From Harmothoe impar (taxonomy: Eukaryota > Annelida > Polychaeta > Phyllodocida > Polynoidae), in NCBI GenBank assembly GCA_947462335.1, contig OX381721.1, positions 10,181,910-10,245,909 of the forward strand: DNA of 64,000 nt, in the 5' to 3' direction. The notes below the pieces were generated by a model. It was not told where the DNA came from, ran no database searches, and saw only the letters and a list, made by a program, of their open reading frames with translations. The translations under genes were made by a program, and so were the position numbers. Positions 1 through 64,000 of this stretch are shown piece by piece (within the stretch, counting starts at the first letter, position 1; each line of letters begins with the position of its first letter).

Positions 1-3000
1 CCTCAACTCAATTCAGTTACATCAATTACTGTTTCCTCATAACGCTTGGATCATTACAGTTGGCGTGTGTAGGGAAATGGGACTTGTTGGCTTGATGTTG
101 ATATATTAGTCTAGCGAATTGGCAAAGGATACCGAGGACTTGTTGTATCACATAGCTTACAGTTCTGTCCTTACATTCTGGCAATCTAAACAGGTACATG
201 TAAATCCGCGTGGTCAGACAAAAAGAGTTGCTACTAGTTGCCTAAGGCAAGTACCATTCACAATTTATTGTTTATATAGAATCCAACTCAGATAGGATGA
301 TGGTGTTTTAAAGCAGAGGGGCGTCTGACTTGATCTTTTCGTGGCCCTACGGGAAGGGTGATATATCCGCCACGGAATTGAAAGATAAAGGAAATAGGCT
401 GTGAATTCCAATATGCTTTTTTGTGTAGAACGAGGAATAAATAAGTATGTTGATGGTGCATTCCTGGTTTGCCACATAGGACCTGCCTATTTATGTAACA
501 TCGGGGTGCATATGGAAGTATGACGGCAGGGCGACTTGTTTCCTGTCCTCCACCCCCGGATGGGCTTGAATAGCTATATACTACTGCATGTGAATAAGAC
601 ACTGTAGTACTTAGGTAACCTTCGGAAAGCTGAGGGGGGGGGGCTCCTCTTGATAAGAAAAAAAGAAAACCTTGATAGTTTAACACAAGATCCAGATATT
701 TTAATGAGTTGGATCAGAGAATGGTTTTCAATATGATATTACATACAGAGTATTCAAGAGGCTGAATCTGCCATCTCCCACCCCGGTCACACAGCCGAAC
801 CTCCTCAGTCTGATTCTGGACACTAGGCCATGGGCCAGTGGCCACGTGCCAGCCAGACCCTGTCTTAAGTCCAGCCACCAACATGTCCACATGGACTGGG
901 CTTTGCATAATAGAAGCAGCATCATAAGTGGTGTAAGAACTTCCAGAAGAAATAGTGGCATCTACCTGTCAGTGCCTGCCATGACCTTGAATAGTGTTCA
1001 CGATACAAAGGGTCAAGCAAGACACACAGAGGAACTGATAACTGAATTGGAATTACTCCAGACCTGCAGCAATATGCTATATTTAGTATGTATAGCGGTG
1101 TGAATCGTCAATAATGTATATTGATGCATGTTTCACAAAGGACGATACGTACATGATTTTATTGCTTGGGAACAGATCTCCTTGGCCTTGAGTATGGGGA
1201 AGACACTGGACATGGTCCAGGTAGGCTCCACCTGTAGTCTAGACACTAGATGATATGGTCACTGGCGATATGCCAGGCAGAATTCAAATGACTTTATCCA
1301 CTATAGTGAACGGTATCGGTCTGAGTTTCTATGGTTAGGAAAAGAGGCTCGTTGGGTCGAAGAACTGGTATCTTCTTTTTCAAGGCTATAAGGGGACAAC
1401 TGCATCCATATAGTTCTATGAAACATATTTATTAAATTCAGAGATCTTTTAATCAGTGTAAAAGGGACTGTAATGGTCTCAGATGGAATTATTTTGACTT
1501 AAGTAGGACTATTGTGTTCATTTCACCTGATAAATAAGTATTTTGGCCTGGTCTCTCAGATCGGTATCTATAGTTGCGTTGACATAGTTACACCGTTAAA
1601 ACACATAGTATGAAACTGTCTTTACATGCTACATGGTTTTATAGATTACACGTAAAAGCCAAGTTTATTTATTGATGTAATACACTTTGTACACTATGGT
1701 TGCAGTGGGCAATTATAAAAATTCGAAATTAGACACACATAAGTGTTTTACTTTGAGGAAGATGAGCTTTTAATACTGGTGAGCTCTCTGACATTACAGC
1801 AAAGTACAACTGAATGATCTGAGCTGCGATGAAGATGTTTTAGTTATCCTACACTTTACTCGAAAACCGAGGTATAAGTGAAATACTTCCTTCAAGAAGA
1901 TTCAACTAGCATTTTTAGGTGGTGACTTGAACAAGCAAGGGTATCCCCCAATGGGACTGATTCAATACAATCATGCTTGCGCTATATACCAATGCAAGAA
2001 AACAACCCTCCAGACTCCCCAACACGACAGGAGGTAAATGTACCAACAGACCCTAGCAAAAACATGTTTACATTTAACCACATATAATCCAATGTGTAAA
2101 TGAAATAGGACATAAGAACAGTAAACTGATGTACCGAAACGAAAATCTCGAGGCCTAAGGGGCAACGACCTGCAAATTTAAACCATGTCAACCTTATCTG
2201 ACAGATCTCATAGCCCTGGACAAAAGGGTCTAAATGATTTATATATGAAGTACTAGTACCGGTATGTGCAATCTACAAAAAGATATTGAACTTTGTATAG
2301 AGTTTCTTGGATGTAGAAACTTATACTGAGTAGACTACCAGCTACATTTATTCATGAGTGTGCCCAGAGGAGAAAGCAGCTTCCGAGGTGAAATGTTTTA
2401 AAATTGAAGCTTTCAAAAGAGGTATGATAGATGGAGATATCCCTTCTAGTTTTTGAGAAATTGCTTCATGAATTTGGGATGGTGCTACCCTTGCCAAACA
2501 GCCGATAGGTTCTATCTCTTGTTGTTTTAATTTTATTCCTATATCTAATCATCATGATTTTGCAAAGTTTCACTTATTACCTAACCATTATTTTTCATAT
2601 TTTTTTATCATAAATCTGGATATAGAAATGATATTTACATTCTGTTTTCAGTGTAGTAATCCCTATGAATTTCTCTATCAATTGGAATTCACTCTCTTTC
2701 TATTTGGAAGGAAGTTGTGGTCGCCATGGCAGCATGTTTTGGGAAGAAAGCCTTAATTAGGCCTCATATTGGCTTCAAAACGTTCCATTTACATTCCACA
2801 TATGAAAGGATTACCCCAAAATAGAATGTTTTGGAGAAAACCATCATTTTCTATGTAAAAGAAACTAACCTTAGAACAAATGTTGGCCCATTTTCAGATT
2901 TATGGTCATTGTGATGCACCCTAGTGGCCAAAACCCAGTACTAAAAGTCCCTCCTGGATGTACCTTTCGCCCATAATTGTAAGACAGTGCCGAAATAGAC

Positions 3001-5616
3001 CAAAAAACGATTCTTACACTCCAGTACTTGAGAGTAAGAACATCCCTGTCAAGCAGGTAGTTTCGCTTGTCGACAATCAATCACAAACCATTTTTACATA
3101 AGTCTAATGGAATGTGAGACACAACATCAGAAAAAGAGATCATTATATGATTCCTAAATCCATATCCCCTACGGTTACATTCACCATAACTGTACATTCA
3201 GGAGCCCTGGGCCCTGTTTGACCGTGTCGTTCTGCTGGTGGGCTGCCAGTGCTACCACCACCATCACCACAGGCCTGGCCTCAACTGTCAGCAATTGCAG
3301 GTAAAAACCGCAAATAAGCATACAATCACTGGAATATAGACTCCAATAGAGACGCCCAGCTTCACCACACTGACCAACTCTTGCCACCAGAACAGAATGT
3401 TTTATTGCGATAGGGATTCCCATCATCAGCCCCCCCCTCCTCCTCCTCCCATCGACCGACTTCCAAAGATCCACTAAAGTAACATGGGAATCGGGAGTAA
3501 CCCTTTTAGCAATGAACGACTGTAGCTAAAGTGTAAATAATAGGATTGGTTCAATCCAGAGTCTTATCATACGGATGCTTTAGATACTATGAATAACTCT
3601 GCCTACTAACTGTCCATGCATAAACCTGTCATTCAGAAGCAATAACTGGGAGTTGCCCAGGGTTCGAGATAAAGATCGAAATAGAGTGATCCCTTTATTC
3701 ATGCGGCAGGGGTTTGAAATATTACTGAACAACGCTTAAATAACACATGTACTTTCAATGGAACTCCCTCTTTCCGAACGCCATCGGAAAGTGGGTGGGT
3801 GTGGTAATTCGGAATATCTCCCCAGGCATCAAGCCTACAAGGAGAGAAAATGTAACATAAAAAGCGTTGATGTACCTGTCAGGAGCACAAGCTTTCTTAG
3901 AAGACACTAAGTTTGAATTGAATGGCCACCACTCACTACACTAACTTCATGCTGTCAGAATATAAACACACATGCCTCTAGACCATGACCCCCCCCCCCA
4001 GCACCCCTTCTCTGCTGTCACCTGTCCCGCCCTGCCCCAACCTGCCCAGGCTAAACTCCAGGTACCCTCACCTATACTGACTTTAATGCAAACAGCGCCC
4101 TCCAGGCGGTCTTCTCGGAACTTGACAGTCTTTGCCCTAGGTTTCAAGGATCAAGAGCTCCTTACGGCTACAGGGCATGGTTGTTTGCAGATTAGACGGT
4201 CGGTTATAGCCTCGAGAATGGCTAGCGTTAACCCTATCTTTACTGATGACCTGATGCCTGAAGTTTAAATGTACACTTGTCGTCACAATGCACCAACGCA
4301 GCACTAGCCAGTGTCATGTCAGAACTTCATTAATGCATCATGCCGACCCTTCAGGAGTTTATTATTCCAGGAGGCTCGGTGTGATACATTTAAATGCAAT
4401 GCCACCAAGTTACATACCAGTGCTGTATCAATGCATCGTGCAGACAGAATAACATCACATATTAAAGCACTAGGCTGCCCTTAACGGGTTAACCACCTAG
4501 AGGTGACAGACGTTGAGGCAGGAGGGTGACCTCAGGGGTTGATCCTGGTAGGAGCCTCACAAAGGACATACAGAAACGTGTATATAACGGTGTGACAAGT
4601 AAATGTTAATACTAGATGCACATCTGTAATAGCATCACTTATTGTAATAAAAGAAGAGCTAGGTAATCGACAATGTATAAAGAGACACTTGAGAATGACA
4701 TATCTACAGAAGATGTATATAAGAGTTAATTAAAGTAAACTATTATTCTCACAACATTGAGTTTTACGAGCCAACTGAGCTCATTATTACAAAAGGAAAC
4801 ACGTTAAACTCATTGATGAAATATACACGAAAGATTTACAACTCTGTCATTATAATTATGTAATCAAATAATACATCTAAAACCAGCAATTACATATAGA
4901 TACCGGTACGATTATGGGGAAAGCTCACATTACCAACTGTCACTGTCAATGCATTTGAACTGTGACTTATTTCTCAAGTGTGTATGTGCATAGTGAAGGA
5001 AACAGGCGATCACCTAGCATGGTTCACGATTTATAATGCGGTGGTCCAGATAAAGGTAAATCGTCCAGGTTACAGCCTACAGGGCTGTACAATCATAGAC
5101 CATCACCCATTACAAGTTAGGGCTGTCGTCCATGGATGTTTATGGAAAACCACCACTTGGACCTTGATATTATGTTAAACACCTTGCCATGCCATTTGAT
5201 TAACTTAAATCCACTTAAATTCTGCTTCTAATTTCGACTTAAAGTGTTCTTTTAAGTAACCTTAAATGTACTTAAATTTGATGTAACTAAAATGACATTT
5301 AAGGCGTACTTAAATAGATATTCTCATGCAGCGCCAGATTGTCCTGGTACCGGTAGTACCTGGATCGTGCTAACTTGAGAAAAAGGCCCCTGGCAAGAGT
5401 ATATGCAGAGGTTAATTACAGTAATACGAAAGCATGGATGGTGGTAATCAGACAATTTGATGAATTGATGAACACAGTTTTAATGTCTACATCACCATAC
5501 TTAAATTTGCACATCTCCCTAACTACCAGGTTGTGCACATACATAAACAGCATGTGGCACGCTATTTCTCTTTCATGACCAATTGTTTTAATAGTACAAA
5601 ACCGGTTTTATTTCAG
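1..5616. other. non-coding region upstream of / intronic to DUOXA
   Basis: No convincing coding exon was seen here. The open frames are short, lack fitting splice sites and match nothing I recognise. The stretch contains G or C homopolymers (near 634 and 3990), a copy of a dispersed repeat at 4285-4500 and a cluster of ACTTAAAT-like words at 5200-5305. The DUOXA exon encoding the N-terminus and first membrane helix should lie upstream of 5617. I looked for a hydrophobic exon ending at a phase-0 donor and did not find one, so it may be outside the window. Confidence 0.5.
4285..4500. repeat. dispersed repeat family, copy A (4.3 kb)
   Basis: It starts ATGCACCAACGCAGCACTAGCC and ends near GGCTGCCCTTAACGGGTTAA, with internal ATGCATCATGC words. 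Copy B at 8312-8510 shares GATGCACCAACGCAGC at the start and GCCGCCCTTAAGGGTTA at the end. Copy C near 41590-41780 shares ATGCATC/TGCTGCCC words. Class unknown; the copies are diverged. Confidence 0.45.
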
Positions 5617-5674
5617 AGATGGACTACCTTCTTACGCGTCGTGTTCTCCTTACATACTGGGGTTGCAATCTTAC
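5617..5674 (+). CDS. DUOXA: DUOXA exon a (second membrane helix)
   Basis: This 58-nt exon sits between a tttatttcag acceptor and a GTAAGT donor. It starts in phase 0 and ends with one base of a codon. It encodes RWTTFLRVVFSLHTGVAIL, which lines up with the LLRVV..L..GAAIL helix of vertebrate DUOXA. The single overhanging C joins TG of the next exon to make Leu, which supports the assignment despite the small size. Confidence 0.82.
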
Positions 5675-7364
5675 GTAAGTATGGCGACTACTTTTCTACT
5701 ATAATCAAACCCAAAATGGCATGCATTTTGATCCCTCAAACGTTAGGGTCACACACGAGGTCAATAATCAATAACACTCGCAGGCTTCTATGATGTCATA
5801 ATCATTTGCTATTAGGTCTAGATACACGTTTTATTATACATTTCATTATTGATAATCAGGCCTTTTGAATATGTAAATTATTCCAGGCTTTGATAGTGGT
5901 GTGGATACACAAAATTAAAGTACCAGACGCCTTGTGGTTTATAGAAATATTCTGGGAATATCTGTCAACTATAGCTCATATTCTGGAAATACTTAAGCTA
6001 GTTAACAGACGCTTTGGCTATGAGGATAGGTCCTCGAGTATCAGTTTATCTTGTCAAATAGTGATTTGGAGATGGTATCTATCAATCATGACCAAATACC
6101 TCGTGAACTAACTTGTATCACGCATCATATCTTGCTATGAGATATACAAACGCAACTATAAAACCGTTGGGAGATTAATAAAGCAAACTACAAAATCTGA
6201 TCCTTAACTGCAGATAATAACGTCTCACCTAGAGAAATGATGTAAATGTGTACCCTGGAAAGCGCACTAAAGTGTACATACATTCATATAGGACTGCACA
6301 AGTCACGAACTATATAGTAACTTCCTAGAATATGATGGAAACTGTGGAAGGGGATTGCTTTAAACGGTTTGGCGGTTTAGCGGGACTGAGGACACTTCCC
6401 TGTAAAGTCTATGTAGCCCAAAGCCTTTTAAGTCACCAACGGACTTCAGGTCAGCCGAAATATATTATGGAGCCAAAGCTGCGCAAATGGCACCTATACA
6501 GCATAGGAAGCACATTATGTATTATGAAACAGCTCTAGATCAACTTATGGTCCCACTAAAGGGTTATTTGACTGCCAACAAATCTGCCAAAGAACTTGAT
6601 GCGTCACTCATCAAGTAAATGGGTGATTGGGATTCAGTCCATTTGACGGCAGTTGAGTGTGTTGGGTCTTAACCCTTCAAAATAACCCTTACCTTACAAG
6701 GATAAAATGGTTTGTAGCACAAGGGCTGTCAGTGAGCCTCTTATTCTACAAAACTTTTATTTATCCTACAAAACACTTGTTAGGCCCTTATCCTTCAAAA
6801 GTGCCCTTATGCTGCAAAACTTATATGAGGGAGGTTTTGAAGGATACTCAGTGGGCACAAAACTCAGTTCAATGTTGAATCAACGTTGCATCAACATTGA
6901 ATCAACATAGTCAACCAGTTTTCAATGTTGATTCAATGTGCTGTGCCCACTGGGTAAGGGCTATCAGTCAGGCCCTTATCTTATGAAATTACCCTTATCC
7001 TACAAAATATGTTAGCCTTATTGTGTAACGCCTTTTCTCATCACTTGCCAGGGCTGCATTCATTTTGACTGCCACCTTGAATTTTGTCTGAATTACAATT
7101 CTGACCCAAAAATGCATTCTACACCCAGAAAGCCCTAATTATCATGTATTACACAAATAAATCAAATAAACCTCATCTTGGACTTTTGTCTGAATTGCAA
7201 TTTGACACAATGATCTGATTCTACACCCCCAACAAAAATCGATTTCATATTTTGCACAAAGGAACTGTAAAAAAAACTAAGTTTTGGTAGCCATTTTAGA
7301 TTAGGCCAAAAAAAAAAAGGTGTGTTTCAGGCAACATGGCCCAAAAATTTAGGGTAGGTAGGTC

Positions 7365-7399
<35 letters not shown>

Positions 7400-10300
7400 G
7401 TTGGAGGTACCTGGAATGAGTCGCGAACTGCCACAGCGACTCGCGGGTTATCAAGACGACTCATCGATTCTTACTATAACTAGGAATATCATGAAATTAT
7501 TAGACGTTCTTGTTATAAAGCAATTCCTGAGACTGGACAGTTAATTAGGCATGTGATTTGTCCTTCCTGACCAAAATCCTGCTAAAATTTCCGAAAAATA
7601 TGAATATTTTGCAAAAAAAAAAAAAAAAAATCTCCAAAATCGGAAAAAAATGCTAGGGTCGGCCCTTTTTTGAAACTAGGGTCGGGTTGCCTGAAACACA
7701 CCTTTTTTTTTTTTGGCCTTACATTAGGAAATAAAATAGTTTTACAACTCTAGGCTAGACCCAGTGAGAAATAAATCACTTGAGGAATCAGGGATATTTT
7801 TTTGTAGGATAAGGGCAATTTTGCAGGATACGGGCCTGAGTGAGTGCCCTTGTCCTACAAAAATCTACTTAGGATAATCTCGTAGGATAAGGGCCTTGTA
7901 CTAACCTGAAAGTAGCGGGAAATGTGTGCAAAAAGCGTGCTTATTACTCATGTCAAGGGCATAATACACCCTAGATGGGTCCTGTGTTGGCCTTGGTCTA
8001 AAGTTAGTAAATACTGAGGTCTATTACAGGAGGATAAATGAACAGTAACATTAATATTTTGAATTTGTAAAGTGTGTAGCTGAGGCAATATAAATGGTAT
8101 AATATACAACATATTACACACCTCCGTGTTGTCAAGGTGCACCAGTATAGGCGCCACACTTGTGCAATTTTACTACCTTACATGTACTACAAATGGGCCG
8201 AGTTCATGTTTAACGGAACCATATTATTTTACCAAGTGCCACAATGCCTCACAGGTATTCCCTGAACTTTCGTAACCCTCTAAGGATGACATGATACCTC
8301 AAGTCTTCATTTCCAACACGATGCACCAACGCAGCGCCGGCGAAACACTCCTTGCTGCTGCATCGGTGCATCATATCGGCTTTTCGAGGGTGTATTTCAA
8401 TCCCAAAGGGTTGGCATAATGCGTAGAGGCAGCACTGCCGAGTTACGCATGATGACTGCATTCTGTATTTTAACAACGAATGTACTAAGCCGCCCTTAAG
8501 GGTTATTGACGTTAAATCAACGTGTTCTAGCTTCTTTCCTTGAAGGTCTTTAGACACATTTGAACCTAATCTAATATTCAAAACTATAAAAAGTGGAATG
8601 TGCATTAACTAGAACCATAAACCCATAAATCAGTATTATTATAGGATTCAAAAAAACATTCCATTTATAAGTAAACTCACAAGGAAGGACATAATTGTTT
8701 AGCTTCCTTCTTGTTAGAAGGCTGCAACACATAGCTTAGAAAGACTAATTGTGTCCTGAGGAAGCTAAACACGTCCAGTTCTGGGTAAAGACCCCTTATG
8801 GTGAAATGTCTTAGCCAGCTTAGTAAACCGGTCCCTCTCAGATCACACAACATTACTGTGAAGGGAGAGTCGTTCATGGTAGGGATCTGTTTGGCCCTCT
8901 TACTATCTGCTACCTACAATATATATACCGTACTTGCCATACGATGTGTATAGTGCTTGCCTTAACTTGACATATAACCTGCTGTGCTACATTGTATTGG
9001 GCTTCTACACATCGCAAAATTACTTGCCATCGCATTGGTATTAACTCTGCCATCAAATGGAAACTGACCTATGTTATTTGATCTTCATTATATATATTCG
9101 TATTCTATGCATCTTTCAGTGACATCATTTTTTACATTGTGTTTTCTAATTTGCCTTACATCGGTGTATGTTATATAATGAATTCCTGTCTACTCATTTT
9201 TTCAGTGACGCTATTCGGCCAGGATTGGCAGGTGGCCTTCATCGCCTCTCACTGTTCCTACTCCACCATGTTCCAGGATGAGATGATGGCATACGTGCAC
9301 GTCAAAGTGGGTCTCAAATCAGTCAACATCACATTAGAAGGTGCGTCTCCAAAGCTTCAATACACCATATAGGTTCTCTCCCTCTCTCGGGTCAGCTTGG
9401 GCCCATCGGGTCTTACCAAATCACGTGAAGAAAAATCGGGTCTTACCAAATCACATGAAGAAATCCATAGGCCTAGTTCTGGGACACACCTTAGCAACAT
9501 TGTAAACACTGACCTGGATTGGCTCTGGGTTGGTCACATGGCACCTTGTGAGTTGTGGAGGTAAATCTACCTCTGGTTTTGTGTCATATTCGGTCAAGCA
9601 AGGGTTCAACCCACTCCTTCGTCTACTAGTCCTCCTGGACTAGTTCAACATGAAGAAATCCAAGGATACAATATTGTTCTAATTATATTTTGATCGTATT
9701 TAGGTATTTATATATAGGACTCGTAGGGAGACGATTTTCAGTACTTTGGTATTTGGTGGAGCCCCCCCCCCCCCCCTACCCTTTTAAATTCCTTGGTCCG
9801 CCCCTGAACTCACACCATCGCCCACAATATCACACAAGTGGAGTCTTAGCATTATGGACCCCCGTATACGTAGCACTATATCTCCACATGTCAGCTGTAG
9901 CAGCCCCTCGTCATGTAAACCAAACTATTTTATAAACATAGAGTGTAGGGAGTGGGTGGGATGGCACATGGCAGGCGCCCAAAACAGCACATTGACAGCC
10001 CAGGCACGGCCATGCGATTGTTACTGTTTCCACGCATGCGTTCAGCCCCACTGACCACCCCGCCCCCACCCGACAGGTCCAGGAATCAAGGACATGGGGG
10101 CCTGGGCGTGCGGGATAGGATCAGCTGTGACAGAGGTTTACGGCCGAGACCCTGGGAACTGGTTTTCTATTTACAAGTCCAGGTAGATGGAACTCAAGAA
10201 AATGCATAGAAAATGCTATGGGTTTCAATAGCATACACAAAGTCAGACGCTGTCAATCTCAACTGAAATTTCACGTTGGCCTTCGCCTGGGGTGCAGTTG

Positions 10301-13300
10301 GGGAGCATGTAGGGAATTCTACCAAGTGAAGTCAGCGTGTGCCCACTGAATATACGTCTCGGCCACAAGTATAGATCTAGGTCCTTCTAACATCTCAATT
10401 AAGAGCCCTTAATCCTTCAGTGATTCTGAAACTCCTGGATAGCTATATCATATAATATTTGTGACGTATAATCTTACATTTATAACAGACAACTAAAGGT
10501 TATTAAGTCATGCCCTACATCAGTCGTCCTGGTTAGGAGACTTCTTTCATTACCCAAATGTCTGCATACCATAACATCAGAATTAATCAGGGTAATAGCT
10601 TTGATTAACTCCATCTGTTCTCTTACAGGGGACCTCATCACGTTCCACGGCACCAGCCATGTGGACTACAATGAGCGATTCAGCTTCAATAAAAGTAAGT
10701 AGACTTCATTTAAATCCCGCTTCTCTATAACAATCGGGGATATTCGAGTTTTTAACAACAGGTTGAACGAGAAAATGTAGAATATATGCGTTGTGCCTGA
10801 GGCTTTGCCCGATTTATAACAATTGTTAACGGCTACACTTGAGCTCAAACCAAATTTACAAAATCGTCCTGCAACTATCTGTTTGTGGATATTGCATTAT
10901 GCAACTATACTATAATGAATGTCATAACTTAGCATGGTCTTTTCGGTTTTGGATTTTGATAGTTGTACAAGATGAATAAGGAAAATGGTTTAATGGACGT
11001 ATTTGGACCGCAGTGCTAAGTCCTTGACCCTTGTTTTAATTTACTTGCACCCAAATGGTATAATCATCTGATGCATTAGCATAAATGTTATAGTGTCTAT
11101 TATACAAGGGGTCCTGGGTTCATAGCATACTTGGAATGGACCCAAGGTCCTAACATAAAAATGACAAAGTACATTATAAACATATTTTGGGTCGTATTAT
11201 ATGGGTCATCAGTTCCTGAAAACAAATAAAGCTGACCCAGTGAACAATAGGAACGACATATTTCTCTAGACATGAATAATATTAGGGTGAGTATACCAGC
11301 CCACATTATCACTGTCTAATTGCCATGTGCTACATATTGCATAGCATTGGTACTTTAGACAGGCATGGCCCTCATACCAGGGAGCGGAAGGACTTAAGGG
11401 ATGGTTTTGGGGATGATGAAACCTATGCATACATGGATATAAATATACATAATCATAAAACAAAGCTGTCTGGTATCGACAGTAAATGTGAAGGTGAGAC
11501 GGGTGAAGTGGACAGGGTGTGGATGCTGTTGGCTGCAGGGGATCAGTAGACGTGAGGTAGACCTAGTCGCAGGGAATTATGCGATGGTTCTACACAGCTT
11601 GTCAGCAAGTTTGACACTTGCTATACCCTGGACTTTTGAAACAATGTTCACACCTTTTATTCCACGTATGCAAAAAGATAGAAAATATGGTTGGATGTGA
11701 AGGGTCAGTTTCAGGGACGTCTTTGTTTTGAGGACAAACTGGTGGTGACGTGATAGACAAACCACAATATTGTTGGTGTCTGAGACCAACCACAATATTT
11801 TGGGAGTCTGAGACATATGCAGAGATAGACCCTACAACCTGTACATGTATAAACATAAGGAGATTATAAGACCTGTGGTCTGAGAATGTGGTCTGGACGA
11901 ACAGGGAGGTACTTTTTCAGTGAGTACACACATAAGATGTGTGCAGTGTGTATCAAGGTGAACGGTATGCCTTTGTCAGGGGATATGTTCCCTCGTGGAC
12001 GGTCATGGTCCGTGTGAGACTCTCTGAGTGTCAATACGTGTAGGGACCAGGTATGCCATCATGTCACTCACACTGAACGATGGGGGACAGAGGGACCAGC
12101 CCCACTGATATGTATACCTACTTAAACAATCATGAATAGGGAAAATGGGCCTCATCCAGTGGGTCCGCTATTCAAGATTTCGCTGGGTAAGGTAAAATAC
12201 ACTGATAAGACACACCCTGTCCCTGGGTAACCACCTTTTCCAGGGACACGCTTGTACCCATCCTATCGGTGTGGGCCGTCACAACAAGCTCGTGTCCTGC
12301 CTATATTTTATATGTCCGACCCTGCTTCTGTTTCTCTCCTGCTTCTTTTAAACCTTCCTGGCCTTGATGCCTCGATACCTTGTTACCTGCCTACCTTTAT
12401 TCTCTCTGTCCCCTCTTCCCCTCCCCCTCCCGATCCCTTTCTCGTCCGCGTTTCTTCATCCTTAATACCGTCCACCAATCACCAGCTATAATATTATTGA
12501 TTTATTTATTTCTCTATTCTCCAGTCATCACTCTGGTCAATTAACGTTCAAATGATTTCTCCTGAGCAGGAAACTCATTTGGAAGGTCAGTGACAGAGTA
12601 TTTATTGGCATATTTTCTTTGTCTCTCTCCTAGGGTAGCACTCTTCCATCCGTTATGTTTAGTTACTGGTGTGCTTTCCCTTCAGCTGCATGCCCCCCCC
12701 CCCCCTCCACCGAGATTCCCTACTCCCTTCCACACCTCTCTTCTTCTCTCCCTCCCCCTCTTTACCACACACCCTCCTCTGCATGAATAAGTCTCTTTGC
12801 GGCAGCGACCCCCTCACATGTCTACGGCCCATGTAAAACCCGCATACCATAACTCCATTTTTAGTCTACATCTTAGAAAAGAATAAAGACAAGACTTAGT
12901 GCAATATGTCAAGCTTCACTGGCAGTGTTAAGGTTTTTGGAGAGGATCAGGATGAGTAAAAAACAAAGGCTTACCAATGTTGGATTCTGGCGGATCACAG
13001 ACTGGAGAATACTTTTACATTCTCCCATTCTTCTGTCCGTGACAAACCCAACGTCTTGAGCTTGCACGCGTGTAGTCATGCACATCCTTTGTGTGTAGGG
13101 TTTCATAGGTATTTGACAATTGAAACAGAAACAAAGGAACTTTACATCACATTAATGCTGAAACTGCAGAAAGTTATTACATGGGAGTATAAAAGGTTAG
13201 GGATTCCTTTGGTACACAATGCACGGTTATCACACGATATAGCACTGCTATCTTGTGTGACATAGTGTTGAATCTGTCTCTTGCCAGGTAGTGTGTCATA

Positions 13301-16300
13301 ATCTTCATTGATTAAATGTCATGCATAATTTTACTGAATATGAAAAAGACGTAGGGTTATCATCTAGATGCCAGTGCCACACAAAATTAATTAGTATCAC
13401 CCAGTCAATTTGCCTTGTACCTGTAGTACAACTGGTCCCTCACGCTTTCCTCTTTTTTTCCATTTGGGAGAGAATAATAGAAACTTAGCCCCTAGCGACA
13501 ACAAACGGAATTAACAGATGACAAACAGACACTCTAGCCTGCAGTCAGGTGGTGTAAATGAGGCCTGAGTACGGTGCTGTGTACAGAGATATGTACAGGG
13601 GGCGTGAAGGGACAGGGCCCGGACAGGAATCCTGTGCATCTAGTGAATGTGCTGCAGGGCAGGACGGACCAGCAGCAGCAGCTACAGAATAGTGCACTGA
13701 TAGGTGATGTATAGGCAGGGTAGTGATGAGTGGGTTAAGATGCACGTATGGACAGTTGATGAAGGGGTATATATGAGACAGAGATGATAAAATGAGAGCC
13801 AGAGACAGAGATAGATAAAGATGATGTAGGAGAGATAGGGATAGCAGGAAATTAAAAGGTAAAGAGAGATACAAAACTAGAGAGACAGAGATACAATGGG
13901 AGAGGGAGGGAGAGACAGACAGAAAGACAGAGAACGAAACAGTGACAGACAGACAGAGACAGAGGGAGAGATGCGGGAGCTAGTGGACGTAGGGAGATCT
14001 CAGTGTATAGTATGGATGCAAATCCTGCCTAACCCAAAGGAGTTACACATCTATGCATTGGAATGAGTGTCTCGTGATGTACATTGTATAACCAATACAG
14101 CCCTCGCAACCCTAAACCACCCACTGGAGTATCCATAGAGATGTCCATCCCTGACTCACCGGACAATGGCATAAGTCACACTAAGGGTACTAAGGGTACT
14201 GAGGTCATTCCCCTGGAGGACTCCTTGCCCTGGAGTCTACCTGCATGCTGACCTCTATTCAGCAGTACAATAATCAGGACATTCTGCTACTGGGTGTTAT
14301 GGTGATTTACCGGAGGGAAAACCACAAAGCCACTATTCCGCCATTCTATGGTAATACCTAGGTAGTGATAGTGACAGTCAGTTAGGCCAAAACAGGCGGA
14401 TTCCACATACATGCTTCATACCTTGCATTTTCCTGCCATACCTCTGAGGCACGAGTGATGGATCATGGTATGTGGCATGTATTGTATCTTTTAAAGAAAA
14501 TTTCAAAATACTTTAATCCAGGATTCACAAAAATGTACATTTCTATCTGACCTTGGGACACTGTAACATGCCTTGCTTTAATTCGTGAGTGCTACCTCTC
14601 AGTTGAACATTACCTCCAATCAGAGAGACATAAGGATAGTGTCCGAACCCCCATTCCTGAAGAGGAATATGGAAGAGGCACCAGTCGCAGAAATCGAGTT
14701 GAATATAACCAGCTATTAACGTAGTTGATTGAGTGTTACAATCCGTGGTGAAGGCTGTAATGACTTGGCTGGGTATGAGGAATTAATAATAAGTGTTTGT
14801 GTAGTGATCTTTATATCTTAACAGAGATATCATATTTAAGCTAAAATATGAGTACTAGTCTTGCAGGAATCAGATATTGAACTTGAGTTGTTATAACAGA
14901 AAGTGATAAACAAGCTCCAAATTGTATGCAACCCAAGAGACGAAGACCAACATGTGCCATTCAGAACAACTGATTGGAATTCCAAATATATACAATGGCA
15001 TCAGCAAAAATGGAATTATTCTCAGAAGACTATTGTACTCTCCATCAAAGGTATCCAAAATTAGTCTTTGGTCTATTTGCCACTATATTTTGCCATCCTG
15101 ATGACCAAAACCAGTATTTATAATCTTCCGCTGAGGCTGGTTGTCTCAGGATTGGTCATAGTCTGAATTCACGACTATAACCAGAAACATACAACTAAAA
15201 CTAGTCTTGATACTAACAGGTAGTAGAGTTATCGTCCTCCAGGGGAGAGGTGTAGTAGGCAGGGAGCCAGGTTCCTAGCTAGGCAGGTAGCCAGATTCCT
15301 AGTACAGGTATCTGACTCATTGATGTGGTCAGGGCGGGGTGTGGCCATGCCGTTCACTGGTCAAGTAGCCAAATATTACCCTGTCTGTAAGAAACAGAAA
15401 ACTACCATAGGTCCTTAGGCCAAGATAATGAGTACGAAAGCTGTGTTTCAGGACACACCTGCGGAAACCATGGTTACAGATGTCAGGTTCAGCTCACAAA
15501 AAACAATATTATAAAATATATGTAAAAAGCACTGGGGCCAACTTTTGCAGAATATGTGAGGATTACATTTGAAGAATACATTTAAAATTGATGATTTGCC
15601 AAGAGTTTTAATATTCATATATGTGATGAAGGAAGCTAGGGTGTGGTCAGTCTCTGGTCAACCAGCCAAAACAACATCCTGACTATACAAAAACTGGATA
15701 ACTACCATACCTTGTGGGGACATAGTGCCTATAGGCCAGTGGCATGACATTCCTAAGGGCATATAGGCTGACCTTCAAGGATCTACAACATAGTGCCTAC
15801 ACAATACAATTAAAGTCTCCATGTATACCAAATAAAGGTCATAATCAACTTTACAAATTGATTCCACCGGAGGTGATTGAATATACGAATTTTAAAACAA
15901 GGATTTAAACTTTCTGCTTGATCTCTGGACTTGTAATTTTGATTTATCCTTGTTTTTCAGTTCCTGACATAGCGGAGGCGGTACAGGAGGCGAAGGAGCG
16001 GGGGCTGCCCCAACCCCTCCTGTATGTAGCAGAATACTTTGGGGTGGACGCTGGAGGGCTCACCTGGAGTAGATCAGTCAGACTAGCAGGACACTTTGTC
16101 TTTATACTCCAGTGGTAAGTTACTGTGTTTTCGAGCAACTACTAAACTTGTTATAGAGTACTTATCATGTGTGATTGTTAAATAAGGGCAACCTACTGCA
16201 AGCTTTTGTAACCATATTTATATAGAGATTAATACAGTGCAATGAATAAGAAGGTGCTTAGATCCCATATTCTTGAATATACACGTGGCACGATCTGGGA

Positions 16301-18054
16301 AAAGGGACCTTTTTGCAGGGTGTATCAATTTCCCTTTTCCCAGAGCACTTCACATATAATTATAGCCATTTCTGTTTGGTCACTGAGGTAAAACAAGCTT
16401 GTATCAATGTTTTCTAACAGGGGGTCGTTGGCGGCGTGGATTGTGTCAAACATCGTTGTAAACTTTGTGGTGTTTCACGGGGCGGCCATCATGATGCTGG
16501 TTGGAGCGATGATGTCGGGGTCGTGCATCCTGTACGACGGGCTACAACCCGCGTCACCATTCACAATACCATTTGAAGATGCCTACATCAAGTTCACTTA
16601 CGGCTGGTGCTTCTGGACGACAGCCGTCTCAGGTAAGTCTGAGAAAAAATATAACTGCGTACCATTAAGATTGATTTCAAAGCTGATGGTAGAGAATTTT
16701 GTAGGTGTTGATTCCTCCACGAATATTGTTCAGTGGTAGCTTGTGGACACTGGAGAGATCATTGTGATATACAAGTCTCCCAGTCTATCGCAAGGCCATA
16801 TCAGCTAAGAATCATTGCCGTACAGTTATGATTTTGATAGATCACTTCGATATTTTCCAATGAAAATCTCTACGCTTTACCTGTAATATTTCAAGGATAT
16901 TGAGTATAATTGTATCACTGCTTTAGGGCTTGAATCTGTGCAACTCACAACAATTCAATGTGTTAGCAGAGCAGAGAGTAACCACTCATTGGCGGTTATA
17001 GTGAAGTTTAAAATAGACAAGGGTTTTTTGGAACCATTGCTGCTTGGAACAATATTGGATCCATTTTAGTAAACAGCAGAGCTTTCTGGCACATAAATAA
17101 AGTAGCATGTACTGGGAAAAGGAACCTTAGTGAACCCTACACTAAGGGCCTTTTTCGCAGAGCGAGTCACAATTTTATAGTGGATAAGCATCCCCCTTGG
17201 TGTCTCATTGCAGGAGGACTGACGTTGATAACTGGAAGCTCTATCTTGGTCCTGTACAAGTTGTACCCACACCGGATACAGATGATGTTCCTACTCGACA
17301 CCTCTCACCTCGTCACTTACCATGATGACGACGCAGACATAGCTCCACTAGAACTAGAACAGGTAAGTCCTAACCCATGCAGTAAGCACAAATAGACACA
17401 ATCTCCAATTAGGCCTAACTCGCGTATTAGCCACAAACCTCATTTTGACAAATCATAGACGCAACACAATAGGTGTGGAAATTGCTATTTTAGTATTATT
17501 TTATATTTATGAAAACCTTCATACAAGCCCCACCCAATATTTTGTATCATTTGAAAAGTGAGTCTGACTCGCAAAAGATTTTAAGGTTCATATTACACAG
17601 ATTTGCCTCCACTAGCAATAAGAAAAGGACTTTTCAATAGCCCCCCCCCCCTCCTCCTGTTTTCAAAATTCCGGATCCACTCTCTCTATATAATTTACAT
17701 GTTCATATAAGTCCTTATCTTACTTTTCAGACTGGCTACAAACGGAAAGTCCAACTACCCCCAGAGTCCGAGCCACCGGCCTATATAAATCCAGCATACG
17801 TCGATGACTACCACCTTCGTATGCGGCACTCCGCAGACGTGGTGGATGAAAAGGATATCCCGAAGAGGGGTGCTGTAGGTCGCAGGGTCTCTACTATCTC
17901 TATAGGTTGTTCATATGGACCTGACTCATCCCCGACAGTTCTTATCAACGGTGAATCTGTCCAGGATACACCTCCACCCGAGAAGCAGGTTTCGTTTGAG
18001 GAGGTGGAAGACCCAGATGGACTCTCTGCTGATGAGAAGGCGACTGCATTGTGA
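5617..18054 (+). CDS. DUOXA: dual oxidase maturation factor (DUOXA family), seven exons, 5' incomplete
   Basis: DUOXA proteins are multi-pass ER/plasma-membrane partners of dual oxidases, needed for DUOX exit from the ER and for H2O2 output. The joined exons run 58+135+66+154+212+149+324 nt, one open frame of 365 residues plus stop. Numbering from the first exon found: a membrane helix at about 3-25; a long extracytoplasmic loop with the family NIT glycosylation site at residues 60-62; a conserved GLPQPLLYVAE segment just before the next helix; helices at about 122-150, 152-172 and 198-225; then a charged, proline-rich cytoplasmic tail of about 130 residues. Human DUOXA proteins are 320-343 residues, so this tail is long. 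Introns are GT..AG with mostly GTAAGT donors. TM1 and the start codon are missing. The match to DUOXA order and motifs is from memory of the family. No DUOX gene was seen in the window. Confidence 0.9.
6847..6954. mobile_element. 108-bp palindromic MITE, copy 1
   Basis: The ends are inverted repeats of CCCAGTGGGCAC (the left copy reads CTCAGTGGGCAC), with TA on both sides (6845-6846 and 6955-6956). The interior is made of inverted AATGTTGAATCAAC words. A TA target and short palindromic body suggest a Tc1/mariner-type MITE. A second copy of the same length lies at 27456-27563. Confidence 0.75.
7304..7718. mobile_element. 415-bp MITE with about 32-bp TIRs and TTA target duplication
   Basis: The left end starts GGCC, an 11-base A run, then GGTGTGTTTCAGGCAAC. 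The right end is its inverse, with a T run one base longer. TTA flanks both ends (7301-7303 and 7719-7721). A long T tract lies at 7367-7395, and AGGGTCGG words recur near both ends. The 3-bp TTA duplication points to a PIF/Harbinger-type non-autonomous element; the superfamily is an inference. Confidence 0.78.
8312..8510. repeat. dispersed repeat family, copy B
   Basis: It shares its left end (GATGCACCAACGCAGC) and right end (CTAAGCCGCCCTTAAGGGTTA) with the copy at 4285-4500. It lies in a DUOXA intron. The open minus-strand frame across it is probably an accident of the repeat. Confidence 0.45.
9206..9340 (+). CDS. DUOXA: DUOXA exon b (extracellular loop, N-glycosylation site)
   Basis: The acceptor is ctcattttttcag and the donor is gaag|gtgcgt. 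The exon encodes GQDWQVAF.. through VGLKSVNITLE. The W followed later by G.L..VNITL matches the first extracellular loop of DUOXA. The exon enters and leaves with one codon base carried over. Confidence 0.9.
9341..10628 (+). other. DUOXA intron
   Basis: No coding sequence is seen. A direct duplication of AATCGGGTCTTACCAAATCAC lies at 9414-9460. A poly-C run (about 9763-9777) followed by a TCCGCCCCTG end resembles the GGATCCGCCCC-type dispersed repeat also seen near 34.1 and 46.8 kb. Confidence 0.5.
10629..10694 (+). CDS. DUOXA: DUOXA exon c (loop, YNERFSF)
   Basis: This 66-nt exon after tcttacag ends at a GTAAGT donor. It encodes DLITFHGTSHVDYNERFSFNK. The YNE.F.(W/F) element is a family landmark following the NITL segment. 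Phase 1 at both ends agrees with its neighbours. Confidence 0.87.
10695..15960 (+). other. large DUOXA intron
   Basis: This 5.3-kb intron has no exon I can support. It contains a pyrimidine-rich stretch (12330-12780) and a purine-rich AGAGACAG-type stretch (13780-13975). The frames open across those stretches are compositional artefacts. Confidence 0.6.
15961..16114 (+). CDS. DUOXA: DUOXA exon d (loop end and start of third helix)
   Basis: The acceptor is tgtttttcag and the donor GTAAGT. The exon encodes a run of acidic and alanine residues, then GLPQPLLYVAEYF and RLAGHFVFILQ. In DUOXA the GLP.P.LY.AE.F and R.AGHY motifs occupy this place. It ends with two bases of a Trp codon completed by the next exon. 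Confidence 0.93.
16421..16632 (+). CDS. DUOXA: DUOXA exon e (membrane helices)
   Basis: This 212-nt exon follows tttctaacag and ends at GTAAGT. Two hydrophobic segments are visible (AAWIVSNIVVNFVVF and GAAIMMLVGAMMSG), then a short loop and the start of the last helix (YGWCFWTTAVS). The alternation fits the DUOXA membrane core. Confidence 0.92.
17214..17362 (+). CDS. DUOXA: DUOXA exon f (last helix, start of cytoplasmic tail)
   Basis: The acceptor is tctcattgcag and the donor GTAAGT. The exon encodes GLTLITGSSILVLYKLYPHR, the last membrane helix followed by the basic YPHR stop-transfer sequence (compare QPHR in vertebrate DUOXA), then an acidic DDDADIAPLELEQ stretch. It ends in phase 0. Confidence 0.92.
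17731..18054 (+). CDS. DUOXA: DUOXA terminal exon (cytoplasmic tail, stop)
   Basis: The exon after tacttttcag is open for 107 codons to TGA at 18052-18054. The tail is rich in Pro, Asp, Glu and Ser (for example LPPESEPPAY and PPPEKQVSFEEVEDPDG) and has no recognisable domain. It is longer than the tail of the vertebrate proteins. Confidence 0.85.
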   Translation, partial: TGYKRKVQLPPESEPPAYINPAYVDDYHLRMRHSADVVDEKDIPKRGAVGRRVSTISIGCSYGPDSSPTVLINGESVQDTPPPEKQVSFEEVEDPDGLSADEKATAL

Positions 18055-18330
18055 CCTCAGAGCAGGGTAGGCGGTGGTGAGGCCATAGAGGAGTAAGAGA
18101 TGCTTGGGCTGGCCAGAGGTGCAGCGGTGCAGGCCTTTATCTATAGGCCTTGTCAAGTCTGGGCAGTTACAGTGGATGGCTGAATAGGATTGGTATATGC
18201 ATGCTTGTGTATGACAATACATTCCGAAGTCACACACATGCAATCATATGTCGATGGATGAATACGTGTCAGCTGCCACACGCCTCTGCAAACAGCTAGC
18301 CACATCTCATGTTCAGTTTTACTCCAAGCC

Positions 18331-18513
18331 ATGGCTACCACCCTAGAAGGAGCGGCCATCTTGGATAGATATAGTGACTCTTCCACACCAGGGGTGAACA
18401 ATACAACCAACAGACGACCCCCGACGATATCATTAGACATCCAAGATATTGTGAGCCACTCAAGATATCGTGAGCCACCCGAGGAATCTTTCAAAGCTAG
18501 AATAGTCAGGTGA
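18331..18513 (+). CDS. possible small ORF downstream of DUOXA stop
   Basis: This 60-codon frame starts in good context (AAGCCATGG), 277 nt after the DUOXA stop. It is rich in Arg, Ser and Pro (for example NNTTNRRPPTISLDIQDIV). A CAG acceptor-like site lies just upstream, near 18318, so it could also be an alternative last exon. I recognise no family. It may simply be 3' UTR. Confidence 0.2.
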   Translation: MATTLEGAAILDRYSDSSTPGVNNTTNRRPPTISLDIQDIVSHSRYREPPEESFKARIVR

Positions 18514-21500
18514 TACATTTGATATTATCAGCCAGATGACACCTTGCGTAGACATCCGCAGATGCATCAGATGCCTCCCAAAATGCATTGAATCAATTTT
18601 GGTGAGAGCATTGTGGCTGTGGATGAGGGTGAAACATGTGATATATACAGGAACTCAGTATGAAACTGATTTGAGTCAGACGCCGAGACGCACAGACACC
18701 AACCATTAATCAAGCCTAGCCAGGCTCAATGAGGGTTTGGTGTGCGCCTCTGAGTAAGAGTGAGTGATAAATATATATGTACTACCTGGTTGAACAGGGT
18801 TTCTTTCAAAATAAGTAGCAAGAGATTGCAACCATATGTATATATATTAGGATGACCAGTGACTTACACTTATGGAGAACACGAGCCGAGCAGATGCTAT
18901 GATGAGCAATTGGTATGGAGTCATTTTTTAGGCAATGGACAAGAGGATCAGTACCTGCAGTCCCTAAGTTTCCTTACTTTCCTGCTTAAACTTCTGCATT
19001 AACCACTTTCTACTGAAGCAGAAGGTGTGCCTCAATGAATGCCTCTTGCGGGGACAAGAGGTTAGGGAAACCATACAAGATTAACTTGAGAACTTGACAT
19101 AGGCAAGCACTGCATAGCGGTCTGAAAACAAAGGGAATCCAATTTTCAATATTTGGTGTACTTTCTTAGAGGTTTTGTCACATTATGAATGCTACTTTGC
19201 AAATACAGACAATGCTTCCTCAACTTTAAGCCAAAGAAACAATTTGTATATTAAGTATACCCTCCTTGAGTCGTGTACTGTGCGTGATGATGCCAGCCTG
19301 CTATATAACTCAACACACCAGAAGGTTATCCATATACCTCTGGGGAAACTTATATTCAAGATAGTACGTATAGAAGTTACCCTTAAAAGGGACAATCCAT
19401 ACTCTACATACAACCAAACACTTACATGTATATAAACACAAATGCAGGATGGATTATTGTTACGGTGCCAATTTGAATCATACGAACCTTTCTCTTTCAG
19501 TTGGTATGCTTGCGCAGTAACATGTATGTGTGAACTTCTATTGATCGCAAGGCATTGTCTTTATAGTTAAACATAGAACCTCAACCAAAGATGTCATGAC
19601 CCCTTGCAAACAGCTAGTGCCTTGATTAGAAACGTCTGTAAATTTAAATAATAGCACAAATGTAGTAGTATTGTTGATTAATACATTTTTAAACTTACCA
19701 GGTTCATTTAAACATTTATTTATGTATAATTATGTTTATGTTATAGGGTTAATCCTTCATTCCCATGTTATATTGCAAACCTGTTATTGTAAACCCATTA
19801 AAGTAATGTATTCTCTAGGCAATAACGCACTAAGGTGTATCATGGTAGTATTTATTAGTTTTTTCCTAGGTTATTGTATACTTAAAGTTTATTAGGATAA
19901 CAGTGCACTCTGACTTGAAGTGGCTATGTTACTCTTAAGAAGAATGTTATTGTTATATTCATCAGTGTTACACTTTTGCAAGATGAAAGATACTTTCCAC
20001 AGATTTTTCCATAGCGAAAAGAAGTGCCAAATATGTCCTCTTTAAGAAGAAGCCTCAGGTTTTAATCCGTTTTTAATAGTGTGATGACAAGGGAGAAATT
20101 ACACGGTTACCAGTTATTTGAAGTTGAAATGGCATCCGTTGTAGTGATGTAGGCCAATGTATGCACAAAACTCGCTGCACAAAATATAAACTTGCCTATC
20201 ATCATTAAAGTAACCACACGTCTGATAATATCGTTATAAGTACTCAACAGCTGTATGCAATGAAGGGAAGTATCATTACAAACAATATACACACTATGCA
20301 CAATATAAGTTAACTAACTACAGCCTCCAACCAGCATTGGTAAATTTATGTCCGCTATACGGCCATCGAATGCACAATTTACTGTTTTTTTGTGACAGTC
20401 AATGCATACGTATGTGAAACCTCTAACTATGTGGCAGAGCCCTGAGTTATGGCCACCGTCCACTGGACTCTAATCGGCCAAATTCTATAGGAAATGTATA
20501 GGCCCAATTAACCAACGTTCCCCAATGGACGATGATCATTACACCAAAGTCGATTTTAATTGGTCCAAATTTACTTTTGATGTAGGGCGATTCTATATGA
20601 TAAAAAAGAAAAATCAATCCGATAATATCAAACATATTTGATGCTATCGTTTTGCTCAAAACAATGGCTGACAATGGCCAGCGAAGTGTGCTGATTGCAA
20701 ACTCTTTATATTTTGTGAGTTAGTACATCGACATTGGGGCTTGAAACGTCTATATTCTTAACGATGAATCAGAATGCTTGCACAAAACCACAGTTATTTT
20801 TTTATGAACTCCGTTTAATCTCAATTTTCTACAAATTTCATTTAATCACATTTACCTTTGAAATAGATTTCAATGTCAAGCGCTATCCCGAAACCTTTGA
20901 CACCAGAATATGACTATGTCATTTTAAGGCAATGACTAAATTATACTGCTTTTGACTATGTGTTGTGTCTAGTTAAACCCACCATTGGGATGATGTCATA
21001 AAGTGTGACTTCATAAAGTGTGTCCTCTGCATGATAGAGGATAGCATTTTAGACCATGAAGTCTTAGTTCGCAAATTACAGTGTGTTGATGTTCTGATTG
21101 AGTAAAAATGTATTCAGCTTTTGCAATAGCATCTTTAGGTGAGGAAATTGCGAAGTAAGTACACATGGCATTCGACATCATAATGTTTGATATACTAAAG
21201 TTTCCTTAAAGTGTTGAAGTGTGCACTCTTATGCTAAAACATGTATGCTAGTTTCCATACTGTGTGCTATATTGGTGTGTGATTTCATGTAGAATGATTG
21301 AATTCTGATGGTGTAGCAACAATTATATATATTATAAACATGAAAACCAAGACAATAATCATATTGAGAATTAGGCTTTTGTCTTGCCTCGCACCATCAT
21401 TATAAATAGGTCTCTGTCTGTGTGAATGTGCATACTAATACCTACCTGCCCATTGGTAGCGTTAACCAATATCATGTGTATTTCAGGGGCTAGAAACTGC

Positions 21501-24500
21501 ATCCAAGATATTTAGTATGAACCATGTATAATATCAGTCCCCAAGGCCCTCTGCAATATTGGCCCCTGGGCCTCAGAATTAAGGGCTTCTGGATGCTAGT
21601 TTTCAGTCAGCGCTCGTTTTTGAAGAGCAGAGTAGGTCATTTTTTCGAACCAGTCTGAGCATCCCATCGGCAATGGGCAGTGTGAACAAACTGGCATATA
21701 ACATGTGTACCGAAAATGAGCGCTGAAAATAAGAGCCAAACTCCAGTTTGGGAGGGGCCTAGGGACATTTTGATCCATGGGCCTTGGATTAGAGGCTCCA
21801 CAGTTCTTGGAGGCCTGAGGCTAGGTAAATGTTATGTAGGTAAAGTCCTGTAGCCGGACGCATTGTGATCATCTATACTGCAACTATACTGCAACTCTTG
21901 TTATATCTTTAAAATCCATAATTTGTGTATATTCGTTAATGATAATGAGTTGTATTTCCCTATCTTGGCGGTAGGGATTTCAACACATGATTAGGATCAA
22001 AGGGAATCCAGTGAAGATTTTTGCACACTCCAATATATATATGTATATTATGTACTTGTGATATGTGCGTCATATATCGTTAATATTATGTTTATGACGC
22101 ATGTGGTTTGCAGAAGCCAATATGGCAAAGGTTATCCATAAAAGTCGATTTTTGTGCGAGTAATGATCATCTCTCGAAAAGTGTGTTGTTCTGCATTATG
22201 AATTAACTACGCAACATGTTTGAATGTAGCCTACATATATTCTCCTCACATCCATGCAAAGGCTTGTGCTTTGTTGTGACTAGTATCGAACTTTGTTGGG
22301 GGAAAGGACTAGCCTAAAAATCCTCCCTATGAACCTATTATGACGAGATTAGTAAGACGAATTTGGTAATAGCATGAACTGGGTGGCAAAGTGATATTTA
22401 AATGATATTATATAGTTACTTATAAAGCAGTATATTGAGGACATCCTATGATTTAAGCCATTGATCCACCAGAGGCAATAAAAAAAACTTCGGGATGGAT
22501 TGGGATTCGATTCCGTCACATCTTTAATCTGATGGTTCCTAATTGGACCCAATTTGGGAAGGGTTGATAACTTTAGAATAATATGATGATTACAGACTCT
22601 TTAGAAACGTGGATTTTTTCCATTTAGAAATGTTAAAATATTCCGATTAGGCTGGCTTGAAAAATCTTTTCTGTATATTCAAAATAGTGGTTGTGCCAAA
22701 ATTATCTTTCATTTTATTTTCCCTCTAGACATTCCTCACAATAATGCTCATAGAACCTAACTAGCATCCCCGCTAACATTATGTACAATTCAAATGAAAC
22801 AATGGAAATAAGAAAAGGGACGATGTCAGATTTCGATATGTGCCCTCCTGTGCAATACATATTTTTTGCTCTAAGCTAACCAGGAAAGCATTTGCCTTTG
22901 CATCTATTAGCATTGTACGTATGATCGTAGTATAACATATTGTGTTAATGGAAGTTCTCAATCTGTGTATATTTGTATGGTCTTGTATTATAATAGTAAA
23001 TGCTAAATGTCCTTTGTATGTAAGTCTTATGCATGGCTGTGTACATGTCTGAGCATCCTTGAATAGCGTAGAGGAAATACTACATAACTTACATGAATAC
23101 TTTACTATAGGAGAACAGGAAATAGTTGATACGCTGTTACCATGCTGGTATGAATCAGGATTGTGTTATGAAGGAGCATCTCTGCAGAAATAAAAGATTA
23201 TGTCTATTGAAGTTATAATCAATTGAGTTCTGTTCTTTTTGAATGTGGATACATGTAATCATGTACTTGTTATGACAGTGATGGTACCATAATTATATAA
23301 TTTATCGAATAATAATAATAATGGATAATTATAAGATCCTTTGGCCTATCAATATCCTACTGGGGACAGGTACAATTGCTACCGTTTCCATGCGTTAGCT
23401 TTACTTCAGTGGAATAAGACTTGCATTATATGAATATAAAAGTCCTGCAACACTAAATCTGCATGGACCTTTAGATATAAGCAAAATGACCAATTCAAAA
23501 TTCCTACTCCTAGAAGTTAGACAATCTAGTGTAACATGACGAAAATCATACTCATACCAACATTCAATCTTTTTTTATAAAGGGATATGCACTCACGGAT
23601 TGGCTTAGCAGCTGTCCAGCGAGTTTTACTCGGAAATGCTGCTGCATGGTAATTAACGAGTAGCATTTTCTATTAGAAAGTTGACCTGCCATTGATCTGG
23701 AAATAACATTATCTTAAGCAGGTCTTCCAATATATTCCACTGATTGATATGTCGACCATCATCAGGACTCAGCTTCTCTATCTTTAATTGAAGTAAATGG
23801 TAGATGGTGCATACGAGAAAACAATGACTTAATGCCAAGGCCCACAAATAATCACTCATAACTTCAGTGATAGTGACTGAAAAAGTATCTACTCCATTTG
23901 ATATGGTATGGCGTTCACCAATTTGGGGATATTTGCGCTGGTATACACAACCTTGAGCAATTCAATGAGCGTAGTATATAGAATTCTTCACCACTTGGAA
24001 TGAGGCGTTATCGCTTAGATCCTATCCCATGTGGCGAACTTACCCGTCCCGTGCAAGACCGAATATGCTAGACTACAGTGCTTTATTGTGAATATTAAAA
24101 CAAACGAAAAAGAAGAGAAGAAAAGAAAAACATAGCCTCATCCTGTATCGTTCAACATGGCTGCCATTACCTTCCGGCCGGACATCCACGCCCCCTGAGG
24201 GATTTCCCGGTGCCTGTCTGGGCATCTGTGGTCGTCATGGGAACATGTTGGTAAATCTCGACAACAACTGCTGGGAATGTCCCATGAATCTACTTAAGCA
24301 CTTTTGCATGCTTTCTGGTGTTGAAGTCCTAGGCTCAAGACTTGCTTTTATCTGAACTCAAGGGAGCATCTCATGGTATTGTTCCAGTCTTAGTCACAAC
24401 TGTGAGAGCCTGGGTCACACCCATCAAAAGGAAATCATCACACCCAGGAAGGTGTGGTGATTTCACTCCAGTCCGCCCATGGACATTGTGTTATGTTCCT

Positions 24501-24736
24501 CTCTACAATAGTTCTGTAAAATAGCAAATTGGGAATATGTGTAAGAAGCAACAGATGGCCCATAGCCTCCTCATGGCAAAGATACTTCTGGCCGGGTTGT
24601 ATATCCGATAAATCATGTCAAATGAAGTACGGCCCCTGTAACGTCCAGTACTTGTTTGACTACACTCTAGTCTTGTAATACAGTTTGACCACCCCTCTCA
24701 CAACCCACCTTACATCGTGATATGTGTCCTACCCTG

Positions 24737-24740
<4 letters not shown>

Positions 24741-24797
<57 letters not shown>
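24741..24797. repeat. (AT)n microsatellite
   Basis: Uninterrupted AT dinucleotides, about 28 units. Confidence 0.97.
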
Positions 24798-24800
<3 letters not shown>

Positions 24801-26953
24801 AACGTGCCGTCTAGCATGTAGCAAGCCTGCCACTGTCGTGATGTGGGTCTGTATCTGCATAGAATGGATAGGGGTCCTTAGGCTGTGCTTATTTATAGAG
24901 CAGGGGTACCTAGAATAATCTAACTATCCATAGCCTCAATAAATCAACAGATGATTCATTGTGAAATAGAACCTAAAATAACTTAGCCCTGGTCACAATG
25001 ATAGAAGGTATTTAAAAGGGAAATACCGATCAGAGACATTTGCTTTATATGATTACATTTTTCTCTTGGGGCTTGCTTAGAAGAGATCTATAGATGATGC
25101 CGCCAAAAATGTTCACTGATGGTTTCATTAATGCTAAGGCAGCATACAGAGCTTATGTATATATATGGAAGTATCAGGGTACAGATTGACATGATATTAA
25201 CAGGTGCCTGTCTGTCGTGTACGTGCACAGTCCCATGTTCACACCCTATGCACGGCCTCATGCTCACAAATCGTATACATTACATGTACCTTATACTGTG
25301 GCATAGGTAAAAGCATATAATATTATAGCTATTACACAGTTCACAATTAGATTATAACTTTTAGACTTAAACTCACGCAATACAAATAACAATAAGCAAT
25401 AAAAGAAGCTATTTTAGGTAGAACAACTAGCAATTTATATGAAAAAACCTCGATCGCATCATGCAGAGTGGACCATTTTTGATTTTTGGAGCTGGGGGTG
25501 ATCGAAAGCCTTTCAATGATCTTCCAAGGCAATCCACAGCATTAAAACTGCATCTAGCATGCTCCCCTAAATGTCTTCACTCTAGCTGTATTGGTTGGAA
25601 CAATATGGAGGAAAGAAAATTCGGCTCGGAAAAAAATAGAACAGTTGCCATGGAAACCATCCAAAATGGTTGTGTTTGCACCATTTGCGGTGTAACATCA
25701 AGATTCAGAAATCCCATGAGAAAATCAGCTTGTTGAATGATGAGTAGGGATAGATTTCAAATCAGAGGCGTTAGCCACTACTTTGTCAATAGAGGACCAT
25801 CGATCAAGTTTAACCTGAACATAATAAGAATAGGCCCTAAATATTATCATGAAACAAGCCACAGTATAAATTAAAGAATACCACCCTCAGAACAAATAAA
25901 AGAGATTGCATTTTAGTTCAATTCATACCACTGAAATTGTATATTACATGCTGATTATCAGGTCCACTGTCTGAATGTGTACCACGTCTTAAACAGGCTG
26001 CATAGGTTATCCTGTGTGAACGTGTCACAACCCACGTATACACGTTATAACATCATTCACATCTTCACACGCTGATCCAACACCAACGGGGGCATTCCCA
26101 ATGTCGTGCACTATGCATGGAAATGGGCGAGTAGGGTTGATTCAGGTAAAGTGGGACATCAGGTAAAGGGGGACAATTAACATTAAGGCCATTTTTAAGA
26201 GGTCAGTTTCTCTCCTTGTTTGACCCCTCTATACTTATCTCACCAAAGTTGAAAGGTAATTATACCTTCTAAATTTCAACATGATAAAGGTGGACACCTT
26301 TTGCCACTATAATTTGGAAGTACATGTATAAGAAATAGTACAATTATTTGTTAGTAGTGGTACTAAGAATAGTAACATGATATTTCAAAATGTATGTATG
26401 TAGTAGATACATGCATTGTTTCTTTACATCTTGATATTCTTTTATTAGTCAGATATTCAAATAAAGCAGGCTGAGACCTTAGATGTACATGGGCATATCT
26501 GAAAACCCTGGATCCAAAAAGAAGACGGGCTGTAGCATTCTACTTTTTAACGTTAACGGATCATAAATCTGTCTGATATCGCTAAAGAGTAAAGTCGTTA
26601 ACCTATATTACAATGGCCACTGTAGGGGATCTGGGGGCCGATGATATCCGCACGAGGAGCTCGTGCGAATAACGGCCGCTATTTTCACGTAGAGCTCGTG
26701 CAAATGGTGGCCACTATTGGCCACTATTTGCACGAGGAAACGGCGAGAGATGCGATGGCTAGAGATGCGACCACAAAATGAAACAATGAGATAGGCGACA
26801 TGGAGCTCTTTTAGAGTGAATATGTCTAGACGATAAAACCAATCAACTAATATGTGGTATATAATTGTGCATGTCACTTCTCTCGCCATGTCGCCTCTCT
26901 CGTCGCCATGTCGCCTCTCTCGTCGTCACTGGTACATGTATCATAAAAATAAA

Positions 26954-27027
26954 TCCCTGCTGAGAATCGATCCCAGGCCCCACAAATTGGAGGCGGACAT
27001 GCTAACCACTATACCACACTGACACTT
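26954..27027 (-). repeat. tRNA-derived SINE or tRNA pseudogene
   Basis: On the minus strand it reads TGTGGTATAGTGGTTAGCAT (A-box-like), then an anticodon-like arm, then CCTGGGATCGATTCTCAG (B-box-like). Order and spacing match a tRNA of Glu/Asp type. The 5' and 3' acceptor strands do not pair, so it is not a functional tRNA gene. Confidence 0.6.
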
Positions 27028-27064
27028 GCTAAATTGAACAAGAAATGCGCATCATATCCTCGAG

Positions 27065-27215
27065 TGGTCGCCTCTCTCGCCTCTCCCTCCTGTGGACGCC
27101 TCTCTCTCTCCTCTCCCTCGTGTGGACGCCTCTCTCGCCTCTCCCTCGTGTGGTCACCTCTCTCGCCTCTCCCTCATGCATTTCGCCTCTCTCGCCATGT
27201 CGCCTCTCTCGCCAT
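27065..27215. repeat. CGCCTCTCTC tandem repeat
   Basis: Imperfect units built from CGCCTCTCTCG and CTCCCTCGTGTGG, inside the foldback element. Confidence 0.85.
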
Positions 27216-27455
27216 TCCCCGTGCGAATAGCGGACGTTATTCAAACGAGGAGCTCGTGCGAATATTGCTGGTGGGATCTGGGGGCATTCTCCTAGGACAT
27301 TTTGAAAGCTCATAGATCAGTTGACCACTAGGTTGCTGATGCTATTTTATAACCTCTATAATTATCCAGGTAAATTTCCGAGTGAGTGTCAACATTTGTC
27401 ACCCCAGAGTCTCCATTTTATATAATTGTATGCTTCAAACCACATTCTAATGATA

Positions 27456-27563
27456 CCCAGTGGGCACAGAACATTGAATCAACATTGATAAATGGTTGTC
27501 AACATTGATTCAATGTTGATTCAACATTGATTCAACATTGAACAGAATTTTGTGCCCACTGGG
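27456..27563. mobile_element. 108-bp palindromic MITE, copy 2
   Basis: CCCAGTGGGCAC and its exact inverse at the ends, TA on both sides (27454-27455 and 27564-27565), and an interior of AACATTGATTCAATG palindromic words. Same length as the copy at 6847-6954. A degraded relative lies at about 36643-36741. Confidence 0.8.
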
Positions 27564-27955
27564 TAGAGACTATTTGGGGGGCAAGTAGAAGACTGCTATG
27601 CCCCAGCAACCTTACATTAGCTCGGGACCCCTATTTTTCTTTTAATTTTCCATTTTCAAATGATTTAGGGTACCCACAAAAAAAACGGTAGATAAGGATG
27701 AGGGAAAAGAACTACAGAAACCTGTTTAGTTTAAAAAAACGCATTCTGACGCAAATGAATTCATCATAGCGTTGGTTCTAGTTGGACCACTTGCAAAGCT
27801 CTTTCCGTTTTAGAAAGCTCAAGAATGGGAGGTTTATCTAGTTTTTTTCAGAAATTGACATTTACCATTTTTTTCATATCGATTATATAGAATGGGGGTC
27901 AATTCTTATCAATTGTCCCACTTCACATGAAGCAAGTGTCCCACTTTACCAAAAA

Positions 27956-30354
27956 TACAAGTTAAGTGTGACACTTCAATTTTAAAAAGGCATCTCTAAG
28001 AAAAGGGCTGTTCAGGCAACATTCATATTTTTGTGTAAGGGATATAAGCACTGATAATAGTTGTCACAATGGCTACCAGTTGTTACATAATGCATGGGTC
28101 AGAAAATATTGGCGCACAACACCTAAGGTGTAACAAGTCTAGAGCTTTAGAAATCGATTAAATTGCTATCCAATCGGCGATTTAATACAAATCTGTCATG
28201 TCATGGTCACACGGATGATCAGATGCCAAGGGCTGTTTATATCTGTTTGGGTCCGATTTATGAGAATAGCTCCGATCTACCGACAAAATCGGGTAGTGGA
28301 GTCCGAGCTATAAGAAGCAGTACTTGCTCAAAAAGGGACCATATCTCTCACTGTTCCTTGTTGCAGTATAGTGAATAAACATGCAGATTTACTATTTAGT
28401 TATGAATTGTCGAGATTACACGAAACAAATTATTATCTCCTTCTATCAGCCCCATGTCCTTCTACCTTAGGGGATGTGCCCTGCCCTCAGCTGCCCAGAT
28501 GCCAGGTCTATAGTGGACCCTGGAGGCATAGCAACCTGAGGAGGGAGGTGGAGACAGCAAACAACTCCGCCACTAAACCCCTCAAAACCAAACTTGTGTA
28601 AAAAGAATTTTTAAATAGTCTTAGGCCTCCCCAGCTGTGTGAGATAGGGACCTGGGTAGCCTACACATACTGTTTGCTGAATACATTAGGGGATGGCACA
28701 GTTCATTTAGAGTCAACAGCACAGCAGTATGATGATGGCCCTGCTGTGTATGCTAGTCCAGGGTTGTCATTTTGCTCCCCACTTGGAATATCACACTTGG
28801 AGCTAGGTGGAAAACTCCACTGAACCATACCTTCAATATTAAGAGCAGTACCCTCCCCCCGAACACACACACTTTTTCATACATGTGTTGTCCACGTACA
28901 CCATTTATCAATACGAGCACATCCAGTTCTTTACTGCACACAATCAACATGAACTATATTTTAATTGAAAGACCGATTGTCTCACATTTTATCTCATTGT
29001 ACTATATTGGGTGATATCATGATCCTCATAGAGTATGGCACTTATTCGGTGGTTTGCTTTGATGGCTTTTACTCGGGTACCTATAAAATAAGGCCTGCAC
29101 TTTATAGGTTGTAACACGGTATGAAATTAAAATTGGAAGCGTCCCTGAAAAAAAGTGAGCCTTCCCCCGACCCCTACCAACACCGCAAGTTCAACCTTCA
29201 GACCCTTATTTCGGGGACAAACTATCCCCTAGCTCCACGGCAAACTATGCCCCATCTTCACAGCAAACTGTGTCCCATGTCGGCAAACAAGATTAAAACA
29301 ATGTGGGTGCTAGGTGCGTGGTGACGTTGCTAGGTAATGTAGTGACGTTGCTTAGTGACATATATAGCCACATCACTTAAACTGTGACGTCACTGGTGCA
29401 GTGACATCACTGATAGTATGATGTCACTCTCCACCAGAGATTTAATTTCACTTATACTGTGACGTCACTGGTGCAGTGACGTCACTAATAATATGATGTC
29501 ACTCTCCACCAGAGATCTAGTTTATATGATATGCGATGCATTAGTGTTTCATATCTGTTTGGAGAATGTGAAAATGAGCATCATGTCGGCCATAATGTCT
29601 CATCATGTAAAGTATTTCCAGCATGTATGTAGAAATCTTGTATAAGCTTTATAATGAACATAATTTTCTTTACCTCCAGTACAAAGGTCAACTAGAGATA
29701 TTTATTATCTCATTTAAACTGATATATTTTTTATAGAGTTATGATTCTTCTTGGAATCAGCCCTAGAAGATCTCCATTCCAGTGCTACAAATCCCCCACG
29801 GATTTCGACCACTGCATAAAGACTTAGTGCTTGGCAATGCTAGCCTTAAGTCACTTTGTGGCTTCAGGCTAGGCTTCGCCTAAGCTTATCTTAAAAAAAG
29901 AGATAGGTCGGATTTATCTAAAGTGAGAATTCCCAGGAGATCGCCTCGTGGATAACCGAATCAACCTTATATCAGCCCCAAAATGGCATACAATTCTTCT
30001 CTTTCAAATGTTGATAAAAAATGGTCAGGCTTTGGCCTAAATGCTGCCTGGCAAAACATGGTTAGCTTCCTCTAGCATTGATAGAAATCTGTTCTCTTCT
30101 AATTGGTTGCCTCCTATAATTTGATACCTTAGGACTACCATACTGCCTCCACCATTACTCTGCTAACCTCAACCCTCACTCGGATAAATCCTATGTACAG
30201 TGTGGTGTGGGTATGTGAGTGTTTAAGTTTGCAGCTAGTATAGTGCCAACCGGTATAGGTACGGTGATTACCAAAGACTATGTGTGTGGAGTGGTGCGGC
30301 TATGGCTGTGGTATTGGACAAACACTGGCATTGTTCTAGTGTTGTGGACAGGGA
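27956..30354. other. intergenic spacer with CRE-rich direct repeat
   Basis: No gene is seen. The one structured part is the tandem pair at 29381-29516, described separately. Confidence 0.5.
29381..29516. repeat. 75-bp direct repeat carrying CRE-type sites
   Basis: Two units (29381-29455 and 29456-29516), each ACTGTGACGTCACTGG, then GTGCAGTGAC(G/A)TCACT, then ATGATGTCACTC and CCACCAGAGAT. Three full TGACGTCA palindromes and several one-off variants lie within 140 bp, and GTGACGTTGCT words precede it (29321-29352). It could act as a CREB/ATF-type enhancer or be a plain tandem duplication. Confidence 0.7.
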
Positions 30355-31290
30355 CAGTCTAATCCTCCTCTAACTTTACTCCTACTCCTCCATCCCCTAC
30401 TCCCCAGCCACCCCCCCCCCCCCCGCCCCGACACTCTTCTGAGCCTCCCAGCATCCCAACATCATCCAGCTCTCGCCTCTATCACTCCGATCCAACACAA
30501 ACTCCTCCCCCCCCCTGCTCACCCTTCACCACATCTTCCTATAATATCTACCTCTTCTTTTCCACATGCCCTTCTCCACTACATCCCCACTCCTGTTGTG
30601 TCTGGCTCCTATCTATAGGCCCTTCTAATCCACCCCCCTCCATGATATCATAGAGTCGGGGAAACGCTCCTCTCTCGCCATACTCAAACCACCATCTTCA
30701 CATCTGTTTCTTTGTTCATTCTGGTTTATAACCTGCCATGTATAATCTCCTAACTAATAATAAAATAAACAAATGATTATGCATTTTCTGACTATAGATG
30801 GGGAATATCAAATCGACATCTTCCATCTCCTTACCGGCTCCTCCACCTTCCCCTACTCCTCCGCCCCCCAGCACCCCTCCGCCCCTCTCCAACTCCCTCC
30901 TATGTCGCCAAAAACAACTTTCTACCTACCTCTATCTCTTCCCAATAATCCCTGATTACTTGATATGCTTTACATATGCATCTGTTCCCTATCCATCTCC
31001 CTACTACTCTCTATTTCTCCCTCCTAGCTCTTCTATCTCCTTCCTACCACCTTCATCTCACACATTCTATGTCCTACCCATCACCCGTCCGCTAGGCATC
31101 TCGCTCTTACTCCTCCATCTCTCTCATAAGTCATACATATCAAACTGTCTCACACCCATCCATCCCCTACACATACTCCCCCACCATCTCCTATCCCTTC
31201 TGCCCCCTCTTCTCCTTGTCGTATAATAGCCCCACTTCTCCTCCTGTACCACATACTATGTACAGACTCTACCCACCACCAGCGGTCGCC
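30355..31290. repeat. strand-asymmetric pyrimidine-rich tract
   Basis: About 0.9 kb is dominated by C and T on the + strand, with poly-C runs near 30411 and 30508. The 142-codon frame at 30798-31226 (Pro/Ser/Leu-rich) is best explained by this composition. Confidence 0.75.
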
Positions 31291-32002
31291 GCTAGGCACC
31301 GCCACCTTCTTAACAACTCACCTTGGTGGCAGAACAAATACTTGACAGAAAGAAGAAGAAAACCTATAGAAATAACACTCACTTGAGACTACACTTCACA
31401 TTTTATATTCATACACAAAACCACGAGACAATGGCATGGTATAGAAAGGCAATTTGAATTTGACTTTGACTAACCATTCTGTCAGGATTGGATCCTATGG
31501 GCTTGTGAATGAGTCATATTCATAGACTTTTCCGCCCCCTACCCAACCGATTTGAAAATATTTGGTCACACCCTTAAATACAATTTAATCATGTACAATG
31601 AGACATTTTTGGCTGCTTCACACACATACAAAAAAAGGATAAATGGATATTGATTATGCATCTTTAGCTTTGGGCTTTTACATGCATTTATAATTTTACT
31701 TTATGTTATGCTTATAATCTTTATTTCATTGTCCCAAATTGGTTATTAACCGAGTTGCAGACTTTTACTTCCTGCATTTTGAAGGGCCTACCTTAGTGTA
31801 TGGTGTAGTGCCATGTGACATGGTTGGTGAGTTACAGGAGTGACTGGTTACATGATGAGGTGCCAAGGTGTCATGTAGAACATGTCACGTGTCGGTACCA
31901 ACACGTGCCGCCGCTGCACTGCTCCAGTGTCTTGAGTTATTATACAAACATACAGACGACATGCAGTATAGGCGGGCCGTGTGTCTACTTGGAATATATA
32001 GA

Positions 32003-32151
32003 CAAAGGCCCATGGCCAGAGGATATTTTGCTATCGTTCCCCCTGAGGTGGGGCTGGGGCAGTATCCCTTGAAGCCGCAGGCTGAGTGGGATGCGCCCCA
32101 GCCCCACAAAGGGGGGAGTGATACCAAAAATCCTCTTACCATGGGCCTTTG
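32003..32151. repeat. 149-bp imperfect hairpin element
   Basis: The left arm begins CAAAGGCCCATGGCCAGAGG. The right arm ends with its near-inverse CCTCTTACCATGGGCCTTTG, and the inner parts (GGTGGGGCTGGGGC against GCCCCAGCCCCAC) also pair. Total arm length is about 60 bp around a short loop. Probably a small foldback MITE; no target duplication is evident. Confidence 0.65.
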
Positions 32152-33359
32152 CCTTTATTTCATGGTTTTTATTCTTCAAAATAATTATGTTTAATTGCAT
32201 GTAAATAGCCATAAGAATTTGAACAAATGATGATGTCATAGGCCATGTGATACGGGAACATTGTACCCCATGGGGGGCATGGGATACGGGATTTCTAATA
32301 CTTAAGCATAGTGATCATTGTATCCGCCATGAAATAAAATACAGGTATATCCTTCTATACAGCTGTGCAGGAATATCATACTCAATGGGGGGGGGGGGGG
32401 CTGTACAACTGTTAAGGGTATCAATACTGCTAGATGTAGTGTGTATACACTAATTGTATAGGCGCCCCCTTCTCCCTCACTTTAGATCACCTCCCCAAAC
32501 ACAGTATTAAAAAGATTAAGCTTTAAAGATTAAACGCAAGTGACCCTACTTCAACAATTTGGGTGAGTTGCGTCTTTCAACAGTAGTCAATCTACATTTA
32601 TATGGAAATGTTATTTTGATGATTGAATAGGGCTGTGTCTCACGAACTTGGGCCAATGTTTTTGTCTAAGACCGGGTGCAATTTATGACCGGATTGTTTA
32701 TAAGTACTGCATTAGTGCACATACAATGGGTCATTAAAGCTAGAACCTTCCCATAAACTTTAACATAGAGCTGAAATATGGTCAACCAGTGAGTAAATGG
32801 TCCATTTATAGTGGGGATCCGGAATCTCGAGAGGGGGGGGGGGTGTCATATGGTCAGATCATCTCGTTTTCTTTTTTTTATATCAGTGCCTAAAAGGTTA
32901 GCGCAGCTTCTTATAATGTAGGTATATATATAGGTCTTATAATATAGGTAACTGCTCTATTTTGATTTAAGAAGTTATACTATAGTAGAGTCTGATATTA
33001 CAAGTTTATTATTAGCTATAAGGTGATTATTCCTACATAGGTCACAGGCCCGTAGCCAGGGGGGTGACTTGGGGTACTTGTCACCGCCCCCCCCCCCCGG
33101 CAGACCCCCAGAGAGAAAAAGGTCCACATTTGGGACCCCTAGACACTAGCTTTCTAGAGGTTTTTGCGGTTTGTAAATCAGACAATTATTAAGGATTTTA
33201 CAGAGTCAAACGTTAAAATGGAATTTTTGAATACCTGCAAATACTATTCACTAAACTCTATGATAGATATTTCATCCTATCGGACCTTAGGGATTGAATC
33301 ATTTGGATCTAGGGGCTGTCTGCGTAATGTCTTAGGAAAGGGGACAGTGGAGATTTCAG

Positions 33360-33905
33360 GGGGTGACCTTGGTGGGGAACTTCTAGGGAGCAAGGACTGT
33401 CAATGGTGTGAGACCTTGGGGGGGGGGGGTGACCTAGATGGGAATATTCTAGGGAGGGAGGTCCATGGATGGTGTGGGACCTCGGGGGTGACCTTTGGAG
33501 GTGACCTAGGGGGGGGAACTTCTAGGGAGTGAGGACTGGCGATGCTGTGGGACCTTGGTGGGATCTTTGGGGGTGACCTAGGTCAGAAAATTCTACGGAG
33601 CGAGGACCACAGATTGTGTTGGACCTGGGGGGGGTACCTTTGGGGGTGACCTAAGTGGGGAATTTCTACGGAGTAAGGACTGGCAATGGTGTGGGATCTT
33701 GGTGGGACCTTTGAGGGTGACCTAGGTCAGGAAATTCTAGGGAATGAGGACCATAGATGGTGTTGGACCTTGAGGGGGACCTTTGGGGGTGACCTAGGTC
33801 AGGAAATTCTGGGGAACGAGGACCAAAGATGGTGTTGGACTTTGGGGGGGGGAACCTTTAGGGGTGACATAGGTGGGGAACTTCTAGGGAGTGAGGACTG
33901 TCGAT
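33360..33905. repeat. minisatellite, units of about 70-78 bp
   Basis: About eight imperfect units contain GGGTGACCTAGGT, then GGGAACTTCTAGGGAGTGAG, then GACTG..ATGGTGTGGGACCTTGG. The open frames across it (33164-33532 and 33686-33907) follow from the repeat and show no domain. Confidence 0.85.
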
Positions 33906-34523
33906 AGATAGATATACGGAATGAAAAGCAGGGAAATTAATGGGCAATATTTTATAAATGAGAACACACCAATCTCTCAACCTACAGCTCTTAAATGCAC
34001 TAAGAATGCACCATTTGATCTCTAAACTTCAAAATTTTCCCGAACCCCCCTAGCTGCACTTCCGATACACAGTGCTTCACTTGTGATACTCCATGCTGCA
34101 CTTGTGATACTTCACCCCCTAACAACTACCTCAGCCAGATCTTTCCCCCCCCCTCTCTAGAAATTCCTGGATCCACCCCTGGTCAATCAGTATGGTAGGT
34201 GATAATTACACACCTTAGCTGTGGAATATAACATGCAAAAATGCATCAGAATGCACCATTGGAAGTTATTTCAGGATGGTAAAAGGTCCATTTCTGGAGC
34301 TAGGTCACCTCCCCCCCATCTGGAGGTTAATAGGTCCCTACATACAATCAACTCATCCAAGGTTAATCAGGTATACCGTCCATGAATATCCTCACGATTA
34401 ACTATAAACAATCTCATATCACCCATTGACCCCAAATATTTGATTTCTGTGTCTAAATATTTTATATAAAAGCTTTAGATGAACTGGTTCAGGTTGTACT
34501 AGAAATATTTGTTAACATAGAAG

Positions 34524-34557
<34 letters not shown>

Positions 34558-34560
34558 TAT
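34524..34560. repeat. (TA)n microsatellite
   Basis: TA dinucleotides with one ACA interruption, directly before the TGTGCCACC minisatellite. Confidence 0.95.
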
Positions 34561-34990
34561 GTGCCACCCGATGTGCCACCTGATGCACCACCTATTTTGC
34601 CACCAAATGTGCCATCCAATGTGCCACCAATGTGCCACCCAATTCGCTACCCAATGTTCCATCCGATGCGCCACCCAATGCACCACCAAATGCGCCACAC
34701 TGTGACACATTGTTGGCCACATTGTGTACCACTGGGAGCACTAGGTGGTGCACCGGTGTGCCACATGGTGCGCCACCCAGTGTATCACCCGCTGTGTCAC
34801 CCGGTGTGCCACCCGGTGTGCCACATGGTGTGCCATCGAGTGTATCACCTGGTGTGTCACACGGTGAACCACATGGTGTGCCTTATGGTGTGCCACACTA
34901 TGCGATATGCAGTGTGACACACTGTGTGACACATCGTGAGACACAAGGTGCGACACACAATGTGACACACAATGTGACACACAATATGAC
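34561..34990. repeat. TGTGCCACC-type minisatellite
   Basis: A 10-12 bp periodic repeat of GTGCCACCCGATG / TGTGACACAC type, drifting from CCACC-rich on the left to ACACA-rich on the right. Both strands are open over long stretches because the unit lacks stop words. I do not call a gene. Confidence 0.88.
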
Positions 34991-36095
34991 ACAACATGAT
35001 ACTTTCTGACACTGTGAACCATTTTAAGCATACCCTTTAAAACGTACCATGATACATGGATTGTCCTACCGTGCTTAAAAGATACCTATCACAGGCCATT
35101 GTTCTTGCATTGATAGTTGACAGTTGACAGTAAGTGACAGCAGTTGGAGTTTTAACTTCTCATTCTACTTTGAACTTTGATATTTGCGATCTTTTTAGTT
35201 TTTAGTTTCATGTTGTGTTGAAAGATAGCAGTCACAAGTTGGTCTACTTGAATTGACAGTTGGCAGGTTACAGTAAAGGGATGTAGTTGTGACTTCACTT
35301 TCAAGTCAAATATTATTGTTGTTTTGCAAGTTGAAATAAATTTTAATATTACAAAGGAAAATTGAGCCTCCGCGGCCCTGAAGGGAGGTTCACAGAGGCC
35401 CTAGATACGTGCATTATCTCATGGGTACAACTTTAACCCTTGTCCCTTTTTCTCGAGCAATAAAGATTGAATTAGGTTGTCCTCTCGTCCATATCTGAGC
35501 CTTGAGACGTGACCTCTAGAAGCCCCTGCATTGTAGTTGGTCATCTCTAAAATGTCAAAAATAGTTCTACATTATGTAATTTTACCCTATATAAATTTGC
35601 CATAATGCCACAGGGGCGTGCCAAGCAGTTTTAAAAAAGAGGAGACAAAGGGGATTTCTGGCCCCTTTTTACCCCTTTTCCCGAGACATTAAAGGTTTGA
35701 CCTTTTTGGGGCTGACCAATGTTGACAAGTGTGAGCTACTTTGGCCCCGTAAGATCCGAACCACTGCTATAAAAAGTATTCAGTTATTTGTACATTTATA
35801 TAACCCACTGACTCATTAACGTTCCGTAGTGTTAAACAGTTCAACACGCCCATGTAGTTTGCTGAACTAGTTGCACTGGGTGAGGTATAGAAGAGAGGCG
35901 CGAAATGCATGGCTGCCCATCATACTAAAAAAATGAAGCAATAATCCCTGACACTTTTCTTGAGCGTGACTTAATTCTGACACTTTACATAACCATTAAT
36001 TTATGGATGGTGGTTATACAACGTTCCACATGTTCAACGCAGCCTACATGTATATGGTGCCCGGGTACTTCTTTACATGGATGGGTAGGAGGGAA

Positions 36096-36096
<1 letters not shown>

Positions 36097-36152
<56 letters not shown>
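36097..36152. repeat. (AT)n microsatellite
   Basis: AT dinucleotides, about 28 units, followed by a second short AT run at 36161. Confidence 0.95.
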
Positions 36153-36156
<4 letters not shown>

Positions 36157-36642
36157 CAAATATATATATGATTACACTAACAACTTACTTGTTGTGCAGG
36201 GGAATCGTTGTTCCAACGAGACAGGCACTGTATTAGTGCACCTCGAGACGGACACTTTTATTTGTGTTTCTTTTTCAAGCATTCTAGTCTAAGCTGTTTC
36301 ATTGTGAACAATGGTCAAGGTTAAGTGTACTTCTTTCCAGCAAAGAATCACTAGAAGTCCTGTTGTACGCAATGTCAATCACTATACATTTCAGTGTCCA
36401 CCTCCGGGTATGTATCCCACTCGTGGTGAATCTACCCTATTTCTATTTCCAGAGTTTGGTCATGCTGGGGCTTTGGCAGAGATGCGCGCAGCATTGGCAG
36501 ACGCTCATGCACTTGGGAATGCCGGACTCTAACAGGAGAGTCCAACAATCTATAAGGAGGGTCCGGAGTCTTTCCTGTTTTAATTAAAATGCCTGACAAT
36601 GGGAACATAATATTTGTTTTGGTGACAATAGTCACAGTTGGA

Positions 36643-36741
36643 GTGAGTAGGCACAAAATTCAATTCAATGTTGAATCAGCATTGAATCAACATTGATAAC
36701 CACTTAGAAATATTGAATCAATCTTCTGTACCCATTGGGCT
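36643..36741. mobile_element. degraded palindromic MITE, copy 3
   Basis: It shares GGCACAAAATTCAATTCAATGTTGAATCA and TACCCATTGGGC with the 108-bp family, but the ends have drifted and no clean TA duplication remains. Confidence 0.55.
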
Positions 36742-39154
36742 TTCCTCATGTTGTGGATTTACTAACTAAATCGTGCCCCATTGTTCGGGTTTCTACTATT
36801 CACTGAAGCTGCATAAGATCACAATAAGGATATGAATGCAAACATTAAGCCTATGATATGTAATGCAATTAATCTGTACATGTTTGTCCTTAGATACATC
36901 ACTCCGTGATGCCTCAGGAAACACATGGCAATTGGGACTGACTCCAGACGGATGTCATTGTTGAAGATGTTATGAGCACCCCACCTGTACAACTACGACG
37001 TCACCTGCTATTTCTAAGAAAGGGCAACAATTGTAGCCACAATCCATGAATATAATGCTCCATTTCAGGTGAGCACATCACTGTGTTGGAATTCGTGGCC
37101 AAGTCAAGTGTCACCCCGCCCCACCGAACCTTTTAAGGGTAGCCCACTGGTTACATGTCTGATACCATTTTGTCGTCATGATGCATTCAATGTGTGTTAT
37201 CCGCTTGACGAAGAAGGTGGATTACTGCGTTTTGACTGTAAACTGCTTTAGTACAATGACTTGGAGGTGTAAGAGGTGGGGGGTTTATAAAACATCGTGT
37301 AGATCATGCTCAGCTATAGCTATATTTGCAAACATCTCATATCAGGAGATTCACAGGACAGTTATCTTTCAAATAGTGTCTTTTAAAATGCAGGATTTTG
37401 AGGTTATATTTAAGTATTTGTCGGTCACACTTCAGAAATGTCCAAATACTTTAGGAAACTTTTCTGAAAAGTCACCCTCTCTTGCTCTATTGGTCTATAG
37501 TAAGGACAGGATGTTATACAGCATGTATGACGTACAGGACATTAACTATCTCAGATAGAGGGTTACCCATCTCAGATACATGAAAAATAGTCTTTTTCAG
37601 TTGTGACATCTTTTCATTGTTACAGTGATGGTAGATGCCATGTTTGCGGGTATTGACGATCTCCACTCCAATTGATTTTGCACATGGTGTGTACAGGGAA
37701 CTAAATACACATGTAATATAACTTTGGTTGTTACCTATCTCAGAAACAGGATTACCCATCTCAGATACACAATTACCTATCTCAGATACACAATTACCTA
37801 TCTCAGATAGAGCACCGTCATGCAGATTTATAAGACATTTTATCCACACGAATCAATTGTGGGAATAGCACGACCATAAGGGAACAGTCTTTTTTTAAAC
37901 AAAGGGGAGGAGGGGGCACATTAATAAATGTATCGAATACATACTTCCTTGGTCATTATGTTATTAACGCATGTTTACTCAGGATACGATGTTGACAATC
38001 GACACCACATAAAACGTGTATGAGAGACATTAAATCACATTGTTCAATGAAAATATTTTGTCCAGAAGGTTCACTTAGTGGGAGGGGGCTTTCTCTGAAT
38101 ATTATTGTGCAATTCAGAAAGTTGTCCCAGGAACATCATTAAATTGCTGTGCTAGCTAAAGTGACTAAAATATCGTGGCCAAAGATCGTGATGTTTTTTG
38201 GCTGATTGCATGTTTGCCTTATCTGAGGAAGAATGACTTTGTACTTTATGACGTCACAGACATGTGACGTCATCACATGAAAGACGTAGGTGTATTACAC
38301 TTGTCCAATGCGCCATTCTGTCAGAGAATGACACTTGTAAGTATCACTGTGACCTTGAACTTGAAGCCTTCCTTGGTTTGGGCAAGCACGGCTCTTAGCT
38401 TGGAACCAGCTAACAGGAACCAGAACTGGAACCAGAATGTATCCTGGGAGAACTCCAATCATACATTCTGGTTCCTGATCACTGGTTCCAAACTACCACC
38501 AGGACATGCCTAATCCCAGCAAAATCCAGATTCAATGTCATAGTGGTAGTTACCAGAGCCTTCCTTCAGAAGGATCTGGGAATGAGAGTATAGGTCTAAA
38601 TGCTCGTGATGTTACGGATGATATACTACAACAGCAATACGCACTATCCTATATCTAACGGGTCTATGCGCCTTTGTGCACTTGTAAGTTACTGGTATAT
38701 ATACTTACCTCTAAATTGGAAAGATTGAGATCTATTACTCCTCTATATATTGAGGTCATCAGTAAGGGAATGTTAATCATATAATTATGTGAGTGCTCGC
38801 TCCAAGTGATTCTCCAAACCCTTCAGTAAAACGAAATAAGCTAGGTATGAAGTCCCTCCACCCAGGAGAACGCCCGCAAAGTACCAAATCTGTGAATATT
38901 TCCATGAAGTGTGTGTCTCCAACGAACTTTATCACCACCTTTAGGTGCCAATAACCTTCTGACCAAAACTATACATTCAAGCATTGTTATAGCGTTGTAT
39001 AACCGACTGTGACTATGAATTCATGGTCCTGACATGGGGTTCATTTCACATTTCCTAAAATCTGTTTCAATGACCTTCTTCACCTAGAACCTCTAGATCT
39101 GTGCAGAATCTTAATCAGGAAAAAGAGAAATATTCCATTTCACTATTTCGATAA

Positions 39155-40186
39155 CTATATGGACATCGACCCATATTAAAACAAAAATTAGCAGCTTTAG
39201 GACTTAGTGAAAAAACTCTGAAATTTTTCTCGAATTATTTGACAAATAGAAAACAACGCACAATAGCTAATGACATAATTTCTAACTCGAAAAATATAAC
39301 GTATGGTGTTCCCCAAGGCTCAGTAATGGGTCCTGTCTTATTTTCTATTTACATTAATTCACTTGCAAAAGTTGCGGATTTTAATATTACACTGTATGCG
39401 GATGATGCCGTTATATGTACAACCACTGTCGATGCAATGGATGAAGCCCTAAGGAGAGTTTCACAATGGTGTATAAATAATTCCCTGACTATTAATGCTA
39501 AGAAAACACAGTGGATGGTTTATAATAATATACATAAAGAAAAGCCTATTTTTGTACTTAATAATATAACATTAGAACAAGTAGATGCTTTCCCATACCT
39601 AGGCCTCACGTTGGATCCTGAATTGAAATTTGTAACCCATCGCAAAAATACTGTTAATAATGTTAGATATAAGATAATACAACTGGGAAGAGTGAGGAAC
39701 TATGTGGAAGAGGAGGTTGCTCTTGATGTTTATAAGACAATGGTTCTACCAAAACTTGATTATGTCGATTATGTATGGGATAGGGATAATAAGGGTGAAA
39801 ATCAGGAGCTACAGTATTTACAGAATAAGGCTCTAAGGATTGTTTATAAAGTTAAATTGGGAAAAAACCCGAGATTTAATACGGTTATGTTACATAATGA
39901 AGGCAATTGTAGGTTACTAGGGGATAGACGTGACATGCATCTTTTAGCTTTTGCTCATACCCTTACTAAGATCCCTGGTCTGATTGACAACAGGAATTTA
40001 CCTACAAGAAGAAACCAAGGTATAAGGCTATCTGTGATACGTTCATTAAAACCAATAGTCCTACGAAGTGCAATATATAGAGCCACATCTAGATGGAATC
40101 AGCTAAAACCTGAATATACACTAATTGCTGACCTCAAGGCTTTTAAACTAGCTATTAAGAAGAACTATAATGATTGTTTTATGTAA
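39155..40186 (+). pseudogene. reverse transcriptase, C-terminal part, of a CR1/Jockey-group element
   Basis: The frame is open from 39155 to TAA at 40184-40186, about 343 codons, with no start of its own. Visible motifs: LAALGLSEKTLKFFSNYLTN before the catalytic core, PQGSVMGPVLF at about 39311-39343, the catalytic YADD at 39395-39406, then FPYLGLTLD and the downstream LPKLDYVDYVWD and LQNKALRIVY region typical of non-LTR elements. The endonuclease and the first RT motifs are missing through 5' truncation. The lack of stops suggests a fairly recent insertion. Assignment beyond the broad CR1/Jockey/Daphne group is not possible by eye. Confidence 0.9.
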
Positions 40187-40500
40187 GAATCTCTTTTTTA
40201 TTGGAAAAATGACATATTACTCATTTTGAAAGACATAATTGTACACTACTCTCATCTCATCTCATCTCTCATCATTTAATATAAAGGATTATTAGTGACA
40301 GGACGAGATGTACTCTCCTTCTCTATGAGTAATATATGACAGCCATAATGGTAGCCATACTGTAATTTATGAGAATTATGTAATATGAAATAGTAAATGA
40401 AAGGGCCCTAGCGTAAAAAACGCAATGCGCGGTAGCTAGGTATAATGCATTCTTGTAATTGTATTATTTTAACCCAATAAAACACTTTAAAAAAAGAAGG
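39155..40500 (+). mobile_element. 5'-truncated non-LTR retrotransposon insertion
   Basis: The unit is the end of a reverse transcriptase ORF, a 3' UTR of about 300 nt with a CTCAT tandem (40254-40276), AATAAA near 40477 and a short A tail. ATTCCATTTCA occurs just outside both ends (39132-39142 and 40504-40514), with looser similarity beyond it, as expected for a diverged target-site duplication. Length and gene content fit a dead-on-arrival CR1/Jockey-group copy. Confidence 0.8.
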
Positions 40501-42656
40501 AACATTCCATTTCATTACCATAGCGATAATGATAGTAAATCCAAAAATACCATCTTTTCTACTGTAAATCTGCAGTACATTCTACATGATATAATTATGG
40601 AGGAGGTGGTTGGGCCTCAGCAAATTATTTATTTGGAAATAGAGGGATAAATACTAGTTTATTGTCATATCCAAATTTTCTGTAATATTTTTCATGCGTA
40701 GCAGATAGCAAAAGCAAGTTCAGGAATGATGGTTGATATCACTGCTAGGACAAAGTCTAACTGGCACAGTTACAGAGTTGTTTTCTCAAAAAGGTGAGTA
40801 TAGAAATGAGTGACTGTATATGAGGGGGAAGTTATTAACTGTATGTAGAATTTACCATTTAATGTGGAAATATGTAAGTAATCTATAGAAATTGGTACTC
40901 TGCCACAGGACGTGTATATAGTAAGACATGTGGGGAACCATGTACAGGTGGAAGGGGGTAATTCCTGAAGGGTTCACAGCTAGCACCCTGGAAGTTGTCT
41001 GCAGGTAGCACCTAATGGGGATAATGGGGTAAGCAGGATTGGTAGGCCCTCCCTGGAGGTGTGGCCTAAATGTATGATGTACCTGTATTGCTATACATGT
41101 GCTTGGATTAAAAGGGATCTTGCATGGGAGTTAACTGGCAGCTGTCTTGGGTTTCATTCTGCATGGGGGCATTTGCCCAGCTATATCTCAGTTTTATGTC
41201 CCTTTGGTTACGCCCATTCTAAAGATGTTGATGTCACAATAGTACACCTTGTAACGTATGCCGTTGGACATTATAAAAATACGCCATTTCACTCCACTGG
41301 AAATCTCATTTTCTGTACTATGATTTATTATCATGCGAAGTTACATACGGAATAGTATGCTTACTGAGCTGTCAAACATAATCTTGATATAGGCCATTTT
41401 TGTCCGACACTCTCATATTGCGTATGAATAGACAAATGATGTTTGCCCTATGAACCTGGGAGGATAACAACACGGTCTTCTAAACTTTGAATCGGGCACA
41501 ATAGATGTGCTTTCTAAGGCAATGGTTTAGCCATTTAATGATTGCATAGCGCCTCAAAAGCGTCTTAGCTATTAGTCCTACTGATGCAGCAATACAGGGC
41601 TGGCGAGTTACTCACCAATACTGTGTTGGTGGATCATACCTACCCTTTTTAAGGAGTGAATCGATAGCGTTGGTATGATGCAGGTGAGTTACTCACCAGT
41701 CCTGCATCATGCGTGATAGTAACAGAGGGAATAGTGCATCAACGCATTATGCTGCCCACGAGGGCTAAAGAGGCAGCGGGGGATAAGCCAGAAGGCAAAG
41801 ACCTTAATAAGGATGTCCTTCCTCTACTGAGACCACACCTAAGTATCAAATGTCAAAACATGGCGTTACGTTTGCAGATGGGTGTCAGATGTCTAAACTC
41901 TTTTGTGTAGCTCTGGAATGCAGCTTGCCCATCCTAAACATAAAGGCCTATATAGTGAACCCCCAATGCTTGTATTATACAGTAAAGTTAGACATTGGTT
42001 CTCACTTTGTACACAAGGAGGCAGATTTGTATGACTGAGGCGGCGTCCATTTTTTTAAACTTAAAAATAGCGTAAACCATAAACTTCCTCTATGGCCAAC
42101 TCAGGGAATATTATTCTTTGACAGAGTTCGCGAACTATAGTTATGTAGGGTTATCGGTTATCAGTTGATAACGCCAATTTGAACAAAGGCTCTCAGTGGA
42201 CAATCCCCACATATTTTGTTTATAATATTATTTTCTTACACATTTATGGTCTACATCCAATAGTGTCATGTACAGAATTAGATATAAAGTACTAATGCAA
42301 CAAGAGTTTAGAAAGCGAGTATGTGAAGAACTTATTGAAGGTATCTGCTACTGAAATGGGAATATCAACGTGCTAGACATCCATGAGAAGTGTCAAGGGT
42401 TTTTTACAAGTTTTTTCCCCTATATAGTGTATAAGTCAAAAGCGCTGATGTATGAATGAGTGACAGTTATAGTGTTCACTTATCTACAGTGGCCGTCAAG
42501 GGTTACCAAAAAAAACAAGTATTTTATAGTTATAATTTATTTTTCTAGGCCGCTCAAGCAATTTCTCAAAAACAGGTGTTTTATTTTTGCTGTCAACCAC
42601 AAAAGTTCTTGCTATTAACTGTCAACATTGACCGGGGAGAGAAAGCCGAATTATCG

Positions 42657-42805
42657 CTATGGCCTGTCCGTAGGTGAATTGCTGCCCAGAAAGGGTGCTT
42701 CGTGTCGGGCGCGTGCATAACCCTTTCTGCAGCTGTTCAATATGGCAGGTAGCCATAGAGAAGGGGTCATCTGTGTGGCCTGAAACGGAGCTTCCTCTCT
42801 GAAGT
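42657..42805. repeat. direct repeat, copy 1 (GCGCGTGCATAACCC)
   Basis: Shares TGCTTCGTGTCGGGCGCGTG, CATAACCCTTTCTG, TTTGTGTGGCCT-like and AAACGGAGCTTCCT words, in the same order, with 43810-43945. Class unknown. Confidence 0.7.
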
Positions 42806-43809
42806 TTCAAATCCACTTCCGATATAACTATGATTATAGATAAATGCATATTTATTTATGAATTATACGGCATTTCCACTATTAAAGTAAGATATTTGGA
42901 ATGCAGTTTGATCGTTGCACAGAAAGTAATTCTAACACTATCGGTATAGATCTGCTCATGCCTGGAAATCTCCCAGGTACCACACACTACAACATTCCTG
43001 TGGTCATTGACCCTGGCATCAAGCTGTAGCCCCTCCAGCATGCCCACATGATAATGCCCACATGATAATAGCACCACTACCAACGTAGTAAATACCTTTC
43101 TTGGTATCCTTGCCTCTAAGGACCCCACTCCCACACAATGGCACTCATGTCGACTTAAGAGCTCTCCGACATCCACTTTTCATGTTAATGCCAAAGATAT
43201 TGCTTCAGGGAGTGGCTGTGGCTGGGTGGGAGCTATAGGGCTTAGCCCCCCCCCCCCCCCCCCCACCGCCCCGCCCTCCCTCACATAAAACGGTTAAATA
43301 ACCAAGTGGTTTATGTAACATGATACCAGGGGCGCCACTACTTCATCCGAAAATGCTACCAAGAAATCAAAATTAAATGAATGTGTTGAGTATTGTCACA
43401 GAATATAAGAAATCGCGCTATCATAGTGAGGGCCCTCTTGTTCTTTCCTCATGGTTTCGGGGAGAGGGGGGGGGGGGGAGGGAGGGTTGTCGGGGTCGGG
43501 ATGGGGGACGAGGCGATCTTATTTAATGGGTGGGAGGTTGCCCGGCGGGATGAGTGTGGGCGTGTGTGGGATTCTTGAATTTAATGTCTATTAATAACAG
43601 TTCCTCCGGGTGTGCCGAGGAGACATCTCCAAGGGAATTGTGTATGTTTGTTGTTCGACTCTTGGGGTCGCACAAGAGCCTCGGGATCAACGGCAGCAGG
43701 AAAAAAAGGCTAAATCATATTTTCCGCGTCACTGCATTATACGGGACACACCTATGGAAAGTGTGCAACGCTAAGGTCAAGGGCATCTTGTCACCTGTGA
43801 ACTTTGACC

Positions 43810-43945
43810 TATAGCCTGTCCATATAGATGTGATCCAGAAAGGATGCTTCGTGTCGGGCGCGTGCATAACCCTTTCTGTTACTGTTCATTATGGCATAGA
43901 GAAAGGGTGATTTGTGTGGCCTCAAACGGAGCTTCCTTTTTGCAT
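43810..43945. repeat. direct repeat, copy 2
   Basis: Second copy of the 42657-42805 repeat in the same orientation. A TA-rich GGCCTGTCC-like word precedes both. Confidence 0.7.
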
Positions 43946-46825
43946 GGCTACTCACATACCCGGTAGTACCATGCCCAATATGAGTAATGGGCATGGTTAT
44001 GTTGCATCACTGAGGTATGCTTATAACTATGATAGTGCTGATGCCTAGGTTGCAATAGGGAATATTATCAATAATATACAACGGACAGCTAAAAGTTAAC
44101 TTGCCAAATTTCAGTGATATCCTCTAGAAAGGCGGAGAAAATCATTCCTCATAAACCCAATCCTAGTGGATATCTACTAAGATTTCTGTTATGATCATTC
44201 CCTATAACATTAGAGAAAACAACATTCTAAAGTATTTGCCAAAGAGAAACAAAGCTCTGTACCCTGACTTGAATACATATGAAGATCGAATCACCGTACA
44301 CTATACCGGGACACTATATCTATAACCACATTAATATTTTAAGACCACTTCAGCACTGTCATACCTTCTGCTTATCCATACACATATCCCCCTAAGTCTA
44401 ATACTCCGTATACACTAAAAGTCCCACCTGTCCCCAAGCACCAGCAGGCATACCAAGTACCCGCTAACCATGCTGCACCATAGAACACAGTGCTTAACAC
44501 TAAACTATCAATGTCATAAAGTATACAAACTAGCTCAAATCTGCTGCATCAGCGCAACTGCGTGTGAGCATACATAGCTTTTTAGTATAGACACAATGTA
44601 GGGGAACAGCGGTGGTGTCACCGAACGGGAGGTCGGGGAACTAATGCGGATAGCTGTGTCCAGATTCTGGGTACGTGGAACCTCAGGTGGCCGGAGATGT
44701 GGATGTGAATATACCCAAGGTTAGAAAAAAAAAACTAGGAGGGTGGTTTCTTTTTTCAGGAAGGGATTTAAGGAGCATTGTCTAGACACTTTGTACACAC
44801 TGTATCTCTTCTACTCTCCGCACGTGGGGTTGGGCACACATCAGGATATCATAGCCAGGCAGGCTTTAAATCCAGTCAAACTGTGATGTAGGAACACTGA
44901 ACCACATTCCCCTAGGGAGCGGTCATTTTCTCGTTACAGGTAAGGGGGTACTAGTAGTATTTTTTAGCACATGTACGCTGAGATGTGTTTACTCCCACTC
45001 GAGATGGACCAAATATTTGCTGTTCCCCACCCATGGTTAAGATTCATCGCGGCCTATCCCTATGATGTGTATGAGACGTTTAGCTTTTTGGTATCCTCCC
45101 CTAATCCACCAAGCCCTGTTGGTAAAATTGGCCGCTCCCTTATAGAATTGTAGCATAGATTAAATGTAGCAACCATGCGGAAAGGATAGTCCTTGAGGAA
45201 ATGATACTGCCTTTAGCCACCAGGTGGGCGCCATTATAGCATTTTAAGATTTTTGCTCTAAAGCTTCCAAAGTTGGAATGTAAGAAGAACGTTTTAGAGC
45301 ATAAATGGGTGTCTTAGATGATATTCTTTGCAATGGAAACATGATTCGCATTCCAGATAGAATAGCCAAACAATTACAATGATAAAATGGCAATGGTTAT
45401 CCAGCTCAAATAGAATACAATTACCATTGCTGGATCAATATTCTGACATAAATAGTGAAAATATATGATACACCGATGTTGATATAATACCATAAGATGG
45501 TGGTGATATTTAACGTTGTGACGCATGTTGGAAAGACATGAACTGTTTTACATTTTTAGAATTCCTTGCCAAATGACATGGATGAAGAACCGACTACTGC
45601 ACGGTCACAGAATAAAGTACCGGTAGATTGGTGTATTCTCGGGAGCAGACCTTGTTGCTAGGCAGTTTCACAAAGGGTCTGGCTACAATATTATAGGCAA
45701 TGACTGTGCTGTTTTCTCATCGAACAATGGACTTAGAGGTCTACTGAGAATACAGCCAGGAAAAGTTGGTCGGGGGGGGGGGGGGGCACAGACTGGATAC
45801 CACACTTTCTATAGTTAAAAGTCATACCACGGGTAATTCTCAGGGGACACACAGTCGATAGTTGGATATATTACTTCTTCTTTTGTAGAATTGCAACAGA
45901 GTGTAAAGTCACATGACAGCACTGTATAAACTAACGCGGGAATAACAGGCGTTCTTTTACACATACTGCCGAGGTCAAAGTAGTGGAGCGATTTACTGAT
46001 GTACGTTCTAAGCAAATCACTGTCATGAACACGTTTTTGTGAGTCACGGGAGTGTGAAAATTCTCCAGGTGTTTCGTAAGTGGAAGGCAATTTATTTTGC
46101 ATTCACCTAACCCTGATCAGATACCATGACTAAGTTGAGGAGATGGGCAGCACAATGGACGGCTCAAAATGAAATTAAGTTCTGAAAGGAGCGAACGATA
46201 GGTCATGCAGTTAAAGTTCCCTGAAAAAGAAATCACCGTGAACTTCAGTAAGCCAGTGCAATGAAACTTCATTGTTTCCCTCACAGTGAACTCTGTCTTC
46301 TGGGTAGTATGCCTTTTCCTTTTAGGTGGCAGCCTGGTTCATATGAAGACTTTTTGGAAGGTTCTAAGTTGTAAAACGATGTAAATGCCAATGATATTAA
46401 ATATATGATGATATTTTTCAATATCTTAATTCATTATGACATTAAACATGTGCAGATGCAATTTGAGGGTCATGACTTTTTCGTAAATATTTAAAGGTTT
46501 AGTTGTTGGTGATACGGAAAGTAATTATTGTTACACCATAGACACCCATCTTGTGGTAAAAAGAAAGATAGATGATCGATTAACCTCATTATATCACAAG
46601 AGGGGGGGGGGGGGACTTTCTGTCCACATCTCGCTCTAGAGGAGTAACCTCCTTCTGACCCCTATGATTGATCAACGCGCTGGCCTTTCAATGGCCTTTC
46701 AAAGCCAATGGCACCCCCCCCCCCCCCCCACCGCCAAGACACCCAATCCATGGTACCTGCTTTAAGATAATGATAAAGACCACCCCTTAAGCTTTAAATA
46801 TTGCTACATGATCAGCAACAGAAGG

Positions 46826-46971
46826 AGTGGGCGGATTTAGGTCGGGGGGGGGGTGCGTACCCGGCGTGCCCCCCCCCTATTTTGTTGTACATTTTAATGT
46901 AAAGTTTTTTCAAGACCCCCAGTACATTCCCTATACCAGCCCCTTTCCCGAAATCCTGGATCCGCCCCTTG
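46826..46971. mobile_element. short element with GGCGGATCCAGGATTT-type ends
   Basis: The left end (GGGCGGATTTAGGTCGGGG) and right end (inverse of GAAATCCTGGATCCGCCCC) are inverted repeats around a short AT-rich core with G and C runs. Right-end-like pieces recur at about 9797, 17660 and 34160. Probably a widespread MITE. Confidence 0.55.
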
Positions 46972-47929
46972 ATTGTTGCTGTAGGGGTACCAATATGTGG
47001 GCCTTTAATGTCATGCAATGGTACGAAGAACCCCTTTTCGGAGAATGGGTACCCATATATATATACATTATCCGCTCACAATAGAAAAGAAGGCCGACAG
47101 AGTGCTTTGTCCATTTACAGTGGTGTGAGTATGTAGAGGGGAGGGGGAGGGGCTGGAGGCCCCAGACGGAGCACCGCCGACCTGAGCACCTGAGCTGGCC
47201 ATCTTCCATCTCTCTGTCTGACCTCACACCTAGTTCACCTGACCAACCTCCTCCCCCCTCTCACCAACCTACTCCCACAACCTATAATGCCATCTCAGCC
47301 GGTCCCAGTCAATGGGCATGACGTATAGAGATGTCACAGGGCCAAGGTGGACACTTCCAGTTCCAACTAGACACAGCCTTCGGGGGAAGCCTGGCAGGGG
47401 AAGGTATCAGGAAGACTGGGCCTTTGGCTGAGGTGATCTGAGGTACCAATGGCAAGTAAACTATGGTTGGATGCAGTGGTTATATAGCTATGTCCGTCAG
47501 TATGGCTGGTCCAGGAGCCCCCAGGGCAATATCCCAACCAGGGCCTCAGGCAGGTTGGTGGGTCAGTGGCTATGGTAGAGACCACAGGCTAGGAGGCAGG
47601 TAGAGATTTCTTTTCAGACCACTGACCACCACCACCACCCATGGCCTACAGATTGTATTTATACATATATACTTATTAGCATACACCAGGGCCTCATCGC
47701 AGCCCATTCATTCATAGCCCGGCCAGATATGCCTGCCGCATGTATGTACGTGTGGTAGGTAGGTAGTGCGCCTGTGGGGAGGACCCACTGTGCCTTTTTG
47801 TGCAGCATACATATGGGGACAGCGACTGTGACGGCTCCCCTCTCTCTCTCTCTCATCCACCGAGACTACTACATATACACAATATACCCGCCAGCCAAAC
47901 TCGACCAGCGCCACCTAGTGCCTTCCATG

Positions 47930-48172
47930 CAGCCGCCCAGGGGCAGCTCCACGCATGCGCCACGTGCTCTGCTGACTTCCGGTGAGTTCCGACGCGCGGT
48001 GCAGCTTGGGACCGGAGCAATGGAGGGGATCGAGTAGGGAGGAGCAGGAGAGGTTCTGGAGAAGGGAGAGTCACATCAGGTTAAGGAGTTGAACTTTAAC
48101 ACAAAACCTTAATAAGGACCACAGATCACTCACGCTGGAGGAGCACTCTCAGGCTCCCACCATTCAGAACAG
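47930..48172 (+). promoter_or_regulatory. possible TATA-less promoter and untranslated first exon
   Basis: Within 35 bp lie ACGCATGCGC (NRF1-like, 47951-47960), CACGTG (47961-47966) and ACTTCCGG (ETS-like, 47975-47982), a combination common in animal CpG-type promoters. The sequence after it is locally GC-rich and ends at a strong donor, AACAG|GTAAGC (gt at 48173). No long ORF starts here, so it would be a 5' UTR exon. Inferred from motifs only. Confidence 0.35.
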
Positions 48173-49333
48173 GTAAGCATCGTTCTCTCTGCATAGTTAT
48201 AGGTACATACTTGACACTGCAGTGTGTTATTCACTGTGCATGACCTCCGTGGTCACCCCCAGACTCTCAGTCACTGCCAGGCACGGCACAATGCCCAGTG
48301 TGTGCAGATGGGTTTATTACAACGCCCTGCATGTGAGTTTATGATTCATATACATTGTCTGAACCCAGGATTTAATATTTTTCGCATCCCTCCTTGTGCT
48401 TTTTGCTACAGGAGACTAGCTATAACCATGGCAACGTGAAGGGGAAACCCCAAAGTTTTCTCCTGGAATTCAATTTCATAACTTGAATATTGGTTGTTTT
48501 AGGTGGGATTGTGAATGTAAAAAGCTTATATTTCTGATTAAGAGAGAGAGAGTGATCTTTTTATCATACACTTCCAGTTTCATATAACATATAGATATGA
48601 AACTGGAGGCTTTTTAGATACTGATATAATTCGTATATATATATGAATTTTATAAGTGTCCAAAAAGCTTCAAATGCTTTTAGGTACAATAACTGGAGTC
48701 TGGGAAGGTATGGAGGGAAATGTTATGACATCTTCTCATGACCTCTAAAAATTCAATATCATAACACAACAACACAGAAGTGTCCTGTACCTAAGTTGTG
48801 AAAACTTAACCTGTCACCTCCTGGGCTTGTATTAGATGACCCATAAACAGTGGAGATGTCCCCTACACTGGAGGAGCCCACACTGTATGGGTGCTGGTGT
48901 TATTATAAACATAATGTATAGCACACGTACACAGGCAGGTATATGTGCAGGGGCTCACGTAGATCATCCTTACCGCTTGGCTGCTCACATGCACCTAGCA
49001 TAGATACCCCTTGCCATCATTGGCAGCAGTCAAGAGGAAAGGATCATCCGCGCATCACTAAACATCTCAGTGAATCCTCCAATGATGAATTTCAGATTTA
49101 CCCTTTTGGCAGATAACGTCAGATATGTATACATAGTGTCTAAGATGTTGATTGATGGAGACCGTGTTTTATGTGATGGAGTTAAGGTCTAATGCCTAAT
49201 GCAGCCATCAGCCCAGTCGGGGGTTACTTATAGTGATGTTTATAGTACACTTTACATAGCACTGTCGGGTGCTTTGATTGTCAGGTCGCTTTGAATGTTG
49301 AGATAACATTTCTTCTGGTATCTTCTTCAACAG

Positions 49334-49568
49334 CTCATCTGTGTTAGCTATTGTGAAGGAATGTTGTAATAATGACGCTCAGTTATTTGATATTATATTA
49401 GAAATTGGACTCTGTGGGTGTATCACTGAACTACATGGCACTCAGGCCTGTAAGCTGACACCGACACTGAAATGTACAATACTTGAGACAGCAAGTAAAT
49501 ATAGTCTTCTTGAGAAATTACAAGACATTCTGATATTGCAATACACTCCCTATTTAGGTGTGGCTTGA
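49334..49568 (+). CDS. possible coding exon of an unrecognised host gene
   Basis: After a good acceptor (tcttcttcaacag) the frame is open for 77 codons to TGA at 49566-49568. It encodes a helix-rich sequence with ordinary amino-acid composition (CNNDAQLFDIILEIG, then ETASKYSLLEKLQDILILQ). This looks coding and vaguely like a helical-repeat protein, but I recognise no family. It could be the last exon of a gene starting at the promoter-like cluster near 48 kb, or end earlier at a weak donor. The mobile element at 50086 lies only 0.5 kb downstream. Confidence 0.4.
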
Positions 49569-50079
49569 GATATTTCAGAAGGATATATTTTATTTCTCTG
49601 TTCCTTCAAGTATAGACCTGTAAAGGCTGGATGATAGAACTCTTGGAATGCTAACTATAATAGCAGTCTAGTGTTCATTTATGTCCATGTAGAGAGACTG
49701 ACTGTCAATCCAAATGCAATCTAAGAGGATCTAACCTTAATGACATCACAACCATGATGTAGACCTTTGTACTTTAACATTAATCCATATAAATGCAAGT
49801 AATACATTCTGTGTATCACGCCGACCATATATATTTTGATGCATAGCTCTGTCTACTATATCTTACATGCAGGTGGCATTTAATTTTAGCATGATAGATC
49901 AACGTGCTGCGTAATGTGGTATGACATGGATCATCAGAGAAAAAGACACATTGATCCTTATAGGTTTTTTGGCAGAATATCACAGCGTTGGCAGGAGGTA
50001 AATAATAATGTTACAGTTGTGTAGCAGAGAGCCAAGAGGCCTATTTATGTACTATCAAGGTCGTTAAACGGAATGCAAC

Positions 50080-50085
50080 ATCACT
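50080..50085. repeat. target-site duplication ATCACT (left)
   Basis: ATCACT lies directly before the left TIR and is repeated exactly at 59933-59938 after the right TIR. Six bases is the duplication length typical of Polintons/Mavericks. Confidence 0.9.
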
Positions 50086-50167
50086 AGTAGTATAGTATGT
50101 ATCGGAACGGGACTATAGTTAAGTACTGTTTATTACTCAATCGACCTGCAGCCAATGAGAGGCCTCC
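50086..50167. repeat. left terminal inverted repeat, 82 bp
   Basis: Begins AGTAGTATAGTATGTATCGG. The first 60 bases are identical to the inverse of the right end; two mismatches follow before pairing stops after GAGGCCTCC. Near-identity of the termini argues for recent movement or end-to-end gene conversion. Confidence 0.95.
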
Positions 50168-50430
50168 CTTTTGGCGGGAAATTCAAAAGCAGCCAATGAG
50201 AGGCCTCCCTTTTGGCGGGAAATTCAAATAGGTCACGTGACCGGAAGTGACCTACTTCCGGTCACGTGACCTTTGGGCGGGAAATTCAAATAGGTCACGT
50301 GACCGGAAGTGACCTACTTAAGAGGGTCACGTGACCACCATGTTGGCGGGAAATTCAAATAGGTCACGTGACGGGAAGTGACCTACTTAAGGGGGTCACG
50401 TGACTACTAGGTTGGCTTTCAAAATAAGTC
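50150..50430. promoter_or_regulatory. left subterminal array: CCAAT, E2F-like, E-box and ETS-like sites
   Basis: Four TTGGCGGGAAATTC-type words (50169, 50210, 50272, 50342) match the E2F consensus. Six GGTCACGTGACC-type palindromes (50231, 50260, 50293, 50325, 50362, 50395) contain CACGTG. CCGGAAGTGACC-type ETS words adjoin them, and CCAATGAG occurs twice (near 50152 and 50193). The units are repeated tandemly with small changes. Known viral early promoters use the same factors; function here is inferred. Confidence 0.7.
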
Positions 50431-50570
50431 ACTTGAGATTTTGATGGATAAATAAATTTAAAAAAAGAAAAAAAAAGCAAGCTGAAAAAGCTTGCTAAAA
50501 AATAATTTAAAAATACGGCTCTTTTTTTCTAGGAGGGGGGGAGAGGGGCACTCTGGGGGGCACTCTTTAA

Positions 50571-50610
50571 GATGCATGGGGGGGGAGGGGGGGAGGGGGG
50601 AGGGGCAGGG
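50571..50610 (+). repeat. G-run cluster (potential G-quadruplex)
   Basis: Several runs of 4-9 G separated by single A or C bases, inside the left arm of the mobile element. Confidence 0.7.
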
Positions 50611-50624
50611 TTTTTTAAGAGTGA

Positions 50625-50671
50625 GACTCGCTTCTCTGCCCTCTCTAAAAGAGAGGGCAGAGAGGCGAGTC
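50625..50671. repeat. near-perfect hairpin
   Basis: GACTCGC.TCTCTGCCCTCTCT pairs with AGAGAGGGCAGAGA.GCGAGTC around an AA loop. The arms are about 22 bp with one mismatch. No T-run terminator follows. Confidence 0.8.
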
Positions 50672-51189
50672 TACTTACAATGAAAGGTATCATGATCGCG
50701 TTTATGATGATGTGCATCTCTTGCTGGCTAGACTTTCAAGCAAATTTGCTAAAGTCCAGCCCGTTATTGAATGTCCGGCCTAGCCTGACCCTCAGTAGAA
50801 CAGTCCTTGACCCATCTATTATAGTCTAGCAGCGCCTGACCCTTGTATGAGAGTAGTATTGGCAACATTGGCTGACTCTGATATTTACCTGTGTGTACGG
50901 AGAGAGGAGAGGGTTCACAGCCACAGCTCTCTTAAGGCAAAGCTTGCGCTTATAGAGCACTACTAGTGGAGGTCTGGATAAGGAAGCTATGGCGGTTGTC
51001 TTCAAAAAAAATAAAAAATAGCCATGGCACATGTCGATGTCGCTTAATTATGCTCATATCTCATGTCGATTTTAAGAATTGCTCATGTCACCTGTCACTA
51101 TGTTTTTCAAGCTTCATGTCAAATGTCACTAGACCTCATGTCGAATGTCGATTCTAAGAAACAGATATGTCACCATCTCGAATTTAGCG

Positions 51190-51545
51190 GTCCACATTGC
51201 TGCTGCTGATTTGCTGTTGCTGCTGCTGTCGGTGCTGCTGCTTGTGCTGCTCGTGCAGCTGCTGCAGCTGCTGACAGCTGCTGCTGCTTGTACTGCTCGT
51301 GCAGCTGCTGCAGTTGCTGACGATGTCACGGATGCTGTTGACAGATGCTGCTGCTTGTGCTACTCGTGCAGCAGCTGCTGCTGCTGCTGCTGCTGACGAT
51401 GTCACGGATGCTGCTGACAGATGCTGCTGCTTGTGCTGCTTGTGCAGCTGCTGCAGCAGCTGCTGCTTGTGCTGATCGTGCTGCTGCTGCTGACGATGTC
51501 ACGGATGCTGCTGACAGATGCTGCTGCTTGTGCTGCACGAGACCG
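51190..51545. repeat. GCT/CAG-rich tandem array
   Basis: CTGCTGCTGCTTGTGCTGC and GACGATGTCACGGATGCTGCTGACAGATG blocks of about 100 bp recur three to four times. The homologous place in the right arm (58270-58320) has only one short CAGCAG block, so the array expanded in the left arm. Open frames on both strands (Ala/Ser or Leu/Cys-rich) are artefacts. Confidence 0.85.
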
Positions 51546-51597
51546 AGTAGCCGCTATTACTAATGCTACTAATACTAGTATGAGAAAATACATTTAG

Positions 51598-52380
51598 TCA
51601 GTCGACTAAATCAAGGAGGTTTTCTGACTTCAGTGGATCGTTTAGCCATCGGCCACAGGCAAAACTTGAAACCATTTTATACATGGGACAATTGGCAGAG
51701 TCGAAACATGTTGGTACGATGGGGTCGATCATGTTCATCATCAGTTCAGGCAAAGGAAGTGTGTCGACAGCACGCGAAAACTTCATGTCCGGATGTTTCA
51801 ACACAACACTTTTTATCACACTCACACAGCTGCTTTGAAGAGTGAATCCTTGACCAAACTTGAGCTTTTCCAACACAGCTTTGGCCTCCTTCTGTGCAGT
51901 AAGGGATCTCTCTTTCGGGGTCATCGCAGTGCTGGCTAGCATGTCCTCAAAGTCTTTAACATAATGTTCCAACGGGCTACAAATGATGTACTCCAGATCA
52001 TCGTCCGCATATGTCGTCTCCTCGCACCATACTTCTTTTGTTTCGAATTCCGTCATTTTCTGAACAATCTCCTCGTGAGTGCGTTGCATATATCGAAGCT
52101 TCTTCAAAGACCAGATAACTTGTATGCCGAACGCTGAAAAACCTGAAGGAATTTCACCACTACAGTCACGCCAACTATACGGAGCTAAGAAAAATAGCTC
52201 CAACAAAATTTTCTCCCTCTGTCCAAATGAAACTACTTCCGTTCCGATGAAGTTGAAGCATGCTTCTATCCATTGCTCCTTGGTGACGTCCTTCCAATGT
52301 TTCTTTACCTCACATGCATCATAGGGCACTGTTTCTCTTCTTGCTTCTAGTGGGAGTTGCTTTTTCTTTCTTGGACTCAT
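51598..52380 (-). CDS. unknown 260-residue element protein, copy 1
   Basis: I recognise no family. The protein begins MSPRKKKQLP, a short basic, nuclear-signal-like start, then contains KHWKDVTKEQWIEACFNF, a hydrophobic LLELFFLAPY segment, and a conserved C-terminal half ending GRWLNDPLKSENLLDL. I chose the start at 52380 because protein similarity with copy 2 begins there; the frame stays open 25 codons further upstream (to 52455) but that part does not match. Copy 2 (57443-58225) is about 90% identical, with about 26 substitutions. Three in-frame codon indels cancel out, so both copies are 260 residues. That pattern suggests both have been kept as coding. A TATA-like TACATAAG lies about 160 bp upstream (52544-52551, minus strand). 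Confidence 0.75.
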   Translation of the reverse strand: MSPRKKKQLPLEARRETVPYDACEVKKHWKDVTKEQWIEACFNFIGTEVVSFGQREKILLELFFLAPYSWRDCSGEIPSGFSAFGIQVIWSLKKLRYMQRTHEEIVQKMTEFETKEVWCEETTYADDDLEYIICSPLEHYVKDFEDMLASTAMTPKERSLTAQKEAKAVLEKLKFGQGFTLQSSCVSVIKSVVLKHPDMKFSRAVDTLPLPELMMNMIDPIVPTCFDSANCPMYKMVSSFACGRWLNDPLKSENLLDLVD

Positions 52381-52543
52381 TTGGAGAGTTTCGATGCTCT
52401 GTAGCGTCGACACTTCGATAAGAAAAGAAGCTGTAAAGGTAGAAATAACCCTCATAACATGCTGAGCGAGCGTGGAGTGGACGATGCTATGATGATGAAG
52501 GGCGAGTCGAGAAAGTGTGATGAGTGAGAGCAGCGTTTCACTC

Positions 52544-52551
52544 CTTATGTA
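52544..52551 (-). promoter_or_regulatory. TATA-like box of copy 1
   Basis: Minus strand TACATAAG, inside a block conserved with copy 2 (57275-57282). Confidence 0.5.
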
Positions 52552-53097
52552 CCCTGTCCTAGATAATCCTCTTAAACAGCTGAAAAGACTCTCTCAGTAC
52601 AGAGTCTCTACTCAATTAAGTGATCTGTTAAGTAAGTTTTCACATGCTACTTGACTACTGCAGGGGGGTTTAGACTTAAGCAGCTTAGTGCACACACGTG
52701 TCTGTTAGAAAGCTACCTGCACACCTGCCTTCCTTTTTTCACTAGTATTTACCCCTTGCCGACTAATAAGGCACCTATACACGTGTCAGCCTCCTTATAT
52801 ACGTCATTCTTCCTCTCGAGAGGAAGAAGCGTGTCTCTTCGTTTTTTTGTTTAAGAAGTGAGGGTCTTTAAGATCACGTGCCTGGAAGCGACTTGATGAA
52901 GCAAGTGACTAGAAGCGACGACGTCACATGCTTTTAATGAGGTGATCAGCTGTGACTGGCGGCGGCGGCGGCGGTGGCAGCGGCGGTGGTGCTGGTGGTG
53001 GTGGTAGTAGACGTTACTGTGGTCAAAGGTGATATGGTTTTTTTCCAACAGAAATCAGAGCTTTTATACAGAGGGAGTTTAATCCTATTTCCAACAG

Positions 53098-53659
53098 CAC
53101 CCCAGCTGTCCAGCAGCCGCTCCGCTCCGTAAGAGCTTCTTAAGAGCTTAGATGACGAGGGGCGTGTCATCATCATCTTTGGTGGCCAGCTGAAAATGGT
53201 GTTTTTTCTTTATCCATTAGCCTTACCTCCTACTCCCTACCTGAGGACGACTCTCTCCCCCTTTAGCATTCATTGTAACAAACGTCAGAGGGCAGGTGAA
53301 AATCTGATTTTCATGCACAGCCTTAGTCAGCTGTCACTCCTATTGAACTAGCTAGCCGCCGCCGGCCGGTCTACTCACCCCAGCTGTCCAGCAGCCGCTC
53401 CGCTCCGTAAGAGCTTCTTAAGAGCTTAGATGCCGAGGGGTATGTCATCGCCATCTGTGGTGGCCAGCTGAAAATGGTGTTTTTTTTCCTTATCCATTAG
53501 CCTTACCTCCTACCCCCTACCTGAGGACAACTCTCTCCCCCTTTGGCATTCATTGTAACAAACGTCAGAGGTCAGGTGAAAATCGGATTTTCATGCACAG
53601 CCATAGTCAGCTGTCACCCCTATTGAACTAGCCGGCCGCCGCCGGCCAGTCTACTCACC
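53098..53659. repeat. tandem duplication, two units of about 278-280 bp
   Basis: Unit 1 (53098-53375) and unit 2 (53376-53655) both start CACCCCAGCTGTCCAGCAGC and end near CTACTCACC. Each contains CAGCTG words, GGCCAGCTGAAAATGGTG and GAAAATC.GATTTTC. The position between divergent genes suggests a control region. Open frames in it are short. Confidence 0.85.
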
Positions 53660-53814
53660 ACGGCAGGAGGCGGTGATTTTTTTTTGTTTTACACTTAAGT
53701 CGCTCACCACATGCACACGACTCTACTCACAGACAGACACCCCCGTCTTAGGGGGTCCTGCTTCACACTACACGCCTCCTGTAGTTTTTTTGTATACACA
53801 CTCTAAGCTCATGA

Positions 53815-54175
53815 CTGCTTAATCCTTTATACAGCTAATGCGCGTTGAATTAGTACAGTCGGTACACCGCCCGCTCATGGCAGTCCATCTCTCAAAAAAA
53901 AAGAGGGAGGGGGGAAAGAGATCCAGCTGAAAACGTCATGACTTATGTCTTTTGTTTCTCTTTGGGAATGTCCGCCGGTCAGCTGGCGGCAGCAACTGCT
54001 TAATCCTTTATACAGCTAACGCACGTTGAATTGCTGAACAAGGCAGTAAGTAGCTTAGCTCGTGTCAGTCGATCTCTCAAAGGGGAGGGGGAAAGGGATC
54101 CAGCTGAAAACGTCATGCCTTATGACTTTTTGTTTCTCTTTGTGAATGGTCACCGGTCAGCCGGCGGCAGCTGAA
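53815..54175. repeat. tandem duplication, two units of about 181 bp, upstream of Death-domain gene
   Basis: Both units start CTGCTTAATCCTTTATACAGC (53815 and 53996). They contain GTTGAATT, GATCCAGCTGAAAACGTCATG and TTTTGTTTCTCTTTG, and end at CCGG.CAGC. They lie directly upstream of the TATA box at 54215 and probably act as a duplicated enhancer or promoter module. Confidence 0.85.
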
Positions 54176-54214
54176 GAGAGCTGTAAGTAGCTTAGCTCTA
54201 GAAGCGAGAAGGAG

Positions 54215-54222
54215 TATATAAG
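54215..54222 (+). promoter_or_regulatory. TATA box of Death-domain gene
   Basis: TATATAAG, followed about 25 bp later by an initiator-like TCACTC (54241) and by ATG at 54281. Spacing is that of a standard TATA promoter with a short leader of about 35-40 nt. Confidence 0.7.
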
Positions 54223-54280
54223 AGGCCTGGAAACACCCGTTCACTCACTCAGTCTTTTGCTGCTCTCTACAGGCACCACC

Positions 54281-54746
54281 ATGAGCAAAACACAACAACT
54301 ACTGTCGTCCAAGGATCTAATCGAGTTCAAGAACAAGAAGAATACGCAGAACGGTGATCGTTTACTGTCAGCGTCTCCTCTTGCTACTGAAATTGAGACT
54401 ACCGCCGCAACCGCTTGGTCTTATCACCCTCCCGCTGTAGCGAGCGCACACAGCAGTAGTAGCGACGTTGTTACACTCGCGACGGTTGTTGCTGCTGAGC
54501 ACGCTGCTGCTGCTACTGCTGCGCCTGCTGCGGCTGCTAGTGATCCTCGTGCTGCTAGTGCTGCTGCTACTGCTGCTGCTGCTGCTGTTGCTGCTGCCGC
54601 GCCTGTTACTGCTGTGCCTGCTGCTGCTGCTGCTGCTGCTGCTGCCGCGCCTGTTACTGCTGCGCTTGCTGAGGCGGCTGTGCTTGCTGCTGCTGTGCCT
54701 GCTACTGCTGCGCCTGCTACTGCTGCACTTGCTAGCGCTGCGCTTG

Positions 54747-54796
<50 letters not shown>

Positions 54797-55855
54797 GCTA
54801 CACCTCTTGCTGCGACTACCGCTACTAGTACTGACACGCAGTACGTTGCACAGAACCTCTCCACCGCTTCATCAACCGACGCCATCAACGCTGCTCGCGC
54901 TGAGACTTACAGCTATTCGGACACTCAGCCCCAGCAGCGCGTAGTAGACATACATGTCCTAAAGCAACAGGGTGAAACAGAGAACGACGCTGACGACGAG
55001 GCGTACGAGGAACCCGAAGGGTCACGGGCGCACAGTCCGTTTTTCGACCTCATTTCCACTGGTAGTGCGTCCGGTCCGTGGCGACTGCCCTCACCAATAC
55101 CTTACGAAGTCATGTGGTTGCCCTGTTCCGACAACGAGTCGTCTGATACCAGCGCAGACGCTGCTCCTGTTATTGGTTCTGCTGCAGTAGTACCTGTATC
55201 ATCATACTTCAAAGCAGAGCCGTTAGGATACTTGTCAGACGCTATGCTACTGAAAATAAGTGGTAAGTTGCCGACATCAGATTACATACGGTTAGGTTCA
55301 TTCCTTGAAGTGAACTTGAAGGATATGGGATATCTCAGTTGTGAGACAAGTGTCATAACTCAAGCTAGAGAAATGTTCACTACTTGGTACCAGAAAAGTT
55401 GTACTAGTAGGTGGAAGGACCTAGCCGCCGCCTTGGAAGAATCTTACCGTATGGACCTCATCAAATTCTCACGTGAGTACATGGACAAGCATGACATGTG
55501 GGATGGCTTAGAGAGTGGAGACATGGAGTGGAAAGTGCAGAAATATTTCTCTCTTTTAGCTGAGCTCTGCCCTAGAGACTGGAAGACCATAGGGATCTAC
55601 TTAGGGTTGACTTCTCATGAAGTAACTTCCATCTCTCAACCTGTGCCTTCTGACAGGACTGTGAAGAACCCTGTCTATGAAGTGCTGAAAGCTTGGAAGT
55701 ACAACGAGACGTCTGAGCCTATGGCTCTGATGAAAGTGTTGGAAGACTACATGGGACGCGGCGACGTCGCAATGTATGTTCAAGGGTTGTATGCAGCTGT
55801 ACCCAAAGAAATAAAAGTGAGCTGTGACACTCCAGTGTTGACGACTCTCGTCTGA
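54281..55855 (+). CDS. alanine-rich protein with two C-terminal Death-domain-like modules
   Basis: 524 residues; the start is ATG 54281 in strong context (CACCACCATGA). Layout: polar N-terminus (1-60); alanine-rich tract coded almost wholly by GCT/GCG (about 62-185); acidic stretch near 233 (DADDEAYEE); Ser/Pro linker; Death-like module 1 (about 318-405) with WKDLAAALEES and DLIKFSREYMDK; module 2 (about 416-505) with the clearer signature DWKTIGIYLGLTSHEV, VYEVLKAWKYNE and ALMKVLEDYMGRGDVAMYV. The W..I...LGL..(H/D)(E/D)V pattern, the L..W helix and the L...L....R.D(V/L)A helix in that order and spacing are the Death-domain fold pattern. Death domains join cell-death and NF-kB signalling complexes. 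Probably captured from a host gene; cell-death modulation is inference. The opposite-strand alanine frame is a shadow. Confidence 0.8.
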
Positions 55856-56021
55856 TCCCTGCAGTAAGATGGACATCTGTTGAAATCGATCCTACACTAC
55901 AGACGTCTTTCACTATGCTAATAGCATCGTGTGGTAAGAGGCGTCTAGTATTCGAAGTGATAAACAACGTTTATTTTTTTAATATTTAGTAAATAAGTGA
56001 AAAAACAAAAAAAAGAAAAAC

Positions 56022-57086
56022 ATGCCGCAGGACGTTTGCGAAAAGTGTTTCAAAATTTTTAAAAGACCGTACAATCACGAGTGACCCGTAGAAAAATGAA
56101 GAACGATACCTAAGTTTTGCCCTCTATGCAGCGATGTCGGCTAGCGTCGCATACGACTTTCCGGGGTAGGAGGGGCAGCGTACGTCAGAGAATCCGACGC
56201 AGATTCCGACCCCTTGTTAGACCGAGTTTAAAATCACATAAACGAGAACGCCAAAGTCATCGAGAAAGCTGTGCTAGAAGTTTACCGACCAACCTTAGCG
56301 AAGTTACATGTAGCGATAGGTGAAGCTCTCCTGCTAGAGGAAGCGACATTCACCCCTTCTCCAGGCGGCTTCGCTGCAGCTCACACCAGACAACCGTTAG
56401 TTCAACTGAAGAAGCGGCTTCTGAGATACATCCGTCAAGCTCCAGTCGTACGCTTCAACTCGGAGAGTTACGACTTGAACCTGATCAAAAAATACGCCTT
56501 CACTCGTTATTTGCCTCCGGAGACCGAAGAAACCAACAATTCAGCGTCATAAAGAGAAGCAATCAATAGTTGACGTAGTAGTCAACTTTTTTAGCACTTG
56601 GTTACAGCTACGCGAATTATTTGCGAGCTTTCACTACAAACGAAGAGAAAAGTTGCTTTACTTACGAATGGATGACGTATACCAAGAAACTAGTAAACAA
56701 AAAACCCCTGCCACCGAGATCGACTTTTGACAGCGAACTGACGGGCGTCAAAATGGCCGAAATCCGACTACGCCACATGTCAGAAAGTTTAGTATGACAA
56801 GAAGAAGCAAACTATGACAGATTACTTGATCCACTACAACAACGAAGACGTCAAATCTTTCATAGAAGCTTTTTGAAAAAATCACGCTATTTTTTTCCAA
56901 CATAGCAGCATTGTCATGTTGAAAGACGCCATCTCTCTCGCCAGTTTGACTTTACAAGACCTCTTCCAAAAACCCTATAAGCTGTGTTCACAACGTTCCC
57001 TCCGTTCGACGCCGTCCTCCACGCTCTGATCAAAGAAAATGTAGTCAGTGGTCCTTCCATCATCTTCCATAGATTTCACGAGAAAG
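56022..57086 (+). pseudogene. decayed protein-primed DNA polymerase B (N-terminal and exonuclease part)
   Basis: The frame starting ATG 56022 shows a zinc-finger-like CEKC..H element and CPLC (about 56037-56130), interrupted by stops near 56082, 56097, 56142 and 56230. It is then open to 56552, with RFNSESYDLNLIK (56451-56489), the exonuclease motif of Polinton/adintovirus polymerases. Further family-like pieces continue in shifted frames, ending with SGPSIIFHRFHEK at 57047-57085. The polymerase palm motifs are absent because the inverted-repeat arm begins here. In a whole element this enzyme copies the genome from a protein primer; here it is dead. Several stops are TGA at possible former CGA, consistent with CpG decay. 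Confidence 0.78.
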
Positions 57087-57274
57087 AGTGTATAGGTGTC
57101 TTATAAGTCGGCAGAGGGTGAATACTAGTGAAAAAAAGGAAGGCGCGTGTGCAAGTAGCTTTTTCTAACAGACATGTGTGTGAACTAAGCTGCTTAAGTC
57201 TAAACCCACCTGCGGTAGAAGCTCTGTACTTAGAGAGTCTTTTCAGCCGTTTAAGAGGCTTATCTAGGACAGGG

Positions 57275-57282
57275 TACATAAG
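57275..57282 (+). promoter_or_regulatory. TATA-like box of copy 2
   Basis: TACATAAG, 168 bp before the ATG at 57443, in a block conserved with copy 1. Confidence 0.5.
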
Positions 57283-57442
57283 GAGTGAAACGCCGCTGTC
57301 ACCAGTCACACTTTCTCCACCCGCCCTTCATCTTCGTAGCATCGTCCACTCTACGCTCGCTCAGCACGTTACGATGGTTAGTTCTGCTATTTTCTTTGTT
57401 TATGAAAGTGTTGACGCTACAGAGCATCGAAACCCTCTCGAA

Positions 57443-58225
57443 ATGAGTCCAAGAAAGAAAAAGCAACTCCCACTTGAAGCAAGAAGAGAAACGGTGCCCT
57501 ATGATGCATGTGAGGTAAAGAAACATTGGAAGGACGTCACCAAGGAGCAATGGATAGAAGCATGCTTCAACTTCATCGGAACAGTAGTTTCATTTGGACA
57601 GAGGGAGAAGATTTTGTTAGAGCTATTTTTCTTAGCTCCGTATACTTGGCCTGACTGTGGTGAAATTCCTTCAAGTTTGTCAGTCTTCGCCATACAAGTT
57701 ATCAACTCCTTGAAGGAGCTTCGATATATGCAAGGCACTCAGGAGGAGATTGTCAGGAAAATGACGGAATTCGAAACAGGCGAAGACACAATATGGTGCG
57801 AGGAGACGACATATGCGGACGATGATCTGGAGTCCATCATTTGTAGTCCGTTGGAACATTATGTTAAAGACTTTGAGGACATGCTAGACAGCACTGAGAT
57901 GAACCCGAAAGAGAGATCCCTTATTGCACAGAAAGAGGCCAAAGCTGTGTTGGAAAAGCACAAGTTTGGTCAAGGATTCACTCTTCAAAGCAGCTGTGTG
58001 AGTGTGATAAAAAGTCTTGTGTTGAAACATTCAGACATGAAGTTTTCGCGTGCTGTCGACACACTTCCTTTGCCTGAACTGATGATGAACATGATCGACC
58101 CTATGGTACCAACACGTTTCGACTCTGCCAATTGTCCCATGTATAAAACGGTTTCAAGTTTTGCCCGTGGCCGATGGCTAAACGATCCACTGAAGTCAGA
58201 AAACCTCCTTGATTTAATCAATTGA
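57443..58225 (+). CDS. unknown 260-residue element protein, copy 2
   Basis: Inverted paralogue of the gene at 51598-52380. Both read MSPRKKKQLPLEARRETVPY at the start. An in-frame ATG exists upstream (57374), but the extra 23 codons do not match copy 1 in protein, so I use 57443. Relative to copy 1 it lacks one Glu and one Ser codon and has two extra codons in the ETGED segment, restoring equal length. No signal peptide, membrane segment or known domain is visible; the charged, helix-rich composition suits a nuclear or cytosolic protein. It lies just after the polymerase remnant in the same direction. Confidence 0.75.
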   Translation: MSPRKKKQLPLEARRETVPYDACEVKKHWKDVTKEQWIEACFNFIGTVVSFGQREKILLELFFLAPYTWPDCGEIPSSLSVFAIQVINSLKELRYMQGTQEEIVRKMTEFETGEDTIWCEETTYADDDLESIICSPLEHYVKDFEDMLDSTEMNPKERSLIAQKEAKAVLEKHKFGQGFTLQSSCVSVIKSLVLKHSDMKFSRAVDTLPLPELMMNMIDPMVPTRFDSANCPMYKTVSSFARGRWLNDPLKSENLLDLIN

Positions 58226-58399
58226 CTAAATGTATTTTCTCATACTAGTATTAGTAGCATTAGTAATAGCGGCATCCGTGACATCGTCAGCAGCAGCAGC
58301 AGCAGCTGCACAAGCAAAAGACAAACGCCGTAGTCTCCTCATCCAGACCTCCGCTAGTAGCGCTCTATAAGCGCAAGCAGTGGCTGTGAACCCCCTCCT

Positions 58400-58835
58400 C
58401 CCGCCGTACACACGGGTAAATATCAGAGTCGGCCAATGTCGCCAATACTACTCTCATACAAGGGTCAGGCGCTGCTGACCTATAATAGATGAGTCAAGGA
58501 CTATTCTACTGAGGGTCAGGCTACGCCGGAAATTCAATAACAAGCTGGACTTTGGCAAATTTGCTTGAAAGTCTGGCCAGCAAGAGTCCGGCATACTCTC
58601 CCAAGAGTTCAGCATTGCCAGACTATGGCATGAGGATTCCGCATGGTCAGACTTTCAAAAGCAAGTTTGCCAAACTCCAGCTTTTTATTGAATGTCCGGC
58701 GCAGCCTGACCCTCACTAGAATAGCCCTTGACCCATCTATTATAGGCCAGCCGTGCCTGACCTTTGTCTGAAGGTAGAATTAGCGCTATTGGGTGCCTCT
58801 GATGTTTGCCTGTGTGTAGTCAAACCTCGCCTGAG
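58400..58835. repeat. local inverted duplication in the right arm
   Basis: A block with GTGTGTACGGCGGGAGG, ATGAGTCAAGGACTATTCTAC and GGGTCAGGCTACG (58400-58575) recurs in the opposite direction at 58600-58835 (TCTATTATAGGCCAGC, ATGTTTGCCTGTGTGTAG). The left arm has one copy (50745-50905). Confidence 0.7.
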
Positions 58836-59073
58836 AGAGACATACTTCAGAAAGAAAAGAAAGCGGCGTGAGAAGGTGACGGGATCCCAAGTGTCAACCC
58901 TAAGACTTACATTTGCTACGATCAAATCAGCGGCACCGGTGAAAGAAAATCTCAAAAAAAAAGTGTACAGAAGTAGTCGTCTTCTTAAATGTTTTCGAAA
59001 ACGAAAAACTCTCCTTGCGGTAAATATAAATTTCAAAAGTGGTACGAACCAAAAATGGCCACTTACACCATAG
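58753..59073 (+). CDS. possible basic ORF, no ATG
   Basis: The frame is open for about 106 codons from a GTG. It carries a strongly basic stretch (YFRKKRKRREKVTG, then ENLKKKVYRSSRLLKCFRKR). The first part overlaps the local repeat and is probably not coding. It overlaps the ATG-started ORF 58989-59168 in another frame, so one original gene may have been split by a frameshift. Small basic proteins are common in virus-like elements, but I cannot name this one. Confidence 0.3.
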   Translation: MPDLCLKVELALLGASDVCLCVVKPRLRETYFRKKRKRREKVTGSQVSTLRLTFATIKSAAPVKENLKKKVYRSSRLLKCFRKRKTLLAVNINFKSGTNQKWPLTP

Positions 59074-59168
59074 AGAAAGATGACGTGCGCTACTTGTATT
59101 ATAAGCGTCGCGTGCATTCTAACGGTGTGACAACGAGTCCTTTAAAATATGAAAAAGTGTGTTATTGA
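58989..59168 (+). CDS. possible 59-residue ORF
   Basis: ATG 58989 to TGA 59166-59168. Tyr- and Lys-rich, with KFQKWYEPKMATYTIEKDD and RYLYYKRRVHSNG. An AATAAA at 59237-59242 follows within 80 bp. Sensible composition and a nearby poly(A) signal favour a real or recently real gene end. No family was recognised. Confidence 0.35.
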   Translation: MFSKTKNSPCGKYKFQKWYEPKMATYTIEKDDVRYLYYKRRVHSNGVTTSPLKYEKVCY

Positions 59169-59379
59169 TTGATTGAGCGCATCTTTTCAAAAATAGAGTG
59201 TTATTAGAATTGAAAAAAAAGAAAAAAAAAAAAGAAAATAAAATTATTGTTGTGTTTATTTTCATACGTCTTCTTTTATTAGTAAGTAAAACAAATATAA
59301 CAATTAACTAGCGTGTCCTCTTAAAGTGACACTTCCTCCGGTCGCTGCTGAATCGTCTAATTAAGGTATGTGTCGTCGT

Positions 59380-59870
59380 CACTTCTAGTCACGTGACTCA
59401 TCAGGTCACTTCCGGTCGCGTGATCCTAAAATCGATCACTTCCTAAACAAAATTAAATTAAGAGACACATTTCTTCATGACCCAACCAATCAGAGGTCTC
59501 CATTTGACCAGAAGTAGGCCCCTCATTTGCATAAATGGGTCACTTCCGGTGTACCAGCCAATCAGAAGCCTCTAACTAAGTCAAAGTCACTTGACGTCAC
59601 TTCCGGTATGCCCTTATATGTACATGTGAAGGTCACATGACGTCACTTCCGGTATGCCCTTATATGGGCGTGTGACGTCACATGACGTCACTTCCGGTAT
59701 GCCCTTATATGGGCGTGTGACGTCACTTCCGGTCAAATGGAAGCCTCTGATTGGCTGAGTCATGACCTTGACCTCTAACTAGGTCAAGGTCACGTGACGT
59801 CACTTCCGGTATGCCCTTATATGGGCATGTGACGTCACTTCCGGTCAAATGGAGGCCTCTGATTGGCTGC
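59380..59870. promoter_or_regulatory. right subterminal array: CRE-ETS-CArG units
   Basis: TGACGTCACTTCCGG occurs six times (59592, 59638, 59683, 59718, 59795, 59830), joining a full CRE to an ETS site. After a short spacer four of them are followed by CCTTATATGG (59658, 59703, 59815 perfect; 59612 with one change), an exact CArG box. CCAATCAG/CTGATTGG words lie between and beside them. The TIR itself begins in the last unit. Confidence 0.75.
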
Positions 59871-59932
59871 ATGTCGATTGAGTAATAAACAGTACTTAAC
59901 TATAGTCCCGTTCCGATACATACTATACTACT
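59851..59932. repeat. right terminal inverted repeat, 82 bp
   Basis: Inverse of 50086-50167 with two mismatches, ending CATACTATACTACT at 59932. Confidence 0.95.
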
Positions 59933-59938
59933 ATCACT
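59933..59938. repeat. target-site duplication ATCACT (right)
   Basis: Exact match to 50080-50085. Confidence 0.9.
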
Positions 59939-61439
59939 ATTAAAAGGGCTTTAATGTATAACATATAATAGCAGGAATGGTATCTCATTTAGAATAACAG
60001 GCCACCTTGAAAAGGGTATACACTTAACATGCACACCTGCAGGACTAATCCCTCCATGTAACACATAAACTATAAATGTAGTCCCTGCATCTGGGCAACA
60101 GTATTTACACAATGAGGTTTAAGTATAGTACTTTTTTATTCATTCTAAAGATCCTCTACAAGTCAGTTACTGTGTATACTGTCATTAATCCTACTTATGG
60201 GACATCTTTTGAAATGTTGCCGGTGGCTATTTATATATGTATGTAGAAAGTGGGGAGCAGTTCTTGGTGGTAGTATAGAAAAGATGTGACACATGTACAT
60301 TATCAGTGTGTGAGTACTTTCGGAATTTCCTGTATCAACAATAAAATTAGCGGTTACCGCCCAAGGCAGTTACTTATATTTAAATACTAATTAGTCTGAA
60401 AGTGGGTGATATAATTATATTGTGGTGACATTGGTAAAGAACACCAGCAAAAATGGTAATTTGGTAAAACGGCGCCTATAGGCTTCTAAAGCTAATGACC
60501 ATTATTGCTATAATAATCATTAACTATTTCTGGATTTTGAAACCCGTTTGTAGAATTTATGTTGTATATGCTTAATAAACATTGGCCTAGGTACTATAAC
60601 GTATAGTATAATACTTTGTTAAGTTAAATACAATATATTAGGGAGCCCTATGTACAACATGATAGCTTGCTACACATGTACACTGTACACTGAAAAAGTA
60701 AACTTGACTCCAGACTCGTCTAAGTGACTGTCATAAAATAAACGAGTCAAAAGTTGTCTAACCTTTCAGTAACCACCAACAAGTAGAATCTGGAGCTGTC
60801 AAATGTCGGGTTTGGGGCTGGCACATGCCAAGTAGGTCTTCTATCTCCAGCTAGAAGACCAGCTTCCTTGTCACTTAGATGAGTGTTTGACTCGTTTATT
60901 TTATGACAGTCACTTGGAAGAGTTTTTGAGTGTAGCCTATGCTCAATACCGTATGGTCTCAGCTATACTTTATCGCACTCTTCTCATATCTTGGGGATCA
61001 TTTGCAAAGCTTTCCCTATAATATCAAAGAATTTTCTCAGCAAATCCGTTTGATATATTCTACTTAAATGCTCTTTATGTGAGTTAAGTCTATAGCAAGG
61101 AAGTCCATCTGCTCTGAACCTTAAAGGAAAAATGATGGTCATAGGAAGTTGGAAATCGTTTCATGGAAAAAAGGGCACGTATTATTGTGCAAGCATGACT
61201 GCCTTGGACGACTGTTCTTGTCGTCTTAGGTCACAGGAAATAGCCATACCTGTTTCTTTCACAACACAAACTTTGAAGTCATCGGTGTTCTGGCAATAGT
61301 AAATCATAACTTATTTCATAATGCTATCAGTTAGGTAAAGCCATGCAGATGTCGATACACTTTGTGTACCCTTAAGTAAGTAGTATAGCTGGAGTGCTAA
61401 TAAGAATGTATCATAGAGTTAGAATCAGGCCATAACCAT
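59939..61439. other. spacer right of the mobile element
   Basis: No gene is seen. It contains a 30-bp inverted-repeat element at 60722-60915. Confidence 0.5.
60722..60915. mobile_element. 194-bp element with perfect 30-bp inverted repeats
   Basis: AAGTGACTGTCATAAAATAA followed by ACGAGTCAAA (60722-60751) is exactly inverted at 60886-60915. Similarity continues loosely on both sides, so the true ends may lie further out. No target duplication was fixed. Confidence 0.65.
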
Positions 61440-61443
61440 ATCT

Positions 61444-61830
61444 GTTTCAGCCCCAGTTTCAGCCCCTCTGCCTGCTTCAGTGCCTAATTCCGTGCCTGTT
61501 GTGCAGCCGTTTTGATATCATGTTTCAGCACATGTTTCACCTGTTCCAGTGCCTGTTTCAGTTCTTGTTTGGCAACCGTTTCATCAACCGTTTCAGCGAT
61601 CGTTTAAGCACCTGTTTCAGCAACCGTTTGAGCACCAGTTTCAGTGCCTGTTTCAGTCCTTGTTACAGCACCTGCTATGGCAACCATTTTAGCACCTGTT
61701 TCAGCGATCCCTCTGGCAACCTGTTTCCGTGGTGCCTGTTTCAGCAACCGTTTTGCACCTGTTTAAGCAACCATTTAGCACCTGTTTCAGTGTTTGTTTC
61801 AGCAAGCGTTTTAGCACCTGTGTCAGTGCC
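61444..61830. repeat. 12-bp-type minisatellite (GCACCTGTTTCA)
   Basis: About thirty imperfect units alternate between GCACCTGTTTCA and GCAACCGTTTCA. The 112-codon frame across it is a repeat product. Confidence 0.88.
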
Positions 61831-62404
61831 CGATTAGGCCATCATCAGCTGAAGCAGGCGCTTCCCAAGGAGAAACAAGTGTTCTAATGCACCGAATTTC
61901 AGACGACCCTGGGGCCTGATGAGAAACATTCCCTATCTTTGGTGGCCCCATGTTGGACTTACATAGGAGTGAGCCATGGTTTGTAGAGACGGGGGGAAGC
62001 ACCATGCAAAGTTCTATCTAGGTATACAGCCGCTGTATCTAAGCCTCTTGGACAACACTCTGGAATTCCCAGCACAAACAATAGGTGTCACTTATAATTC
62101 CTATTGCCCATGGTGTGCACGCCAACCTTCTCTCTGGGGCCGGTTTCATAACCTGAATGAATATAGTGCGGTAGTGTTATGTTACGCAGGAAATCGTGTA
62201 CACGTACAAGCTGAAGCAAAACAGAACACTGTCCGTTTAGAGTATTTGGAGCTTTTATTACTTTACTTTAAATAGAGGCAAATAGAGTATACCGGTAGTT
62301 CATATTCAATAACATTAAGAACAATAGAACCCAGCAAGAATGAACCATTGCTAAGCAACCCGTGGGAGTCCATCAGGAGGTCCTTTGCAGGTCTTGTCAA
62401 AGAC

Positions 62405-63133
62405 AACACTGTAAAAAGTTGTTGTTCTTGAACAGCAAAATTTGCTGTAAATGTACAGTACTTTAGCTGTAAAGAATAATACAGCAAATTGTACTGTACT
62501 TGTACAGTTCTGTTACTGTAGATGCAGGTTATGGTAGTGACTTGTAGATCTACAGCAATTTTCCCTGTAATATGTACACGAGAGGTCGTGGGATCGATCC
62601 TTGGTCTATCCACCTCTCAGTAGGGATCTTTAGCAACAAGGATGTAGCTCATTTAATACAGACATGGCAGAGGTAGCTTATATCCCAATATGACCATTTG
62701 TAACACCGGCTCTGTGGCGCACCGGATCAGGGCCTGTCTCCAACACCGCAGGTCATCAGTTCAATCCTTGGTCAAGCCACTTCTACCTACACCCACCTAA
62801 AATTCGTTTTCCCTCATATGGACGATTAGAAATATCGCCAGCACTGGGAGGCGAACCCAGGACCTTCAGATTTGGTTTTCCAATTAACCCTTTCAACACT
62901 GGGTTTCTTGTAACTCAATGCAATTTTGTGCAATATATTGGCTTACCGCGTGGAAGGGGTTAATTCTGCTGTACAGTATACGTAACAGTAGATTTTGCTG
63001 TTTCTCTACAGTATATGTGCTGTAAATATACATAAGCTGACTTGCTGTAGGTCTACAGCACAATCTACTGGAACCAACGTTGCCCCCAGTATTTGCTGTA
63101 CAGGAACACTACTTACTTCTAACAGTGAACCTA
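62405..63133. repeat. composite repeat: ACAGTA/TACTGT-rich ends around tRNA-like segment
   Basis: ACAGCAAATTTGCTGTA-like words crowd 62405-62580 and 62965-63130. Between them are tRNA-like pieces: TGGCGCACCGG, later GGTCATCAGTTCAATCC (62712-62760), and a B-box-like GGGATCGATCC at 62590. This looks like a SINE or retro-element inserted among short palindromic repeats. Confidence 0.5.
62702..62776 (+). repeat. tRNA-derived SINE head or tRNA pseudogene
   Basis: CTGTGGCGCACCGGATCAGG (A-box) and TCATCAGTTCAATCCTTGG (B-box) at tRNA-like spacing. The acceptor stem does not pair. Confidence 0.5.
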
Positions 63134-63261
63134 ACGTTAACACTGTCCTAGCTTGGTCTTATACACAGCCAGAGGTCAATGCTTGTGGGTAAACAGTGTA
63201 AATAATCTTACATCATACAAACACCTGACAATAATAGTATAATAAGTACAAAACGCGATTG

Positions 63262-63317
63262 GCACATGGGGGGGGGGGGGCTTTTGGGGGCGGGCGGGCG
63301 CGGGGGGAGGGGGGGTC
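63262..63317 (+). repeat. G-run cluster (potential G-quadruplex)
   Basis: Runs of 12, 5, 3, 3, 6 and 7 G within about 55 bp. Confidence 0.7.
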
Positions 63318-63471
63318 AATGATGTAGAAATGGTATGGATGGAAGAAGAGTGAGGGTCTAAGTGTCAGGTGATCAGGCCAGTACGATGGATTCATTCAAG
63401 GTGATTTGTCATTCCATTTCTCTTAGATTTTCAGCATGTATTTGTTTCTACCTTCCCGTTTTTGGATGGCC

Positions 63472-64000
63472 ATAACTATTGACAGTTCAAACTGTCAATA
63501 ACCTAATCAAATTCTCTTATTGACAGTTCAAACTGTCAATACCAGAATATAATTCCCTTATTGACAGTTCACACTGGCAATAAGGGAAAAGGGATTCTCT
63601 TATTAGCCCGGACTCCACTAGGGCGGCACAGTGTCCTGCGAAACAGAGCGATCTTTTTTTATGTTTTGATTTGCACATTTCGCTTCATTTCGCTTCATTT
63701 CGCTTCATTTCGCTTCATTTCGCCTCAGTGTCGCCCTGAATGTCGTCCTACTTCTGGCGATACTTAGGGCGACACTGCAGCGAAATGAAGCGAAATGAAG
63801 CGAAATGAAGCGAAATGAAGCAAAATGTGCAAATCAAAACATAAAAAAAGATCGCTCCGTTTCGCAGACCACTGTGCCGCCCTAGTGGAGTCTGGGCTAA
63901 TGACAGTTCCAAAAAGGAACTGTCAATAAGAGAAAATTAACCTCTTATTGCCAGTGTGAACTGTCAATAAGGGAATAATATCCTGGTATTGACAGTTTGA
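63472..64000. repeat. array of TTATTGACAGTTC palindromes, open at right edge
   Basis: At least six units of CTTATTGACAGTTCAAACTG / TCAATAAG type (63474, 63515, 63557, 63899, 63943, 63984). Each is nearly self-complementary. The array is split by a TA-flanked MITE (63606-63897) and runs past the window. Confidence 0.8.
63606..63897. mobile_element. 292-bp foldback MITE
   Basis: Arms of about 130 bp start GCCCGGACTCCACTAGGGCG and end with the near-inverse. Each arm has four CGAAATGAAG units in mirrored orientation. TA flanks both sides (63604-63605 and 63898-63899). A loop of about 30 bp remains. No ORF. Confidence 0.78.

Follow-up and report, generated by a model that had tools for sequence, protein, structure and literature searches.

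Does the gene with two tandem Death domains in this part of the Harmothoe impar genome belong to a mobile element, and, if so, what could it do for its carrier? The window analysed here is a stretch of 64,000 nucleotides of contig OX381721.1, and all positions below are counted from its first letter. Papers are cited by PMC number. The gene lies inside a segment that we assign with high confidence to the Maverick/Polinton type of mobile element with defined ends. The boundaries are as follows.

50086–59932, unstranded: whole element, 9,847 bp, apparently a non-autonomous Maverick/Polinton type, delimited by its termini, inverted repeats and 6-bp duplication
50080–50085, unstranded: left target site duplication ATCACT, the same letters as at 59933–59938
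59933–59938, unstranded: right target site duplication ATCACT, the same letters as at 50080–50085
50086–50171, plus strand: left terminal inverted repeat, 86 bp, with 83 of 86 positions shared with the right repeat in the alignment
59847–59932, minus strand: right terminal inverted repeat, 86 bp, from the alignment to the left repeat

The element starts with AGTAGT and ends with ACTACT, exactly at the terminal inverted repeats, and among the duplication lengths of 3 to 12 bp that were tested, only 6 bp gives a match. A 6-bp target site duplication, found here as ATCACT on both sides, is described for Polintons (PMC10045372) and for vertebrate Mavericks (PMC8097293). The consensus ends of the latter are (AGT)2//(ACT)2 or (AG)3//(CT)3, and the first of these, present in our element, is their commonest end motif (PMC8097293). 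The likeness extends to the 86-bp terminal repeats, which fall within the range of 46–1,447 bp of vertebrate Mavericks, and to the accessory ORFs, which flank the core in most of their intact elements (PMC8097293). The differences concern content and size: none of the vertebrate core genes was recognised here, the element measures 9.8 kb as compared to 12.7–24.6 kb for intact vertebrate Mavericks (PMC8097293), and one gene is duplicated on its long internal inverted arms.

In the element, 24 open segments reach 80 amino acids. Pfam was run on 23 of them, taken from stop to stop except for the Death frame, which was taken from its ATG; the segment left out is a poly-leucine frame at 54441–54944. 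Among the scanned segments no integrase, ATPase, protease, major or minor capsid protein or polymerase gave a match above cut-off, and only Death exceeded one. Because no core Maverick gene was matched in these segments, the copy is filed as a non-autonomous derivative; it looks non-autonomous and not like a complete Maverick. The preliminary description had spoken of a virus-like mobile element. The mobile element of Polinton/Maverick type stands, with exact boundaries, end motif and duplication, whereas a coding virus finds no backing in the gene content or the length. The first 27 bases of the element had no exact match in the viral contigs and the first 24 had none in the genome contigs. 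The stretch 50086–54000 had no megablast match among plasmids, and Rfam at gathering scores and a tRNA scan returned nothing.

The rest of the window holds several features of its own. A reverse transcriptase fragment lies at 39155–40186 (PF00078, E 7.5e-18 for 39239–40183), a tandem array with a period of about 72 bp at 33359–33905, and an inverted repeat at 63597–63906 with 149-bp arms that are 92% complementary and 12 bp apart. An exon of the dual oxidase maturation factor is found at 16392–16736 (DuoxA, E 3.2e-14); the DuoxA family is a marker of animals.

The Death gene occupies the middle of the element, downstream of two sets of tandem repeats.

53098–53664, unstranded: two tandem copies of a repeat of about 280 bp upstream of the Death gene, 93% identical (families D4 and D7)
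53814–54171, unstranded: a 180-bp repeat in two tandem copies, 80.5% identical, directly before the Death promoter
54215–54220, plus strand: TATA box of the Death gene, TATATA, from the sequence
54281–55855, plus strand: Death-domain protein gene, an uninterrupted frame of 524 codons, from the ORF and Pfam Death
54461–54880, plus strand: alanine-rich tract, residues 61–200, with 76 alanines among 140 residues and GCT repeats as its codons (repeat family D1)
55253–55477, plus strand: Death module 1, residues 325–399 (PF00531, 20.3 bits, E 6.3e-4; alone below cut-off)
55541–55780, plus strand: Death module 2, residues 421–500 (PF00531, 29.6 bits, E 7.5e-7 alone)

An open frame of 524 codons with its own TATA box and a strong start context had been proposed for this place, and all three were confirmed. 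The non-repetitive part of the frame, about 334 codons, is longer than the longest frame in all 2,000 shuffles of the stretch (maximum 233). A splice-acceptor-like CTCTACAG stands directly ahead of the ATG, which leaves room for an intron in the 5′ UTR; the coding frame is free of introns. The N-terminal half of the protein is a long region of low complexity.

Searched against Pfam-A, the whole protein matched Death (PF00531) twice, with E 1.2e-10 and 41.8 bits against a gathering cut-off of 22.6; Death was the sole family to match at E up to 10. The reversed protein and four shuffles, five of the seven controls prepared, gave no Death match. The two C-terminal modules seen earlier are thus recovered by the whole-protein search, and the second also exceeds the cut-off by itself; the first, taken alone, does not, and it scores 18.6 bits within the longer piece 55100–55564. 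Structure prediction of module 2 gave six helices in a low-confidence model (pLDDT 54), whose best matches in fold comparison are Death domains, but weak ones. The model of both modules together (pLDDT 37) was set aside, and the viral-structure search returned no significant match. A recent internal duplication of the modules was considered and rejected as unsupported, since they share no meaningful pairwise similarity (best BLASTP piece 9 residues, E 0.058).

Relatives of the protein were sought in several collections. With the C-terminal 251 residues, tblastn against phages found two records of one phage only, at E 0.4, and the viral contigs contained no relative. A PDB sequence search with the Death protein gave seven non-significant matches (E 0.25–1.6), to host Death-domain proteins. 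The modules have the tryptophan and the hydrophobic pattern of the Death fold in common with the host proteins FADD, RIPK1 and PIDD. They differ from these in that pairwise similarity is non-significant, the element's modules stand in tandem, and Pfam finds no kinase, DED or LRR partner module beside them.

A second gene is present twice, once in each of two inverted arms on either side of the Death gene.

50718–52782, minus strand: left inverted arm with one arm-gene copy, BLAST blocks of 86–91% identity to 57088–58586 in opposite orientation
57088–58586, plus strand: right inverted arm with the other arm-gene copy, by BLAST opposite to the left arm
51598–52380, minus strand: left arm gene, open frame of 260 amino acids, MSPRKKKQ..., with putative BC-box and Cul5-box at residues 180–218 (51727–51843)
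57443–58225, plus strand: right arm gene, open frame of 260 amino acids, MSPRKKKQ..., with putative BC-box and Cul5-box at residues 180–218 (57980–58096)

The arms are imperfect, and each contains one open arm gene. The two copies are identical at 231 of 258 aligned residues, and the alignment needs gaps of only 1, 1 and 2 residues in the coding part. At the nucleotide level the arms differ at 45 of 774 coding positions vs. 24 of 141 and 19 of 95 in the immediately flanking stretches, and more distant arm blocks are 9% different. When the 45 changes were placed at random 1,000 times, 86% of the placements made a stop in the arm gene. The dN/dS is 0.56 (0.64 and 0.77 for the other two frames), and the observed identity of the copies reaches just the 97.5th percentile. 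On these values, the arm gene is likely under constraint, but the constraint is modest. A GCTGCT-rich array, similar in make-up to the repeat of the Death gene, lies downstream of the left arm gene at 51199–51567. The minus frame of this region, a Gln/Ala-rich frame at 51187–51498, gave a match to adenovirus protein IX (19.7 bits vs. a cut-off of 27, E 0.0011), which we judged, without a control, to reflect composition. Other weak matches, to unrelated families, were below cut-off or non-significant and were rejected.

Both arm copies carry TLQSSCVSVI...VDTLPLPELMMNMI and agree with the consensus of a BC-box followed by a Cul5-box at each specified position. The consensus was taken from PMC13342108, while the hydrophobic class and the gap of 0–35 residues were set in this analysis. 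A scan of the window's 766 open segments with 40 or more amino acids found the pattern in two, which are the arm copies. When the right copy was shuffled 300,000 times, the pattern arose in 15 cases, and a differently drawn first version arose in 3 of 200,000. Pfam had drawn attention to the site before either pattern was designed, and both tolerate a gap of up to 35 residues. The Pfam SOCS_box family itself matched the whole left-copy frame at E 0.34 and did not match the whole right-copy protein. The 57-residue pieces, picked after the left-copy match, scored 14.7 (right) and 14.9 bits (left) with E 0.038 and 0.032, below the cut-off of 23.5. The arm protein is, on this motif, a putative Cul5 adaptor and not a member of the SOCS-box family. 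No relative of it was found in the viral contigs (searched with 57350–58222), and no sequence in the PDB matched it at E up to 10.

Viruses are known to encode such adaptors, among them Vif, adenovirus E4orf6, Gam1 and BZLF1 (PMC4812663), and MGF505-1R of ASFV is a further viral cullin-adaptor precedent (PMC13342108). The viral cullin and Elongin BC adaptors are virus-encoded proteins with a BC-box and/or a cullin box, and the arm gene resembles them in showing the consensus of PMC13342108. In contrast to them, it is present in two copies on the inverted arms of a mobile element; the likeness is one of motif, with Pfam SOCS_box below cut-off.

The two ends of the element carry dense arrays of short motifs, of kinds that are sites of host transcription factors (ETS, CRE, E-box, CCAAT and CArG).

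50212–50416, unstranded: left subterminal array with ETS (ACCGGAAGT) and E-box (TCACGTGA) sites, from motif counts vs. shuffles (repeat family D6)
59386–59870, unstranded: right subterminal array with ETS, CRE (TGACGTCA), CCAAT and E-box sites and three ETS+CArG composites, from motif counts vs. shuffles

Region 50086–50460 holds 3 ETS and 6 E-box sites vs. means of 0.007 and 0.003 in 300 shuffles; region 59340–59932 holds 8 ETS, 7 CRE, 4 CCAAT, 3 CArG and 2 E-box sites vs. 300-shuffle means of 0.01–0.04. For each of the five motifs the 300-shuffle mean in the end regions is at most 0.05, and the counts are not independent of one another because the arrays are repeats. Within the whole window, the element contains 11 of 12 ETS sites (ACCGGAAGT), 9 of 10 E-boxes (TCACGTGA, one of them within the Death frame), 7 of 12 CRE sites (TGACGTCA), 4 of 7 CArG boxes and 6 of 9 CCAAT variants. 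All three ETS+CArG composites of the window are in the right array (59645, 59690 and 59802), and the 23-base composite has no exact match in the viral contigs. Sites for AP-1 (3 of 10 inside the element), NF-κB (0 of 19) and p53 half-sites (3 of 15) are less concentrated there than the five array motifs. The make-up differs by end, E-box and ETS on the left and CRE, ETS and CArG on the right, as if the ends were controlled differently. The arrays would likely act as enhancers or in origin-associated control through growth- or stress-responsive factors.

Next to the Death gene, between it and the right arm gene, the sequence is broken.

56001–57110, plus strand: broken stretch, a possible relic of a protein-primed DNA polymerase, by motif resemblance

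This stretch opens with a cysteine-bearing piece, MPQDVCEKC, and its three forward frames contain 16, 21 and 10 stops. The segments 56232–56549 and 56981–57103 may resemble parts of protein-primed polymerases, namely the exonuclease region and a motif further along. Pfam, PHROGs, the PDB and the viral contigs gave no support to a polymerase, nor did the piece 56232–56549 find a relative in the viral contigs, and since no library backs these motifs, the identification remains a lead. Two DNA patterns designed for the relic matched 0 and 2 contigs; the two, L001 and L002, were rejected as polymerase relatives because the matches run antisense to their long frames and were judged to be chance.

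Could the Death gene be a passive passenger, that is, an accessory gene picked up by or left in a decayed Maverick copy, its frame open only because the insertion is young, with nothing expressed or selected? The age of the insertion would suit this explanation. The CpG observed/expected ratio of the element is 0.79 vs. 0.49 in the rest of the window and exceeds that of all 81 same-length sliding windows to its left (maximum 0.58), which fits a fairly recent insertion, and the terminal repeats differ at just three positions. The stop-rich neighbouring stretch and the modest constraint on the arm gene point the same way. On the other hand, other stretches of the element are broken, yet the frames of the Death gene and of the two arm genes are still open; promoter-like features precede the Death gene, and the arms have diverged less in their coding parts than immediately beyond them. 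Taken together, we consider a mere passenger unlikely, though a serious alternative.

For the Death gene, we lean slightly towards a role in counter-defence. That its product would serve as a decoy and not as an activator in host death or innate-immune complexes seems to us a little short of an even chance. Besides blocking assemblies, Death domains can also nucleate them. This leaves room for a pro-death or sensor protein that would nucleate host death complexes, for example a toxin-like or anti-rival device that the element retains, or that the host retains for its defence, and Polinton-like viruses have been reported as antiviral systems in protists (PMC12220804). We find this quite improbable here: no enzymatic effector is seen, as the Death protein has no other Pfam module, and the viral precedent for tandem death folds considered here is inhibitory. 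That precedent is the v-FLIP MC159, a DNA-virus protein with two tandem death effector domains that inhibits Fas- and TNFR-mediated apoptosis (PMC5707523). The domains of MC159 and the gamma-herpesvirus v-FLIPs are of the death effector type, whereas both modules of our protein match the Death family, the only one found at E up to 10, and stand behind a long alanine-rich region. By analogy, the Death protein may be v-FLIP-like in action, though it is no v-FLIP.

Could the carrier be something other than a Maverick, such as another DNA transposon, a foldback element or a chance palindrome? IS3EU and GingerRoot also make 6-bp duplications (PMC10045372), the large internal inverted arms look foldback-like, and no Maverick core gene was recognised. 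The termini speak against it: IS3EU ends in TA..TA and GingerRoot mostly in TA..TA, occasionally in TG..CA (PMC10045372), the termini of Ginger2 are TGTNR (PMC2836005), and AGTAGT...ACTACT is the commonest end motif of vertebrate Mavericks (PMC8097293). With such ends, an origin of this kind is very unlikely. A host Death-domain gene lying merely between two repeats, with no element at all, is the least probable of all, since, common as Death-domain genes with several death-fold modules are in animal genomes, this one is intronless in its coding frame, bracketed by exact terminal repeats and a target duplication, and set in DNA whose GC (0.468) and CpG are unlike the rest of the window (0.413 for GC).

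The preliminary description knew of no Polinton-type element with a tandem Death-domain protein, and the literature search agrees with it: among the matches listed, no work joins Polintons or Mavericks with a death domain, the main adintovirus description being outside that search. One match for adintovirus and apoptosis was a birnavirus paper by its listing, and nothing was found on non-autonomous Polintons or Mavericks. Adintoviruses can carry apoptosis-related accessory genes, which limits the novelty of a Death gene in a Maverick. The gene with the BC-box/Cul5-box consensus, open in each inverted arm, is new here.

Our best reading, to which we give an even chance, is a helper-dependent Maverick/Polinton that carries accessory counter-defence genes, a Death decoy and a Cul5 adaptor. 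Every functional step of it is inferred. An autonomous helper Maverick would supply polymerase and integrase in trans, acting on the terminal repeats, and the element itself would contribute its ends and the accessory genes. Host growth- or stress-responsive factors could switch it on through the ETS, CRE, CArG, E-box and CCAAT arrays. The tandem Death protein would bind host Death-domain adaptors or receptors and cap or divert their helical assembly as a decoy, so that the cell survives and stays quiet during copying of the element, and the arm protein would recruit Elongin BC and Cullin 5 so that a host factor is marked for degradation. A bolder version, which we offer tentatively and think more doubtful, is a two-part Maverick system. 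In it, a small helper-dependent element would have shed its replication genes and become a mobile cassette dedicated to counter-defence. The tandem Death decoy would sit in the middle, each inverted arm would supply a copy of the Cul5 adaptor gene, much as the terminal repeats of poxviruses contain immune genes, and the ends would provide immediate-early-like enhancers, all kept by selection on the element while the polymerase relic decays between them.

Mavericks are regarded as a link between transposons and DNA viruses, and to our knowledge little is known about how they handle the defences of animal cells. If the helper-dependent reading is true, apoptosis or innate-immune signalling and protein degradation would be fronts on which Mavericks meet their host, and the death-fold decoy would be of a type other than the DED-based v-FLIPs. 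The Death and arm proteins give testable partners: Death-domain adaptors for the one and Elongin C/Cul5 for the other.
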